DNA of 64,000 bases from Aureimonas sp. AU4 (lineage in GTDB: Bacteria; Pseudomonadota; Alphaproteobacteria; Rhizobiales; Rhizobiaceae): assembly GCF_001463765.1 (NCBI RefSeq), contig NZ_BBWK01000006.1, positions 62,001-126,000 on the forward strand, read 5' to 3'. The notes below the pieces were generated by a model. It was not told where the DNA came from. It was given only the letters and a program-made list of their open reading frames with translations, and did not search any database. Numbering within the stretch: the first letter of the stretch is position 1; every line of letters begins with the position of its first letter. Shown here piece after piece: positions 1-64,000 of this stretch. The translations under genes were made by a program, and so were the position numbers.

Positions 1-480
1 GCGCCACCGTCCCGTCCGGCCGAGCCGCACCATGGCGAGGAAGGAGGCGAGGACGCAGCAGGTGAGGAGAAGGTCGAACAGGATCAGCGTCGCGTAGATC
101 ACGAAGGGCACCGTGCCCGCCATCACCCAGGCGACGCGCTCCCAGACCTTGCGCCGGTCCGGAAACAGGCTCCGAGCGACCCGCGTGGCGAGGAACAGAG
201 AGAGGCAGGACGTCGCGAGCACGACCAGACCCGCCGCCCAGCGCGAGGGGCCGAGAAGCGTCCAGACGCTGTCGATCAGCCAGAACAGGAGCGGCGGCTT
301 GTGATGGTAGGGCTGGCCGTTCAGCGTCGGCACCGCCCAGTCGCCCCGCAGGTACATCTCCCAGGCGACCGTGAGATAGCGCGTCTCGTCGGGCGGGATC
401 GGCGGGCGCAGCGCGAGCGATAGAGCCCAGAAGAGGGCGAGCGCGAGATAGGGACCGGGCGCCCGGAGCGCCTGCCTCAT
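1..480 (-). CDS. ArnT-like glycosyltransferase family 39/83, C-terminus off window
   Basis: This is the N-terminal 160 codons of an integral-membrane glycosyltransferase; the rest lies before base 1. The first luminal loop carries the paired acidic residues Asp31-Glu32 in PPDETRY, and HKPPLLFWL follows at residues 60-68. Both are hallmarks of the ArnT/PMT-like superfamily, which moves a sugar from a polyprenyl-phosphate carrier to lipid A or LPS core on the periplasmic face. A hydrophobic helix precedes the motif and two more follow. Its ATG overlaps the stop of the LAB_N gene (ATGA), so the two are translationally coupled. The donor sugar cannot be read; aminoarabinose or galacturonate are the usual ones. 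Confidence 0.85.
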   Translation of the reverse strand, partial: MRQALRAPGPYLALALFWALSLALRPPIPPDETRYLTVAWEMYLRGDWAVPTLNGQPYHHKPPLLFWLIDSVWTLLGPSRWAAGLVVLATSCLSLFLATRVARSLFPDRRKVWERVAWVMAGTVPFVIYATLILFDLLLTCCVLASFLAMVRLGRTGRWR

Positions 481-767
481 GGCGCGGAAGGGGCTACAGC
501 GGCGGCGGGCGCGGGGCGGCGGCTGAGCGCGATGTTGCGCAGGTACACGACGAGGCCCACCGCCTGGCCCGACATGAAGACGATGTCGCCGCGATGCAGC
601 GCGTAGGCCAGCAGCAGGACGCCGCCGCCCAGGCTGAAGAACCAGAAGGCGCGCGGCAGCACGCTCTCGCGCCGCCGCTCCGAGACGATCCACTGCACCA
701 GGAAGCGGGTGAAGAAGAGGCTTTGTCCCGCGAAGCCGAGAACCAGCCAGGCCGTTTCGCCGCTCAT
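477..767 (-). CDS. Small LAB_N-domain membrane protein
   Basis: A 96-residue protein with about three hydrophobic segments, matching the lipid A biosynthesis N-terminal (LAB_N) family: FFTRFLVQWIVSERR near residues 19-33, then FWFFSLGGG near residues 41-49. Such proteins commonly sit between a polyprenyl-phosphate glycosyltransferase and an ArnT-like transferase, as here, and are thought to help make or flip the lipid-linked sugar. It overlaps its neighbours by 4 nt at both ends. Starting at base 767 keeps both overlaps; a longer upstream reading in this frame is only antisense-like extension. The biochemical role is not proven for the family. Confidence 0.8.
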   Translation of the reverse strand: MSGETAWLVLGFAGQSLFFTRFLVQWIVSERRRESVLPRAFWFFSLGGGVLLLAYALHRGDIVFMSGQAVGLVVYLRNIALSRRPAPAAAVAPSAP

Positions 768-1501
768 GCGTTGTGCCCCCTCGTGATCTCGCTCGCGTTG
801 TAGTCCGCCGGCAGGCGCCGCCCCATCAACCAGCGCACGCCCATGAGGTCGACCATGCCCACGAAGGCGCGGTTGCGGAAGCCGTACTTGGAGACGCCCC
901 GCTCCCGCGGGCGGTGCGAGACGTCGATATGGAGAAGCTCGACCCCGCTGCGGATCAGCAGCGCGGGGAGGAAGCGGTGCATGTGGTCGAAATAGGGAAG
1001 GTTCAGGTAGTCCGCGCGGCGGATCAGCTTGAGGCTGCAACCCGTGTCGCGCGTGCCGTCCCGCAGCACCCGTCCGCGCACCGCGTTGGCCAGGCGCGAC
1101 GACAGGCGCCGCACCGCGGTGTCGCGCCGCGCCGCGCGCTGGCCGAGAACCGCGACGCGGGTGGCGCGGCCGCTCTCGTCGCGGGTGCGGGCGAGAGCGG
1201 CGATGTCGGCGGGATCGTTCTGCCCGTCGCCGTCCATGAAGACGAGGGTCTCGAACCGGGCCGCTTCCGCGCCGGTGCGGAAGGCGGCCGACTGGCCCAT
1301 GCGGCGCTCATGGCGCACGACGCGCAGGAGGGGAAACTCGTTCAGGGCGTGGCGCAGGATCTCGGGCGTCGCGTCCGTGCTGCCGTCGTCGACATAGAGG
1401 ATCTCGCCGATCGGCGCCGTGCGGGCCGCCAGCGTCAGCTCCTCGACGAGCGGCACGATGTTGGCTTCCTCGTTGAGGACGGGAACGATCACGGACAGCA
1501 T
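764..1501 (-). CDS. Glycosyltransferase family 2, dolichyl/polyprenyl-phosphate sugar synthase type
   Basis: A 245-residue GT-A fold enzyme expected to load a nucleotide sugar onto undecaprenyl or dodecaprenyl phosphate at the cytoplasmic face. Seen motifs: VPVLNEE at the N-terminus, YVDDGSTD at residues 36-43 and the metal-binding MDGDGQNDP at residues 89-97. It lacks the C-terminal membrane helices of ArnC/GtrB-type enzymes, resembling the soluble rhizobial RgtE-like or DPM1-like form. The ATG at 1501 begins directly at the fold. A GTG at 1552 would add 17 residues and cannot be excluded. It heads the operon with the LAB_N and ArnT-like genes. Confidence 0.85.
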   Translation of the reverse strand: MLSVIVPVLNEEANIVPLVEELTLAARTAPIGEILYVDDGSTDATPEILRHALNEFPLLRVVRHERRMGQSAAFRTGAEAARFETLVFMDGDGQNDPADIAALARTRDESGRATRVAVLGQRAARRDTAVRRLSSRLANAVRGRVLRDGTRDTGCSLKLIRRADYLNLPYFDHMHRFLPALLIRSGVELLHIDVSHRPRERGVSKYGFRNRAFVGMVDLMGVRWLMGRRLPADYNASEITRGHNA

Positions 1502-1596
1502 CGACAACGTTCCGGTCAGGGTGCGCTGCCGCCCGGGACGGCTCGCGCACACGAAGGGAGGATGCCGCCCTAACCGGGGATCATTTCACCCATATT

Positions 1597-1612
1597 TCCG
1601 AAACTATACGAA
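1597..1612 (-). promoter_or_regulatory. Putative operator shared with eptA (copy 1)
   Basis: TCCGAAACTATACGAA on the plus strand lies 96 nt upstream of the GT2 ATG (45 nt upstream of the alternative GTG). It matches 14 of 16 bases of TCCGGAAGTATACGAA upstream of eptA at 27425-27440. Both copies are upstream of minus-strand lipid A-modification genes in the same orientation. I infer a common activator site, with the two-component system next to eptA as the candidate. Confidence 0.45.
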
Positions 1613-1649
1613 GTTGTAAGGTCGTCTGGCTGCGGCTGCGCTGCCCGGC

Positions 1650-2108
1650 TCAGACCGGAATGTAGGTCGTCGCCTTCACCCGCTTCAGGGTGAAGCTCGT
1701 GCTGATGGACCGCACGTTCGGCAGTTCCGTCAGCGCGTTCTTCACCGTCGCCTCGTAGTCGCGCACGCTGCGCGAGACGACCTGCAGAAGGTAGTCGTGA
1801 TCGCCGCTGAGCGAATAGCACTGGAGGATTTCGGGCACGAAGGCCACGGCGCGCTCGAACTCCTGCAGCCGCTCGCGCCGGTGCTCCACGATCTTCACGA
1901 AGCAGAACGCGACGATCTCGAAGCCGACGGCCTCCGGGTCGACGATATACCGCTTCTCGCTGACGATCCCCGCCTCCTGCAGGCGTTGGAGGCGCCGCCA
2001 GCAGGGCGTATGGCTGAGGCCCGTCTCGTCGCCGAGTTCGCGCATCGTCAGGCCCGGCCGCTCCTGGATGACGCGCAGGATGCGCCGGTCCGCCTCGTCG
2101 ATCTGCAT
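1650..2108 (-). CDS. Lrp/AsnC family transcriptional regulator
   Basis: 152 residues: an N-terminal winged HTH (MRELGDETGLSHTPCWRRL, about residues 22-40) and a C-terminal RAM/AsnC ligand domain ending in KRVKATTYIPV. Length and layout are standard for Lrp-family feast/famine regulators, which sense amino acids. The ATG at 2108 has a strong ribosome site (GGGAGGA). It is divergent from the leucine-degradation operon, so local control of that operon by leucine or its 2-oxo acid is likely. The 182-nt divergent region holds a 10-bp palindrome, CCTTGCAAGG, at 2190-2199 that could be part of its site; this is only suggestive. Confidence 0.92.
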   Translation of the reverse strand: MQIDEADRRILRVIQERPGLTMRELGDETGLSHTPCWRRLQRLQEAGIVSEKRYIVDPEAVGFEIVAFCFVKIVEHRRERLQEFERAVAFVPEILQCYSLSGDHDYLLQVVSRSVRDYEATVKNALTELPNVRSISTSFTLKRVKATTYIPV

Positions 2109-2290
2109 CGCCCCGTCCTCCCAGCGCCCGACGCAAGGTATGGTCATCGCTTCCCGGGCGCACGAGGGATGCTGTCCCCGAAGCGCCGCCCTTGCAAGGA
2201 TGGCGTTGCTCCAACAGGCGGGAGTACCTCGCAAATAGCGATCCTGGCCTAGCCGACCCGTGCCATCCTGCCCGGGCTGGGAGGCACATC

Positions 2291-5200
2291 ATGGACAGGT
2301 CGCTGACGCTCGACGACAAGTACGAGGCGGAACGGGGATCCGTCTTCCTGACCGGGACGCAGGCGCTGGTACGCCTGCCCATGACGCAGATGCGGCGCGA
2401 CCGGGCCGCCGGCCTCCGCACCGCCGCCTTCATCTCGGGCTACCGGGGCTCGCCGCTCGGCGCCTACGACCAGCAGCTCATGGCCGCGCGGCGCTTCCTC
2501 GACCGCTACGACGTCGTGTTCCAGCCCGGCCTCAACGAGGACCTGGCCGCGACCGCCGTCTGGGGCAGCCAGCAGCTTCATCTCTCGCCCGGCGCGCGCA
2601 AGGACGGCGTCCTCGGCCTCTGGTACGGCAAGGGGCCCGGCGTCGACCGCTCCGGCGACGTCCTGAAGCACGCCAACGCGGCCGGCTCGGCCCCGCTCGG
2701 CGGCGTGCTCGCGATCGCGGGCGACGACCATACCTGCAAGTCCTCGTCCATCCCGCACCAGTCCGACCACGCCTTCATCTCGGCTCTGATGCCGATGCTC
2801 TACCCCTCCTCGGTACACGAGTTCCTGGAACTCGGCCTGCTCGGCATCGCCATGTCGCGCTTTTCGGGCTGCTGGATCGGCTTCAAGGTGATCTCCGAGA
2901 CCGTGGAGACCTCGACCGTCGTCGACCTTTCGCAGGAGGGGCGGACCTTTGTGCCGCCACCGGACTTCGAGATGCCGGCGGGCGGCCTCAATCTGCGCTG
3001 GCCCGATCCGCCGCTCGCGCAGGACGCACGGCTGCAGGAGACGAAGGCGTTTGCCGCGATCGCCTTCGCCCGCGCCAATCGCGTCGACCAGATCGTGGTC
3101 GACAGCGCTCGGGCGCGCTTCGGCATCGTCGCCTCGGGCAAGGCCTACGAGGACGTGCGCCAGGCGCTGGCCGAACTCGGGCTCGGCCCCGCCGAATGGG
3201 AAGTGATCGGCCTGCGCTTCTACAAGGTTCGCATGCCCTGGCCGCTCGAGCCGCAGGGCATCCGCCACTTCTCGGAAGGGCTGGAGGAGGTCCTGATCGT
3301 CGAGGAGCGGCGCGAGATCATCGAGAACCAGATCAAGCAGCAGCTCTTCAACTGGCGCGCCGACGTTCGCCCGCGCATCGTCGGCAAGTTCGATCACGAG
3401 GACCGCCCCGTCCTGCCGCTCTCGGCCGGTCTGACCGTCTCCACCGTCGCGCGGGCCATCGCCGCACGCGTTCTGGCGCTCGACCTGCCGGAAGGTCTCG
3501 CCGAGCGGATTCGCGAGCGCCTGCGCTTCGTCGAGGCGGCCGAGGCGCGCGGCGCGGGGCAGGTCGCGCCCGTGATCCGCCTGCCGCATTTTTGCGCCGG
3601 CTGCCCGCACAACACGTCCACCCGCGTGCCCGAGGGCTCGAGGGCCATGGCCGGGATCGGCTGCCACTTCATGGCGCAGTGGATGGACCGGCGCACCGAG
3701 ACCTTCACCCACATGGGAGCGGAGGGCGTGCCCTGGACCGCGATCGGCCGCTTCACCGACGAGCGCCACCGCTTCGTGAATCTGGGCGACGGCACCTACT
3801 TCCACTCCGGTCACCTCGCGATCCGCCAGTCGGTCGCGGCCGGCGCCAACGTCACCTACAAGATCCTCTACAACGATGCGGTCGCCATGACCGGCGGCCA
3901 GGCGGTGGACGGCGTCCTCTCGCCCGAACAGATCACGCATCAGATGCACCACGAGGGCGTCGCGCGCATCGCGCTCGTGTCGGACCGGCCGGACGTCTAC
4001 GAGCCGGCCGACCTCGCGCCCGGCACCGCGATCCGCCACCGCGACGAGATCGACGCGGTGATGCGCGAGCTGCGCGAGGTCGAGGGCGTCACCGTGATCG
4101 TCTACGAGCAGACTTGCGCGGCCGAGAAGCGGCGCCGCCGCAAGCGCGGCAAGGCCGCCGACCCGCCCAGGCGGCTCTGGATCAACCCGGCCGTCTGCGA
4201 GGGCTGCGGCGACTGCTCGGTGCAGTCGAACTGCATCGCCGTCGAGCCGGAGGAGACCGAGATGGGGCGCAAGCGCCGCATCAACCAGTCGGTCTGCAAC
4301 AAGGACTATTCCTGCGCGAAGGGCTTCTGCCCGTCCTTCGTCACGGTTCTGGGCGCCGAGCCGAGGCGCCGCGCCGCTCTTGGGCGCCCGGACGTCTCCG
4401 CTCTTCCCGAGCCCGCGCTGCCGCCGATCGACCGGGCCTGGAACATCGCCGTCACCGGCGTCGGCGGCACGGGCGTTCTCACGGTCGGGGCGCTGCTCGG
4501 CATGGCGGCCCATATCGAGGGCAAGATCCCGATGATCCTCGACATGGCGGGTCTCGCGCAGAAGGGCGGGGCGGTGCTCAGCCACGTGCGCATCGCGCGT
4601 GCCGACCGCCCGGTCGCCGCGCCCCGCATCGCGGCAGGCGGCGCAGACCTTCTGCTCGCCGCCGATTCCGTCGTCGCCGCCTCCAAGGACAGCATCGTCC
4701 TGTGCGATCCGCGCCGCACCCACGCCGTCCTCAACACCCACACCACACCGGTCTCCGACTTCGTGCGCGAGCGCGACTTCGACTTCCGGCAGGCGGGCGT
4801 CGAGCGTTCCGTGGAGCGCGCGGTGCGCAACCGCGACGACTTCCGCGACTTCTCGCGAGCCGCAACCGCGCTGTGCGGCGACGAGATCGCGGCCAACGTC
4901 CTGATGCTGGGCTATGCCTGGCAGCGCGGGCGCATCCCGCTCGGGCGCCAGTCCATCGCGCAGGCCATCGAGCTCAACGCCGTGGCGGTGCCCTTCAATC
5001 TCGCGGCCTTCGACTGGGGCCGGATGCTCGCGCACGATCCCGCCGTGGCGGAGCGGGCGGCCGGTGCCGAGGGAGAGCGGCCGCGCGCCTTGGATGCGAT
5101 GACGCTCGACGAGATCCTGGAGCACCGACGAGCGCATCTGACGGCCTATCAGGACGCAGCGCTTGCCGAACGCTACGCCCGGCGGCTCGCGCGCTTCGCG

Positions 5201-5755
5201 CAGGCGACGCGCCCGCTCGACGGCGACGGCACGCTCCTGCGCGGGGCGGCGATCGGCTATGCGCGCGTCCTCAGCTACAAGGACGAATACGAGGTCGCCC
5301 GGCTCTACGCCGCGCCGGCCTTTCGCGAGGGCTTGACCCGCACCTTTGGGGATGGGGGGCGGCTGCGCCTCAACCTCGCGCCGCCGTTCCTGCCGGGCCG
5401 CGACGCGCAGGGGCGGCCGAAGAAGCGCGAGTTCGGGGCATGGGTCCTGCCGGTCTTCGGCCTCCTCGCGCGCTTCAAGCGGCTGCGCGGCACGCCGTTC
5501 GACCCGTTCGGCCGCACGCACGACCGGCGGCTCGAGCGGCAGCTGATCGCGCTCTACGAGGCCGATCTCGACTTTGCGCAGGCGCATCTGCGGCCCGAGA
5601 CGCGGGGGGCGGTTGCGAGCCTCCTCGAGCTCGCGAACGAGATCCGGGGCTTCGGGCCGGTCAAGGCGGCGAGCTTCGAGACGGCGATGGCGCGGCGGGA
5701 GGCCTTGCGCGCCGAGATCCGGACGGCGGCGCCCGCCGCGCTGGCGGCCGAGTAG
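2291..5755 (+). CDS. Indolepyruvate ferredoxin oxidoreductase family protein, fused subunits
   Basis: A 1154-residue fused 2-oxoacid:ferredoxin oxidoreductase. The N-terminal half is the TPP-dependent alpha part. Cys residues in HFCAGCPHN lie near residue 435, followed by the TPP-binding GDGTYFHSG near residue 500. Ferredoxin-like clusters with CEGCGDC near 636 and CNKDYSCAKGFC follow. The gamma part starts at GVGGTGVLTVG near 722, and a conserved C-terminal DUF6537-type tail ends the protein. The family oxidatively decarboxylates arylpyruvates or branched 2-oxo acids to acyl-CoA. As first gene of a complete leucine operon, 4-methyl-2-oxopentanoate is the inferred substrate here. ATG at 2291 has GGGAGG at 2279-2284. 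Confidence 0.92.
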   Translation: MDRSLTLDDKYEAERGSVFLTGTQALVRLPMTQMRRDRAAGLRTAAFISGYRGSPLGAYDQQLMAARRFLDRYDVVFQPGLNEDLAATAVWGSQQLHLSPGARKDGVLGLWYGKGPGVDRSGDVLKHANAAGSAPLGGVLAIAGDDHTCKSSSIPHQSDHAFISALMPMLYPSSVHEFLELGLLGIAMSRFSGCWIGFKVISETVETSTVVDLSQEGRTFVPPPDFEMPAGGLNLRWPDPPLAQDARLQETKAFAAIAFARANRVDQIVVDSARARFGIVASGKAYEDVRQALAELGLGPAEWEVIGLRFYKVRMPWPLEPQGIRHFSEGLEEVLIVEERREIIENQIKQQLFNWRADVRPRIVGKFDHEDRPVLPLSAGLTVSTVARAIAARVLALDLPEGLAERIRERLRFVEAAEARGAGQVAPVIRLPHFCAGCPHNTSTRVPEGSRAMAGIGCHFMAQWMDRRTETFTHMGAEGVPWTAIGRFTDERHRFVNLGDGTYFHSGHLAIRQSVAAGANVTYKILYNDAVAMTGGQAVDGVLSPEQITHQMHHEGVARIALVSDRPDVYEPADLAPGTAIRHRDEIDAVMRELREVEGVTVIVYEQTCAAEKRRRRKRGKAADPPRRLWINPAVCEGCGDCSVQSNCIAVEPEETEMGRKRRINQSVCNKDYSCAKGFCPSFVTVLGAEPRRRAALGRPDVSALPEPALPPIDRAWNIAVTGVGGTGVLTVGALLGMAAHIEGKIPMILDMAGLAQKGGAVLSHVRIARADRPVAAPRIAAGGADLLLAADSVVAASKDSIVLCDPRRTHAVLNTHTTPVSDFVRERDFDFRQAGVERSVERAVRNRDDFRDFSRAATALCGDEIAANVLMLGYAWQRGRIPLGRQSIAQAIELNAVAVPFNLAAFDWGRMLAHDPAVAERAAGAEGERPRALDAMTLDEILEHRRAHLTAYQDAALAERYARRLARFAQATRPLDGDGTLLRGAAIGYARVLSYKDEYEVARLYAAPAFREGLTRTFGDGGRLRLNLAPPFLPGRDAQGRPKKREFGAWVLPVFGLLARFKRLRGTPFDPFGRTHDRRLERQLIALYEADLDFAQAHLRPETRGAVASLLELANEIRGFGPVKAASFETAMARREALRAEIRTAAPAALAAE

Positions 5756-5771
5756 GCGGAAGGGGAGAAGC

Positions 5772-6934
5772 ATGTTCCGCAATTCCATGGTGTTCGACCT
5801 CGGCGAGGAGGTGAACGCGCTGCGCGATATGGTGCATGGCTGGGCGCAGGAGCGGGTGAAGCCGATCGCCGGCGAGATCGACCGCACCAACAACTTCCCG
5901 AACGCGCTCTGGCGCGAGATGGGCGAGCTCGGTCTCCACGGCATCACGGTCGAGGAAAGCCATGGCGGCGTCGCGCTCGGCTATCTCGCCCATGTCGTGG
6001 CGGTCGAGGAGGTGGCGCGCGCCAGCGCCTCGGTGGCGCTCTCCTACGGCGCCCATTCCAACCTCTGCGTCAACCAGATCCGGTTGAACGGCACCGAGGC
6101 GCAGAAGGCGAGGTATCTGCCGAGGCTCGTGTCGGGCGACGATGTCGGCGCGCTTGCCATGTCGGAGGCGGGGGCGGGCTCCGACGTCGTCTCGATGACG
6201 CTGCGGGCCGAGCGGCGGGGCGGCCGCTTCGTCCTGAACGGCACCAAGTACTGGATCACCAACGGGCCCGACGCCGCGACGCTCGTCGTCTACGCCAAGA
6301 CCGACCCACAGGTCGGCTCGCGGGGCATCACCGCCTTCCTGGTCGAGCGCGACATGCCGGGCTTCTCGGCCTCTCCCCATTTCGACAAGCTCGGCATGCG
6401 CGGCTCCAACACGGCCGAGCTCGTCTTCGACGGGGTGGAGGTGCCGGAAGAGAACGTCCTGGGCGAGGAGGGGCGGGGCGTGCGGGTCCTCATGTCCGGG
6501 CTCGACTACGAGCGTGTCGTCCTGTCGGGCATCGGGCTCGGCATCATGGCGGCCTGCATGGACGAGATCATGCCCTACATGGTGGAGCGCAGGCAGTTCG
6601 GGCAGCCGATAGGATCGTTCCAGATCATGCAGGCCAAGATCGCCGACATCTACACCAAGCTGAACTCCGCGCGGGCCTATGTCTACGAGGTGGCGCGCGC
6701 CTGCGACCGGGGGCGCGTCACGCGCCAGGACGCGGCGGCCTGCGTTCTCTACGCCTCGGAGGAGGCGATGACCGTCGCGCACCAGGCCGTTCAGGCCATG
6801 GGCGGGGCGGGGTTCATGAACGAGACGCCGGTCTCGCGCCTCTTTCGCGACGCCAAGCTGATGGAGATCGGTGCCGGCACGAGCGAGATCCGCCGCATGC
6901 TGATCGGGCGCGAACTGGTCGGGGCGCAGCGCTG

Positions 6935-6935
<1 letters not shown>
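5772..6935 (+). CDS. ivd: Isovaleryl-CoA dehydrogenase
   Basis: A 387-residue FAD acyl-CoA dehydrogenase that converts isovaleryl-CoA to 3-methylcrotonyl-CoA. [12 protein letters not shown] in the N-terminal domain is typical of isovaleryl-CoA dehydrogenases. The catalytic base sits at the position specific to this subfamily: Glu247 in [11 protein letters not shown], rather than near the C-terminus. The C-terminal dimer motif [17 protein letters not shown] is intact. It follows the oxidoreductase by 16 nt, behind AGGGGAGAAG, and its TGA overlaps the next ATG (TGATG). Electrons would pass to ETF, whose genes are not in this window. Confidence 0.95.
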
Positions 6936-8542
<1,607 letters not shown>

Positions 8543-8549
8543 GGCCAGA

Positions 8550-10533
<1,984 letters not shown>

Positions 10534-10541
<8 letters not shown>

Positions 10542-11391
10542 GCGCGTCACGCTCTTCGAGGTCGGCCCGCGCGACGGGCTGCAGAACGAGGCGCGCGCCA
10601 TCGCGACGCGCGACAAGATCCGCTTCGTCGACCTTCTTTCCGCGACGGGCCTTCGCAAGATCGAGGCGGCGAGCTTCGTCAGCCCCCGCTGGGTACCGCA
10701 GATGGCGGACGGCGCGCAGGTTCTGGCCGGCATCCGGCGCGCGCCGTCCGTTAGCTACGCCGCGCTGACGCCCAACCTGCGCGGCCTCGAGGGCGCGGTC
10801 GCGGCCGGGGCGGACGAGGTCGCCGTCTTCGCCTCGGCCTCGGAGGGCTTCAGCCGGGCCAACATCAACTGCACGATCGACGAGAGCCTCGCGCGCTACC
10901 GCGAGGTCGCCGAGGCCGCCAGCGCCGCCGGCCTGCCGGTGCGCGGCTACGTCTCGTGCATCACGCAATGCCCCTATGACGGGACGGTGGAGCCGCAAGC
11001 GGTGCGCCGCGTGGCCGCCGAGCTGCTGCGGCTCGGCTGCTACGAGGTCAGCCTCGGCGACACGCTGGGGCGCGCGGCGCCCGGCGAGATCGACCGTCTC
11101 CTGCGCTGCCTTCTCGCCGAACTGCCTGCCGCGCGGCTGGCGGGGCATTTCCACGATACGTCCGGTCAGGCGCTGCGCAATGTCGAGGTCGCGCTGGAGG
11201 CCGGGTTGCGGACGTTCGACGCATCGGTCGGCGGCCTCGGCGGCTGTCCCTACGCGCCCGGCGCGAGCGGCAACGTCGCGAGCGAGAGCTTGGCGGCGCG
11301 CCTTGCCGAACTTGGGCTCGAGACCGGCATCGACCCCGCGCGTCTTGCCGAGGCCGGCGCCTTCGCCCGAACCCTGAGGAGCGGCGCATGA
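10534..11391 (+). CDS. mvaB: Hydroxymethylglutaryl-CoA lyase
   Basis: A 285-residue TIM-barrel lyase that splits HMG-CoA into acetyl-CoA and acetoacetate, ending leucine catabolism. Seen: EVGPRDGLQNE at the N-terminus (metal and substrate binding), FVSPRWVPQMAD, and the family signature GGLGGCPYAPGASGN with catalytic Cys238. The ATG at 10534 lies inside the end of mccA. Its stop overlaps the next start (ATGA), so it is tightly coupled to both neighbours. Confidence 0.95.
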
Positions 11392-12179
11392 GCTACGAGA
11401 CCTTGCGCACCGCGCGCGATGAGCGCGGCGTCGTCACCCTGACGCTGAACCGGCCGGACAAGCGCAACGCGCTCTCGGCCACCATGATCGCCGAGCTCAC
11501 GGCCTTCGCGGCGCAGGCGAACCGCGACGCCTCGCTGCGCGCCGTGGTCCTGCGGGGCGGAGGCGAGGTCTTCTGCGCGGGCGGGGATCTTGCGTGGATG
11601 AGGGCGCAGGTCGAGGCCGACCGACAAACGCGCATGGGGGAGGCACGAAAGCTCGCCGCCATGCTGCGGGCGCTGAACGAACTGCGGGCGCCGCTGATCG
11701 GAGCGATCCACGGCGCGGCGCTGGGGGGCGGGGCGGGGCTCGCCGCCGTCTGCGACGTCGCGGTCGCCGTGGCCGGCACGCGATTCGGCTTCACCGAGAC
11801 GCGGCTCGGGCTGATCCCGGCGACGATCGGCCCCTATGTGCTGGCCCGGCTCGGCGAGGGGCGGGCGCGGCAGGTCTTCATGTCGTCCCGCCTCTTCGAT
11901 GCCGACGAGGCGGTGCGGCTCGGGCTCGTCGCGCGCTGCGTCGACGAGGCGGCCCTGCCGGAGGCGGTGGAGCGCGAGGTCGCACCCTATCTCAAGGCCG
12001 CCTCCGGCGCGGTGGCCCGCGCCAAGGCTCTCGCGCTCCGGCTCGGCGCGTGCATCGACGATGCGGCGATCGAGCTTTCGATCGAGGCGCTGGCCGATGC
12101 CTGGGAAAGCGAGGAGGCCCGCGCCGGCATCGCCGCCTTTCTGGACAAGCGGGCGCCGCCCTGGGCGGCGACGGGCTGA
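11388..12179 (+). CDS. liuC: Enoyl-CoA hydratase, probable methylglutaconyl-CoA hydratase
   Basis: A 263-residue crotonase-fold enzyme. The oxyanion-hole segments FCAGGDLAWM and HGAALGGGAGLAAVCD are present. The catalytic region has GFTETRLGLIPATIGPYV, which includes the first glutamate; the second usual position carries a hydrophobic or glycine-like change, as in methylglutaconyl-CoA hydratases. It is the last gene of the leucine operon, and its position fits hydration of 3-methylglutaconyl-CoA to HMG-CoA. It converges on the ClC gene with a 25-nt gap. Specificity rests on context. Confidence 0.9.
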   Translation: MSYETLRTARDERGVVTLTLNRPDKRNALSATMIAELTAFAAQANRDASLRAVVLRGGGEVFCAGGDLAWMRAQVEADRQTRMGEARKLAAMLRALNELRAPLIGAIHGAALGGGAGLAAVCDVAVAVAGTRFGFTETRLGLIPATIGPYVLARLGEGRARQVFMSSRLFDADEAVRLGLVARCVDEAALPEAVEREVAPYLKAASGAVARAKALALRLGACIDDAAIELSIEALADAWESEEARAGIAAFLDKRAPPWAATG

Positions 12180-12204
12180 CGGCCGCCCAAGCGCTTCGGT
12201 TAGG

Positions 12205-13572
12205 TCAATCGCTGCGCGCGGCTTCCGTCGCGCGCCGATGGCGCAGGACGTCCGCCACGTAGTTGCGCGACAGGTTGTGGTAGAGCGGGGCGCCCGAGAC
12301 CAGACGGGCGGTGCCGAAGCCGATCAGCGACGCCAGCATGACCGGCACGACGTTGGCCGGATTTCCGGTCATCTCCAGGATGATCACGAAGGCCGTCATG
12401 GGCGCCTGGACGACGCCTGCGAAATAGCCCGCCATGCCAAGCGTGGCCGCCAGCGCCGGCGCGGTGCCGAGAACGAGCCCGAGCGTCGAGCCGAGACCTG
12501 CGCCCACCGCCAGCGAGGGCGCGAAGATGCCGCCGGGAATGCCCGACACCATGGAGGCGAGGCCGGCGACGAACTTCTCCACAAAGAACAGCGGCGGCAG
12601 CGTGCCGCCCTCGATCGCCCCACGCGCGGCCTCGTAGCCCGTGCCGTAGGTGGTGCCGCCCGACAGGATGCCGACGAGCGCCACCACGAGGCCGCACGCG
12701 GCGGCGGCCGCGACGATCCGGTGTGCGCTTCCCCTGGTCCAGCGCCGCAGTCGCCGCATGAGCGACATCGCCCCAGCGCTGAACAGGGCGCCGAACGCTC
12801 CGCCGACAGCACCGCAGAGGATCACCAGAGCCCAGCCGCCGATCGAGGTGACGCTCGCCTCGCTTTCACCGAAGTAGGTGTAGTTGCCGGTGAGGGCGAG
12901 CGACGCGAGGCCCGCAAGCACCACGGCCGACAGCACAAGGCCGTTGGTGCGCGCTTCGTAGGCCCGGCCCATCTCCTCGATCGCGAAGACGATGCCCGCG
13001 AGCGGTGTGTTGAAGGCCGCCGCGATGCCGGCTGCCGAGCCGGCCAGGATCAGACCGCGCGCCCGCTCCATTCCCCCGATGCGTCCGGCCGCCAGCATGA
13101 TCGCGGCGCCGACCTGGACGGTCGGTCCCTCGCGTCCGATCGAGGCACCCGACAGGAGGCCGAGAAGGGTGAGCAGGATCTTGCCGGCCGCGATGCGCAG
13201 GGACAGGAGGACGCCCCGGTCCTCGTCGCTCTCGAAATGGCGTGCCGCGATGGCCTGCGGTATGCCGCTGCCGCCCGAGTTCGGGAAATAGCGCAGCGCA
13301 AGGTAACTCGAGAGCGCGAAGCCGAGAGGCGGCACGAGAAGAGCCGCCGCGGGTCCCGCCGTCGACATGGCGTGGAGCGCCGTGAAGCCGGCCTGGGCCG
13401 CGTCCGCGAGCTTGGCGAAGGCGACGCTGACGAGCCCGACCGCCAGGGCGCCCGACCAGAAGACGAGGCGCGGGCGCCAGAGGCGCTTCGACATCCACAC
13501 CGCGCGCGAGCGCCGCAGCATCGGCGTGCGTCCGAGGCGCCGGCGCGGGGCGCGCGAGGTGGTCTTCTGCAT
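12205..13572 (-). CDS. ClC family chloride channel/antiporter
   Basis: A 455-residue membrane protein with the three chloride-selectivity signatures in order: NSGGSGIPQ (selectivity-filter serine), SIGREGPTVQ (gating glutamate) and SGIPGGIFAPSL. Roughly ten to twelve hydrophobic helices are visible, and there are no C-terminal CBS domains. Family members exchange Cl- for H+ or conduct Cl-. The basic N-terminal extension (about 35 residues, Arg-rich) may be partly untranslated; an internal ATG at MSKRLW is an alternative. It is monocistronic and convergent with the leucine operon. Confidence 0.92.
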   Translation of the reverse strand: MQKTTSRAPRRRLGRTPMLRRSRAVWMSKRLWRPRLVFWSGALAVGLVSVAFAKLADAAQAGFTALHAMSTAGPAAALLVPPLGFALSSYLALRYFPNSGGSGIPQAIAARHFESDEDRGVLLSLRIAAGKILLTLLGLLSGASIGREGPTVQVGAAIMLAAGRIGGMERARGLILAGSAAGIAAAFNTPLAGIVFAIEEMGRAYEARTNGLVLSAVVLAGLASLALTGNYTYFGESEASVTSIGGWALVILCGAVGGAFGALFSAGAMSLMRRLRRWTRGSAHRIVAAAAACGLVVALVGILSGGTTYGTGYEAARGAIEGGTLPPLFFVEKFVAGLASMVSGIPGGIFAPSLAVGAGLGSTLGLVLGTAPALAATLGMAGYFAGVVQAPMTAFVIILEMTGNPANVVPVMLASLIGFGTARLVSGAPLYHNLSRNYVADVLRHRRATEAARSD

Positions 13573-13742
13573 CGTCGGGGACCGTCACTTCTGATGAGGG
13601 TCCGTGATGCGGGAGCCGCTTCACGATGTCGAGCGATAACGTGCGGCGGCGAGAAGGACGGTCGGCCTGCGAAGAGGACGCCGTTCGTGATCGCGCTGAT
13701 GGAAATCACCGCGTGGGTGGGAGCGAAGGAGGAGAAACCGTT

Positions 13743-13829
13743 CGAACCCGGACCGGGAAGCCGGCAGCCGCGCGGAAGGCGGTGTCGATCCTCTGTGCCG
13801 GCCCAAGGAGCGGAGCCGGTCCGGGTTCG
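13743..13829. repeat. 14-bp perfect inverted repeat downstream of DUF1344 gene
   Basis: CGAACCCGGACCGG at 13743-13756 and its exact reverse complement at 13816-13829 flank a 59-nt, itself GC-rich spacer. The pair lies just past the 3' end of the minus-strand DUF1344 gene and upstream of the ClC gene. It could fold as a large hairpin in the DUF1344 transcript. There is no U-tract, so a classical terminator is not shown. Confidence 0.5.
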
Positions 13830-13840
13830 CGAGGCTGCCG

Positions 13841-14095
13841 CTACTTGGCGGCTTCCAGCCGCGAGGCGTGATGGACGCCGTTCTTGGTTTCGTAGGTGAC
13901 CTTCACCTTTTCGCCCGGCTTGACCATCGAGAGGTCCATGCCGGCCGGGACCTGATAGGTCTGCCCGTTGTCCATGGTGACGGTGCGCTTGGACGCATCC
14001 ATCGATTTTATGGTGCTCGTGGCGGTCGCAGCGAGGGCGGACCCTGCCACAAGGGCGGCCAGAAGGGCGGCCGAGAGCAAAGTGAGTCGATTCAT
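13841..14095 (-). CDS. DUF1344 domain exported small protein
   Basis: 84 residues. A clear Sec signal peptide (residues 1-22, ending GSALA) is followed by a short beta-rich domain with STIKSMDASKRTVTMDNG and YQVPAGMDLSMVKPGEKV, matching DUF1344. Members are small periplasmic proteins of unknown function, frequent in Rhizobiales. A FixK/FNR-type box lies 87-100 nt upstream of its ATG, shared with the divergent SPW gene, so low-oxygen control is inferred. Confidence 0.85.
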   Translation of the reverse strand: MNRLTLLSAALLAALVAGSALAATATSTIKSMDASKRTVTMDNGQTYQVPAGMDLSMVKPGEKVKVTYETKNGVHHASRLEAAK

Positions 14096-14181
14096 GGTCG
14101 TCTCCTCAGGTTCTGTCGGACCGGTCGCGATCTCGCGCGATGCGATCCGCGCCGACCATGGACCGGTGGCCCGCAGCTGCC

Positions 14182-14195
14182 TTGACGCGCGTCAA
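14182..14195. promoter_or_regulatory. FNR/FixK-type box 1 (DUF1344/SPW divergent region)
   Basis: TTGACGCGCGTCAA is a perfect inverted repeat of TTGAC-N4-GTCAA, the consensus of the FNR/FixK/DNR branch of Crp-family regulators (TTGAY-N4-RTCAA). It lies between the divergent DUF1344 and SPW genes. Confidence 0.7.
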
Positions 14196-14262
14196 CCCGG
14201 CAGGGGCGATTTCCTTTCGTCAAGTCGTCCCAGCCCCTTCCTTGCGACGCTGTGCCAAAGGG

Positions 14263-14276
14263 TTGATTCCGGTCAA
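14263..14276. promoter_or_regulatory. FNR/FixK-type box 2 (SPW promoter)
   Basis: TTGATTCCGGTCAA fits TTGAY-N4-RTCAA exactly. Its centre is about 84 nt before the SPW ATG. A class II arrangement (box near -41) would leave a leader of roughly 40 nt, so it is placed to activate the SPW gene. Confidence 0.7.
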
Positions 14277-14352
14277 AGGCCTGCGTCGTGGCGCGTTTTA
14301 GGGGTCTTCATCCGGCGTGATGACGGTCACGTCCGCACGATGGAGAACAAAG

Positions 14353-14721
14353 ATGAACGACCAGCATTGGCAGGATTGGCTCGTCGCGGTCATCGGGGCG
14401 TGGCTCATCCTTTCGAACTGGGTCTTCGGGTTTACCGCTCCCGCGACGGCGGTCGCGGGCGGCAGCTCGTTGATCTTCTGGAATGCCCTTCTGGTGGGCG
14501 CGATCGCGGTCGTGCTCAGCGTGGCGGCCCTCGCCTCGTTCCGCATCTGGGAGGAGTGGGCCGATATCGCGCTCGGCGTCTGGCTTGTGGTCTCGCCCTG
14601 GGTCCTGGGCTTCACGACGGTTCGCTGGGCCCTCCTGAACGTCGTGATCTGCGGTCTCGCGATCATCCTCTCGGCCGCCTGGGTCATCTGGGAGGTGCGG
14701 GAAACGGGGCACCCGGCATGA
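14353..14721 (+). CDS. SPW repeat membrane protein
   Basis: 122 residues with four predicted membrane helices. There are two copies of the SPW-type motif: ILSNWVFGF after the first helix and VVSPWVLGF after the third. Family function is unknown. The ATG at 14353 is preceded by GGAG at 14342-14345 (TGGAGAACAAAG); an upstream ATG would add 12 residues without a better ribosome site. Two FixK-type boxes precede it, which places it in the putative oxygen-responsive set. Confidence 0.88.
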   Translation: MNDQHWQDWLVAVIGAWLILSNWVFGFTAPATAVAGGSSLIFWNALLVGAIAVVLSVAALASFRIWEEWADIALGVWLVVSPWVLGFTTVRWALLNVVICGLAIILSAAWVIWEVRETGHPA

Positions 14722-14842
14722 CCGCATCCCGCCTTCGCCCATCGGGCGCGGGGTCCGTGGCGGCCGGCTTCACGCGACCGCCACGGCCACCCCCTCGGGG
14801 CGCGGTCCGCCGTTCCATCCCAGAGCTCTTCCAGGATTTCCC

Positions 14843-15091
14843 ATGCATAACTTCGAGACCGGCACGCTGCCCGATCTTCGGGTGGCCTTCTTGAACAGGA
14901 GCAAGTGGCAGGTCGCGCTTGTCTCGCAACGGGCGCGCGGCTGGTTCGCGGCCCATGACCGCGACACGAACGAGCGCGACCGGGCGACGATCGAGACGGA
15001 CGTGGCGCAGGTCAACCGCCTGGCGGCCTCCGCGCGCCAGAGCGGCCTGCGGATCGAATTCAAAGGCCCGCTGTCGGTGATGCGGCTCTGA
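14843..15091 (+). CDS. Hypothetical 82-residue protein
   Basis: A small soluble protein with no signal peptide and no cysteines that I do not recognise. It is mixed and basic: a beta-like N-half (RVAFLNRSKWQVALVSQRA) and a helical, charged middle (RDTNERDRATIETDV). AGGA lies 6 nt before the ATG. A 10-bp terminator-like hairpin follows 12 nt after its stop, which supports a real transcription unit. It sits between the FixK-boxed SPW and CBS genes and may be cotranscribed with SPW (121-nt gap). No function is proposed. Confidence 0.55.
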   Translation: MHNFETGTLPDLRVAFLNRSKWQVALVSQRARGWFAAHDRDTNERDRATIETDVAQVNRLAASARQSGLRIEFKGPLSVMRL

Positions 15092-15103
15092 GCATCCGTG
15101 AAG

Positions 15104-15131
15104 GGGCGGGCCGGATCGTCGCGGCCCGCCC
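15104..15131. terminator. Bidirectional terminator-like hairpin
   Basis: GGGCGGGCCG at 15104-15113 pairs perfectly with CGGCCCGCCC at 15122-15131 around an 8-nt loop, followed by a weak T-rich GCTTTCCTC. It lies between the convergent 82-residue gene and the CBS gene and could serve both. Confidence 0.6.
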
Positions 15132-15145
15132 GCTTTCCTCAACCA

Positions 15146-15565
15146 TTACCCATGGGGCGCGGCCACGGCGTGGACGAGCTGGCCCGACATCTCGCGGCTC
15201 GCATGGTGGGAGATGTCGCCCATGCTCAGCATGCCGACCAGGCGCTTGTCCTTGTCGATCACCGGCAGGCGGCGGATCTTCTTGTCCTCCATCAGGTGGA
15301 TCGCGTCCTCGATCGACTGGTCCGTGCGGCAGTAGACGATGCCCTTCGTCATCACGTCGCGGACCTTGAGCTTCCGGGCGTCGGCGCCGTCGGTCATCCC
15401 GCGCGTGACGAGGTCCCGGTCGGTGATCATGCCGACGAGCCGGTCGTTCTCGCCGATCGGCACCGCCCCGATGTCCTCCTTCTTCATCAGCGCCGCGACG
15501 TCGGCGACCAGCGTATCGGGCGAAACCCATTTCACGCCCTCGTGCATGACGTTCTCGATCCTCAT
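15146..15565 (-). CDS. Tandem CBS-domain protein
   Basis: 139 residues made of two CBS motifs, DVAALMKKEDIGAVPIGE with VGMITDRDLV, and DAIHLMEDKKIRRLPVID with VGMLSMGDI. Such stand-alone CBS pairs bind adenine nucleotides and regulate partners, or act as energy and stress sensors. Two FixK-type boxes lie 65-130 nt upstream, in the region shared with the divergent SDR-phaC operon. Homologous CBS genes are often found in anaerobic/FixK regulons of alphaproteobacteria. Confidence 0.92.
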   Translation of the reverse strand: MRIENVMHEGVKWVSPDTLVADVAALMKKEDIGAVPIGENDRLVGMITDRDLVTRGMTDGADARKLKVRDVMTKGIVYCRTDQSIEDAIHLMEDKKIRRLPVIDKDKRLVGMLSMGDISHHASREMSGQLVHAVAAPHG

Positions 15566-15628
15566 CGCGGGCTTCCTTTTCGGTTGTTGGAGAAGAGGGG
15601 AAGCTTACGACGGCGGATGCCGGCGCCG

Positions 15629-15642
15629 TTGACGGCGATCAA
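15629..15642. promoter_or_regulatory. FNR/FixK-type box 3 (CBS/SDR divergent region)
   Basis: TTGACGGCGATCAA matches TTGAY-N4-RTCAA. It lies 64 nt upstream of the CBS gene start. It is also one arm of an 18-bp near-perfect inverted repeat (17/18) with box 4: CCGTTGACGGCGATCAAG at 15626-15643 against 15679-15696. Confidence 0.7.
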
Positions 15643-15679
15643 GCGGCGCGCGAGCCGCCTGATCGCCCGGTCGCGATCC

Positions 15680-15693
15680 TTGATCGCCGTCAA
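15680..15693. promoter_or_regulatory. FNR/FixK-type box 4 (SDR-phaC operon side)
   Basis: TTGATCGCCGTCAA matches TTGAY-N4-RTCAA and is the reverse complement of box 3 with one change. Box centres are 51 nt apart, about five helical turns. Paired boxes between divergent genes suggest one site per promoter. Confidence 0.7.
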
Positions 15694-15811
15694 TGGCTCG
15701 GACCCCCGGCGCTGGTAGCTGCCAAGGCTCGGATACGGTTCGCCCTCCCCAAGGGGGCGCTCGGGCATCCTCGCAGGGATGCGGGCGGCGCGAAGGCTCG
15801 AAGGGCCGGAC

Positions 15812-16588
15812 ATGCAGCTTCAGGGCAAGTCGATCATCGTCACGGGAGCGGCGCAGGGGCTCGGCCGGAAGATGGCGGAGATGCTGGTGGAAAGGGGCGC
15901 GCGGGTCGCGCTCGCCGATAGCGACGAGCGCCCGCTCCGCGAGGCGGAACGCGGTTGCCGGGACGCCCTGTCCATCCCGGCCGGCGGCGCCTGCAGGGGC
16001 TATGTGGCCGACATGCGCGAGGAAGCCGAGGTGACGGAGCTGTTTCAGCGCGTGCGCGAGGACTTCGGTCCGCTGGACGCGCTCGTCAACAATGCCGGGA
16101 TCACTCGCGACGCGCTTCTGGTGGAGGGCGGCGAGGGGCTGGTCGCGGCCCGGATGTCGCTGGACGATTTCCGGCAGGTCGTCGCCGTGGATCTCGAGGG
16201 CGTCTTCCTGTGCGGGCGCGAGGCGGCGACGCACATGGTCCGGGACCGCCGGGGCGGCGTCATCCTCAACGTCTCCAGCATCTCGCGCTGCGGCAATGTC
16301 GGCCAGACCGCCTACTCGGCCGCCAAGGCGGGCGTCGCCGCGATGACCGTGGTCTGGGCAAAGGAACTCGCGCGCCACGGCATCCGGGTCGCCGCGATCG
16401 CGCCGGGCTTCAGCGACACGCGCATGGTCGCCGCCATTCCCGAGACGATCCGCGCGCGCCTCGTCGCCGCGATCCCCGCCGGGCGGCTGGCGCGCCCGGA
16501 CGAGATCGCCGAGGCGGCGGTCTTCGTGCTCGGCAACGACTATTTCAACGGCCGCGTCCTCGAGATCGACGGGGGGATGCGGCTATGA
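15812..16588 (+). CDS. SDR family oxidoreductase, FabG-like
   Basis: A 258-residue short-chain dehydrogenase. Seen: the Rossmann glycine motif TGAAQGLGR, LVNNAGITRD, the catalytic serine in NVSSISRCG, and the YSAAK Tyr/Lys pair. As first gene of the phaC operon, a 3-oxoacyl-CoA/acetoacetyl-CoA reductase role supplying the polymer precursor is plausible, although FabG-type enzymes act on many substrates. The ATG at 15812 aligns with the usual N-terminus; an upstream ATG at 15779 lacks homologous residues. Its stop overlaps the phaC start (ATGA). Confidence 0.88.
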   Translation: MQLQGKSIIVTGAAQGLGRKMAEMLVERGARVALADSDERPLREAERGCRDALSIPAGGACRGYVADMREEAEVTELFQRVREDFGPLDALVNNAGITRDALLVEGGEGLVAARMSLDDFRQVVAVDLEGVFLCGREAATHMVRDRRGGVILNVSSISRCGNVGQTAYSAAKAGVAAMTVVWAKELARHGIRVAAIAPGFSDTRMVAAIPETIRARLVAAIPAGRLARPDEIAEAAVFVLGNDYFNGRVLEIDGGMRL

Positions 16589-18468
16589 ACGACATGACGC
16601 TCCGGGAGATGGACTGGACGCCGCCCTGGCTGGACGCCGCGTCCCGCAACTGGCGCGCCTGGTCCGCCACGTGGCAGGCCCTCGGGCGACCCTCCTTTCC
16701 GCTGCAAGGGGGACCCGGCTCGCCCGAGGCGGCCGGTGACGCCGAGGCGGAGGACGGGCCGACCAGCATCGACCGCCTGTTCCACGCGGGCCTGGCGCGC
16801 CTCACCGCCGGCCTGTCTCCGGCAGCCCTGTGGCTGGCCTATGCCGACTGGGCCCTTCACCTAGGCTCCTCGCCGGGCAAGTGCGCGCAGCTCGGCGAGA
16901 AGGCCGCGCGCAAGGCGGTTCGCCTCGCGACCTACGCCGCGCGCCTTGCCGCCGATCCGGCCTGCCCGTCCTGCATCGAGCCCCTGCGCCAGGACGACCG
17001 GTTCCGGGACGAGGCGTGGCTGGAGCCGCCGTTCAATCTGATCCACCAGGCCTTTCTCCTGAACCAGCAGTGGTGGCACGGGGCGACCACGGGCATCGGC
17101 GGCGTGTCGCGCCACCACGAGCAGCTCGTCGCCTTCATGGCACGCCAGCTTCTCGACACGGTCTCGCCGGTCAACTTCGTGGCGACCAACCCCGAGGTCC
17201 TGGCGGCGACGCTGCGCGAGGGCGGGCAGAACCTCCTGCGCGGCGCCGCGAACTTCTGGATGGACTGAGAGCGGGCGGCGGGCGGCAAGCCGCCGGTCGG
17301 CACGGAAGCCTTCCGGCCGGGCCAGCACGTCGCGACGACGAAGGGAGAGGTGGTCTTCCGCAACCGGCTGATCGAGCTGATCCAGTACGCCCCGGCGACG
17401 CCGGACGTTTATGCCGAGCCGGTCCTGATCGTGCCGGCCTGGATCATGAAATACTACATCCTCGACCTGTCGCCCGGGAACTCGCTCGTCCGCCACCTCG
17501 TCGCGGCGGGCTACACCGTCTTCATGATCTCCTGGCACAACCCGACCGCGGCGGACCGCGATCTCGGGCTGGACGACTACCTGAGGCTCGGCGTCCTCGA
17601 TGCCCTGAAGGCCGTGGAGGCGATCGTGCCGGTCGCGCCGGTTCACGCGGTCGGCTACTGCCTCGGCGGCACGCTCCTCACTATCGCGGCGGCCTATCTG
17701 GCGCGCGAGGGGCGCGGGGCGCTCCACTCGATCACGCTTCTGGCGGTGCAGACCGACTTCAGCGAGGCGGGCGAACTGATGCTGTTCATCGACGACAGCC
17801 AGCTCGACTATCTCGAGGACGTCATGTGGGACCAGGGCTATCTCGACACGCGCCAGATGTCCGGCGCGTTCCAGCTCCTGCGCTCCAACGACCTCGTCTG
17901 GTCGCGCGTGGTGCGCGAGTACCTGTTGGGCCGGCGCCGGCCGATGACCGACCTCATGAACTGGAACGCGGACACGACGCGCATGCCCTACCGCATGCAC
18001 AGCGAATACCTGCGCGGGCTGTTTCTGTCCAACGACCTGTTCGAGGGGCGCTACGAGGTCGACGGCCACCCGGTGGCGCTCGGCGACATCCGCGCGCCGC
18101 TCTTCGTGGTCTCGACCGAGTGGGACCACGTCGCGCCGTGGCGCTCGGTCTACAAGATCAACCTCCTGAACGATGCCGACGTGACGTTCGTGCTGACGAA
18201 CGGCGGACACAATGCCGGCATCGTCAGCGAGCCGGGCCACGCGGGGCGGCACTACCGCATGGCGCGCCGCGCCCCGGGCGCCCGGTATCTCGACCCCGAC
18301 AGCTGGTACGCGCTCGCCGAGGTGAGCGAGGGGTCCTGGTGGAACGGCTGGCTGGCCTGGCTCGGCGAGCGGTCCGGGGCGAGGCAACCGCCGCCGCCGC
18401 CCGGTGCGCCCGGCCGCGGCTATCCGGTGCTGGCCCACGCGCCGGGGCGGTACGTCCTGGAGCGATAG
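16585..18468 (+). pseudogene. phaC: Poly(3-hydroxybutyrate) polymerase phaC interrupted by an in-frame TGA
   Basis: Reading one frame from the ATG at 16585 gives a full-length class I-like PHA synthase of 627 codons with a single TGA at codon 228 (17266-17268). The upstream part (227 residues, PhaC N-terminal domain, PPFNLIHQAFLLNQQWW) and the downstream part ([15 protein letters not shown], then [13 protein letters not shown]) are in the same frame, so this is not a frameshift. All catalytic residues lie downstream: Cys359 in GYCLGG, Asp in EWDHVAPW and His in NGGHNAG. A GTG at 17350 opens the 3' frame but has no properly spaced ribosome site. A sequencing error, a recent nonsense mutation or UGA readthrough could each explain it; the otherwise perfect reading frame argues against an old pseudogene. 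Confidence 0.8.
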
Positions 18469-18498
18469 GGCGCGATGCATCCGAAGGGAGACGATGAC

Positions 18499-18912
18499 AT
18501 GAGCGAACAACCCAATTCCCACAACGGCGCCCAGCCGCAATCGCCGTTCGGCATGCCGAACTTCGGCGCGGCCTGGCAGACGCCGCTGAAGACCTTCGTG
18601 CCCGAACAGGCCGAATGGTTCGAGGAAAGCCGAAAGATGATGGGGGCCTGGATGAAGCGTCGCCAGGACGCGATGGAAAGCGGCCTGAAGACGCTCGGGG
18701 CGATCGCGGAGTGCCGCGATCCCGGCCAGGTCGCGGCCCTCTACAACGACTGGTACAAGGGCAGCCTCGAACGCCTGATGGCCGACATGAACGACGCGCG
18801 CGACGAGGGCGCCAAGCTCGCCGAGATTGGCCAGCGTTCGATGATGGCCCTGTTTCGTCGCGGACTGGATGGTGCCGCCGAGGTCCGGCCCGGCAACGGT
18901 CCGCAGACCTGA
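18499..18912 (+). CDS. Phasin family protein
   Basis: A 137-residue, mostly helical amphipathic protein. An N-terminal low-complexity segment (Asn/Gln/Pro, about 30 residues) is followed by helices such as EQAEWFEESRKMMGAWMKRR. Phasins coat polyhydroxyalkanoate granules. The assignment rests on composition, length and position directly after phaC. The ATG at 18499 has GGGAG at 18486-18490. The downstream MaoC-Pta gene follows after 40 nt. Confidence 0.8.
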   Translation: MSEQPNSHNGAQPQSPFGMPNFGAAWQTPLKTFVPEQAEWFEESRKMMGAWMKRRQDAMESGLKTLGAIAECRDPGQVAALYNDWYKGSLERLMADMNDARDEGAKLAEIGQRSMMALFRRGLDGAAEVRPGNGPQT

Positions 18913-18952
18913 CGCCCCCCCCGCCCGCGCCGGGCCCAAGGGAGACCATCTC

Positions 18953-20371
18953 GTGGACCGGATCGAGAACCGGACCTTCGACGAGGTGCGGATCGGCGAC
19001 GCGGCGAGCCTCACGCGCACGCTGACCGGCCGGGACGTGGCGCTCTTCGCGCTGGCCTCGGGTGACATCGAGCCGGCGCCGCTGCGCGAAGGCGGCGCCG
19101 GAGCCTGCCAGCCCTTGCAGGGCGTCGGCCAGAACCTCTGGAGCGGCGCGCTCGTGGCCGCCGTGCTGGAAACCGAGCTGCCGGGGCCTGGCACGCTCTA
19201 TCTCGGCCAGACACTGCGCTTCGGGCGGCCTGTCGAGGTCGGCGACAGCGTGACGGCCACGGTCCGGGTCGTCGAGAAGCACGCCGACCGCCGCCGCGTC
19301 GTTCGCGCCTGCACCGCCCTCAACCAGCGGGGCGAGACGGTGGTGGAGGGCGAAGCCGAGGTGATCGCGCCGCTCGAGCGGATATCCTGCGAGCGCGCCA
19401 TGCCGCCGGAGATCGAGTTCCGCCGTCCCGGCCGTCAGTACGAGCGGCTGATCGATCTGGCGAAGGGCCTGTCGGCGATCCGGACCGCAGTGGTCCATCC
19501 CGTCGACGCGACCGTGCTCGCGGGCGCCGCGGCGGCGGCCGCGGCGGGCATCGTCGTGCCGGTTTTCGTCGGGCCGGAGAAGAGGATCCGTGCCGCGGCC
19601 AAGACCGCCGGGATCGACGTCTCGCGCTTCGAGCTCGTCGCCACCGAACACAGCCATGCCGCCGCCGCGGCGGCGGCCTCGCTCGCGCGGGACCGCAAGG
19701 TCGAGGCGCTGATGAAGGGCAGCCTCCACACCGACGAGTTCATGGCCGCCATTCTCGACGAGCCGCTTCTGCGCACCGGCCGGCGCATGAGCCATGTCTT
19801 CGTGGTGGATGCGCCCCGCTATCCCCGCCCGCTGCTTCTCACCGACGCCGCCGTCAACATCGCGCCGACGCTCGGCGAGAAGCGCGACATCGTCCTCAAC
19901 GCGATCGATCTCGCCCATGTCCTGGCCGTGCCCGAGCCGCGCGTCGCGATCCTTTCGGCGGTGGAGACGGTGAACGAGAAGCTGCGCTCGACGCTGGATG
20001 CCGCCGCGCTCTGCAAGATGGCCGATCGCGGCCAGATCTGCGGTGCGATCCTCGACGGGCCGCTCGCCTTCGACAACGCCGTCTCGGCGGAGGCGGCCAG
20101 CGCCAAGGGCATCGTGTCGCCGGTCGCGGGCCGGGCCGACATCCTCGTCGTGCCCGACATCGAGGCGGGAAACATGCTCGCCAAGCAGCTGGAATATCTG
20201 GCCGAAGCGCAGGTCGCGGGCGTCGTCCTGGGCGCGCGCGTGCCGGTGATCCTGACGAGCCGCGCCGACAAGACGCTCGCGCGCCTCGCCTCCTGCGCGG
20301 TGGCGCGGCTGCTCGCCCACGCCCGCCGCACACCAGCACCCGCCGATGCGATGGTCGCGAGCCATGGCTGA
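18953..20371 (+). CDS. pta: Bifunctional MaoC-like enoyl-CoA hydratase/phosphate acetyltransferase
   Basis: A 472-residue fusion. Residues 1-145 form a MaoC/hot-dog domain (FDEVRIGDAASLTRTLTGRD and YLGQTLRFGRPVEVGDSVTA). Residues 155-472 form the phosphate acetyl/butyryltransferase domain (MKGSLHTDEFM, LLTDAAVNIAPTL, DGPLAFDNAVS). It interconverts acetyl-CoA and acetyl phosphate for the next gene; the hydratase half may channel (R)-3-hydroxyacyl-CoA. GTG at 18953 is chosen because AAGGGAG lies 8 nt upstream. The 3' end overlaps ackA by 8 nt. Confidence 0.92.
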   Translation: MDRIENRTFDEVRIGDAASLTRTLTGRDVALFALASGDIEPAPLREGGAGACQPLQGVGQNLWSGALVAAVLETELPGPGTLYLGQTLRFGRPVEVGDSVTATVRVVEKHADRRRVVRACTALNQRGETVVEGEAEVIAPLERISCERAMPPEIEFRRPGRQYERLIDLAKGLSAIRTAVVHPVDATVLAGAAAAAAAGIVVPVFVGPEKRIRAAAKTAGIDVSRFELVATEHSHAAAAAAASLARDRKVEALMKGSLHTDEFMAAILDEPLLRTGRRMSHVFVVDAPRYPRPLLLTDAAVNIAPTLGEKRDIVLNAIDLAHVLAVPEPRVAILSAVETVNEKLRSTLDAAALCKMADRGQICGAILDGPLAFDNAVSAEAASAKGIVSPVAGRADILVVPDIEAGNMLAKQLEYLAEAQVAGVVLGARVPVILTSRADKTLARLASCAVARLLAHARRTPAPADAMVASHG

Positions 20372-21548
20372 GACGCCCGCGATCCTCGCCCTCAACGCGG
20401 GCTCCTCCAGCGTCAAGTTCGCCCTGTTCGAGGCAGGGGCGAAGCGCACCGTCTCGGGCGCCCTTGCGGATACGGGCTCCGGCCTGCGGCTCGAGGCCAC
20501 CGCGGGCGGGACGCGGACCTGCGAGGACTGGACCGCGCCCGGCGGGGAGGAGGGCGAGGCGCCGGTCCGCCGCCTCGTCGCCTGGCTGGAGGCGCACCTT
20601 CCCGCCGGGCGCCTCGACGCCGTCGGGCACCGGGTCGCGATCGGGGGGCTTGCCCATTCCGCGCCGGTGCGCGTCACGCCGGATGTGCTGGCGGCCTTGC
20701 GCGCGCTCACCCCGCTCGCCCCGTTGCACCAGCCCCGCAGCCTCGCACCGATCGAGGCGCTCGCCGCCTCCCATCCCGCGCTCCCGCAGGTCGCCTGCTT
20801 CGACACGAGCTTCCACCGCACCATGCCGCGCGAGGCCGAGACCTACGCGCTGCCGCGCGCGCTGACGCAGGCCGGGGCGCGCCGCTACGGCTTCCATGGC
20901 CTCAGCTACGAATACATCGCCGGCCAGCTTACCGCGATCGACGCGCGCGCGGCGGGCGGGCGCACGATCATCTGTCACCTCGGCAGCGGCGCCAGCCTGT
21001 GCGCGATGCGGGCCGGCCGAAGCATAGCCACGACCATGGGCTTCAGCCCGCTGTCGGGGCTCGTCATGGCGACGCGGCCCGGCGACCTCGACCCCGGGCT
21101 CGTGATCTGGCTCCTGCGCGAGCGGGGCCTGAGCCTCGCCGAGGTCGAGCATCTTCTCTACCACGACTGCGGCCTCAAGGGCGTCTCGGGCTCGAGCGGC
21201 GACATGCGGGTGCTTCTCGCCAGCGACGACGCGCGAGCGCGCGAGGCGGTCGCGCTCTTCGTCCAGACGGTCGCGGGGGAGATCGGGCGGCTTGGCGCCG
21301 CGCTCGGCGGCCTCGACGCCCTGGTCTTCACCGCCGGCATCGGCGAGCACGCGCCCGCGATCCGCGAGGCGGTCTGCCGACGGTCCGAGTGGCTTGGCGT
21401 CCGGCTGGACGAGGAGCGCAACCGCGCGGGACAGGGGCGGATCAGCCGATCCGCGAGTCCGGTCTCGGTCTTCGTCGTGCCGACCGACGAGGAGCGCGTC
21501 GTCGCCCACCACACGGCGCGACTGCTCATGGCGGATGCAGCCGCTTGA
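20364..21548 (+). CDS. ackA: Acetate kinase
   Basis: A 394-residue ASKHA kinase making ATP from acetyl phosphate. Motifs: LNAGSSSVKFALF at the N-terminus, the active-site region FDTSFHRTMP, the phosphate loop HLGSGASLCAM, GFSPLSGLVMATRPGDLDPG and TAGIGEHAP. With the fused Pta gene it gives substrate-level ATP from acetyl-CoA, which suits oxygen limitation. The next FixK-type box begins over its stop codon. Confidence 0.95.
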   Translation: MAETPAILALNAGSSSVKFALFEAGAKRTVSGALADTGSGLRLEATAGGTRTCEDWTAPGGEEGEAPVRRLVAWLEAHLPAGRLDAVGHRVAIGGLAHSAPVRVTPDVLAALRALTPLAPLHQPRSLAPIEALAASHPALPQVACFDTSFHRTMPREAETYALPRALTQAGARRYGFHGLSYEYIAGQLTAIDARAAGGRTIICHLGSGASLCAMRAGRSIATTMGFSPLSGLVMATRPGDLDPGLVIWLLRERGLSLAEVEHLLYHDCGLKGVSGSSGDMRVLLASDDARAREAVALFVQTVAGEIGRLGAALGGLDALVFTAGIGEHAPAIREAVCRRSEWLGVRLDEERNRAGQGRISRSASPVSVFVVPTDEERVVAHHTARLLMADAAA

Positions 21549-21558
21549 GGAGCGTCAA
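21545..21558. promoter_or_regulatory. FNR/FixK-type box 5 (phosphoribosyltransferase promoter)
   Basis: TTGAGGAGCGTCAA fits TTGA-N6-TCAA with one departure (G for Y at position 5). It overlaps the ackA stop and lies about 70 nt before the phosphoribosyltransferase ATG, giving that gene its own possible oxygen-responsive promoter. Confidence 0.55.
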
Positions 21559-21624
21559 GCCGTGCGTGGGCGGGGCGCGCTAGCGATCGTCGCGTCACTC
21601 GTCCGAACGAGAGGGTCCGCGATC

Positions 21625-22296
21625 ATGAAGGCCGCCACGACACGCTTCGCCGATCGCGCCGATGCCGGGCGCCGGCTCGCCCAGCGGCTGGCCGGAATGG
21701 GACTGGAAAGCCCCGCCGTCTACGACCTGCCGCGCGGCGGCGTTCCGGTCGCCGCCGAGATCGCCCGCGCGCTGCGCGCGCCGCTCGACCTCGTCCTCGT
21801 GCGCAAGATCGGGGCGCCGGATGCGCCCGAGGTGGCGCTCGGCGCGATCGTCGACGGCGACGATCCGCAGCGGACGATCAACGAGGACGTACGCGACCTT
21901 TCGGGCGCGGACGAGGGCTTCGTGGAACGCGCCGCGCAGATCGCGCTTCGCGAACTCGAGCGGCGCCGCGCGCTCTATCTACGGGGCGGCCGCCCTGTCG
22001 ACCCGGCCGGGCACACCGCGATCGTCGTGGACGACGGCATCGCCACGGGCGCGACCGCAACGGCTGCGATCGGCGCGCTCCGGCGCAAGGGCGCGGCCCG
22101 GATCTGCGTCGCGGTCCCCGTCGCGCCGGCCGAGGTCGTCCGGACGCTCGAACGAACGGCAGACGACGTCGTCTGCCTGCGGATCGTCGAGGATTTCCGC
22201 GGCGTCGGCTCCTACTACGACGATTTCCACCAGCTGACGGACCGGGAAGTCCTGGAGCGGCTCCGCGAGGCACGCGCGCCGCTGCGCGAGGCGTAG
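21625..22296 (+). CDS. Phosphoribosyltransferase family protein
   Basis: 223 residues with a type I PRTase fold. The N-terminal YDLPRGGVPVAAEIARAL and LVRKIGAPDAPEVALGAI are typical of stand-alone stress-associated PRTases. The PRPP loop is AIVVDDGIATGATATAAI. The substrate is unknown. GAGAGGG precedes the ATG. It is convergent with the P-type ATPase (26 nt apart) and downstream of FixK box 5. Such genes often accompany FixK/Anr-controlled stress clusters. Confidence 0.88.
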   Translation: MKAATTRFADRADAGRRLAQRLAGMGLESPAVYDLPRGGVPVAAEIARALRAPLDLVLVRKIGAPDAPEVALGAIVDGDDPQRTINEDVRDLSGADEGFVERAAQIALRELERRRALYLRGGRPVDPAGHTAIVVDDGIATGATATAAIGALRRKGAARICVAVPVAPAEVVRTLERTADDVVCLRIVEDFRGVGSYYDDFHQLTDREVLERLREARAPLREA

Positions 22297-22322
22297 AAGC
22301 GCCGCTTCACGATCTCCGCCGC

Positions 22323-24776
22323 TCAAAGGTAGAGCGCCGTCATGAGCCCGAGCGCCGGCAGCACGGCGAGCGGTGGCGCGTGAAAGCCGAACGGGGGCCC
22401 GAGCGGGGTGAAGGGCAGGAACAGTGCGGTCGCGACCACAACCAGCGCCGTCACGGCGAGCGCCGGGCTCGGCCTGCTCGCGAGCGGCGAGCCGCGCGTG
22501 CGGATCACGAACACCACCAGGACCTGCGTCGCCATGGATTCCATGAACCACGCGGTCTGGAACGTCGCCTCGCCCGCGTGGAAGACGAGGAGGAGGAGCG
22601 CGAAGGTGAGGGCGTCGAAGACGGAGCTGACGGAACCCAGCGTCAGCATGAAGTCCCGCACGAAGCCCATGTCCCAGCCATGGGGCCGGGCGACGTCCTC
22701 CCGGTCCACGCGGTCGAGCGGGATCGGGATCTCGGAGACGTCGTAGAGGAGGTTGTTCAGGAGGATCTGAACCGGCAGCATCGGCAGGAAGGGCAGGAAC
22801 AGGACGCCGCCGGCCATGGAGAACATGTTGCCGAAGTTCGAGCTCGTTCCCATCATGACGTACTTCATGATGTTGCTGAAGGCCCATCGTCCCTCCCGCA
22901 CCGCTTCCGCGAGGACGCCGAGATCGTTGCGCAGCAGGATCAGGGACGCCGCCTCCTTCGCGACGTCGACCGCGCCGTCGACCGAGAGTCCGGCATCGGC
23001 GGCCTGGAGCGAGGGGGCGTCGTTGATGCCGTCGCCGAGATAGCCGACCACATGGCCCCTGCGGCGCAGCGCGCGCACGATGCGGGCCTTCTGGGTCGGG
23101 TTGATGCGGCAGAAGACGTTCACGGCGTCGACGCGCATCATCAGCGCCTCATCGGTGAGGGCGTCGAGCTCCGGTCCCGTCGCGACGCCCGCGACCGGAA
23201 GACCCAGCGTCTCGCAGACGTGGCGCGTCACGCGCTCGTCGTCGCCGGTCACGATCTTCAGCGCAACGCCGAGTGCCGCCAGGCTGGCGACCGCCTCGCG
23301 CGCGCTCGCCTTGGGCGGGTCGAGAAACACCGCGAAGCCGGCGAAGACGAGGTCGCGCTCGTCGGCGAGATCCGCGTGGGATCGGTCGGGCTCGACCTCG
23401 CGCCAGGCGACGCCCAGCGCCCTGCACCCCTTCGAGCCGATCGCCTCGAACGTCGCCTTCGCCAGCGCCCGTGCCGCCGCATCGAGCGGCTCGGGCTGGC
23501 TCGCCCCTGCCCGTAGGTGGCGCGAGGACAGGGCGAGGACGTCGTCCGGCGCGCCCTTGACGACGAGGCACCGCCGCCCCTCGCGTTCCGCGAGAACGGA
23601 GATGCGCCGCCGCTCGAAGTCGAAGGGAACCTCGTCGATCTTGCGCCATCCCTCGGGACCGGAAGGGGAGGCGGCGAGGATGGCTTCGTCGAGCGGGCTC
23701 TTCAGGCCGGTCTCGAAGGCGGCGTTGACGCGGGCCCAGTCCAGCACCGCGCCGCTCGACGCCCCGGCGATGTCGACCTCGTCGACGAGCGCGATCCGCG
23801 CCTCTGTGAGCGTGCCCGTCTTGTCGCTGCACAGGACGTCCATGCTGCCGAGATCGTGGATCGCGGACAGGCGCTTGACGATCACCTCGCGCGCCGAGAG
23901 GCGCATCGCCCCGTGCGCGAGCGTCACGGTCACCACCATGGGCAGGAGCTCGGGCGTCAGCCCGACGGTGAGCGCGAGCGCGAAGAGAAAGGATTCGACG
24001 AGTGGGCGGCCGAACAGAAGGTTCGCGAAGAGGACCGAGAGCACGAGCAGGATCGTCAGGCGCACGATCAGCATTCCGAAGCGGCGCAGGCCCAGCGTGA
24101 AGGCGGTGGGCGGCGGCTCGCGTGCGAGCGCGCCGGCAATGGCGCCGAGCCGCGTCCGAGGACCGGTGGCAACGACGAGGCAGCGGGCCGTGCCGCTCAC
24201 CACCGAGCTGCCCATGAAGACGAGCGCCGCGTCGCCCGCATCTTTCGCGCCGGCGGACTTCTCGACCGGAAAGGCCTCGCCGGTCAGGAGCGCCTCGTTG
24301 ACGAAGAGATGGGTCGCTTCCAGAAGCCGCGCGTCCGCCGGAACGAGGCTGCCCGCCGAAAGGCGCAGGACGTCGCCCGGCACGAGTGCGGCGGGGGGAA
24401 GCTCGGTCTCACGGCCATCGCGCAGGACCTGAACCTTCAGGGCGACCCGTGCCTCGAGGTCGTCGGCCGCGCGATTGGCGCGCGATTCCTGGATGGTGTC
24501 GATGGCGAGCGACATGGCGACCACCGCGCCGATGAGGAGGAAGCTGCCCCGCTCGCCGGTCGCCGCCGATACGCCCGCGGCGGCCAGAAGCACGAGAACG
24601 AGCGGGTTGCGCAGCCGCTCTCCGAGCGAATGCCACCATCGCGTCCGGGACGACGGCGCAAGGGCGTTGGGTCCGTAACGCGCGAGCCGCCGCGCCGCCT
24701 CGTCGGGGGCGAGGCCGCCTTCCTGGGGCTCCGTATCCGGCGGTCGGACTGCCCCGCTCGCCAAGCCGTCCTGCAA
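22323..24776 (-). CDS. mgtA: Magnesium-translocating P-type ATPase
   Basis: An 817-residue P3-type ATPase. An N-terminal cytoplasmic segment (EAARRLARYGPNAL) leads to the membrane helices. The phosphorylated Asp318 lies in CSDKTGTLTEA, followed by the hinge motif GDGINDAPSLQAADAG and C-terminal helices with NNLLYDVSEIPIP, typical of MgtA/MgtB. Family members import Mg2+. The start is TTG at 24776, supported by GGAAGGGAG 7 nt upstream; no in-frame ATG fits. A FixK-type box at 24865-24878 precedes it, unlike enterobacterial PhoP or mgt-leader control. Confidence 0.92.
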   Translation of the reverse strand: MQDGLASGAVRPPDTEPQEGGLAPDEAARRLARYGPNALAPSSRTRWWHSLGERLRNPLVLVLLAAAGVSAATGERGSFLLIGAVVAMSLAIDTIQESRANRAADDLEARVALKVQVLRDGRETELPPAALVPGDVLRLSAGSLVPADARLLEATHLFVNEALLTGEAFPVEKSAGAKDAGDAALVFMGSSVVSGTARCLVVATGPRTRLGAIAGALAREPPPTAFTLGLRRFGMLIVRLTILLVLSVLFANLLFGRPLVESFLFALALTVGLTPELLPMVVTVTLAHGAMRLSAREVIVKRLSAIHDLGSMDVLCSDKTGTLTEARIALVDEVDIAGASSGAVLDWARVNAAFETGLKSPLDEAILAASPSGPEGWRKIDEVPFDFERRRISVLAEREGRRCLVVKGAPDDVLALSSRHLRAGASQPEPLDAAARALAKATFEAIGSKGCRALGVAWREVEPDRSHADLADERDLVFAGFAVFLDPPKASAREAVASLAALGVALKIVTGDDERVTRHVCETLGLPVAGVATGPELDALTDEALMMRVDAVNVFCRINPTQKARIVRALRRRGHVVGYLGDGINDAPSLQAADAGLSVDGAVDVAKEAASLILLRNDLGVLAEAVREGRWAFSNIMKYVMMGTSSNFGNMFSMAGGVLFLPFLPMLPVQILLNNLLYDVSEIPIPLDRVDREDVARPHGWDMGFVRDFMLTLGSVSSVFDALTFALLLLVFHAGEATFQTAWFMESMATQVLVVFVIRTRGSPLASRPSPALAVTALVVVATALFLPFTPLGPPFGFHAPPLAVLPALGLMTALYL

Positions 24777-25088
24777 CGCCGTGCTCCCTTCCGCCCCTCA
24801 AGGCGACGCGCCACCGCGCGGCCGCAGAGCCCGCCGATCTATCGGCAAGGTGCGCGGTCGCGTCTTGAGTGGGGTCAAGGGCGGTGCGGGAGACACTCTC
24901 GGACCCGACCCCTATCGGGGATGGTCCCGCCGGAAGCGTCGGAGAAACGCCGCTTGGTTCGAACGAAAATCCAGCGGCCGCGTACCGATACGCGTCCGCA
25001 AAGCGTGGGGATTAGCTCAGGTTGGGAACCCGAAGCCCTCCTGTCTCAACTAGCTCTGAGTGGATCTGCAGCCTGAGACGATGGCAAA
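24777..25088. other. Gene-free stretch between ATPase promoter and tRNA-Ser
   Basis: 312 nt. It holds the ATPase leader (purine-rich ribosome site), FixK box 6 and, near 25007-25020, GGGGATTAGCTCAG, which resembles the 5' acceptor and D-arm of a tRNA but does not continue into one. No open frame here looks coding. Confidence 0.5.
24865..24878. promoter_or_regulatory. FNR/FixK-type box 6 (Mg2+ ATPase promoter)
   Basis: On the minus strand TTGACCCCACTCAA fits TTGAY-N4-NTCAA with one departure. It lies about 89-102 nt upstream of the ATPase TTG start and is the last box of the island. Confidence 0.6.
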
Positions 25089-25178
25089 TGGCGGAGAGGG
25101 AGGGATTTGAACCCCCGATACGGTTGCCCGTATGCCGCATTTCGAGTGCGGTGCATTCAACCACTCTGCCACCTCTCC
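25089..25178 (-). tRNA. tRNA-Ser (anticodon CGA)
   Basis: A 90-nt class II tRNA on the minus strand. The acceptor stem is GGAGAGG/CCTCTCC with discriminator G and encoded CCA (complement of 25089-25091). The anticodon loop reads CTCGAAA with anticodon CGA. A long variable arm (ATACGGGCAACCGTAT) and a T-arm with GGTTCAAATCC are visible. It decodes UCG, a preferred serine codon in this genome. Confidence 0.96.
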
Positions 25179-25307
25179 GTCCGAGGTCGGCGACATCGTC
25201 GCCGCTGCGTGGTCTGGCGCCCTTGGGCGCGGGTCGTGTCCTACAAAGGTTCGCCCCGCCGCACAAGAGGAAATCGCTCCGCCCCCCGAAGGCGTGCGGG
25301 CGCGGCG

Positions 25308-25700
25308 TCAGGCGTGCAGGAGAAGGGCGCCCGCCGCGAAGCCGAGATTGACCACGAGAAGGCAGAAGACCGCGAAGGAGCCGAGGTCCTTGGCCTGCTT
25401 GGCGAAGACCGAGACTTCCGGCGAGACGCGGTCGACGATGAGCTCGATCGCCGTGTTCAGGGCCTCGGCCGCCGCCAGGATCAGGAGGAGCACCACCTGG
25501 ATGAGGAGCATGGCGGGCGAGACGCTGGCGAGCGCCAGGATCAGGAGGATCGCGGCGCCCAGCATGATCTCCTGCCGGAACGCGGTTTCGCCGAGAAGGC
25601 GCGCGAGGCCTCCCGCCGAATAGCGCGCCGAGGCGAAGAGATGGCTGAGGCCGCGCAGCTTGGCCGGAGCCCGTCGCTCGGGAGGGGCGTCGATGCTCAT
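25308..25700 (-). CDS. dgkA: Diacylglycerol kinase, prokaryotic DgkA type
   Basis: 130 residues with three membrane helices. The family signature AAEALNTAIE (catalytic glutamates and asparagine) is at residues 77-86, followed by DRVSPEVSVFAKQAKDLGSF. It phosphorylates diacylglycerol to phosphatidic acid in the inner membrane. The start overlaps the eptA stop (ATGA). That coupling is meaningful because EptA produces diacylglycerol when it uses phosphatidylethanolamine. The N-terminal 35 residues are a basic cytoplasmic segment. Confidence 0.93.
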   Translation of the reverse strand: MSIDAPPERRAPAKLRGLSHLFASARYSAGGLARLLGETAFRQEIMLGAAILLILALASVSPAMLLIQVVLLLILAAAEALNTAIELIVDRVSPEVSVFAKQAKDLGSFAVFCLLVVNLGFAAGALLLHA

Positions 25701-27352
25701 GGGGCGGTCTCCGAAAGGGCGGTCAGCTTGGAGGCGGCCGACGAGGCCGCCCGGCAGGCGGCGAAGGCGTCGAGCCCGGCGTCGTAGACCGAGGTGCGCA
25801 CGTCGTTCATGCCGATCAGCGTGTGGAAGAGGTTGTCGTGCGACAGGGGCTCGTCGCGCCGGGCCTTCAGACAGGCCGTGTCGATGCCCATGCGCTGCGA
25901 GAAGGCGGGCGAGAACCAGGCGATCATCGGAACGGTGGTCTGTGTGACGGGTGCGAGGAGATAGGGCATGGCATGGAGGTAGATGCCGTTCTCGCCGAGC
26001 GATTCCCCGTGATCGGAGACGAAGAGCATCGAGGTTTCCAGATCGTCCCGCGAGGCGAGGAGGTCGATCGTCTCGGCCAGGACGTGATCCGTATAGACGA
26101 TCGTGTTGTCGTAGGCACGGACGATCTCGTCGCGCTGGCAGTCGGCGAACTCGGCGGTCTGGCAGGCTGGCGTGAAGCGCTCGAAGGCCTTCGGGTAGCG
26201 CTCGTAATAGGTCGGGCCGTGGCTGCCGATCTGGTGCAGCACGATCACGGTGTCGCGCGTGATGGTCTTCATCTCCTCGCGCAGCCGCTCGGTCAGGATC
26301 TCGTCGTGGCACTCGCCGGCGCTGCAGAAGCGCGGATCGTTGGTCTCGGGCAGGTAGGTGTAGGGAATGCGGTCCGCCACGTGGTAGGCGCCGCTGTCGT
26401 TGTCGATCCAGCGCACGTCGAGCCCCGCCCGCACGAGAACGTCGAGGACGTTCTCGACCGAGCGTGAGGCGGCCCTCGAATAGTTCGCCCGCGTCAGGTT
26501 CGAGAACATGCAAGGGACCGACACGGCCGTCGAGGTGCCGCAGCTCGACACTTTCGTGAAGGACACGACGTCGCGTTTGGCGAGTTCCGGCGTCGTGTCG
26601 CGCTCGTAGCCGTTGAGCGCGAACTGCTGGCTTCTGGCGGTCTCGCCGACCACGAGGATCGTCACCACCGGCTTGGTGGCCGAGGCGAGCCGAGGACCGG
26701 GCACGGCGTCGGTGCCGAGCGGGGCCGCGACATAGGTCTCGGTCCCGATCTCCTGGTCGGCGTATTTGTAGCCCGCGACGAGCGGAGCGACCGGGTTGAG
26801 GCTGGCGATCAGGTCGCGATGCATGCGGAAGGTCGAGGCGAAGCTGGAATAGCAGGCGAGGACGACCGCGGCGGCCACCGCAAGGCTCGGAAAGATCGCG
26901 GCCGAGTTCCACTTGGCCTTCTGCCAGAACGTGCGGTGCCGCACGCGCACGAAGGCGACGAGCAGGGCCGGCACAAGGCCGAAGAGCGCGAGGTGCAAGA
27001 CGAGGCTCGGCGTCAGCAGGCGGCCCGCCTCGGCCGGGTTGGTCAGTGCGACATTGGCGATCATGTCGCGGTCGATGAGGATGCCGTAGCTGTCGACGAA
27101 GTAGGAGGCGCTGGCCGACACGAGGATCAGGGCGATCAGAAGCGGCTTGACGACGTACTTGATCGAGACCGACGTCAGGATCGCAAAGAGAAGCAGGAAG
27201 AGCCCGAGGGCCAGCCCCGCCAGATCCAGCGGATGCGCGCCGAAATAGGTGAAGGCCTTGCGCCAGAACGTGCCGTTGGTCGCGAAAAGGAGGTAGCCGG
27301 TGACGAGCGCGACGAGGGGCACGCTGCCGATGGCCGGTCTGGAAGGGCGCAT
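25697..27352 (-). CDS. eptA: Phosphoethanolamine transferase, lipid A type
   Basis: 551 residues. Five N-terminal membrane helices (about 10-170) are followed by a periplasmic alkaline-phosphatase-fold domain. The zinc and catalytic residues are in place: Glu237 in VVGETARS, the nucleophile Thr275 in SCGTSTAVSVPC (flanking cysteines 271 and 281 form the expected disulfide), HGPTYYERYP and SDHGESLGENG. It adds phosphoethanolamine from phosphatidylethanolamine to lipid A, lowering its negative charge. It overlaps dgkA and is divergent from a two-component system across a palindrome. Confidence 0.93.
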   Translation of the reverse strand: MRPSRPAIGSVPLVALVTGYLLFATNGTFWRKAFTYFGAHPLDLAGLALGLFLLLFAILTSVSIKYVVKPLLIALILVSASASYFVDSYGILIDRDMIANVALTNPAEAGRLLTPSLVLHLALFGLVPALLVAFVRVRHRTFWQKAKWNSAAIFPSLAVAAAVVLACYSSFASTFRMHRDLIASLNPVAPLVAGYKYADQEIGTETYVAAPLGTDAVPGPRLASATKPVVTILVVGETARSQQFALNGYERDTTPELAKRDVVSFTKVSSCGTSTAVSVPCMFSNLTRANYSRAASRSVENVLDVLVRAGLDVRWIDNDSGAYHVADRIPYTYLPETNDPRFCSAGECHDEILTERLREEMKTITRDTVIVLHQIGSHGPTYYERYPKAFERFTPACQTAEFADCQRDEIVRAYDNTIVYTDHVLAETIDLLASRDDLETSMLFVSDHGESLGENGIYLHAMPYLLAPVTQTTVPMIAWFSPAFSQRMGIDTACLKARRDEPLSHDNLFHTLIGMNDVRTSVYDAGLDAFAACRAASSAASKLTALSETAP

Positions 27353-27424
27353 GGTTCGGATTCCGGGGACCGGGGAGGTCCGGTCGGATCTGTCCCACTA
27401 GCGGCTGGGCTTGAGCTGGACCTG

Positions 27425-27448
27425 TCCGGAAGTATACGAATTCGTATA
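27425..27448. promoter_or_regulatory. Palindromic operator candidate between eptA and the two-component system
   Basis: TATACGAATTCGTATA at 27433-27448 is a perfect 16-bp palindrome, striking in such GC-rich DNA. It sits 81-96 nt before eptA and about 70 nt before the response regulator. The overlapping TCCGGAAGTATACGAA (27425-27440) recurs at 1597-1612. It is a likely site for autoregulation and eptA control. Confidence 0.6.
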
Positions 27449-27517
27449 GTCGCTTGCGGCCAGATGGGAAGAGGATCCATTCCGCCTAAAGTTGGCTGGT
27501 TGTCGGGAGTGAGCCGC

Positions 27518-28198
27518 GTGAAGGTCCTGCTGGTCGAGGATGATGCGTCCAATGCCGCCTATGTCTGCGCCGGCTTGCGCGAGGAGGGACACGAGGTCGA
27601 CCATGCGCCGAGCGGCGCGCTCGGCCTGGAGCTGGCTCTGACCCGTAGCTACGACACGGTGGTGATCGACCGGATGCTGCCCGACCTCGACGGGCTGTCG
27701 CTCCTCAAGGCGATGCGGGCGGCGGGGCGGCGGGTGCCCGCCATGTTCCTCACCGCGCTCGGCGGTGTCGACGACCGCGTCGAGGGACTGGAGGCGGGCG
27801 GCGACGACTATCTCCTGAAGCCCTTCGCTTTCTCGGAACTGATGGCGCGGCTGAACGCGCTGGCGCGCCGGGGGGTGCCGGAGAGGCGCGAGGAGTTCGT
27901 GCTGACCGTCGGCGATCTCGAGATGAACCTCATCGCCCGCACGGTGTCGCGCGCGGGCCGGCCGATCGACCTCCAGCCGAGGGAGTTCCGGCTCCTCGAG
28001 GTGCTGATGCGCAACCGGGGGCGGGTCCTCACGCGCACCATGCTCCTCGAGCGGGTCTGGCAGTTCCACTTCGACCCCAAGACCAACGTCGTGGAAACCC
28101 ATGTCAGTCGCCTGCGCGGCAAGGTGGACCGGCCGTTCGGCCGCGACATGATCCGCACGGTGCGCGGCTCGGGATACATCCTCGATGCGGCTGCCTGA
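27518..28198 (+). CDS. OmpR-family response regulator
   Basis: 226 residues. The receiver domain has acidic residues LLVEDD, phospho-acceptor Asp51 in VVIDRMLPDLDG and conserved Lys101 in LLKPFAF. The C-terminal winged helix carries LQPREFRLLEVLMRNRGRVL and ETHVSRLRGKVD. GTG at 27518 is preferred because GGGAG lies 8 nt upstream; GTG at 27509 adds three residues. It overlaps the sensor kinase by 14 nt and is divergent from eptA, so a PmrA-like role in envelope modification is inferred. Confidence 0.92.
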   Translation: MKVLLVEDDASNAAYVCAGLREEGHEVDHAPSGALGLELALTRSYDTVVIDRMLPDLDGLSLLKAMRAAGRRVPAMFLTALGGVDDRVEGLEAGGDDYLLKPFAFSELMARLNALARRGVPERREEFVLTVGDLEMNLIARTVSRAGRPIDLQPREFRLLEVLMRNRGRVLTRTMLLERVWQFHFDPKTNVVETHVSRLRGKVDRPFGRDMIRTVRGSGYILDAAA

Positions 28199-29549
28199 CC
28201 GTTTCCGCACGATCTCGTTCCGCCTGTCGCTCGGCTACGGGCTGATGTTCGGGCTTTCGGCGCTCGTCATCATGGGCGTCACCTACGTCGCGGCCAGCAC
28301 GCAGATGCAGAGCATCGTGCGCGCCTCGATCGGTGAGGATCTCGAGCTCTTCGTGCAGGCCTACGAGGAGGGCGGCCCACCCGCGCTTCGCGAGGAGGTG
28401 GAGGAGCGCGTCGACAGCGCCGCGGCGGACCGTTTCTTCCTGCTGCTCGGGCCGGACGGCGAGCGCCTGGGCGGCAACCTGCCGGCGAGCGCGTGGAAGC
28501 TCGGGTCGAGCGCCGCGCCCATGACGCCGTCGCCGATCGACGTCTCGGCTGGCGGGACCGGGCAGTCGCTCTACGCGGAAGGCGTGCAGCTCGGCGGCTA
28601 CCGCGTCATGGCGGGGCGCCGGTCGGATATCCTGGAGGAGATCCGCAACATCCTCCTGTCGGCGATCCTTTCGGGCTGCGTGGTAACGGTCGTTCTGGCG
28701 CTCGTCGGGGGCATCGTCGTGGGGATGGGGCCGAGCCGCCGCGTCGATGCGATCGCGGCCACGACGCGCTCGATCGTCGAGGGGCGGCTCGACCTGCGCC
28801 TGCCCGTGTCCGGCCGGGGGGACGAACTCGACCGCCTGGCCAACGACATCAACGTCATGCTCGCCCGCATCGAGACGCTGGTGGAGAGCCTTCGCCAGGT
28901 CTCGGCCGACATCGCGCACGATCTGCGCACGCCGCTGTCGCGGTTGCGCCAAGGGCTGGAGGGCATCGGACGCGCAGGCGACAAGGCCGATCTCGAGCGT
29001 GCCATCGCCGGGGCGGTCTCGGAATCGGACGCGATCATCGAGACCTTCAACGCGCTCCTGCGCATCGCGCAGATCGATGCCGGCGCGCGCAAGGCGCGCT
29101 TCCGGACGGTCGACCTGTCCGAGCTCACCGAGCGGGTGGCCGACGCCTACGGCGAGGTCGCGGTCGACGCGGGGCATCGCCTGACGTCAAAGATCGAGCC
29201 GGGGCTCACGGCGGTCGGCGACGCCGACCTCCTGACGCAGGCCCTCGTCAACCTTGTCGAGAACGCCATCACCCACGTGCCCGCGCCCGGCCGCATCGGG
29301 CTCGCCGCGCGGCGCGACACGGGCGGGACCGTGATCGAGGTCGCCGACGACGGACCCGGCGTGCCGGCGGAGGAGCGCGAGAAGATCTTCCGGCGGCTCT
29401 ACCGACTCGACCGAAGCCGCTCGACGCCGGGCAACGGTCTCGGCCTTGCGCTCGTCTCCTCGATCGCCGACCTGCACGAGGCGCGGATCGTCGTCGACGA
29501 CGGGCGTCCGGGCCTTATCATGCGCCTCGTCCTGCCGGCCGCCGCCTGA
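28185..29549 (+). CDS. Sensor histidine kinase
   Basis: 454 residues. Two membrane helices (about 13-37 and 155-181) flank a 115-residue periplasmic sensor of no recognised fold. Then come a HAMP segment, the HisKA motif DIAHDLRTPLSRLRQGLEG with His245, and an HATPase_c domain with NLVENAITH, ADDGPGVP and GNGLGLALV. It is the cognate partner of the overlapping OmpR-type regulator. The neighbouring eptA suggests that it senses envelope stress or cations; nothing in the sequence identifies the signal. Confidence 0.93.
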   Translation: MRLPDRFRTISFRLSLGYGLMFGLSALVIMGVTYVAASTQMQSIVRASIGEDLELFVQAYEEGGPPALREEVEERVDSAAADRFFLLLGPDGERLGGNLPASAWKLGSSAAPMTPSPIDVSAGGTGQSLYAEGVQLGGYRVMAGRRSDILEEIRNILLSAILSGCVVTVVLALVGGIVVGMGPSRRVDAIAATTRSIVEGRLDLRLPVSGRGDELDRLANDINVMLARIETLVESLRQVSADIAHDLRTPLSRLRQGLEGIGRAGDKADLERAIAGAVSESDAIIETFNALLRIAQIDAGARKARFRTVDLSELTERVADAYGEVAVDAGHRLTSKIEPGLTAVGDADLLTQALVNLVENAITHVPAPGRIGLAARRDTGGTVIEVADDGPGVPAEEREKIFRRLYRLDRSRSTPGNGLGLALVSSIADLHEARIVVDDGRPGLIMRLVLPAAA

Positions 29550-29565
29550 GGCGGGCGCCCCTCGT

Positions 29566-30777
29566 TCAGGAGAGGACCTTCTGCTTGCGCTTCGCATGAT
29601 CGGCTTGCGGCGCCCACCGCAGGACGATCGCACCCGCCGCCATGCTGAGAAGCGAGCCCAGGAGGACGCCGACCTTCGTCTCGGCCTCGAGCTCGGGGCG
29701 GCTCGCGAAGGCGAGCAGCCCGATGAAGAGGCTCATGGTGAAGCCGACGCCGCAGAGCAGGGCGACGCCGTAGACCTGGCGCCAGCTCGCACCGGCCGGG
29801 CGCTGGGCAAGACGCAGGCGCACCGCCAGCCACACGGTCCCGAAGACGCCGAGCTGCTTGCCGAGGAAGAGGCCGAGCGCGACGCCGAGCGTGACGGGGG
29901 CAAGCAGCATGGAGCCCGTGAAGCCGGCGAGCGAGACGCCGGCATTGGCGAAGCCGAACAGCGGCAGGACGAGATAGGCCGACCACGGCAGAAGCGCGTG
30001 CTCCAGCCGATGAAGCGGGGAGGTGGCGGCATCGGGCTTCCCGGGGCTCGTGCGCAGCGGGATCGTCAGCGCCAGCACGACGCCCGCGATCGTCGCATGG
30101 ACGCCCGACTGGAGGACCAGGAACCAGAGGACGGCACCGAGGCCGTGATAGGGCGCGAGCCTTTGCACGCCGGCCCGGTTCAGGGCGACGAGGATCGCCA
30201 CCACCACCGCCGCGCCGCCGAGCATCGGCCAGGACAGGTCGGCCGTGTAGAACAGGGCGATCACGACCACCGCGCCGAGGTCGTCCAGGATCGCGAGCGC
30301 GGTGAGGAAGACCTTGAGCGAGACCGGGACGCGGCTGCCCAGAAGCGCCAGGACGCCGAGCGCGAAGGCGATGTCGGTCGCCGTCGGAATGGCCCAGCCC
30401 GGAAGCGTGCCCGGCGACTGCCGGTTCACCGCGACATAGAGGAGGGCCGGCACGGCCATGCCGCCGATGGCGGCAAGGCCCGGCAGGACGCGGTCGGACC
30501 AGGAGCGAAGCTGCCCGTCGAGAAGCTCGCGCTTGATCTCCAGACCGACCAGCAGAAAGAACAGGGCCATCAGCCCGTCGTTGATCCAGTGCAGGAGGCT
30601 GAGCGGGCCGACATAGGCGTGGAGGGCCGCGAAATAGGCCGGTCCCGCCGGCGAGTTGGCGACGACGAGCGCGAGCGCGGCGCTCGCCATCAGAACGAGA
30701 CCGCCCCCCGTCTCGCCCCCGAGAAGGGCGCGGAAGGCGGACAAAGGGCGTCGAAGGGGAAAGGGTGGCATGGGCAT
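29566..30777 (-). CDS. nhaA: Na+/H+ antiporter NhaA
   Basis: A 403-residue antiporter with about twelve helices. The ion-binding region [14 protein letters not shown] and [21 protein letters not shown] contain the paired aspartates of Nha[21 protein letters not shown] and the C-terminal [11 protein letters not shown] are also typical. It exports Na+ in exchange for protons. The ATG at 30777 has GGAG just upstream; the next ATG two codons later is equally possible. It converges with the histidine kinase gene over 16 nt. Confidence 0.93.
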
Positions 30778-30897
30778 GGGGCTCCGCCGCTGGCGGCCCG
30801 ACCAGCGCAAGGAAAACCTGCGCGCCCGCCATGGACCCGCACCCGCCGCCGATATCGCATCGCCCTCCCGCGGGCGCAAGGTTTCGGGAAAAGGCGT

Positions 30898-31722
30898 CTA
30901 GCGATCCCGCTCCATGATCCACTCGACGGCCGGGTCGGGCACGAAACGCCACTTGCGCAAGGGACCGGCCATGACATTGAGATAATACATCTCGAAGCCG
31001 TAGGGCGCACCGCACGGGTGGTGGCCTCGCGGCACCAGCACCACGTCGCCGTCATGGACCGCCATGGTCTCGTCGAGTTGGCCGTCGTCGGTATAGACGC
31101 GCTGGATGCCGAAGCCGGAGGCCGGGTTCAGGCGGTGGTAGTAGGTTTCCTCAAGGTAGGTGATGCGCGGGAAGTCGTCCTCGTCGTGCCGGTGCGATGG
31201 GTAGCTCGACCAGTGGCCGGCGGGCGTGAAGACCTCGGTCACGAGGAGACTGTCGCAGAAGTCCTCGTTCTCCATCGCGACGTTGTTGATGTAGCGCGTG
31301 TTGGTGCCCTTGCCGCGCTCGGTGAGCTTGATGCCGTCCGGCCCGATGCGGCGGGCCTCATGGCCGCGCCGTCCGGGTGCAAGGCAGACGGCGATCGTGC
31401 AGTCCGTCTCGGCTACCGCCTCCCAGTTCTCCTCGTTCGGCACGTAGAGACAATGCGGAGGGGTGCGCTCGAAGACGCTCATGCGCTCGCCGAGAGTTCC
31501 CCAATCGCGCCCCGCCGCGCGGAAGCTTGCCTTGCCTTCGACCATGACGAGGATCGCCTCGTTCGCGCCCGTGGCTTCCGCCGCGCGCTCCCCGGCGCGG
31601 AGCCGGTACAGCGAGAAGCCGACATAGCGCCAGCCGGCGCTCTGCGCGGTGATCTCGTGCACCTTGCCGTGCGTGCCTAAGGGGCGGCGCAGGAGCGGCT
31701 TGGAGAGAAGCGGCGAGGTCAT
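30898..31722 (-). CDS. iolB: 5-deoxy-glucuronate isomerase
   Basis: A 274-residue bicupin that isomerises 5-deoxyglucuronate to 5-dehydro-2-deoxygluconate in myo-inositol breakdown. The second cupin contains SSYPSHRHDEDDFPRITYLEE and the C-terminal HDGDVVLVPRGHHP. Length is typical. It is the last gene of the iol operon, 18 nt after iolE. Confidence 0.93.
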   Translation of the reverse strand: MTSPLLSKPLLRRPLGTHGKVHEITAQSAGWRYVGFSLYRLRAGERAAEATGANEAILVMVEGKASFRAAGRDWGTLGERMSVFERTPPHCLYVPNEENWEAVAETDCTIAVCLAPGRRGHEARRIGPDGIKLTERGKGTNTRYINNVAMENEDFCDSLLVTEVFTPAGHWSSYPSHRHDEDDFPRITYLEETYYHRLNPASGFGIQRVYTDDGQLDETMAVHDGDVVLVPRGHHPCGAPYGFEMYYLNVMAGPLRKWRFVPDPAVEWIMERDR

Positions 31723-31740
31723 GGGTCTCAGGCTCCCGGT

Positions 31741-32646
31741 TCAGCTGTCGGCACGGTCGAGGCCGGTCTCGCGCGCCATGCGCTTCAGGGCCTGGAAGCC
31801 CATGTTCTGGTAGCGGAAGGGCTCGGCGACCAGACTGTCCTGCTCGGCCTCGATCACCAGCCAGCCTTCGTATCCGTGCTTGGCGGCGATCGCGAGAACC
31901 GGCGCGAAGTCGACGCAGCCCTCCTCGTCGCCCGGCACCGTGAAGGCGCCGCGCCGGACGCCCTCGAGGAACGAGAGGTTCTCCTCGCGGATCTGGCGCG
32001 CAATGTCCGGCCGCACGTTCTTGGCGTGGATGTGGGTAACGCGGTCCATGTAGCGCTCGGCGATGTCGGCCGGATCGGCGCCGCCGAAGGTGCAGTGCCC
32101 GGTGTCGAGGAGGAGGCGGGTGTGGGGACCCGCCATCTCCATGAAGCGGTGGATGTCGGCGGCCGACTCGATGATCGTGCCCATATGGTGGTGGTAGCCC
32201 ATCTTCACGCCCTGGCTGGCGGCATGGGCCGACAGCGCCTCGTAGCCACGCGAGAAGTGCTCCCACTCGGCGTCGGTCATGATGGGCCGCTGGTTCACGG
32301 GCACGGCGTCGTTGCCGTGCACCGTGTTGGAGCACTCGCAGGCGTTGATGTGGTCGCCGCCCGCATCGCGCACCATGTCGATGAAGCGCTGGAGCGCGGC
32401 GATCTCGGTCTCGACGTCGTTGACGAGGAGGTTGGTCGAGTGCCAGCCGGCGGCAAAGCGCAGCCCGTAGGCGCCCAGCGCCGCCTTCAGCGCCGCGCCG
32501 TCGTCGGGCATGAGGTGGCCCTTCTCGATGCCGTCGAAGCCGATGCGCCGGCAGTCGGTCAGGCAGTCGTCCAGCGATAGGTGCGCGCCGATCGAATGGT
32601 CGTCGTCGTTGGTCCAGGCGATCGGGTTGGTGCCGTAGAGGATCAT
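31741..32646 (-). CDS. iolE: Myo-inosose-2 dehydratase
   Basis: A 301-residue xylose-isomerase-like TIM barrel that dehydrates 2-keto-myo-inositol to 3D-trihydroxycyclohexane-1,2-dione. Typical segments are [11 protein letters not shown] at the N-terminus, [23 protein letters not shown] and [10 protein letters not shown], with metal-binding acidic and histidine residues. It sits between iolD (34-nt gap) and iolB in the same direction. Confidence 0.94.
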
Positions 32647-32680
32647 CGGTATCGGGTCCGGGGAGGAGTTCGGGAAGAGG

Positions 32681-34522
32681 TCAGTTGACGAGGTTCTGGC
32701 GCGACAGGCTCTGGAGGTAGCCCTCGCGGGCCGCCTCGATCGTCGGGGTGCGCCCGACTTCGGGCACGGCGACGTCCCACCAGTGGCCGCCGCCCGCCTC
32801 GCCGGGGCCGGGCGCCGGATCGGTGTCGATCACGATCACCGTGGGACGGTCGCGGTCGCGCGCCTCCGCGATCAGGCGTTCGAGGTCGGCGATGCCCTCG
32901 GCCTTCACGGCATGGGCCCCCATCGACCCGGCATGCTGGACGAAGTCGATCTCCGGCTGCGCCTCGATGCGCGAGTCGACATAGAGGTTGTTGAAGGGGG
33001 CGCCGCCCGTGTGCTTCTGCAGGCGGTTGATGCAGCCGTAGCCCCGGTTGTCGGTGAGAACCACCGTGAAGGGGACGCGCCGCATCACGGCGGTGGCGAG
33101 CTCCGAGTTCGCCATCATGTAGGAGCCGTCGCCGACGAAGCAGACGATCTCGCGCTCGGGGAGGGCAAGCTTGGCGCCAAGCGCCCCGGCCAGCTCGTAG
33201 CCCATGCAGGAGAAGCCGTATTCCATGTGGTAGCCGCCCTGGCTTGGCTGCCACAGGAGCTTCAGCGCGCCCGGCATGGTGCCGGCGGCGCAGAGCGCGA
33301 CGGTGCGCTCGGTGGAGGCGCGCTGGACGGCGCCGATCACCTGCGCGTCGGTCGGCAGCTGGTTGGTGCGCTCGGGCGAGGGCGCCGCGCAGTGCCGGTC
33401 GACCCTGGCCAGCCAATCGGTGCGCGAGGCCGCGTCGGGCTCGGCCGCGCGGTGGTCCCCGAGCGCCTGCGACAGCTTCTCGAGCCCGACCCGCGCGTCG
33501 GCCACCAGCGACACGGCGCCGTGCTTGGCCGCGTCGAAGGGCTGGACGTTCAGCGAAACGAGACGGCGGCCGGGCGCCGAGAACAGCGACCAGGAGCCGG
33601 TCGTGAAGTCCTGGAAGCGCGTGCCGACCCCGATCACGAGATCCGCTTGTTCGCACAGCGCGTTGGCGGCGGCCGAGCCGTCGACGCCGGCCGCGCCGAA
33701 GTTCATGGGGTGGCTCTGGGGCAGGGCGGACTTGCCAGCCTGCGTCTCCACGACGGGAATGGCGTGGCGCGTGGCGAAATCGGCGAGCGCCGCTTCCGCC
33801 TCGCTGAAGATCGTGCCGCCGCCGCACACGATCACCGGGCGCTCGGCGCCGCGCACGAGATCGGCCACCTCGGCCAGCTCCCGCGCGTCGGGTTCGGGAC
33901 GGCGGATGTGCCAGACGCGCGGCTCGAAGAAGGCTTCCGGCCAGTCGTAGGCTTCGGCCTGCGTATCCTGGCAGAAGGCGAGCGTGACCGGGCCGCAGTT
34001 CGCGGGATCGGTCATGACGCGCAGCGCACGGGGGAGAGCGGTCAGAAGCTGCTCGGCGCGCCCGATGCGGTCGAAGTAGCGCGATACCGGCCGGAAGCAG
34101 TCGTTGGCCGAGACCGTGCCGTCGTCGAAGTCCTCGACCTGCTGCAGGACCGGGTCGGGGCGGCGGTTGGCGAAGACGTCGCCGGGGATGAGAAGCACCG
34201 GCAGGCGGTTCACGTGCGCGAGCGCCGCGGCCGTCACCATGTTGGTGGCGCCGGGGCCGATCGACGAGGTGACCGCCATCGCGCGGCGGCGCTTCCTCGC
34301 CTTGGCGTAGGCGATGGCGGTGTGCGCCATGGTCTGCTCGTTCTGGCCCCGCCAGGTGGGCAGCGCGTCGCCGATGCCCTCCAGCGCCTCGCCGAGCCCG
34401 GCGACGTTGCCGTGGCCGAAGATCGCCCACACGCCCTCGATGAAGCGCTCGCCCTCCGCCGTCATCTGGACCGAGAGCCAACGCACGGTGGCCTGCGCGG
34501 CCGTCAGGCGGATCGTCGTCAT
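32681..34522 (-). CDS. iolD: 3D-(3,5/4)-trihydroxycyclohexane-1,2-dione acylhydrolase
   Basis: A 613-residue TPP-dependent hydrolase that opens the inositol ring to 5-deoxyglucuronate. The N-terminal PYR domain has [16 protein letters not shown]. The central domain holds [14 protein letters not shown]. The C-terminal PP domain has [14 protein letters not shown] and [13 protein letters not shown], with the GDG..N-type Mg-TPP site. The ATG at 34522 overlaps the stop of the kinase/aldolase gene. Confidence 0.94.
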
Positions 34523-36432
34523 CGTGTGCCTCCCGCAGCGCTCGCGCGCGCCTCGTCCCATACCTTGCACAGCCGGGCGAAGCGACGCGACATCTCTTCG
34601 ATCGCGGTGTCGTCGGCCGTCTCGCCCGTCATCCAGCTTCGCGCGACGTCCCCGAAGATCGTGCGTCCGACCGCAAAGCCCCGCACGAGCGCGAAGCCCG
34701 CCGCGACGCGGAAAGAGGCGGCCAGCTCTTCCTCCGGCGCGTCGAGGCCGAGAACCACGATGCCGCGCGTGTGCCGGTCGTTGTCCTCGATCGCCGCGAT
34801 CGCGTCGGTCCAGGCGGCGGCCGTCTTCAGGGGCTCCAGCTTCCACCAGTCCGGGAAGACGCCGATCTCGTACCAGCGCCGGATCAATTGTCCGCTGGTC
34901 CGCTCGTTCACCGGCCCGACCTTCGAGGGGATGATCTCGAGCAGGAATTCGAGCCCGTTGCGCCTCGACGCCTCGAACAGGCGCTTCACCGTCGCCTCCT
35001 GGGCCTCGCGCATCTCGGCCGGGTCGTCGGGATGGCAGAAGCAGAGAACCTTCACGACGTTCTCGCGCGCCCATTCCTCCAGCCCGCCGCAGTCGGGGCC
35101 GAGTTCGGGCTCGAGCGTCAGGGGGCGCGATCCCGGCCACTCGGCCGGGCGGCCGATCCAAAGCCCGGTACCGGAGGCCGCATGCAGCGCCTTCCGACCG
35201 ATGCGGTTGTCGCAGAGGATGCCGTAGCCGGGTTGGCCGCCCTGCACACGCAGCGCGGCCTGAAGGCACAGCTCCTTGAAGGCGCCGCCCTTGGCCGGCG
35301 TGTAGCCCTCCATCGCCTCCAGCTGCATGCGGTGGTCGAAGGCGAAGACGCGCATCGTCCGCCAGTCGCCATGGCGGTTGGTCGACCAGTGGATCTGCTC
35401 CAACTCGGCGTCGTTGCGAAGGTCCGCCCGCTTGACCCCGCGCTTCAGGAAGAAGTCGAGTTCAGTGAGGCTGGGGTAGGCGGGCGTGCAGCCGTGGCGC
35501 GAGACGGCGAAGGCGCCGCAGGCGTTGGCGTATTCGAGGGCCTTCGGCCACGTCTCGTCGCCGAGCCAGCCCTTGAGGAGGCCGGCGAAGAAGCCGTCGC
35601 CGGCGCCCAGAACGTTGAACACCTCGATCGGAAAACCGGGACCGGACTGCGCGTCGTCGAGGCTGGCCGGAATCTCACCCTCGATCGCGACCGCGCCCTT
35701 GGCGCCGCGCTTGCAGACGAGAGCGGCGCCGGAGACCTTCCGCACGGCGCGCAGCGCCTCCAGCGTGTCGGTCGAGCCGCCCGCGATGTGGAACTCCTCC
35801 TCCGTTCCGACGATGAGATCGAAGAGGTGCAGGGTCGACTGGAGCTTCTCGGTGACCTTCGCGCTCTCCACGAAGCGGCTCTCGCCCTCGCCGTGGCCCG
35901 CCACGCCCCAGAGATTGGGCCGGTAGTCGATGTCGAGCGCGGTGCGAAGCCCGTGCGCCTTGGCAAGGCTCAGCGCCTTCATGACGGCGGCCTCGGTTCG
36001 GGGGTTCGACAGATGCGTTCCGGTGACGACGAGGGCTCGCGCGTCCGCCACGAACGCCTCGTCGATGTCGTCCTCGGCCAGGCCCATGTCCGCGCAGTTC
36101 TCGCGGTAGAAGATCAAGGGAAAGGAGTCCTCGTCGCGGATGCCGAGGATGACGAGCGCGGTGAGGCGGTCGGGATCGGTCTTGACGCCGCGCACGTCGA
36201 CGCCCTCGCGCACGAGCTGCTCGCGGATGAAACGACCCATGTGCTCGTCGCCGACCTTGGTGATGACGGCGCTCTTGAGGCCGAGCCGCGCCGCCCCGCA
36301 GGCGATGTTGGTGGGGCTGCCGCCGATATACTTGCGGAAGGAGCCCATGTCCTCCAGCCGCCCGCCGACCTGCGCGCCGTAGAGATCGACCGAGGAGCGG
36401 CCGATCGTGATGACGTCGAGCGTCGGAGCCAT
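34519..36432 (-). CDS. iolC: Fused 5-dehydro-2-deoxygluconokinase/DUF2090 aldolase
   Basis: 637 residues. Residues 1-325 are a PfkB kinase (IGGSPTNIACGAARLG, the C-terminal NVLGAGDGFFAGLLKG with the catalytic Asp). Residues 330-637 are a DUF2090 TIM-barrel domain (VFAFDHRMQLEAMEGY), present fused to IolC in many proteobacteria and thought to provide the aldolase step otherwise done by IolJ. The fusion would convert 5-dehydro-2-deoxygluconate to dihydroxyacetone phosphate and malonate semialdehyde. The ATG at 36432 starts the kinase fold directly. Confidence 0.92.
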   Translation of the reverse strand: MAPTLDVITIGRSSVDLYGAQVGGRLEDMGSFRKYIGGSPTNIACGAARLGLKSAVITKVGDEHMGRFIREQLVREGVDVRGVKTDPDRLTALVILGIRDEDSFPLIFYRENCADMGLAEDDIDEAFVADARALVVTGTHLSNPRTEAAVMKALSLAKAHGLRTALDIDYRPNLWGVAGHGEGESRFVESAKVTEKLQSTLHLFDLIVGTEEEFHIAGGSTDTLEALRAVRKVSGAALVCKRGAKGAVAIEGEIPASLDDAQSGPGFPIEVFNVLGAGDGFFAGLLKGWLGDETWPKALEYANACGAFAVSRHGCTPAYPSLTELDFFLKRGVKRADLRNDAELEQIHWSTNRHGDWRTMRVFAFDHRMQLEAMEGYTPAKGGAFKELCLQAALRVQGGQPGYGILCDNRIGRKALHAASGTGLWIGRPAEWPGSRPLTLEPELGPDCGGLEEWARENVVKVLCFCHPDDPAEMREAQEATVKRLFEASRRNGLEFLLEIIPSKVGPVNERTSGQLIRRWYEIGVFPDWWKLEPLKTAAAWTDAIAAIEDNDRHTRGIVVLGLDAPEEELAASFRVAAGFALVRGFAVGRTIFGDVARSWMTGETADDTAIEEMSRRFARLCKVWDEARASAAGGTR

Positions 36433-36503
36433 GGCACTCTTCTCCGGAGGGGCTGAAGCGATGGGGAAGGCGGGCGGCGCTCGGTGCGCCGCTCGGGATC
36501 TCG

Positions 36504-37505
36504 TCAGGCGCCGAGCATGTCGGGGGTGACGGCGACGGTCTCGCCGCTCTTGGCCGAGCGGGTCGCGGCCTCGGCGCAGGCGAGCGCGGCGACGCCGTCG
36601 CGCAAGGTGACGGGGAAGGCGGACTTGTTCGCCACCGCATGGACGAACGCGGTCCACTCGGTCTCGTAGGCGCGCATGTAGCGCTCCAGGAAGAAGTAGA
36701 CGGGCTTGGCCGAGGAGGCGCCGTCGGCGGTGATCTTCTCGACCGTGTTTTCGAGGACGTTGCGCGCCGAGAGCAGCCCTTCCGAGCCGAGGAGCTCGAC
36801 GCGCTGGTCGTAGCCGTAGCCGGCGCGGCGCGAGTTCTTGATCACGGCGATGCGCCCGTCGGCCCAGGTCAGGGTGACGGCCGCCGTGTCGACGTCGCCC
36901 GCCTCGCCGATCGCGGGATCGACGAGCGATGAGCCGACCGCGGTCACCTTCTCCGGCGCGCCGCCCATGAGCCAGCAGGCCATGTCGAAGTCGTGGATCA
37001 TCATGTCACGGAACAGGCCGCCCGAGACCTTGACGTAGGAGACCGGCGGCGGGGCCGGGTCGAAGGAGGTGATCGACAGAAGCTCGGCGCGCCCGATCTC
37101 GCCGGCATCGAAGGCGGCCTTGAGGGCCGCGAAGTTCGGGTCGAAGCGGCGGTTGAAGCCGATCATCACGCTGTCGCCGCCGACCGCCTTCTGGCAGGCG
37201 AGCGCCCGCTCCAGCGACAGGTCGACGGGCTTCTCGCAAAGGACCGCCTTGCCGGCCCGGCTCGCGCGCTCGATCAGGTCGGAATGAGTGTCGGTCGAGG
37301 TCGCGATCAGAACGGCGTCGATCGAGGGGGCGGCCAGGATCTCGTCGATGGTCATGGCCTTCGCGCCGGTCCGCTCGGCCAGCGACGTCGCCGCGTCCGC
37401 CACCATGTCGGCGACGGCGACGAGCCGCGAGTTCTTGTCGGCGGCGATGGAGCGGGCATGGACCTGGCCGATGCGGCCCGCACCCAGAAGCGCGACGTTG
37501 AGCAT
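36504..37505 (-). CDS. iolG: Inositol 2-dehydrogenase
   Basis: A 333-residue Gfo/Idh/MocA oxidoreductase that oxidises myo-inositol to 2-keto-myo-inositol with NAD+. The Rossmann motif LLGAGRIGQVHA opens the protein. EKPVDLSLE carries the conserved EKP, and GGLFRDMMIHDFDMACWLMG includes the catalytic H-x3-D pair. Its place inside the iol operon makes the inositol assignment firm. It follows the isomerase-like gene by 19 nt. Confidence 0.92.
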   Translation of the reverse strand: MLNVALLGAGRIGQVHARSIAADKNSRLVAVADMVADAATSLAERTGAKAMTIDEILAAPSIDAVLIATSTDTHSDLIERASRAGKAVLCEKPVDLSLERALACQKAVGGDSVMIGFNRRFDPNFAALKAAFDAGEIGRAELLSITSFDPAPPPVSYVKVSGGLFRDMMIHDFDMACWLMGGAPEKVTAVGSSLVDPAIGEAGDVDTAAVTLTWADGRIAVIKNSRRAGYGYDQRVELLGSEGLLSARNVLENTVEKITADGASSAKPVYFFLERYMRAYETEWTAFVHAVANKSAFPVTLRDGVAALACAEAATRSAKSGETVAVTPDMLGA

Positions 37506-37524
37506 GTGATGCGATCCTCGAAGA

Positions 37525-38313
37525 TCAGTGGGAAAGGGTGAAGGCGTCGCGGAAGCGCCGGAGCGCCAGCTCCGAGTCGCTTTCCGGCCAGGCTTCCAGC
37601 CCGACGACGCCGCGGTATCCCATGGCATGGAGCGCGCGGGCGATCGCGGGATAATGGATCTCGCCGGTGCCCGGCTCGTGGCGCCCGGGCACGTCGGCGA
37701 CCTGGATCTCGCCGATCAGCGGCAGGGCGCGTCCGCAGAGTTCGACGAGGTGACCCTCGCCGATCTGCGCATGGTAGAGGTCGAGATTGAGGCGCAGCGA
37801 CGGGCGGTTCACGGCCTCAACCAGCGCGATCGTATCGGCCGCCCGGGCAAACGGCACGCCCGGGTGGTCCACGGCCTCGTTGAGGTTTTCGAGAACGAAG
37901 GTGACACCCTGCTCCTCGCCGAGGTCGGCGATGCGGCGCAGGGTGTCCACCGCCTTCAGCCACATGGCGGGCGTCGCGCCCGAGGACGCGACGACGGGCA
38001 GCCCCTTGTCGTCGAGACCCGTGCCGTGAAGGTTGAGGCGCGGGCAGCCGATCTCCTTCGCCACCGGGATGGACTGCCGGGCGGTGCGCAGCAGCTCGTC
38101 CGCCCCGGCGTCGTCCGCGAGCGTTCCGCTGACGTAGCCGGTCATCGACGAGAAGCGCGCGCCCGACGCCGCGAGCGCCTTGATGTCATGCTTTCGCCAG
38201 TCCCAGATCTCGACCAGGAAGCCGCGCTCGATCAAATGCGCGACGCGCTCCGCGACGGGAAGCTCGCGAAACAGCATCTCCGCGCAGGCGGCGAGTTGGA
38301 ACGGCTGGGTCAT
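37525..38313 (-). CDS. Sugar phosphate isomerase/epimerase, IolI- or Hyi-like
   Basis: A 262-residue xylose-isomerase-like TIM barrel heading the iol operon. Metal-binding residues appear in FVLENLNEAVDHPG, NLDLYHAQIGEG and IGEIQVADVPGRHEPGTGE. The last resembles hydroxypyruvate isomerases, while its position suggests inosose isomerase (IolI) activity. The ATG at 38313 is chosen because conserved residues start right after it; an ATG at 38346 would add eleven. Ribosome sites are weak at both. The 462-nt leader holds palindromes. Confidence 0.85.
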   Translation of the reverse strand: MTQPFQLAACAEMLFRELPVAERVAHLIERGFLVEIWDWRKHDIKALAASGARFSSMTGYVSGTLADDAGADELLRTARQSIPVAKEIGCPRLNLHGTGLDDKGLPVVASSGATPAMWLKAVDTLRRIADLGEEQGVTFVLENLNEAVDHPGVPFARAADTIALVEAVNRPSLRLNLDLYHAQIGEGHLVELCGRALPLIGEIQVADVPGRHEPGTGEIHYPAIARALHAMGYRGVVGLEAWPESDSELALRRFRDAFTLSH

Positions 38314-38775
38314 GGCCTGGCGGTTCGGACCGGGACGGCTCGTCATCGCGGCAAGGCGGAGCGGGCGGAAGGGCGCTCGCCCTTCATGACCGCCGGTCGG
38401 CGGCGCGCTGAGATCGGGGTGGGTGACATCGGCTTCCTCCCTCGGCCGTCGGCCCGCTTCAAGCGCATCCGGCAGGTCCCGCGAGCGGCGATTCGGGGCC
38501 GGCCTGCGGCCGTCCTCCGAAGCCTTCGGGGGCGTCGGGAGCAACGGATATCAGCTTCGGATGAGGATGCAAGGCTTCGTTGCATTTCGGAAGTGAATGA
38601 AATTTTCATTCCATAACGGGTGACGTCCTCGGTCGGTCGAGGAGCGCCTCTGCGGGAGGCCGGGCTTTACCTCAGGCGCATGCCGCGCAACATGCCGGCA
38701 AGCTTCGGGGTGCTCCACCATCCCGGATTTCCGGGGCTCGCCCCGAGCCGCGCAGCCGTCGAGGACGTTCGATCG
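38314..38775. other. Gene-free divergent region between the iol operon and glycerate kinase
   Basis: 462 nt with no convincing gene. The segment nearest the iol start reads weakly open in several frames because of high GC. The AT-richest part, around 38560-38620, holds two palindromes and is the likely promoter/operator core for the minus-strand iol operon and perhaps the plus-strand kinase gene. Confidence 0.5.
38567..38611. promoter_or_regulatory. Tandem palindromes, candidate IolR/RpiR operator
   Basis: ATGCAA-N7-TTGCAT at 38567-38585 is followed by GAATGAAA-T-TTTCATTC at 38595-38611, a perfect 8-bp dyad. Their centres are 27 nt apart. They are AT-rich in a GC-rich background and lie about 250-300 nt before the first iol ATG. 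Rhizobial iol genes are repressed by an RpiR-family IolR, and an RpiR gene lies nearby at 41439-42296. Confidence 0.5.
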
Positions 38776-40086
38776 ATGTCATCAGCAGAGGGTTCCGCCC
38801 GTCCCGCACCGCCAGAGGCGATCCCCCGTGACGATGCGCGCGGGCGGCGGCTTCTGGAAGAACTCTTTGCGGCGGCGGTCGCCAGCGCCGATCCGATGCG
38901 CGTCCTGGCGCCCGCCCTGCTGGAGCGTCCGCGCGGGCGCTGCGTCGTGGTGGGCGCGGGCAAGTCCGCGGCCGTCATGGCGCGGGCCGTCGAGGAGGCT
39001 TGGCCCGACGTCGACCTGTCCGGCGTGGTCGTCACGCGCTATGGCCACGGCGCACCGACGCGCCGCATCGAGGTGCTGGAAGCCGCCCATCCCGTGCCGG
39101 ACGAGGCGAGCGAGCGCGCCGCGCGCCGCATCATGGCGGCCGTCGCGGGGCTTGGGCCGGACGACCTCGTGCTCGCGCTGATCTCGGGCGGGGGCTCGTC
39201 GCTCATGGCGCTGCCCGCCGAGGGGCTGACGCTGGACGACAAGCGGGCCGTGAACCGCCTTCTCCTCGCGTCCGGCCTCGGCATCAACGAGATGAACCAG
39301 GTCCGCCGTCGCCTGTCCGGTATCAAGGGCGGGCGCCTCGCCGAGGCCGCGCACCCCGCGCGCGTCGTGACGCTCGTGATCTCCGACGTGCCGGGCGACG
39401 ATCCGCGCGCCATCGCCTCGGGACCGACCGTCTTCGACCCGGACGCCGGGGCCGACCTTTCGCACCTCGCGGGCCGGCTCGGCCCGGCGCTGCCCGAGGC
39501 GGCGCGCCGGCTCCTGACGCGCACGCCGCCGCCCCGCGCACCGTTCTGCTCCGACATCCGCATGATCGCGACGCCGCAGATGGCGCTGGAGGCGGCGGCC
39601 GAGGCTGCCCGTCGCCATGGCGTCACGCCGGTGCTCCTCGGCGACGCGCTGGAGGGCGAGGCGCGGGAAGCCGGTGTCCTCTTCGCCGGCATGGCGCGCT
39701 CGGTGCGCCGGCATGCGCAGCCGGCGGCCCCGCCGGCCGTTCTCCTGTCGGGCGGCGAGACGACGGTGACGATCGGCGCGGCCGAGCCCGGCCGGGGCGG
39801 GCGCAACACCGAGTTCCTTCTCTCGCTCGCCCTGGCGCTCGGCGGCGAGTCCGGCATCAGCGCGATCTCGGCCGACACGGACGGCATCGACGGGACCGAG
39901 GACGCGGCCGGGGCCCTGATCGGCCCGGACACGCTGGCCCGCGCCCGACTGGCGGGCCTCGATCCCGCCGCCTTCCTCGCCGGCCACGACAGCTACACGC
40001 TGTTCCGGCGGCTCGGCGACCTCGTCGTCACCGGCCCGACGCTCACCAACGTCAACGACTTTCGCGCCGTGCTCGTGCTCGGCTGA
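38776..40086 (+). CDS. Glycerate 2-kinase (GckA/TtuD, MOFRL family)
   Basis: 436 residues. The N-terminal DUF4147 domain has VVVGAGKSAAVMARAVEE and ISGGGSSLMALPAEG, and the C-terminal MOFRL domain has GRGGRNTEFLLSLAL and DTDGIDGTEDAAGA. The family phosphorylates D-glycerate; older annotations call it hydroxypyruvate reductase. It is divergent from the iol operon whose first gene is hydroxypyruvate-isomerase-like, so the two could meet in glyoxylate/glycerate metabolism. The ATG at 38776 is chosen over 38620 because residues before it look non-homologous. Confidence 0.9.
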   Translation: MSSAEGSARPAPPEAIPRDDARGRRLLEELFAAAVASADPMRVLAPALLERPRGRCVVVGAGKSAAVMARAVEEAWPDVDLSGVVVTRYGHGAPTRRIEVLEAAHPVPDEASERAARRIMAAVAGLGPDDLVLALISGGGSSLMALPAEGLTLDDKRAVNRLLLASGLGINEMNQVRRRLSGIKGGRLAEAAHPARVVTLVISDVPGDDPRAIASGPTVFDPDAGADLSHLAGRLGPALPEAARRLLTRTPPPRAPFCSDIRMIATPQMALEAAAEAARRHGVTPVLLGDALEGEAREAGVLFAGMARSVRRHAQPAAPPAVLLSGGETTVTIGAAEPGRGGRNTEFLLSLALALGGESGISAISADTDGIDGTEDAAGALIGPDTLARARLAGLDPAAFLAGHDSYTLFRRLGDLVVTGPTLTNVNDFRAVLVLG

Positions 40087-40200
40087 ACGAGCGTCCTTGT
40101 TGGACGATTCCTGGTCTTTGCGTTACGCCGCTCGACGACAGAGCGCTCGCGAACGGGACCTGAACGGGCCGCTGCGGGCGACAAGGGGACCCTGCCGCCG

Positions 40201-41427
40201 ATGACGAAGACGCTTCCGTTCCTGGTCGCCCTTCTCGTCGCGCTCGCCGGCTGCACCTCGCGTCCCTATGCGACGCTGATGCCGGTGTCGGGAACGGTGC
40301 CGGGCGCGCATCTCGTCGACATGCTGGTGGCGACGACGCGCGCGCCCTCCGGCGTTCCCGGCGTGGTGTTCGCGGGTGAGCGCGGCCCCGGACTCTCGAT
40401 CGAGAACATCCTCGTCTCGATCCCGCCGGACGGCGTGCGCAAGCCCGGTGCCGTGATCTACCCCAGACGCAACCCAGGCGATCCCTCGCGCGAGTTCGTC
40501 GCCCTCAGGGTCGCCCCGCTCGACGAGGCGGGCGCGCGGGCCTGGTACGACCGGGTCTCCGGCCCGCGCCGTCGGGTCCTGATCTTCGTCCACGGCTTCA
40601 ACTCGACCTACGAGGAGGCGGTGTTCCGCTTTGCGCAGATCAGCCACGACACGGGCGTCGACGCCGCGCCCATTCTCTTCACCTGGCCCTCGCAGGGGTC
40701 GATCTTCGGCTACCTCTACGACAAGGAGAGCGCCAACTACTCGCGCGACGCGCTGGAAGCGGTGATCCGGCAGGCCGCCGAGGACCCGGACGTCGGCGAG
40801 GTCACGCTGATGGCCCATTCCATGGGAAGCTGGCTCGCCATGGAGGCGCTGCGCCAATATGCGATCCGCAACGGCGACCTGCCCGGGAAGCTGCGCAACG
40901 TGGTGCTCGCCGCCCCCGATCTCGACATCGACGTGTTTCGCGAGCAGCTCAACGAGATCGGTCCCGCCGAGGACCGCATCACCATCTTCACCTCGCAGGA
41001 CGACCGCGCGCTTCTCGTCTCGCGCCGTCTGTCGGGCGGCGTCCAGCGGCTCGGCGCGGTGGACCTGACGCGGCCCGAGGTGGAGGCCGAGTTCGAGCGG
41101 CGCGGCATCACGGTGGTGGACCTCTCCGACATCCGCGCGGGCGACAGCCTCAACCACACGAAGTTCGCCGAGAGCCAGGCCGTGGTGCAGGCGATTGGGC
41201 GGCGCCTGATCGCGGGCGACCGGGTGTCGGACTCGCGCCTCAGCCTTGCCGAGACCATCGGCGCGACCGCGATCGGCACGGCGCAAGGGGTCGGCTCGGC
41301 GGTCGGGGCGACGCTGACCCTGCCGGTCGCCGTGGTGGACCCGGTCGCGCGCGAGCGGCTCGGCGAGCAGGTCCGCGATACCGGCCGCAGCCTCGGCGGC
41401 TCCCTGCTCACCGCGACCGGGCAGTAG
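40201..41427 (+). CDS. Alpha/beta hydrolase lipoprotein, DUF900 family
   Basis: 408 residues. A lipoprotein signal peptide ends at LAGC (Cys17). The hydrolase domain starts at RVLIFVHGFNSTYEEAVFR, with the nucleophile in LMAHSMGSWLAMEAL and TWPSQGSIFGYLYDKESA, all typical of DUF900 proteins. The C-terminal 60 residues are a low-complexity Gly/Ala/Val segment (GTAQGVGSAVGATLTLPVA). An envelope esterase role is possible, but the substrate is unknown. It converges with the RpiR gene over 11 nt. Confidence 0.88.
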   Translation: MTKTLPFLVALLVALAGCTSRPYATLMPVSGTVPGAHLVDMLVATTRAPSGVPGVVFAGERGPGLSIENILVSIPPDGVRKPGAVIYPRRNPGDPSREFVALRVAPLDEAGARAWYDRVSGPRRRVLIFVHGFNSTYEEAVFRFAQISHDTGVDAAPILFTWPSQGSIFGYLYDKESANYSRDALEAVIRQAAEDPDVGEVTLMAHSMGSWLAMEALRQYAIRNGDLPGKLRNVVLAAPDLDIDVFREQLNEIGPAEDRITIFTSQDDRALLVSRRLSGGVQRLGAVDLTRPEVEAEFERRGITVVDLSDIRAGDSLNHTKFAESQAVVQAIGRRLIAGDRVSDSRLSLAETIGATAIGTAQGVGSAVGATLTLPVAVVDPVARERLGEQVRDTGRSLGGSLLTATGQ

Positions 41428-41438
41428 GCCGGAACCCG

Positions 41439-42296
41439 CTAGCCGCCGGACGCGTCGCGCCTGAGGTCCGCGATCCCGAGCGCCAGCGTCATGGCGAGCG
41501 CCAGGCTGGCGGACAGCGAGCGGAAGCCCTGGAAGTCGGCCTCCACGACCTCGAACCAGAGGCGGGCGGCCGAGGTGAGCGGGCTGAAGGGACTGTCGGT
41601 GATGACGACGAGCGGCACGCCGACGCCCGCCAGCAGGCGCGCATGGTCGACCGTCGCCGAAGCGTAGGGGGTGAAGGAGATGGCGAGCGCGGCGTCGCGC
41701 GCGGTGGCGAAGGATAGCGTCTCGGGGTCGGTGCCCATGGGCGAGCCGACCAGGACGTTCTTGATGGCGAGCTTGCCGAGGGCGTAGCTGAGATAGGACG
41801 TGACGGGAAAGGAGCGGCGCTGGGCGACGAGATAGACCGTTTCGGCGCCGGCCAGAAGGCGTGTCGCCTCCTCCACGGCCTCGATGTCGATGCGCTCGTG
41901 CAACGCGGTGATGGAGCGCGTGGCGCTCTCGCACAGCCCGTCCAGGAAGGCGGCGGACTTGGAGGCGCCCTCGGCCTTGGCGCGCAGCGAGAGCATGCGC
42001 TCGTCGTAGTTCGAGACCTGGTTGCGCAGGCGCTCGCGGAACACGGCCTGGAGATCGGTGAAACCCGAGAAGCCGAGCGCCTGTCCGAATCGCACGAGGG
42101 CGGACGGCTGCACGCCCGCATCCTCGGCGATCTTGGCGACCGTGCCGAGGGCGATCTCGTCGGGCTGGGCGAGGGCGAAGGTCGCGACCTGCTTCAGGCG
42201 CTTGGGCAGGCGCACCGAGCCGCTGGCCAGCCGGTCGCGCAATTCCGCGAAGCTCGTGGGCGGCTCGATCGGGGCGAGGTCCTCGGCCATGGGCAT
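41439..42296 (-). CDS. MurR/RpiR family transcriptional regulator (IolR candidate)
   Basis: 285 residues. The N-terminal HTH_6 domain has RLPKRLKQVATFALAQPDEIALGT in two halves and VQPSALVRFGQALGFSGF. The C-terminal SIS sugar-phosphate-binding domain has VYLVAQRRSFPVTSYLSYAL and AISFTPYASATVDHA. Such regulators sense sugar phosphates. Its position between the iol operon and a divergent Gfo/Idh/MocA gene suggests control of inositol use. Starts at 42296 and 42290 are equally plausible. Confidence 0.9.
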   Translation of the reverse strand: MPMAEDLAPIEPPTSFAELRDRLASGSVRLPKRLKQVATFALAQPDEIALGTVAKIAEDAGVQPSALVRFGQALGFSGFTDLQAVFRERLRNQVSNYDERMLSLRAKAEGASKSAAFLDGLCESATRSITALHERIDIEAVEEATRLLAGAETVYLVAQRRSFPVTSYLSYALGKLAIKNVLVGSPMGTDPETLSFATARDAALAISFTPYASATVDHARLLAGVGVPLVVITDSPFSPLTSAARLWFEVVEADFQGFRSLSASLALAMTLALGIADLRRDASGG

Positions 42297-42440
42297 CGGG
42301 GGGGTCGATTCCTTGTGCGTGCGCGGCGCATCGAGGACGCGACGCCGCCCTGTTATCGACTATCCCGCTGGAACGCGAAATCCATCCCTTGCGGAAACGG
42401 GCGGGATATTCCTCTCTGGTTGTGCTGGGAGGAGGGCGGG

Positions 42441-43559
42441 ATGGCGGACGGGCGGGTGCTGGGTGTCGGGCTGATCGGCACGGGTTTCATGGGCAAGTGC
42501 CATGCGCTCGCCTGGAACGCCGTCGGGCCGACGTTCGGGACGATGATGCGGCCGCGCCTCGTTCATCTGGCCGAGGTGGATGCGACACTTGCTCGCCAGA
42601 GGGCCGACGAGTTCGGCTTCCTGCGCTCGACCGGCGACTGGCGGGACGTTGTGGGCGACCCGGAGGTCGATGTCGTCTCGATCACCGCTCCCAACCCGTT
42701 CCACGCCGAGATGGCGCTCGCCGCCCTTGCGGCCGGCAAGCACGTCTGGTGCGAGAAGCCGATGGCGACCTCGCGCGAGGACGCCCGTGCCATGCTGGAG
42801 GCGGCCAAGGGTTCGGGCCGCGTCGCGGCGCTCGGCTACAACTACATCCAGAACCCCGCGATCCGCGAGATGGAGCGCGCCATCGGCGAGGGGACGATCG
42901 GCCGGGTGAACCACGTGCGCCTCGAGATGGACGAGGATTTCATGGCCGACGAGGACGCGCCCTTCGCCTTCAAGAACGGCGCGGCCTCGGGCTACGGCGC
43001 GCTCGACGACTTCGCGGTCCATCCCTTGTCGCTGCTGTGGCGCCTGGCGGGTCCGGTGGAGGAGGTGATCGCCGACCAGTCCAGGCCCTATGAGAGCCGC
43101 GGGGGCCGGGCGGTCGAGACGCACGAGATCGCCTCGGCGCTGCTGCGCCTGTCCGGGGGCGTGTCGGGCACGCTCAGCGTCAATCGTGCCGCCTGGGGGC
43201 GCAAGGGCCGGATCGCAGTCCAGGTCTTCGGCTCGCGCGGCACGATCGTCTTCGACCAGGAACGGATGAACGAGTTCCAGATCGCCACGCGCGAGGGCGA
43301 CGGGCGCCTGGCGGGCTTCCGCACCGTGCTCGTGGGCCCCGCGCACGAGCCCTACGGCCGCTTCGTGCCCGCGCCCGGCCACTCGCTCGGCTTCAACGAC
43401 CTGAAGGTGATCGAGGCGAATGAGATTCTTGCGGCGATCGATGGCGGGACGGCGCGCCTCGTCGATTTCGAGACCGGCTTCGCGATCGAGGAGGTCGTCC
43501 ATGCCATGGCGCGGTCCCACCGGGAGCGGCGCTGGGTGACGCTCGGGGACGCCGGCTGA
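42441..43559 (+). CDS. Gfo/Idh/MocA family oxidoreductase
   Basis: 372 residues. The Rossmann motif GLIGTGFMGKCHALAW is followed by EKPMATSREDAR (EKP motif) and GALDDFAVHPLSLLW with the catalytic-type aspartate/histidine pair. This longer subgroup includes MocA-like and pyranose dehydrogenases in rhizobial sugar or inositol loci. The ATG at 42441 has a very strong GGGAGGAGGGCGGG leader. It is divergent from the RpiR gene (144 nt), which probably regulates it. Confidence 0.88.
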   Translation: MADGRVLGVGLIGTGFMGKCHALAWNAVGPTFGTMMRPRLVHLAEVDATLARQRADEFGFLRSTGDWRDVVGDPEVDVVSITAPNPFHAEMALAALAAGKHVWCEKPMATSREDARAMLEAAKGSGRVAALGYNYIQNPAIREMERAIGEGTIGRVNHVRLEMDEDFMADEDAPFAFKNGAASGYGALDDFAVHPLSLLWRLAGPVEEVIADQSRPYESRGGRAVETHEIASALLRLSGGVSGTLSVNRAAWGRKGRIAVQVFGSRGTIVFDQERMNEFQIATREGDGRLAGFRTVLVGPAHEPYGRFVPAPGHSLGFNDLKVIEANEILAAIDGGTARLVDFETGFAIEEVVHAMARSHRERRWVTLGDAG

Positions 43560-43644
43560 AGCGCCGCCCGCTTGCCCGCCCGGCGAACGGATGCTTAATC
43601 TGCGGCCTTCCATTCGAGGTTGCGGACGGAGCCGGGGAGGGCGC

Positions 43645-46600
43645 ATGGTTCGGCTTGGAACGGGGCTCCTGGCGGGCTGGCTGATAGCGGTCTGCGTGGC
43701 CGGCGCGGCGTTCGCGCAAGGGGCCGAGCGGCGCATCGTGCCCGCGCCCGGCAGCGACTATTACGGACACGACTACGACATCCTGAAGGATGCCACGCAG
43801 GATCTCTGCGAGACGGCCTGCCTGTCCGACAACCAGTGCCGCGCCTTCACCTTCAACACGGCCAAGGGCTGGTGCTTCCTCAAAAGCGAGGCGGGCGAGC
43901 TGCGCGCGGCGGCCGGCACGGTGTCCGGTCGCATCGCGGAAGGGGCCGCGCCCGCCGCCGACGAGGCGACCCTGCGCGAGCGCGAGAGCGCACTCTCCTT
44001 CCTCGACCGCGAGACGCTGGAGGCCGCGCGCAGCCTGCGCCTCGGACTCGCCGAAGAGGAAGCCGACGCCGCCGCGCCGCGCGGCGAGGCGCTCTGGCCG
44101 GCGGCCGACGCGGCGCTCGCCGCGCGCGATTATGCGGGCGCCGCCCGGCTCTATCGCGAGGCGTTGCGGCGCGATCCCTCGTCCGGCCGCGCCTGGCTCG
44201 GGCTCGCGCTGGCAAGCCTCGAAGACGCCGATTCGGCGACGGTCTCGGCCTCCACCGAGACGCGCCTCCCGGCCGCCATCAACGCCTTTATCGCCGGCGC
44301 GGACGAGCGCGAGCGGTCCGCCGCGCTGGACTTCCTCGGCCGCAGCCTGGCCGCACAGGACAGCTGGCGCGAGGCGATCCGCGCCTATCGCCTGTCGGTC
44401 GCGACGCTGGCGCGACCCGAGACGCAGGGGCGGCTCGACGCGGCGGTGGCCGAGCACGGGTTCCGCATTCTCGGCAACTCGGTCGACAACAATGCCAGCT
44501 CGCCCCGCATCTGCCTGAACTTCTCGGAGCCGCTGGCGCCCGGCGTGACGGCCGGTGAGGCGGCGGGCGACTACCTTCAGGTCGAGGGCGGCGACACGCT
44601 GCCGGTTTCGGCCAGCGGCTCGCAGATCTGCGTCGACGGCGTGCGCCACGGCCAGCGCTACCGGATCGTGGCCCGGCGCGGCATTCCGGCGGCGAGCGGC
44701 GAGACGCTGGCGAAGTCCGCCGAGAGCTCGATCTACGTGCGCGACCGCGACCCCTCGGTCCGCCTGTCGGGCAATGCCTACGTGCTTCCGGCCGGCGGCG
44801 AGGCGACGATTCCGGTCACAACCGTCAACACCGATACGGTCGAGGCGCGCCTGCTTCGCATCGGCGACCGCGCTCTAGCCGGTGCGGTCGGCGGCAGCCG
44901 CTTCCTCCAGCAGCTCGAAAGCTACGACGTCGACCAGATCGTCGCCAACGACGGCGAGGAGGTCTGGAAGGGCGCGGTGGACGTATCCCGCGAGGCCAAC
45001 GAGGAGGTCGTGACCGCAATTCCCGTGGCCGCGATCCTCAAGGAACAGAAGGCTGGCGTCTATATCCTGTCGGCGAGGGCGAAGAACGCGCGCGCCGAGG
45101 ACACGACGCCCGCCACGCAATGGTTCGTCCTCACCGACATCGGGCTCGCGAGCTTCTCGGGCGCGGACGGCTTCCACGTCTTCGCCCGCTCGCTCGGCAC
45201 GGCCGAGCCGCTTGGGGGCGTCCGGCTTCAGCTGGTGGCGGCCAACAACGAGATCCTTGGAAGCGTTGAGACCGACGCGACCGGCCACGCGCGCCTCGCG
45301 CCCGGCCTCCTGCGCGGCACCGGCGGCCAGCGCCCCGCGCTCGTGACGGCGACGAGCGGAGACGGGGGCGACTTCGCCTTCCTCGACATGACCGGCGCGC
45401 CCTTCGACCTCGCCGACCGGGGCGTCGGCGGGCGGGCGGCGCCCGGCGCGCTCGACGTCTTCCTGACGCCCGAGCGCGGCATCTACCGCGCCGGGGACAC
45501 GGTCCATCTCACCGCGCTCCTGCGCGAGGCGGGCGGGCGCGCGGCCCTTGGCGTCGGTCCCGTGACCGCGATCCTCAAGCGCCCGGACGGCGTCGAGGAC
45601 CGCCGCACCGTGCTCCAGGCGCGCGAGGCGGGCGGTCTCGTCTGGGACGTGGGCCTGAGCGGCAGCGCGATGCGCGGCATCTGGACCGCGCAGCTCCTTC
45701 TCGACCCGAAACAGCCGGCGATCGGCTCGGCGACCTTCCGCGTCGAGGACTTCGAGCCCGAGCGCATCCGCGTGTCGCTGAGCGTGCCCGAGGGCGCGAT
45801 CGATCCGGCATCGCCCCCGGCGCTGGGGGTCGAGGTGCGTACGCTGTTCGGCTCGGCCGGCGCGGGGCTCGCCGTTTCCGGCGAGACGATCCTCTCCGCG
45901 ACCGACCGCATCGAGCGCTACCCCGGCGTGCGCTTCGGCCTCGCCTCGGACCAGCCGACCGCGACGCGCCTGCCCTTTGAGGGCGAGCCAACCGACGAGG
46001 AGGGCCGGGGTACGGTGCGGCTTGCGCCCTTCGACCTGCCGGGTACCACCAAGCCGCTCGTCGCCAGCATCCAGCTGCGCGTCGCCGACGTGGGCGGCCG
46101 CCCGGTGGAGGAGATCGCCGCGCGGCCCCTGCGGGCGACGTCGGGCCGGCTCGGCATCCGCCCGGGTTTCGAGGGGACGCTCGGTGAGAACGCCGAGGCC
46201 GGGTTCGACCTCGTCGCGCTCGATGCCGCGGGCGAGCGCACGGCCCTTGCCGGCGCTCGCTGGGTGCTCGACCGCATCCAGACCGACTACCAGTGGTATT
46301 CCGCGAACGGGCGCTGGAACTATGAGGCGGTGCAGCGTCGCGAGCGCGTCGCCGACGGGCGTGTGGACATCGCGGCCGGCGAGCCCGGCCGCGTTTCGCG
46401 CCCCGTGCGCTGGGGCAGCTACGAGCTGACGCTCACCGATCCGGCGGGTGCGGCGCTTCCCGCAAGCCTCGCCTTCGAGGCCGGCTGGAGCACCGCGCCG
46501 CGCACCGCCGAAACGCCCGACGTGCTCGCGCTGACCCTCGACAAGCCGCGCTACGGCGTCGGAGAGACGGCGCGCGTCCATGTCGAGCCGCGCTTTGCCG

Positions 46601-49137
46601 GCCGCGCGCAGGTGCTCGTCCTGTCGGACCGCCTCGTGTCGGTCCAGGAGGTTCCGGTGGCGCTCGGCGGCACGGATGTCGAGCTTCCCGTCACGGCCGA
46701 CTGGGGGCCGAGCGCCTATGTCACCGCCGTGGTCTACCGGCCGATGGATATCGAGGCGCGGCAGATGCCGAGCCGGGCCATCGGCCTCGCCCATGCGGCC
46801 GGCGATCCGGGCGATGCGAAGCTCGCGCTGAGCGTGGACACGCCGGAACAGGCGCGCCCGCGCGAGCCGCTGGAGGTCGCGGTGCGGCTTGCCAACGCGC
46901 GGCCCGGCGTGCCCGCCTTCGTCACGCTGGCGGCGGTCGATGTCGGCATCCTCAACGTGACCGACTTCCAGCCGCCCGCGCCGTCCGAGTTCCTGTTCGG
47001 CCAGCGGCGGCTCGGCGTCGAGATCCGCGATCTCTACTCGCGCCTCATCGACCGCATGCAGGGGGCGCCGGGCGCGGTGCGCTCGGGCGGCGATGCCGGC
47101 GCCTTCGGCGAGCGTCCGCCGCCCATGGACCAGCTCGTCGCGCTCTTCTCGGGCATCGTGGCGGTGGATGCGGACGGCGTGGCGCGCGTGCGCTTCGACG
47201 TGCCCGACTTCAACGGCACTCTGCGCCTGATGGCGATCGGCTGGAGCGAGGGAGGCGTCGGCGAGGCGAGCCGCGACGTCGTGGTGCGCGATCCGGTGGT
47301 CGCGCAGGTCAGCCGCCCGTCCTTCCTCAGCCCCGGCGACCGCTCGCGCATCGCGGTCGACCTCGACCACGTGGACGGACCCGCCGGCGAGATCGCGCTG
47401 ACGCTGGCCGGCACGGACGGATCGCTGCGCCTCGGCGAAGGGGCGTCCGCGACGCTGGATCTCGCCGACCACGGCCATGCGCGCCTCAGCGTTCCGGTCG
47501 AGGCCGTCTCGGCCGGGGCGGGCGAGCTTGAGCTGGCGATGACGACGCCGGGCGGCGAGCAGCTGGTGAAGCGCTTCGCCCTCCCGGTGCGCTCGATCCA
47601 GCCGCGCGACCTGCGCAAGAGCCGGTTCGAGATCGCGGGCGGGGGCGGACAGCTCGCGCTCGATCCCGCGCTTCTCGCCGACTTCCAGCCCGGCACCGGA
47701 CGACTGACGCTCTCGGTGACGAGCCTCGGCGGCTTCGACGTGGCGGGCGTCGTCGCGAGCCTCGACCGCTATCCCTATGGCTGCACCGAGCAGCTGACGA
47801 GTAGAGCCCTGCCGCTCCTCTACCTCGACGAGACGGTGCTCGCCGCCGGCCTGCCAGGCGCGGGCGCCGAGGACCTTCGGGCGCGTGTGACGGGGGCGAT
47901 CGGGGCCGTTCTCGCCAACCAGGATTCGTCGGGCGCCTTCGGCCTCTGGGCGCCGGGCGGCGGCGACCTGTGGCTCGACGCCTATGTCACCGACTTCCTG
48001 TCGCGCGCCAGGGAGCGGGGCTACGACGTGCCGGCGGAGGGGCTGACGCTCGCGCTCGACAACCTCGCCAATCAGGTCGCCTATCTCGGCGACACGCCGG
48101 ATTGGGACCGGGCCTCCTATGCCTACTACGTGCTCGCGCGAAACGGCCGTGCCGCGATCGGCGACCTGCGCTACACCGCCGACAACGAGGCCGCCCGCTT
48201 CCGTTCGCCCCTCGCGCAGGCCCAGCTCGCCGCAGCCCTCGGCTTCTATGGCGACCGGCTACGCGCCGAGGCGCTGATGCGCCAGGCCGCCGAGGCCGCC
48301 GGGCGGGGCGCGTCCGATGCGCCCTCGCGCTCCGACTACGGAAGCCCCTTGCGCGACGGGGCGGGCGTCCTGACCCTGGCCCTGGAGACGGGGCAGGAGG
48401 GCGTGGACCTTCGCGCCCTCGTGCGCCGCGTCGGCGAGGAGCGCGCCGCGCGCCGCCATACCTCGACGCAGGAGGACGTCTGGTCGCTGCTCGCCGCCCA
48501 TGCCGCCCTGGAGCGCAGGCCCCCGAGCCTTGCGATCGACGGCGTGGAGCGCAGCGGAGATTGGAGCGCCTCGCTCGATCCGGCGGCGCTGGCGACGGGC
48601 GCGCCGCGCATCGAGAACCGCGGAGCCGAGCCCGTCTCGGCGTCCGTCACCGTGTCCGGCGTGCCGCGGCTCGCGCCGCCGGCCGAGGCCTCGGGCTACG
48701 AGATCACGCGGCAATACTACACGATGGAGGGCGAGGAGGCCGACCCGAGCGCGATCGCGCAAGGCGATCGGCTCGTGGCCGTGGTCGAGGTGCTGCCCGT
48801 GGATCGCGCGGCCGCAAGGCTGATGATCGACGATCCGCTGCCGGCGGGCTTCTCGATCGACAACCCGGCCATCCTCAAGGGCGGCGACCTCGCCGCGCTC
48901 GACTTCCTCGACCTCAGCGAGGATGCGGCCCATACCGAGTTCCGCTCCGACCGCTTTCTCGCGGCGGTCGACAAGACGGAAGGAGAGACCGGCGCCTTCC
49001 GCTTCGCCTATGTCGTACGCGCGCTCTCGCCGGGCGAGTTCGTCCATCCGGCGGCCGTCGTCGAGGACATGTACCGGCCCGAGCGGCGCGGGCGCACCGA
49101 CGAGGGGCGCGTGTCGGTCGTCGGGCCGGTGCGCTAG
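43645..49137 (+). CDS. Alpha-2-macroglobulin family protein with N-terminal PAN domain
   Basis: A 1830-residue exported protein. A signal peptide ends AAFA-Q near residue 24. A PAN/Apple-type domain (about 30-95) has cysteines in LCETACLSDNQCRAFTF. MG domains follow, then a bait-like region and a thioester domain with YGCTEQLTS: Cys1380 and Gln1383 would form the internal thioester. Bacterial A2Ms trap proteases in the periplasm and pair with PBP1C, which follows after 9 nt. Unlike E. coli YfhM there is no lipobox, so it should be soluble. The ATG has GGGGAGG upstream. Confidence 0.93.
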   Translation: MVRLGTGLLAGWLIAVCVAGAAFAQGAERRIVPAPGSDYYGHDYDILKDATQDLCETACLSDNQCRAFTFNTAKGWCFLKSEAGELRAAAGTVSGRIAEGAAPAADEATLRERESALSFLDRETLEAARSLRLGLAEEEADAAAPRGEALWPAADAALAARDYAGAARLYREALRRDPSSGRAWLGLALASLEDADSATVSASTETRLPAAINAFIAGADERERSAALDFLGRSLAAQDSWREAIRAYRLSVATLARPETQGRLDAAVAEHGFRILGNSVDNNASSPRICLNFSEPLAPGVTAGEAAGDYLQVEGGDTLPVSASGSQICVDGVRHGQRYRIVARRGIPAASGETLAKSAESSIYVRDRDPSVRLSGNAYVLPAGGEATIPVTTVNTDTVEARLLRIGDRALAGAVGGSRFLQQLESYDVDQIVANDGEEVWKGAVDVSREANEEVVTAIPVAAILKEQKAGVYILSARAKNARAEDTTPATQWFVLTDIGLASFSGADGFHVFARSLGTAEPLGGVRLQLVAANNEILGSVETDATGHARLAPGLLRGTGGQRPALVTATSGDGGDFAFLDMTGAPFDLADRGVGGRAAPGALDVFLTPERGIYRAGDTVHLTALLREAGGRAALGVGPVTAILKRPDGVEDRRTVLQAREAGGLVWDVGLSGSAMRGIWTAQLLLDPKQPAIGSATFRVEDFEPERIRVSLSVPEGAIDPASPPALGVEVRTLFGSAGAGLAVSGETILSATDRIERYPGVRFGLASDQPTATRLPFEGEPTDEEGRGTVRLAPFDLPGTTKPLVASIQLRVADVGGRPVEEIAARPLRATSGRLGIRPGFEGTLGENAEAGFDLVALDAAGERTALAGARWVLDRIQTDYQWYSANGRWNYEAVQRRERVADGRVDIAAGEPGRVSRPVRWGSYELTLTDPAGAALPASLAFEAGWSTAPRTAETPDVLALTLDKPRYGVGETARVHVEPRFAGRAQVLVLSDRLVSVQEVPVALGGTDVELPVTADWGPSAYVTAVVYRPMDIEARQMPSRAIGLAHAAGDPGDAKLALSVDTPEQARPREPLEVAVRLANARPGVPAFVTLAAVDVGILNVTDFQPPAPSEFLFGQRRLGVEIRDLYSRLIDRMQGAPGAVRSGGDAGAFGERPPPMDQLVALFSGIVAVDADGVARVRFDVPDFNGTLRLMAIGWSEGGVGEASRDVVVRDPVVAQVSRPSFLSPGDRSRIAVDLDHVDGPAGEIALTLAGTDGSLRLGEGASATLDLADHGHARLSVPVEAVSAGAGELELAMTTPGGEQLVKRFALPVRSIQPRDLRKSRFEIAGGGGQLALDPALLADFQPGTGRLTLSVTSLGGFDVAGVVASLDRYPYGCTEQLTSRALPLLYLDETVLAAGLPGAGAEDLRARVTGAIGAVLANQDSSGAFGLWAPGGGDLWLDAYVTDFLSRARERGYDVPAEGLTLALDNLANQVAYLGDTPDWDRASYAYYVLARNGRAAIGDLRYTADNEAARFRSPLAQAQLAAALGFYGDRLRAEALMRQAAEAAGRGASDAPSRSDYGSPLRDGAGVLTLALETGQEGVDLRALVRRVGEERAARRHTSTQEDVWSLLAAHAALERRPPSLAIDGVERSGDWSASLDPAALATGAPRIENRGAEPVSASVTVSGVPRLAPPAEASGYEITRQYYTMEGEEADPSAIAQGDRLVAVVEVLPVDRAAARLMIDDPLPAGFSIDNPAILKGGDLAALDFLDLSEDAAHTEFRSDRFLAAVDKTEGETGAFRFAYVVRALSPGEFVHPAAVVEDMYRPERRGRTDEGRVSVVGPVR

Positions 49138-49146
49138 GGCGGCGCG

Positions 49147-51207
49147 ATGCGTCGCTGGCAGGGGCTCGCGCTGGCGGGCGCGACGCTCGCGCTGGCGCTG
49201 GGCGCCGGCCTCTGGACGCTCGACCGCGAGGTCGCGCACCGGGCCGGGCGCATCCGCGAGCCCGAGACCGGCATGGTGGTGGAGGCGCGCGACGGCGCGA
49301 TGCTGCGTGCCTTCGCCGCCTCGGACGGGCGCTGGCGCCTGCCCGCCACCGAGCGCGACGTCGATCCGCGCTTCCTGCGCATGCTGGAGGGTTGGGAGGA
49401 CAAGCGCTTCCGCTCCCACTCCGGCATCGATCCGGTGGCGCTTGCCCGCTCGGCCTGGAGTTCCCTCCGGCAGGGGCGGCTCGTGTCGGGCGGCTCGACG
49501 CTCACCATGCAGACCGCGCGGCTCCTCGATCGCCTGCCGACCGGCAGCTGGCGGGCGAAGGGCGACCAGTTCCTGGGCGCCCTCGCGCTGGAGCGCGCGC
49601 TCGGCAAGGACGGGATAATCGATCTCTACCTGCGCCTTGCGCCCTATGGCGGCAACATCGAGGGCGTGCGCGCGGCGAGCCTCGTCTGGTTCGGCCACGA
49701 GCCGCGCCGGCTGACGGCCGGCGAGGCGGCGCTTCTGGTCGCCCTGCCGCAGAGCCCCGAGCGGCTGCGCCCCGACCTTCACGCCGACCGGGCCCGGGCC
49801 GCGCGCGACCGCGTGCTCGCCCGCATGGCTGAGATCGGCGTCCTGTCGCCGGAAGAAGCGGACGCTGGCCGCCGCGAGGCGGTTCCCGCGCGCCGGCGCG
49901 AGATGCCGATGCTCGCCGCGCACGCCGCGCAGGCCGCGCACGACCGGGCGCTGGCGGCGCACGACACCCGGCCGTCGCGCCTGACGATCGACGCCGCGCT
50001 GCAGGCGCGCCTCGAAGCCTATGCGCGCGAGAAGGCCGCGAGCCTGCCCGCGCCCGAGAGCCTCGCCCTTCTCGTCAGCGACCACCGCACCGGCGAGATC
50101 CTGGCGAGCGTCGGCTCGCCCGACCTTCTGGATGCCGCGCGCGACGGACATGTCGACCTGACGCTCGCGCCCCGCTCGCCGGGTTCGACGCTGAAACCCC
50201 TGATCTACGGCATCGCCTTCGAGCGCGGCGTCGCTCATCCCGAATCCCTGATGGACGACAGGCCGCGCTCGTTCGCCGGCTACACGCCGGACAATTTCGA
50301 CCACCTGTTCGAGGGGACGCTGACCGCCCGCCGCGCGCTCCAGCTGTCGCGCAACCTGCCGGCCGTGGAGCTCCTGTCGGCGGTCGGCCCTTCGCGGCTC
50401 GTCGACCGGATGCGCCGCGCGGGCGCCGCGCCCGAACTCGGCAGCCGCACGCTGCCGGGGCTCGCCATCGGCCTCGGCGGCCTCGGGCTTTCGCTCGCGG
50501 ATCTCGTGCGCATCTACGGCGGCATCGCCAATGGCGGCGTCGCCGAGCCGCTGCACATCGTCGCCGAGCCGAACGGGCGAGGGGCGGTGGGCGCTCGTAT
50601 CCTCTCCGCGCAGGCGAGCTGGTATCTCGCCTCGATCCTGTCCGGCGCGCAGACGACCGTGAAGAGCTCGCCCGGCACGATCGCCTTCAAGACCGGCACC
50701 TCCTTCGGCTATCGCGACGCCTGGACGCTCGCCTTCGACGGGCGGCACGTGGTGGGCGTCTGGCTCGGGCGCCCGGACGGCGCGCCGGTGCCGGGGCTGA
50801 TCGGGCAGGAGGCCGCCGTCCCCGTGATGCGCGACGTCTTCGCGCGCATCGGCCCGCCCGTGCCGCTGCCAAACCCGCCGCCCGGCATCCTGACGGACGC
50901 GCGCCGGCTGCCGCCCGCCATGCGGCGCATCGAGCCGGGCGGCCCGGCGGCCGGGGCGCCCGATGGGCCGGAGATCGTGTTTCCGCCGCGCGGCGCGCAT
51001 ATGGAGCTGGCGGGCGGCGGGGCCGGGCTGGCGCTGAAGCTGCGCAGCGGGCGACCGCCCTTCACCTGGTATGTCGACGGACGCCCGGCGTTCAGCGGCC
51101 TCTACGCCCGGGAGGCCAACTGGCGGCCCGACGAGCCGGGCTTCGTCACGATCTCTGTGGTGGACGCGGCGGGCGCGGCCGCGACGACGCGCGTCTTCGT
51201 GGAATAG
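49147..51207 (+). CDS. pbpC: Penicillin-binding protein 1C
   Basis: 686 residues. One N-terminal membrane anchor is followed by a GT51 transglycosylase domain (GWEDKRFRSHSGID with the catalytic Glu, GGSTLTMQTARLL). The transpeptidase domain has SPGSTLKPLIYG (Ser347 and Lys350), SRN at LQLSRNLPAVE and KTGTSFGYRD. The C-terminal BiPBP_C domain (about 610-686) is complete. It builds and cross-links peptidoglycan. Genomic pairing with alpha-2-macroglobulin is conserved in many proteobacteria and is thought to couple defence to wall repair. Confidence 0.94.
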   Translation: MRRWQGLALAGATLALALGAGLWTLDREVAHRAGRIREPETGMVVEARDGAMLRAFAASDGRWRLPATERDVDPRFLRMLEGWEDKRFRSHSGIDPVALARSAWSSLRQGRLVSGGSTLTMQTARLLDRLPTGSWRAKGDQFLGALALERALGKDGIIDLYLRLAPYGGNIEGVRAASLVWFGHEPRRLTAGEAALLVALPQSPERLRPDLHADRARAARDRVLARMAEIGVLSPEEADAGRREAVPARRREMPMLAAHAAQAAHDRALAAHDTRPSRLTIDAALQARLEAYAREKAASLPAPESLALLVSDHRTGEILASVGSPDLLDAARDGHVDLTLAPRSPGSTLKPLIYGIAFERGVAHPESLMDDRPRSFAGYTPDNFDHLFEGTLTARRALQLSRNLPAVELLSAVGPSRLVDRMRRAGAAPELGSRTLPGLAIGLGGLGLSLADLVRIYGGIANGGVAEPLHIVAEPNGRGAVGARILSAQASWYLASILSGAQTTVKSSPGTIAFKTGTSFGYRDAWTLAFDGRHVVGVWLGRPDGAPVPGLIGQEAAVPVMRDVFARIGPPVPLPNPPPGILTDARRLPPAMRRIEPGGPAAGAPDGPEIVFPPRGAHMELAGGGAGLALKLRSGRPPFTWYVDGRPAFSGLYAREANWRPDEPGFVTISVVDAAGAAATTRVFVE

Positions 51208-51302
51208 GAGCGGTTCGACGCCGTGGTGAAGGCCATCGGCCCTAGGCGGCCGATGGGCGTCGTGGCATGGGAGGGCTCGCCCCGGCGGATGGATGGATCG
51301 CG

Positions 51303-52268
51303 ATGGAGCCCACAAGACCCAAGACGCTCGTGACCGCGGGCGAGATCGTGGTCGAGATCATGGCGACCGAGGTCGGGCAGAGCTTCCTGGAGCCGGGCCC
51401 GCTGGTCGGCCCCTTTCCGTCCGGTGCGCCGGCCATCTTCATCGATCAGGCGGCCCGGCTCGGCCAGCCCTGCGGCATGATCGCGGCGGTGGGCGACGAC
51501 GACTTCGGCACGCTCAACATCGAACGGCTCCAAGCCAGCGGCGTCGACATCTCGGCCATCGAGCGCATTCCGGGCGTGCCGACCGGCACCGCCTTCGTGC
51601 GCTATGCCAGCGACGGCAGCCGTGCCTTCGTCTTTAACATCCCGCTCAGCGCCTCCGGCCACATTCGCATCACGGACGGCGGACGGGCGCTCCTGGAACG
51701 CGCCGACCATGTCCACGTCATGGGCTCCTCCCTGTTCTCGCCTGCCGTCGTCGCGGTCGTGCGCGAGGCGATCGGGCAGGTGAAGGCACGCGGCGGTACC
51801 GTGTCCTTCGATCCCAACATCCGGCACGAGATGCTGGAGCGGCCCGGCATGCGCGAGGCGCTGCGCGAGATCCTGTCGGCCTGCGACCTCTTCTTGCCGA
51901 GCGGCCCTGAGCTCTTCCTGTTCACGCAGGCGCGGGACGAGGCGGGGGCGGTGGCCGAGCTCCTGCGGGGCGGCATCCGCGCCGTCGTCGTCAAGCGCGG
52001 CGCGGAGGGCGCGAGCTATCATGACCACTCGGGACAGGTGGAGGTCCCGGCCTTTCCCGTCCGCGAGGTCGACCCGACCGGTGCCGGCGACTGCTTCGGC
52101 GCGGGCTTCGTCTGCGCCTGGCTGCGGGGCGCCTCGCCGCGCGAGGCCCTGACGCAGGCCAACGCCTGCGGCGCGCTCGCGGTCGGCGCCAAGGGGCCCA
52201 TGGCGGGAACCGGAACCGCCCGAGACGTCCACGCCCTGATCGCTTCTCAGAAGGAGGTCCGCCCGTGA
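51303..52268 (+). CDS. PfkB family sugar kinase, probable tagatose kinase
   Basis: A 321-residue ribokinase-fold enzyme. The substrate side has GAPAIFIDQAARLGQPCGMI, and the C-terminal catalytic motif DPTGAGDCFGAGFVCAWL contains the base Asp. The sequence resembles kinases placed next to GatZ in rhizobia and Agrobacterium, where a tagatose kinase feeds tagatose-6-phosphate to a GatZ-like enzyme. The ATG at 51303 starts at the fold. The stop overlaps the gatZ GTG (GTGA). No transporter or polyol dehydrogenase accompanies it here. Confidence 0.82.
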   Translation: MEPTRPKTLVTAGEIVVEIMATEVGQSFLEPGPLVGPFPSGAPAIFIDQAARLGQPCGMIAAVGDDDFGTLNIERLQASGVDISAIERIPGVPTGTAFVRYASDGSRAFVFNIPLSASGHIRITDGGRALLERADHVHVMGSSLFSPAVVAVVREAIGQVKARGGTVSFDPNIRHEMLERPGMREALREILSACDLFLPSGPELFLFTQARDEAGAVAELLRGGIRAVVVKRGAEGASYHDHSGQVEVPAFPVREVDPTGAGDCFGAGFVCAWLRGASPREALTQANACGALAVGAKGPMAGTGTARDVHALIASQKEVRP

Positions 52269-53563
52269 CCACCGCGACCGACCGTTTCGCCCGCATCGCC
52301 CAGCGCTTCCGCGCGGGCGAGGATGCCGGCATCTGCTCCGTCTGCTCGGCCCACCCGGTCGTGATCGAGGCCACGCTGCGCCACGGCCTGCGGCGCGGCA
52401 CGGACGTCCTGATCGAGGCGACCTGCAACCAGGTCAACCAGGACGGCGGCTATACCGGCATGACGCCGGCCGACTTTCGCCGCTTCGTCGAGCGCATCGC
52501 GGCCAAGGTCGGCTTCCCGCTCGACCGGCTGGTTCTGGGCGGCGACCATCTCGGACCCAATCCCTGGAAGGCGCTCGAACCCGAAGAGGCGATGGGCCGG
52601 GCCGAGGTGATGATCGCGGCCTTTGCGGAGGCCGGCTTCACGAAGCTGCACCTCGACACCTCGATGGGCTGCGCGGGCGAGCCGGCCGCGCTCGCCGACG
52701 AGGTGGTGGCGGAGCGCGCGGCGCGCCTGGCGTCGCGCGCCGAGCGGGCCGTGGACGGGCGCGGTGGCAGCCGGCCGGTCTATGTGGTCGGCACCGAGGT
52801 TCCGGTGCCGGGCGGCGCGTTCGAGGCGCTGGACCATCTCGCGGTCACGACGCCGGACGCCGCGCGCCGCACGATCGAGGTCCACCGCGAGGCTTTCGCC
52901 AGGGCCGGCCTTTCCAGCGCCTTCGGGCGCGCGGTCGCGGCCGTGGTGCAGCCGGGCGTCGAGTTCGGCAACAGCGAGGTCGTTGTGTTCGAGCCCGAAC
53001 AGGCCGAGGCGCTCTCGGCGGTGCTCGGCGATCTGCCGGGTTTCGTGTTCGAGGCCCATTCGACCGACTACCAGCCGGTCGAGGCGCTGGCTGCGCTGGT
53101 GCGCGACGGCTTCGTGATCCTCAAGGTCGGCCCCTGGCTCACCTTCGCGCTGCGCGAGGCGCTCTACGGCCTTGCGGCGGTGGCCGAGATCCTCGCGCCC
53201 GAGCCGGGAGCCGAGACGCTGCCCGAGACGATGGAGCGCGTCATGCTCGCCTCGCCCGACAACTGGCGGAAGTATTATCCCGGCTCGCAAGCCGAGCAGC
53301 GCATCCAGCGGCACTACTCGTTCAGCGACCGCATCCGCTACTACTGGCCGGAGCCGGACGCGCAGGCGGCGGTGGACAGGCTGATGGCGCGTTTGGGCGA
53401 TGCCGAGATCCCGCGCCCGCTCGTCAGCCAGCATCTCGGCCAGCTCTACGCGATGGTGGAGCGGGGAGCGGCCGAGCCGCGCGCCCACGCGCTCCTTCTG
53501 GCGAGTGTCGAGCGCGTCCTCGACATCTACGCCGACGCGATCGCGGCCGCGCGCCGCCCGTAG
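52265..53563 (+). CDS. gatZ: GatZ/KbaZ family protein, tagatose-6-phosphate epimerase or aldolase subunit
   Basis: A 432-residue GatZ/KbaZ-family TIM barrel: ICSVCSAHPVVIEATL, EATCNQVNQDGGYTGMTP, GGDHLGPNPWK and FVFEAHSTDYQ. In E. coli it is the non-catalytic partner of class II tagatose-bisphosphate aldolase. In Agrobacterium a homologue next to tagatose kinase is reported as tagatose-6-phosphate 4-epimerase. With no KbaY/GatY gene here, the epimerase reading fits better. It starts at GTG 52265 behind a perfect AAGGAGGT at 52251-52258. Confidence 0.88.
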   Translation: MTTATDRFARIAQRFRAGEDAGICSVCSAHPVVIEATLRHGLRRGTDVLIEATCNQVNQDGGYTGMTPADFRRFVERIAAKVGFPLDRLVLGGDHLGPNPWKALEPEEAMGRAEVMIAAFAEAGFTKLHLDTSMGCAGEPAALADEVVAERAARLASRAERAVDGRGGSRPVYVVGTEVPVPGGAFEALDHLAVTTPDAARRTIEVHREAFARAGLSSAFGRAVAAVVQPGVEFGNSEVVVFEPEQAEALSAVLGDLPGFVFEAHSTDYQPVEALAALVRDGFVILKVGPWLTFALREALYGLAAVAEILAPEPGAETLPETMERVMLASPDNWRKYYPGSQAEQRIQRHYSFSDRIRYYWPEPDAQAAVDRLMARLGDAEIPRPLVSQHLGQLYAMVERGAAEPRAHALLLASVERVLDIYADAIAAARRP

Positions 53564-53614
53564 GCGCGGACCGCCGGCCGCAAGGCCCGCTGTTGGAACC
53601 ACGACCCGGTTCGG

Positions 53615-53635
53615 TGGTTGGTCGCGCGACCACCA
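53615..53635. promoter_or_regulatory. Dyad symmetry upstream of the alpha/beta hydrolase
   Basis: TGGT-T-GGTCGC is followed at once by GCGACC-ACCA, a near-perfect dyad with one unpaired T. It ends 17 nt before the hydrolase ATG and overlaps the region where a repressor would block transcription or a hairpin would mask the ribosome site (GGAG at 53641-53644). Confidence 0.4.
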
Positions 53636-53652
53636 AAACCGGAGTTTTCCGC

Positions 53653-54471
53653 ATGGCATATATCGAGGCGAAGGACGGCACGCAGCTGCACGTCAAGGAC
53701 ATGGGGCAGGGCCGTCCGGTCGTGCTGATCCACGGCTGGCCGCTGACCGGCGACATGTTCGAGTACCAGACGCTGGCGCTGCTGGAGGCGGGCTTCCGCG
53801 TCATCACCTACGACCGTCGCGGCTTCGGCCAGTCGGGCCATCCGGCCACAGGCTACGACTACGACACGTTCGCCGACGACCTCGCCTCGGTCCTGGAAGG
53901 GCTGAACCTCAACGACGTGTCGCTCGTCGGCTTCTCGATGGGCGGCGGCGAGATCGCCCGCTACCTCGGCCGCCACGGCGCCTCGCGCGTTTCGAAGGCG
54001 GTTCTGGTCGCCTCGGTCGCGGGCTACCTCCTGAAGGACGACACCAACCCGGACGGCGTCGACGCCAGCGTCTTCGAGGACATGAAGCTGCAGATCCGCA
54101 AGGACCGCTTCGCCTTCCTCCAGAGCTTCGCCAAGACCTTCTACGGCGTCGGCCTGATCTCGAGCCCGGTCAGCCAGGGCATTCTCGACTGGAGCTTCAT
54201 CCTCGCCGTCATGGCGAGCCCGAAGGCCACCGTCGACTGCGTGGACGCCTTCGGCAAGACGGACTTCCGGCCCGACTTCAAGGCCTTCACGATTCCGACC
54301 CTGGTGATCCACGGAACGGGCGACAAGACGGTGCCGATCGACCCCACCGGACGCGCCGCCGCCAAGGCGATCCCGAACAGCAAGCTGATCGAGTACGAGG
54401 GCGAGCCGCACGGCCTCTTCGCCACCGCGCCCGAGCGCCTGAACGACGACCTTCTGGCCTTCCTGCGCTAG
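53653..54471 (+). CDS. Alpha/beta hydrolase, chloroperoxidase/arylesterase-like
   Basis: 272 residues, close in size and motif to non-heme chloroperoxidases (perhydrolases) and arylesterases. The oxyanion motif is HGWPLTGDMF, followed by YDRRGFGQSG. The nucleophile is in VGFSMGGGEIARYLG, the acid in HGTGDKTVPID and the histidine in GEPHGLFATAPE. No signal peptide is present. GGAG precedes the ATG by 8 nt. The gene ends at a strong bidirectional hairpin. The physiological substrate is unknown. Confidence 0.9.
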   Translation: MAYIEAKDGTQLHVKDMGQGRPVVLIHGWPLTGDMFEYQTLALLEAGFRVITYDRRGFGQSGHPATGYDYDTFADDLASVLEGLNLNDVSLVGFSMGGGEIARYLGRHGASRVSKAVLVASVAGYLLKDDTNPDGVDASVFEDMKLQIRKDRFAFLQSFAKTFYGVGLISSPVSQGILDWSFILAVMASPKATVDCVDAFGKTDFRPDFKAFTIPTLVIHGTGDKTVPIDPTGRAAAKAIPNSKLIEYEGEPHGLFATAPERLNDDLLAFLR

Positions 54472-54478
54472 ATCCGCC

Positions 54479-54513
54479 GGCACCGGCCGGGCGCCCGTCG
54501 CCCGGCCGGTGCC
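54479..54513. terminator. Bidirectional intrinsic terminator, 15-bp stem
   Basis: GGCACCGGCCGGGCG at 54479-54493 pairs perfectly with 54499-54513 around the 5-nt loop CCCGT, followed by GATCTCTTCG. It lies exactly between the convergent hydrolase (stop 54471) and DHFR-like gene (stop 54524) and can serve both strands. Confidence 0.8.
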
Positions 54514-54523
54514 GATCTCTTCG

Positions 54524-55273
54524 TCAGCCCGGCAGGACTTCGTAACGCAGGTGAACCGCGCCGTGGTCGAGCCGGTCGCAGCCGATCAGCCGAAGCTGCA
54601 CGCGACCCTTCAAACCGCCCGGAAAGGCGACGATGCCCTGGACGTCGAGGTCGGCGTCGAGCGCCGGGGCGACGACCACGCTGAGCTCCTCCACGAGGCC
54701 GGCGGCGAGAAACGCGCCGTTGATCTCGGCGCCGCCTTCCAGAAGCAGCTGCGACACGCCGAACTCGCGCTTGAGGACCGCAAGCGCGGCGCGCAGGTCG
54801 ATGTCCGGCGTTTGCGAGACGATGTAGGACACGCCGTCGGCCACGAGTTCGGCCAGATGCGCGTCCGCGACGCCGCTGCCCAGAACCGCGACCGCGTGGT
54901 CGCCGCCGATCTCGCCGGCGCGATAATGAACGCGCCCGCCCCGGTCGAAGGTGACGGCGATGGCCTTGGCGTCGCGCCTCGCGATGTGATGGGGGCGCGG
55001 CGGCGGCTCGAAGGCGGCGGGCGGATGCGGCTCGCCCTTCGCCATCTCCTGCATCGTGGCGCGCCCGACGATCCAGCCCTCGCCGCCATAGCTGTCGTGC
55101 AGGCCCTCGGTGAGCCGGCTCCAGTCCTTCACGACCCCGTCCGGGCTCGCGGTGAAGCGGCTGGGATGCAGGCGTCCATCGATCGAGGTCACCATGTGGC
55201 AGACGATCCGGGGAAGCTCGCCCGAAGCACCTCCGCGCGCCGTGCCGGACCCTGCCGCGCTGCCTGTCGTCAT
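54524..55273 (-). CDS. Dihydrofolate reductase/RibD C-terminal family protein
   Basis: 249 residues with the RibD C-terminal/DHFR-like fold: IVCHMVTSIDGRL near the N-terminus, GWIVGRATMQEM, VLGSGVADAHLAEL and LLLEGGAEINGAFL. The family are NADPH-dependent reductases related to the riboflavin pathway. Stand-alone copies are of unknown substrate. The ATG at 55273 has AAGGG upstream; an earlier ATG at 55303 would add ten residues. The first 25 residues are a Gly/Ala/Ser-rich tail. Confidence 0.85.
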   Translation of the reverse strand: MTTGSAAGSGTARGGASGELPRIVCHMVTSIDGRLHPSRFTASPDGVVKDWSRLTEGLHDSYGGEGWIVGRATMQEMAKGEPHPPAAFEPPPRPHHIARRDAKAIAVTFDRGGRVHYRAGEIGGDHAVAVLGSGVADAHLAELVADGVSYIVSQTPDIDLRAALAVLKREFGVSQLLLEGGAEINGAFLAAGLVEELSVVVAPALDADLDVQGIVAFPGGLKGRVQLRLIGCDRLDHGAVHLRYEVLPG

Positions 55274-55363
55274 CGAGCTACCCTTCGCCTTCGGCAGCTC
55301 CATTGCCGCCCCGTGGGACGGCCAACGCCCCGGTGGCGGAACGGTTCACGCCGCCGGCGCCCG

Positions 55364-56812
55364 CTACTTGCGCTGCCCGGCGCGGGGCGCTTTCAGGAGG
55401 GTGCCCGACACCTCGGCTCCGGCATCGTGCGGCAGGACAAGGAAGCGCAGCGAGGTCAGGATGCCGACCACGCCCATGACGCCGAGGGCGGCCTGGAAGT
55501 CGGGCAGCGTCGCCTCGGCCTCCATGGTGCCGGCGCCGGTAAGGACGCTGAGGCGGATCAGGAGCGCCGCGCCGGCCACCGCCAAGAGCACCGAGAGCTG
55601 CTGCGTCATGGACGAGAAGGTTGTCGCAGCCCCGCGCTCGCGCGGCTCGACGTCGGCGAAGGTGATGGTGTTGAGCGCGGTGAACTGCATCGACCGCGTG
55701 AGGCCGGCCACGAACAGGAGCGCCAGCAGGAGAAGGCGCGGCGTCTGCCCGTCGACGAGGGCGAAGGCCGCGACCGCGCCGGAGGCGAGGATGCCGTTGG
55801 CGACGAGAAGCGTGCGGAAGCCGAAGCGCCGCAGCGTGCGGGTGGTCGCGACCTTCATGGCGAGGTTGCCGAGGAAGTAGACCAGCATCAGCGAACCGGT
55901 CTCCACCGCGCTGAGCCCCATGCCGACCTGGAACAGGAGCGGCAGGAGGAAGGGCGTGGCGTTGATCACCATGCGCGCCACGGTTCCCGTCACGAGCGAG
56001 GACATGGCGAAGGTCTGCGTCGCAAGGACGCGCAGGTCCACGAGCGGATGGGGCGCGCGGCGAAGGTGCCGCACGGCCAGCCCGCCGAGGGCGAGGCCGA
56101 GAAGGGTCAGGAGGGCGGCCGGGATGCCGGCATCCTGCGACAGGAACTCCAGCCCGACGAGGATCAGCGCGAGCGCGGCCGAGGTCCAAAGGAAGCCGAG
56201 GCGGTCGAAGGGGCGCGCGGGCTCGCGGTCGCCGCCCTGCAGAAACAGGAGCGTGAGCGCGACGCCGACCGCGCCGATCGGCAGGTTGAGAAGGAAGTTC
56301 CAGCGCCAGCCCGCGTGGGTCGTGATCCAGCCGCCGAGCACCGGCCCGATCACGGGCGCGATGAGGGCGGGCCACGTGATCAGCGCGATGGCGTCGACGA
56401 GTTCGGATTTCGGCGTGTTGCGCAGGACGATCTGGCGCCCGACCGGCGTCATCAAGGCGCCGCCGATCCCTTGCGCGATGCGCGCGGCGGCGAACGTCCA
56501 CAGCCCCTCCGCCATGGCGCAGGCGAGCGAGGATAGGGTGAAGAGCACGATCGCGCCGAGAAAGACGTTGCGCGCGCCCCAACGGTCGGCCAGCCAGCCC
56601 GCCGGCGGGATGCAGACCGCCATGGCGAGAAGATAGGCCGTGAAGCCGACGTTGAGGCTGACCACGTCGGTGCGGAAGTCGGCCGCCATGGCGGGCAGCG
56701 AGGTCGCGATGATCGTGCCGTCCAGCGCCTGCATGAAGAAGGCCACCGCCACGATGGCCGCCATGAGGCGCGGCCGGGCAACGGTGGTGCTGTGCGAAGC
56801 GGTCGCGGTCAT
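55364..56812 (-). CDS. MFS transporter, DHA2 (14-TM) drug-efflux family
   Basis: A 482-residue membrane protein with 13-14 helices. The first loop carries ALDGTIIATSLPAMA (motif D1), then LADRWGARNVFLGAI (motif A) and APVIGPVLGGWITTHAGWRW (motif C of drug:H+ antiporters). EmrB/QacA-type proton-driven efflux is expected. No EmrA-like membrane-fusion gene is adjacent and the substrate is unknown. Confidence 0.92.
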   Translation of the reverse strand: MTATASHSTTVARPRLMAAIVAVAFFMQALDGTIIATSLPAMAADFRTDVVSLNVGFTAYLLAMAVCIPPAGWLADRWGARNVFLGAIVLFTLSSLACAMAEGLWTFAAARIAQGIGGALMTPVGRQIVLRNTPKSELVDAIALITWPALIAPVIGPVLGGWITTHAGWRWNFLLNLPIGAVGVALTLLFLQGGDREPARPFDRLGFLWTSAALALILVGLEFLSQDAGIPAALLTLLGLALGGLAVRHLRRAPHPLVDLRVLATQTFAMSSLVTGTVARMVINATPFLLPLLFQVGMGLSAVETGSLMLVYFLGNLAMKVATTRTLRRFGFRTLLVANGILASGAVAAFALVDGQTPRLLLLALLFVAGLTRSMQFTALNTITFADVEPRERGAATTFSSMTQQLSVLLAVAGAALLIRLSVLTGAGTMEAEATLPDFQAALGVMGVVGILTSLRFLVLPHDAGAEVSGTLLKAPRAGQRK

Positions 56813-56915
56813 GGCGCGGCTCGATCCCCCCTTTCGGCCTCTTGCGCGGGCCGTGCCGTCTTCTGCGCCCCATCGGCCGGGAAGGAAAGGAAAACTTACG
56901 AACCGCCGGCGACGG

Positions 56916-57314
56916 TCAGTGCGGAAGATCCCGCGCCAGGACGTCGATCGCGTCCACCACCGAGGTGGGCCGGTAGGGCTTGCTCAGGAACACGCCGTGT
57001 TCGGGCAACTGGCCGGTCTCGACCCGGACGTGGCCCGAGGTGACGATGATCGAGACCGGAGGCCAGCGCTCGCGCACGGCATGGGCGAGCTTCAGGCCGT
57101 CCATCGTGCCCGGCATGTCGATGTCGGTGAAGAGGATGCGGATGTCGTCGTGCCGCTCGAGCAGCGCGAGGGCCTGTGCGGCATGGGCCGCGCCGTAGAC
57201 CGTGAAGCCGGCATCCTCGATCATGTCCACGGCGTCCATCAGCAGCAGCGGCTCGTCCTCGACGACGAGGATGCCGATGCGCGATCGATCGAAGGGTTTG
57301 GGCAGGTCCGTCAT
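56916..57314 (-). CDS. Single-domain response regulator
   Basis: A 132-residue receiver domain only: acidic pair in ILVVEDEPLLLMDAVDMIED, phospho-acceptor in LFTDIDMPGTMDGLKLA, Thr/Ser switch in IIVTSGH and lysine in FLSKPYRPTSV. No output domain. Its start overlaps the stop of the HWE kinase gene by 4 nt, so it is that kinase's partner. Similar pairs are common in Rhizobiales; some feed the general stress response. Confidence 0.92.
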   Translation of the reverse strand: MTDLPKPFDRSRIGILVVEDEPLLLMDAVDMIEDAGFTVYGAAHAAQALALLERHDDIRILFTDIDMPGTMDGLKLAHAVRERWPPVSIIVTSGHVRVETGQLPEHGVFLSKPYRPTSVVDAIDVLARDLPH

Positions 57315-58351
57315 GCTGGCTCGTCAGGCCGGCCGCTCGCGGTGAGCGAGCCGTTCATGGTGTAGATAAGGCCGGATGGTTCATATTGGCTTGCGGCAGA
57401 TCCGCCGAAGTAGCTCGGCACGATGCGCTCGGTGAGCTTCGACCCGAAGCCCTGGCGCGCCGGCGGCACGACCGGCGGGCCGCCCCGCTCCTCCCACTTG
57501 AAGGTGAAGCGAAGCCCCGGCCCGACGCTCCACCGCACGGCGACGCGGCCCTCGTCGGTGGACAGGGCTCCGTACTTCACCGCGTTGGTCGAGAGTTCGT
57601 GGATGGCGAGCGCGAGACCCAGCGCCTGCTGCGCCTCGACGCGCGCCGGCGGCCCCTCGATCGTGACGCGCTCCGCGTCGGCGCAATGGGGCGCGACCGA
57701 GGCGGCGACCACGGCCGCGACGTCCGAGGCCGCCCAGTCCGTCGCCGTCAGGACGTCCTGCGCGCTGGCCAGCGCCTGGATGCGGGCGGACGCCTTTTCC
57801 GAGGCGTCGCGCGTATCCAGCGCGTTGCGCAGGCTTTGGGAGACGACCGCCTGCACCATGGCCAGCGTGTTCTTCATGCGGTGCGAGAGTTCGCGCTGGA
57901 GCACGGCCTGCTGTCGAACGCGCGCCTGCTGGTCCTCCAGAAGCGCCTTCTGGCGCGTCAGCAGCGAGCGTGTCTGCGCGCGCTCCGCCCGAAGGCCGCG
58001 TACCGCCCCGTGCGCGACCTGGATCAGGAGGATGTCGACGCTGACGACGCCGACATAGAAGAGAAGCGCCACCAGCACCGAGGCGTTCAGCGTGATGGCA
58101 CCGGCGGGTGGGATGAACCAGTACCAGGCCGACAGGCCCGACAGGACGGCGCAGGCGATGCCAGGCCAAAGGCCGCAGAAGAAGGCGGTCAGGATCACCG
58201 CCGGAAAGAAGGTGAGGTAGGGAAAGCCCGCGGGCAGGACGTGGTCGGACGCGAAGCGCGCGCCGAGCGCGACCAGGAAGGCGATGGCCGAAAGGCTCCA
58301 GGCCGCAAGCGGCGACGACGCGATACGCTCCGCCCAGACGAATGCCTTCAT
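57311..58351 (-). CDS. HWE/HisKA_2-type sensor histidine kinase with DUF4118 membrane domain
   Basis: 346 residues. Four N-terminal helices (DUF4118, about 10-120: FASDHVLPAGFPYLTFFPAV) lead to a coiled region and the kinase core. The phospho-acceptor is in LQRELSHRMKNTLAMVQAVV, the N-box in AIHELSTNAVKYGALS, and GFGSKLTERIV closes the ATPase domain. The ATG at 58351 places the first helix correctly. The signal is unknown; KdpD-like DUF4118 segments are membrane sensors. Confidence 0.9.
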   Translation of the reverse strand: MKAFVWAERIASSPLAAWSLSAIAFLVALGARFASDHVLPAGFPYLTFFPAVILTAFFCGLWPGIACAVLSGLSAWYWFIPPAGAITLNASVLVALLFYVGVVSVDILLIQVAHGAVRGLRAERAQTRSLLTRQKALLEDQQARVRQQAVLQRELSHRMKNTLAMVQAVVSQSLRNALDTRDASEKASARIQALASAQDVLTATDWAASDVAAVVAASVAPHCADAERVTIEGPPARVEAQQALGLALAIHELSTNAVKYGALSTDEGRVAVRWSVGPGLRFTFKWEERGGPPVVPPARQGFGSKLTERIVPSYFGGSAASQYEPSGLIYTMNGSLTASGRPDEPA

Positions 58352-58616
58352 TCCCGCCAACCCCGAATCGCCCTTCGCCCCCCGGGCCGAGCGTCTAGCG
58401 CCTGCAGCGCCGCCGGGCCACCGCTGCATCGTTGCCCGTCGAACTTGGCGCCGTCGGGCAGGGAGCGGGGGCGCCGGGAGGCGACCGCGTGTTCTTCTCG
58501 CCCTAGCTTGCGGGAACATGGAGGAGCGACTTTGGCCTGTTGGCGTCGTCACGCTGTCGCCACGCGGCAACCCTAGGGGCGTTGGGATCGAAGCGCCGAG
58601 AAAAAGGGCTCGAACC

Positions 58617-59762
58617 ATGATCCGGACGCTCGCCGTCTCCGGCTACCGCTCGCTGCGCGACCTCGTGCTTCCTCTCGAGCAGCTGACGGTCGTCACCGGG
58701 GCCAACGGCAGCGGCAAGACGAGCCTCTACCGCGCGCTGCGCCTCCTTTCCGAGATCGCCCAGGGACGGCTCGTCGCCTCGCTCGCGGCGGAGGGCGGCC
58801 TGACGTCGGTGCTGTGGGCTGGGCCGGAGCGCATCGGTCGCGACATGCGCGAGGGTCGCCATCCCGTGCAAGGGACCGTGCGCCGGGGGCCGGTCAGCCT
58901 CCGGCTCGGCTTCTGCGACGATCGCTTCGGCTACGCGCTCGACCTCGGCATGCCTAGCGCCGAGAACCCGTTTCCGCTTGACCCGGCCATCAAGCGAGAG
59001 GCCATGTGGACCGGCGGTCGGCTCTCCCACGCCTCGCTCTTCGCCGATCGCCGCGGCGGGCTCGTGCGCCTGCGGGGCGCCACCGACGGCGCCTGGAAGG
59101 AGGCGGCGCACGACCTTTCTCCGTTCGATTCCATGGTGACCCATTGCGCCGACCCCGCGAACGGCGCCGAGCTTCTCGCGCTGCGCGAGCGCCTGCGCGA
59201 CTGGCGCTTCTACGATGCGCTGCGCACCGATCCGGCCGCGCCCGCGCGCCGGCCGCAGGTGATGACCTACACGCCGGTTCTGGCAAGCGATGGCGCGGAC
59301 CTTTCCGCCGCGATCGCGACGATCCGCGCGATCGGCGACGGCGAGGCGCTCGACGAGGCGGTGGACGGCGCCTTTCCCGGCTCGCGCCTCGAGGTCGAGC
59401 CCGGGGCAGGTCTGGCGCTGCGCCAGCACGGGCTCCTCAGGCCGTTGCGCCCGGCCGAGCTGTCGGACGGAACCTTGCGCTTCCTGCTCCTGTGCGCGGC
59501 GCTCCTCTCGCCGAGGCCTCCCGAGCTGATGGTCTTGAACGAGCCGGAGGCCAGCCTCCATCCCGACCTCATGGCGCCGCTCGCACGTCTTCTCCGGCGC
59601 GCGTCCAGGGCCTGCCGCATCGTCGTGGTGAGCCACAACGCCGCGCTGATTGCGGCGATCGGGCAGGAGGGGGAGTCGGGTGAGATCCGCCTCGAGAGGA
59701 GCTTCGGCGAGACCACCGCGCCGGGCGTGGAGCCGCCGCGATGGGAGTGGCCGAAGCGCTGA
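58617..59762 (+). CDS. AAA family ATPase, RecF/SMC-like predicted ATPase
   Basis: A 381-residue ABC-class ATPase. Walker A is VVTGANGSGKTSLYRALRLL near residue 30, the signature-like ELSDGTLRFLLLCAAL near 285-300, Walker B LMVLNEPEASLHPDL and the switch histidine in VVVSHNAAL. It belongs to the COG4637-like 'predicted ATPase' group, with no nuclease domain and no partner gene adjacent. A role in DNA maintenance or defence is possible, but nothing here supports one. It is divergent from the HWE kinase over 265 nt in which I see no clear site. Confidence 0.88.
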   Translation: MIRTLAVSGYRSLRDLVLPLEQLTVVTGANGSGKTSLYRALRLLSEIAQGRLVASLAAEGGLTSVLWAGPERIGRDMREGRHPVQGTVRRGPVSLRLGFCDDRFGYALDLGMPSAENPFPLDPAIKREAMWTGGRLSHASLFADRRGGLVRLRGATDGAWKEAAHDLSPFDSMVTHCADPANGAELLALRERLRDWRFYDALRTDPAAPARRPQVMTYTPVLASDGADLSAAIATIRAIGDGEALDEAVDGAFPGSRLEVEPGAGLALRQHGLLRPLRPAELSDGTLRFLLLCAALLSPRPPELMVLNEPEASLHPDLMAPLARLLRRASRACRIVVVSHNAALIAAIGQEGESGEIRLERSFGETTAPGVEPPRWEWPKR

Positions 59763-59774
59763 AGCGAGACGTCC

Positions 59775-60536
59775 TCAGCGCCCGGTGGCGGCAGCGTAGT
59801 TCCGCGAGACCTGCGTCCAGTTCACCGCGTCCCACCATGCCTTCAAATAGTCCGCGCGGCGGTTGTTGTACTTGAGGTAGTAGGCGTGCTCCCACACGTC
59901 GTTGCCGAGCACCGGAGTTCCGCGCGTCTCGGCGACGTCCATCAGCGGATTGTCCTGGTTCGGCGTCGAGGTCACGGCGAGCTTGCCGTCAGCGCCCACG
60001 ATCAGCCACGCCCAGCCCGAGCCGAAGCGGTCCGCTCCGACCTTGTCGAAGGCCTCGCGGAAGGCGTCCATCGAGCCGAACGAGGCCTCGATCGCCGATG
60101 CGAGCTCGCCGGACGGCTCGCCGCGCTGGCCCTCCGGCGCCATGAGGCGCCAGAAGAAGCTGTGGTTCCAGTGGCCGCCCGCGTTGTTGCGGACCGCCGC
60201 CGAACGCTGGCCGGCGGTCGCCACGAGTTCCTCCAGCGTCAGGCCGGACAGGGCGGCATCGCTCTCGACCGCCTTGTTGAGGTTGGTGACATAGGCCTGA
60301 TGGTGCTTGGAATGATGCAACTCCATGGTCTTCGCGTCGATCACGGGGTCGAGCGCGTCGTAGGCATAGCCGAGCGCGGGCAGCGCGAAGGGCGCCTTCG
60401 CCAGCGCCTGGTCCTGCGCCTGGTCCTGCGCGGCCGGCTGCGGGTTCGCGGCTTGCGCGTGGGCCGGTGCGGCCTGCGCGAGGCTGAGGGTCGCGGCGAG
60501 CGCGACGAGCGGGAGGGCGGATCGGACCGTCGGCAT
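59775..60536 (-). CDS. Exported Fe/Mn-family superoxide dismutase, Mn-type residues
   Basis: 253 residues. A signal peptide (1-27, ending APAHA-QA) and a Gln/Ala-rich linker (about 28-47) precede the dismutase domain. Metal ligands are His in [13 protein letters not shown], His in [10 protein letters not shown], and Asp/His in DVWEHAYY. The Gly-Gly before HWNH and the Gln in [10 protein letters not shown] are characteristic of manganese rather than iron enzymes. It should detoxify superoxide in the periplasm. It converges with the ATPase gene. Confidence 0.92.
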
Positions 60537-60909
60537 GGATCAACGCTTTTCGTGGGGTGGATCGTCGGGAAGCCAATGTGTCCGAGCCGGGCCACGTTGC
60601 AAAAACAACTCGTGATCCGTTCGCGAGGTGGCGGTACCGGAACGACGCCAAGGTCTTGCGCGAACGTGCATCCGAACCAGATAGCCCCATAGCGTGGAAA
60701 CGAATGAGCGTTCTCAGGCTGGAGAACGCTTCGGCGGCAGCGGTGCCTCATGGATGGGCATTGCGTGTCCGGCCGTGTTAGGACGCCACCCCATCGAAGC
60801 CATGCCCCCGTGTGCCCCGGGGCGTGTTCGGGCGCAGTGCCGCAGGCCCGGGCGACGGCTTGCGCGCGCGGCGCCCCAGACTTATTGCCTGTCCAAGGAA
60901 AGGCCGGCC
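60537..60909. other. Gene-free divergent region between sod and the LOV gene
   Basis: 373 nt without a convincing gene. The only structure I see is the perfect 9-bp hairpin at 60707-60730; the ribosome site of the LOV gene (AAGGAAAGG, 60895-60903) ends the stretch. Both promoters should lie here. Confidence 0.5.
60707..60730. promoter_or_regulatory. Perfect 9-bp inverted repeat between sod and LOV genes
   Basis: AGCGTTCTC (60707-60715) and GAGAACGCT (60722-60730) are exact complements around a 6-nt spacer. Lacking a T-run and lying mid-way between divergent genes, it is more likely an operator than a terminator. Confidence 0.45.
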
Positions 60910-61470
60910 GTGCAAGAACCATCGATTCCGTTCGAGCTGCGGAACTACTTCGAGCACTCGAACATCGCGCTGGCGCTTGCCGCCGCCGAGGAAGACAACC
61001 CGCTGGTTCTCGTGAACGAGAAGTTCCGCTCGCTCACGGGCTACGCGGACGAGGACGTGATCGGCCGCAACTGCCGCCTCCTGCAGAAAGACGCGGACAA
61101 CAGCGAGGCGCGCCGGCGCATCCATGCCTTCCTGGAGGGCGACGCGCAGGCGAGCGTTCGCACGCCCATCATCAACTTCCGCAAGAACGGCGAGCCCTTC
61201 GTCAACCTTCTTTACATGTCGAAGCTGCGCGACCGCTCGGGGCGCGTGCGCTTCCTGTTCGCCTCGCAGTACGACGTCAGCCGCTCCCACCCCGAGCGGC
61301 TTGCCGAGTACGATGCGGAGCTCGCCAAGACCCTGTCGCGCATGAGCCCCGTCCTGTCCGAAAACGGCATCGTCATCGAGGGCACGCTGATGGCCATCGC
61401 CAACGCCGCCTCGATGATCGCCCAGGCCAAGGTCACGCTGTCGGACCTCGACGGTCCGGACCTCGCCTGA
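60910..61470 (+). CDS. Short LOV-domain photoreceptor protein
   Basis: 186 residues. The LOV/PAS core spans about 10-120: ALAAAEEDNPLVLVNEKF, then the flavin-adduct motif GRNCRLLQ with photoactive Cys55 (canonical GxNCRFLQ, here Leu for Phe), NFRKNGEPFVNLL and FASQYDVS. A 65-residue helical C-terminal extension follows but no kinase or HTH, so the signal must pass to a partner. GTG at 60910 is supported by AAGGAAAGG 6 nt upstream. The CheB/CheR-PAS kinase gene begins 20 nt downstream in the same direction, so they are probably one transcript. Confidence 0.92.
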   Translation: MQEPSIPFELRNYFEHSNIALALAAAEEDNPLVLVNEKFRSLTGYADEDVIGRNCRLLQKDADNSEARRRIHAFLEGDAQASVRTPIINFRKNGEPFVNLLYMSKLRDRSGRVRFLFASQYDVSRSHPERLAEYDAELAKTLSRMSPVLSENGIVIEGTLMAIANAASMIAQAKVTLSDLDGPDLA

Positions 61471-61490
61471 GAACCTGGAAAGAACGCCGA

Positions 61491-64000
61491 GTGGACACCT
61501 CGAACACCATGCCCGACACCCCGGACGCGTCGGTTCCGATCCTCGGACCCGTCGTCGGGATCGGCGCGTCGGCCGGTGGGCTCGAGGCGTTGCGCGAGAT
61601 GCTGTCGGGCGCGCAGCTGCCGACGGGCATGAGCTTCGTCGTGGTCCAGCACCTCGATCCCAACCACGAGAGCATGCTCGCCCAGCTCCTCGACCGGCAT
61701 ACGGAGCTGGAGGTCCTCCAGTGCGAGGGCGGCGAGCGGATCGAGGCGGACAAGGTCTACATCATCCCGCCCGGGCGCGGGCTCGCCATCCACGACGGCG
61801 TGCTGGAGCTCCGCGCTTTCGCTCAGCCCCGCGGCCTGCGTCGACCGATCGACGACTTCTTCCAGTCGCTCGCCGTCGACCAGCAGGCCAACGCCGCCTG
61901 CGTGATCCTGTCGGGCACGGGCGCCGACGGCACGACGGGCCTGCGCGCGGTCAAGGAACACGGCGGCGTCTGCGTGGTGCAGCAGCCCGAGAGCGCGCGC
62001 TACGACGGCATGCCGCTTTCGGCGGTCGGCACCGGCCTCGTCGACTTCGTGAAGGCGCCCGGCGAGATCGTCGGCTGCCTCGATCATTTCTTCCGGCGTC
62101 GCGGCACCGACCCGAGCGAGGCTGAGGCCGAGCTCGTCGCCGACCACATGGACGACCTGTGCCGCGTCGTGCGGCAGGCGGTCGGCCACGACTTCTCGGG
62201 CTACAAGTGCACGACGCTGGTGCGCCGCGTCGAGCGCCGTATGCATGTGCTCGGGATCGAGACGGGCAGGGGATATCTGGCCCGCGTGCGCGCGGACGCA
62301 GCCGAGTGCGGCGCCCTGTTCCGCGACCTCCTCATCAACGTCACGCGCTTCTTCCGCGACCCCGAGCTCTTCGAGGTCCTGCGCGAGTTCGCCATCGAGC
62401 CGCTGGTGCGCGAGCGCGAGGTGGGCGAGGATCTGCGCGTCTGGATTCCCGGCTGCTCGAGCGGCGAGGAGGCCTATTCGATCGCGATGCTCTTCGCCGA
62501 GGTCTGCCGCGCCCAGAACGTGACGCAGGGCGTCCAGATCTTCGCCACCGACATCGACGAGCAGATGCTCCAGATCGCCCGCGAGGCGAGCTATCCGGCG
62601 GCCGCGATGGCCGACATCCCGCCGGCGCTGCGCGAGCGCTACACCATTCCTCACGCCGAGCGGTTCTCGATCTCGCCCGAGATCCGCGACATGATTCGCT
62701 TCTCGAACCACAGCCTCGTGAAGGACCCGCCCTTCTCGCGCGTGGACCTCGTATCCTGCCGCAACCTCCTGATCTACTTCGACGACCGGCTGCAGCAGGC
62801 CGTCCTGCCGCTCCTGCACTACGCGATCCGGCCCGGCGGCTTCCTGTTCCTCGGCCCGTCCGAAAGCGTCGGGCGCTTCGAGCAACTGTTTCACGTCCTC
62901 GACCATCAGGCGCGGCTCTTCGAGCGTCCGCCCGGCTCGCCGCGCTATCCGATCGACCTGCCGAGCGGCCTGCAGCGCGGCCAGACGCGCCGCAGCGACG
63001 GCGACGGCCGTCCCGCGCGCCAGGCGGCGACCGACGAGGCGACCTCGCTGCGGCGCGTGGTGGAGCGCTATGCGCCCCCCTCGATGGTGCTCGACCAGGA
63101 CGGCGCGATCGTCGCCGCCTACGGGCGGCTCAGCCGCTACTTCGACTTCCCCGTCACGCGCACGGGCGGCTCCAGCGCGATCAACCTCGCGCGCCCGGGC
63201 CTGCGCGACGTGATCGGACCGCTCCTGCGCCAGAGCCGCGACGGCAAGAAGCGGCTCGTCGCGCGCGACGTCGAGGTCGCCTCCGAGTACGGCGTCCAGC
63301 CGATCGACGTCGTGTGCGATCCGCTGCCGGACGGGACGACGCTGCTCGTCCTGCGCGACACGGCGGCCTTCCGGCCCACGAGCGATCCCGACCTCGTGGA
63401 GATGGATACCGAGGGCGACCACGTGGAGCTTCTCGAGGAGGAGCTTCGGCACACGCGCCATCGCCTGCGCTCGGCCGTCGAGGAACTGGAGACCGCGAAC
63501 GAGGAGCTCAAAAGCTCCAACGAAGAAATGATGTCGATGAACGAGGAGCTCCAGTCGACCAACGAGGAGCTGTCCACGGTCAACGACGAGCTGAAGACCA
63601 AGGTCGACCAGCTGACGATCGCCAACTCCGACCTGCGCAACTTCTTCGACTCGACGGATCTCGCCGTCGTCGTTCTCGACCGCGACCTGCGGATCCGCAG
63701 CTACACGGCGGCGGCGACGTCGATCTTCCCGCTCCAGTCCTCCGACCGGGGGCGGCCGCTCGCCGACGTGTCGAGCCGCCTGCCGGGACACGACCACATA
63801 GAGGACGCGGCAGGCGTCGCGGCCGGCGGCCCGGTGGTGCAGCGCCGCGTCTCGACGCGCGACGGCTCGCGCACCTTCTCGCTGCGCGTCCTGCCCTACC
63901 GCACGCAGAGCGACAGCACCGACGGCGCGACGCTGGTCTTCACCGACATCACCGACGCCCTGTCGCTGGAGCGCCAGCTCGCCGCCGAGCGCGACCGGCT
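61491..64000 (+). CDS. CheB/CheR fusion PAS sensor histidine kinase, C-terminus off window
   Basis: At least 836 residues; the gene runs past base 64000. CheB methylesterase domain (about 15-200): GIGASAGGLEAL (Ser), VVQHLDPNHESM (His), LSGTGADGTTG (Asp). CheR methyltransferase domain (about 215-480): NVTRFFRDPELFEVL, PGCSSGEEAYSIA and VSCRNLLIYFD. A coiled coil of NEEL-type repeats (about 660-710) and a PAS domain (from about 713) follow; a C-terminal kinase is expected beyond the edge. Start GTG 61491 with GGAAAG upstream; ATG 61509 is possible. Proximity to the LOV gene suggests a light-linked pathway. Confidence 0.93.
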   Translation, partial: MDTSNTMPDTPDASVPILGPVVGIGASAGGLEALREMLSGAQLPTGMSFVVVQHLDPNHESMLAQLLDRHTELEVLQCEGGERIEADKVYIIPPGRGLAIHDGVLELRAFAQPRGLRRPIDDFFQSLAVDQQANAACVILSGTGADGTTGLRAVKEHGGVCVVQQPESARYDGMPLSAVGTGLVDFVKAPGEIVGCLDHFFRRRGTDPSEAEAELVADHMDDLCRVVRQAVGHDFSGYKCTTLVRRVERRMHVLGIETGRGYLARVRADAAECGALFRDLLINVTRFFRDPELFEVLREFAIEPLVREREVGEDLRVWIPGCSSGEEAYSIAMLFAEVCRAQNVTQGVQIFATDIDEQMLQIAREASYPAAAMADIPPALRERYTIPHAERFSISPEIRDMIRFSNHSLVKDPPFSRVDLVSCRNLLIYFDDRLQQAVLPLLHYAIRPGGFLFLGPSESVGRFEQLFHVLDHQARLFERPPGSPRYPIDLPSGLQRGQTRRSDGDGRPARQAATDEATSLRRVVERYAPPSMVLDQDGAIVAAYGRLSRYFDFPVTRTGGSSAINLARPGLRDVIGPLLRQSRDGKKRLVARDVEVASEYGVQPIDVVCDPLPDGTTLLVLRDTAAFRPTSDPDLVEMDTEGDHVELLEEELRHTRHRLRSAVEELETANEELKSSNEEMMSMNEELQSTNEELSTVNDELKTKVDQLTIANSDLRNFFDSTDLAVVVLDRDLRIRSYTAAATSIFPLQSSDRGRPLADVSSRLPGHDHIEDAAGVAAGGPVVQRRVSTRDGSRTFSLRVLPYRTQSDSTDGATLVFTDITDALSLERQLAAERDR

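Follow-up and report, generated by a model that had tools for sequence, protein, structure and literature searches.

A single in-frame TGA in an otherwise conserved accessory PHA synthase gene of Aureimonas sp. AU4, probably a very recent nonsense mutation

We found that an accessory phaC gene of Aureimonas sp. AU4 is interrupted by a single in-frame TGA, and we consider it probable that a very recent, true point nonsense mutation inactivated the gene. The gene lies in the window, that is, the whole 64,000-nucleotide stretch of contig NZ_BBWK01000006.1 (positions 62,001 to 126,000 of the forward strand) that was analysed and to which unlabelled positions refer. Its frame spans 16585-18468 and comprises 627 codons, and the sole interruption is the TGA at 17266-17268, codon 228 (...[16 protein letters not shown]...); the frame and its translation thus bear out a preliminary description of this DNA, which had reported a near-complete PHA synthase frame with a single TGA at this codon. 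In the mechanism we propose, a point mutation would have created the TGA in this accessory (second) PHA synthase gene, translation would end with residue 227, where the N-terminal domain finishes, so that this start would yield no catalytic domain, and loss of the spare copy would be tolerated because an intact class I phaC is present elsewhere, on contig C27. We infer that the base is real, that the second half yields no product, and that selection on the operon is relaxed. The weights given here to this and to the competing readings rest partly on general knowledge of the frequency of nonsense lesions and base errors rather than on computation.

The two sides of the stop belong to one protein family. 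The N-terminal fragment (16585..17268, + strand; 227 aa plus the TGA) contains PHBC_N and the first part of PhaC_N, and the C-terminal part in the same frame (17269..18468, + strand; 399 codons plus TAG) contains the entire alpha/beta-hydrolase catalytic domain. A Pfam profile search matched PhaC_N positions 1-93 before the stop and 108-173 after it, followed by the alpha/beta-hydrolase domain, and an NCBIfam profile search covered TIGR01838 positions 19-136 before and 151-531 after. Because the two fragments hit adjacent parts of one family, the continuity of the frame is not due to chance, and the earlier claim that domains are preserved on either side of the TGA holds. With PhaC_N and hydrolase domains above the Pfam cut-offs and Cys-Asp-His present, the gene belongs to the PHA synthases. 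C359, D514 and H542 occupy invariant columns of a 33-row alignment, and their role as the catalytic triad follows from that alignment together with passages of PMC5509742 and PMC4008487; all three are encoded 3' of codon 228, and the triad therefore lies wholly after the stop, as had been described.

The genes around phaC follow an operon-like order: SDR, phaC, phasin, a MaoC-phosphotransacetylase fusion, and acetate/propionate kinase. The stop of the SDR (3-ketoacyl-ACP reductase-like) gene (15779..16588, + strand; alternative start ATG 15812) overlaps the phaC start in an ATGA at 16585, consistent with the coupling of these two genes proposed earlier. The downstream phasin gene (18499..18912, + strand) is intact, as had also been stated: its reading frame is open from the ATG at 18499 to the stop at 18910-18912, and its product scored 29.2 bits against a cut-off of 24.9 for Pfam Phasin_2 (scored from 18502, three bases past the ATG), while no model matched it in the NCBIfam profile search. 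It is followed by an intact gene for a bifunctional enoyl-CoA hydratase (MaoC)-phosphate acetyltransferase (18953..20371, + strand; NF006045, 675.4 bits, cut-off 282) and by the acetate/propionate kinase gene (20346..21548, + strand; TIGR00016, 334.4 bits, cut-off 293.4), which starts at 20346 or 20364.

We compared codon 228 across 110 relatives and found a stop in none of them, either at this codon or elsewhere in the aligned part. These relatives are 112 loci minus two that are the window itself; one of them is the second phaC of this genome (L001), and they are partly redundant, since L011 and L091 appear to be one contig. Ten with less than 50% identity were omitted before the constraint counts described below, which leaves 100 close relatives that are at least 50% identical. 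Among these 100, TGG is the commonest codon at position 228 (41 relatives), and the other 59 have other sense codons, so the position is not invariant; Trp occupies it in 16 of the 20 best-scoring relatives, including the best four. Codon 228 is also TGG in genome G010, which holds the sole same-genus orthologue, and a single base difference accordingly accounts for the stop, as anticipated by the suggestion that one base change (for example TGG to TGA) suffices. The residue at this position in orthologous PhaC, which had been put forward as a check, is thus Trp in G010 and in the 41 close relatives with TGG. Judged from these aligned codons, the stop is not ancestral. Accessory phaC hence shows one mark of a nonsense pseudogene, an in-frame stop within a conserved domain that is missing in orthologues.

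Stops were flagged in three rows among the matches listed, namely the window's own and two from genome G581. Of the G581 copies, the first (L143) is free of stops in the part aligned from query residue 61 on, and its flagged TGAs precede that part. The second (L144, about 1206-2930) is a phaC relative with a shifted-frame patch in which a TGA and a TAA occur a little ahead of where the window has its stop, and is either a frameshifted copy or an assembly fault. We also considered a second copy of this phaC on a plasmid and rejected it: 32 records matched, none covered 80% of the query, and 31 of the 32 were at 60-80% identity. Many plasmid records label accessory-type phaC genes merely 'alpha/beta fold hydrolase'.

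Apart from the stop, the encoded protein looks, by its sequence, like an ordinary functional member of the family. At columns strictly invariant among the close relatives it is changed at 0 of 14 positions N-terminal and 0 of 66 C-terminal to the stop (0/80 in total), a test of little power, as 0 is also the median for intact relatives. At columns conserved at 97% it is changed at 0 of 26 and 0 of 107 positions (0/133 in total), which puts the amino-acid changes per codon at no more than 0.0225 (rough 95% limit), and at columns conserved at 90% it is changed at 0 of 41 and 1 of 154 (A459N). The corresponding medians over 101 sequences, N- and C-terminal, were 0 and 0 at the strict level, 0 and 0.9% at 97%, and 2.4% and 2.6% at 90%. 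Furthermore, pairwise dN/dS of phaC against G010 was 0.20 before the stop (codons 60-227) and 0.21 after it, at a pairwise dS of about 0.8-1.1 that is near saturation; both halves are equally constrained. Since neither half shows decay in its invariant columns or its dN/dS, we rejected a long-standing pseudogene; the stop would be either very young or not real, that is, a base-call error.

A second, intact phaC lies on contig C27 of the same genome; it encodes 608 aa and scored 716.6 bits with the class I model TIGR01838 (cut-off 622.65). Genes of this group are present in all 21 of the genus genomes, and their products are 38-42% identical to the window protein, whereas the accessory type was found in only two of the 21, the window's genome and G010. 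The window phaC, with its TGA taken as Trp, scored 518 bits, under the class I cut-off of 622.65, as did the G010 orthologue (489.9 bits); because the latter is unbroken yet below the cut-off, the low score reflects a divergent accessory group and is not an effect of the stop. The full-length MaoC-Pta fusion is likewise confined to the same two of the 21 genomes, six others having a strong match to the Pta part. In G010 the fusion gene carries an in-frame TAG in its MaoC part (L113:13159-13161, - strand), where the window has a sense codon. In pairwise comparison of the window with G010, the MaoC part diverges much more than the Pta part (dN/dS 0.58 vs 0.18), a difference that does not give the lineage of the change. 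Pairwise dN/dS for SDR (0.29), phaC (0.23) and ackA (0.36) was well below 1, indicating that the operon has been under selection for most of its history. Mainly its rarity, together with two different stops in two genes of two genomes, suggests that selection on the accessory operon may since have become relaxed. The intact second phaC, the rarity in the genus and the different in-frame stop in the sister operon go beyond what had been described before.

The G010 operon is otherwise similar to that of the window, and its missing phasin gene is a separate observation: there is no room for it between phaC and maoC-pta. The maoC-pta search across the genus genomes also returned further matches with stops. 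For the G003 pta match and for a weak MaoC-like match on contig C22 of the window's own genome, the TGA is the gene's own end. A weak match on contig C14, again in its own genome, carries TAG, and no tblastn match was obtained there; a weak match with TGA was seen in G001.

A sequencing or assembly error, in which case the gene would be normal and codon 228 a sense codon, is possible but clearly the less likely account of the TGA. The assembly is a draft of 139 contigs, the stop is a lone substitution-type difference with no other lesion or decay across 627 codons, and the absence of decay is equally expected from a base-call error. However, when we surveyed the 205 kb contig for stops (not frameshifts) with a strong same-frame coding signal on both sides, only phaC proved to be interrupted among four flagged stops; the other three, judged by eye from the translations, look like plain same-frame gene junctions, and 40 kb of C27 gave no flagged stop. 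In this survey, 3212 of 5723 sampled internal codons (56%) of 83 long reading frames would pass. Thus, the assembly is not visibly error-rich. Moreover, bacterial accessory genes commonly carry genuine nonsense lesions, and the sister operon has one as well. Programmed UGA readthrough, which would yield full-length PhaC by insertion of selenocysteine, or of Trp through a leaky or suppressor tRNA, is highly improbable, even though the frame is open and conserved on both sides of the TGA and the G010 orthologue has Trp, the residue expected from near-cognate insertion. Searches for selB gave six matches, none above the cut-off (best 88.4 vs 242.25; from a draft of 139 contigs a gene may be missing), and searches for tRNA-Sec gave ten, again none above it (best 46.3 vs 47; 150 of 712 first-look candidates scored). 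The best tRNA-Sec place scores 60.3 bits with the general tRNA family and is probably an ordinary tRNA with a long variable arm. RF2 is present (504.1 bits). The sole tRNA-Trp found (7 places matched the pattern; 3 loci were scanned for tRNAs) has anticodon CCA, a 5-bp anticodon stem and, by alignment reading, A9 and G24 rather than A9C or G24A, and so has none of the features that PMC13092985, in the part that gives these criteria, ties to UGA reading. RNA folding gave no sign of unusual structure: three overlapping stretches around or after the stop were no more stable than their shuffled versions (z 0.16, 1.58 and -0.14). An in-frame UGA stands at this codon in 0 of the 110 relatives, which, with selB and tRNA-Sec below cut-off, does not match a selenoprotein or a gene with programmed readthrough, and the signs of UGA-to-Trp recoding (many in-frame TGA codons, RF2 loss, an altered tRNA-Trp) were not found, the stop survey having covered about 245 of 4492 kb. 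On the relatives, selB and tRNA-Sec, RF2, tRNA-Trp, RNA folding and the stop survey we rejected both programmed readthrough and a change of code, and relaxed selection suits the two stops, seen in one rare operon in two genomes, better than recoding does. Of the three options offered in the preliminary description, sequencing error and very recent null mutation therefore both stand, while programmed readthrough has become unlikely.

It is also very unlikely that the stop leaves a useful split or short product, in which a free N-domain may bind and damp the main PhaC and the catalytic part is perhaps made from a GTG at 17350. A model of the read-through protein built from the 33-row alignment (mean pLDDT 79.6) places residue 228 in the last helix of the N-domain (215-233; mean pLDDT 87 for 221-230), with the first core strand predicted at 254-259. 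The stop would thus leave a truncated product with nearly the whole N-domain and no catalytic residue. With solved crystal structures of catalytic domains, the alignment begins at query residue 242-243, and the predicted break falls ahead of this point. The best structural matches were PHA synthases, including full-length Aeromonas caviae PhaC; rmsd was 14.8-17.4 A for full-length structures (ranks 1-9), so the placement of domains in the model is not reliable, and 3.2-6.5 A for catalytic-domain entries (ranks 10-15). Parts of two papers lend the idea some support, one describing the N-domain as important for dimer stabilisation (PMC5509742) and one proposing that PhaC1/PhaC2 heterodimers regulate synthase activity in Bradyrhizobium (PMC10888616). 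In contrast, when a different PhaC was truncated at its N-terminus, the PHA content mostly fell (PMC10867992). The possible re-start GTG (17350..17352, + strand; codon 256), the first in-frame ATG/GTG/TTG after the TGA, has an anti-SD pairing of -8.7 kcal/mol before it, near that of the maoC-pta GTG (-8.6), but it is a poor candidate: the purine-rich stretch ends about 2 nt upstream, which is too close, and 2 of the 23 other in-frame start codons of the C-terminal part score better in anti-SD pairing. In 43 of the 100 relatives codon 256 is likewise GTG, read as valine; only 6 of 100 have an SD-like motif ahead of it, and none of the 110 relatives is split at codon 228. A class III-like split enzyme was not supported by the anti-SD scores, by the rarity of this motif or by TIGR01836, with which the C-terminal part scored 118.5 against a cut-off of 365.3, outside the two-subunit classes III and IV. 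Hence we regard a natural split or decoy synthase, its free 227-aa N-terminal dimerisation domain damping the main PhaC and its catalytic domain lost or made from GTG 17350, as most improbable.

For a recent nonsense mutation there are parallels. In Ralstonia eutropha (Cupriavidus necator) PHB-4, a TGG-to-TGA change of the kind proposed for the window truncates the phaC product before the catalytic residues and accounts for the PHA-negative phenotype (PMC4008487). That lesion arose by chemical mutagenesis, leaves 106 aa and affects what the paper calls the only active PHA synthase, whereas the present one is found in a deposited genome and leaves 227 aa in an accessory gene whose paralogue is intact. 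Fragments of phaC from seawater DNA with internal stops are called pseudogenes in the relevant part of PMC4326521, and they share an in-frame stop inside a phaC sequence with a PhaC_N domain; there, the stop is a TAG in seven PCR clones, while here it is a TGA in a genome contig with full context. Bradyrhizobium phaC2 is similarly an extra phaC beside a main one, although the section of PMC10888616 concerned reports no nonsense mutation in it, and we liken it as an accessory phaC, not as an orthologue. A literature search found no paper combining PHA synthase, phaC and premature stop codon. Given PHB-4 and the seawater pseudogenes, however, this kind of event is already known, and the window phaC is one more case. 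For annotation, the accessory phaC is best marked as an interrupted gene, or else its sequence verified against a base error, and whatever PHA the strain makes should be attributed first to the C27 phaC. At most, the finding would capture an early stage in losing a redundant operon for carbon storage, in which two species of the same genus bear separate lesions.
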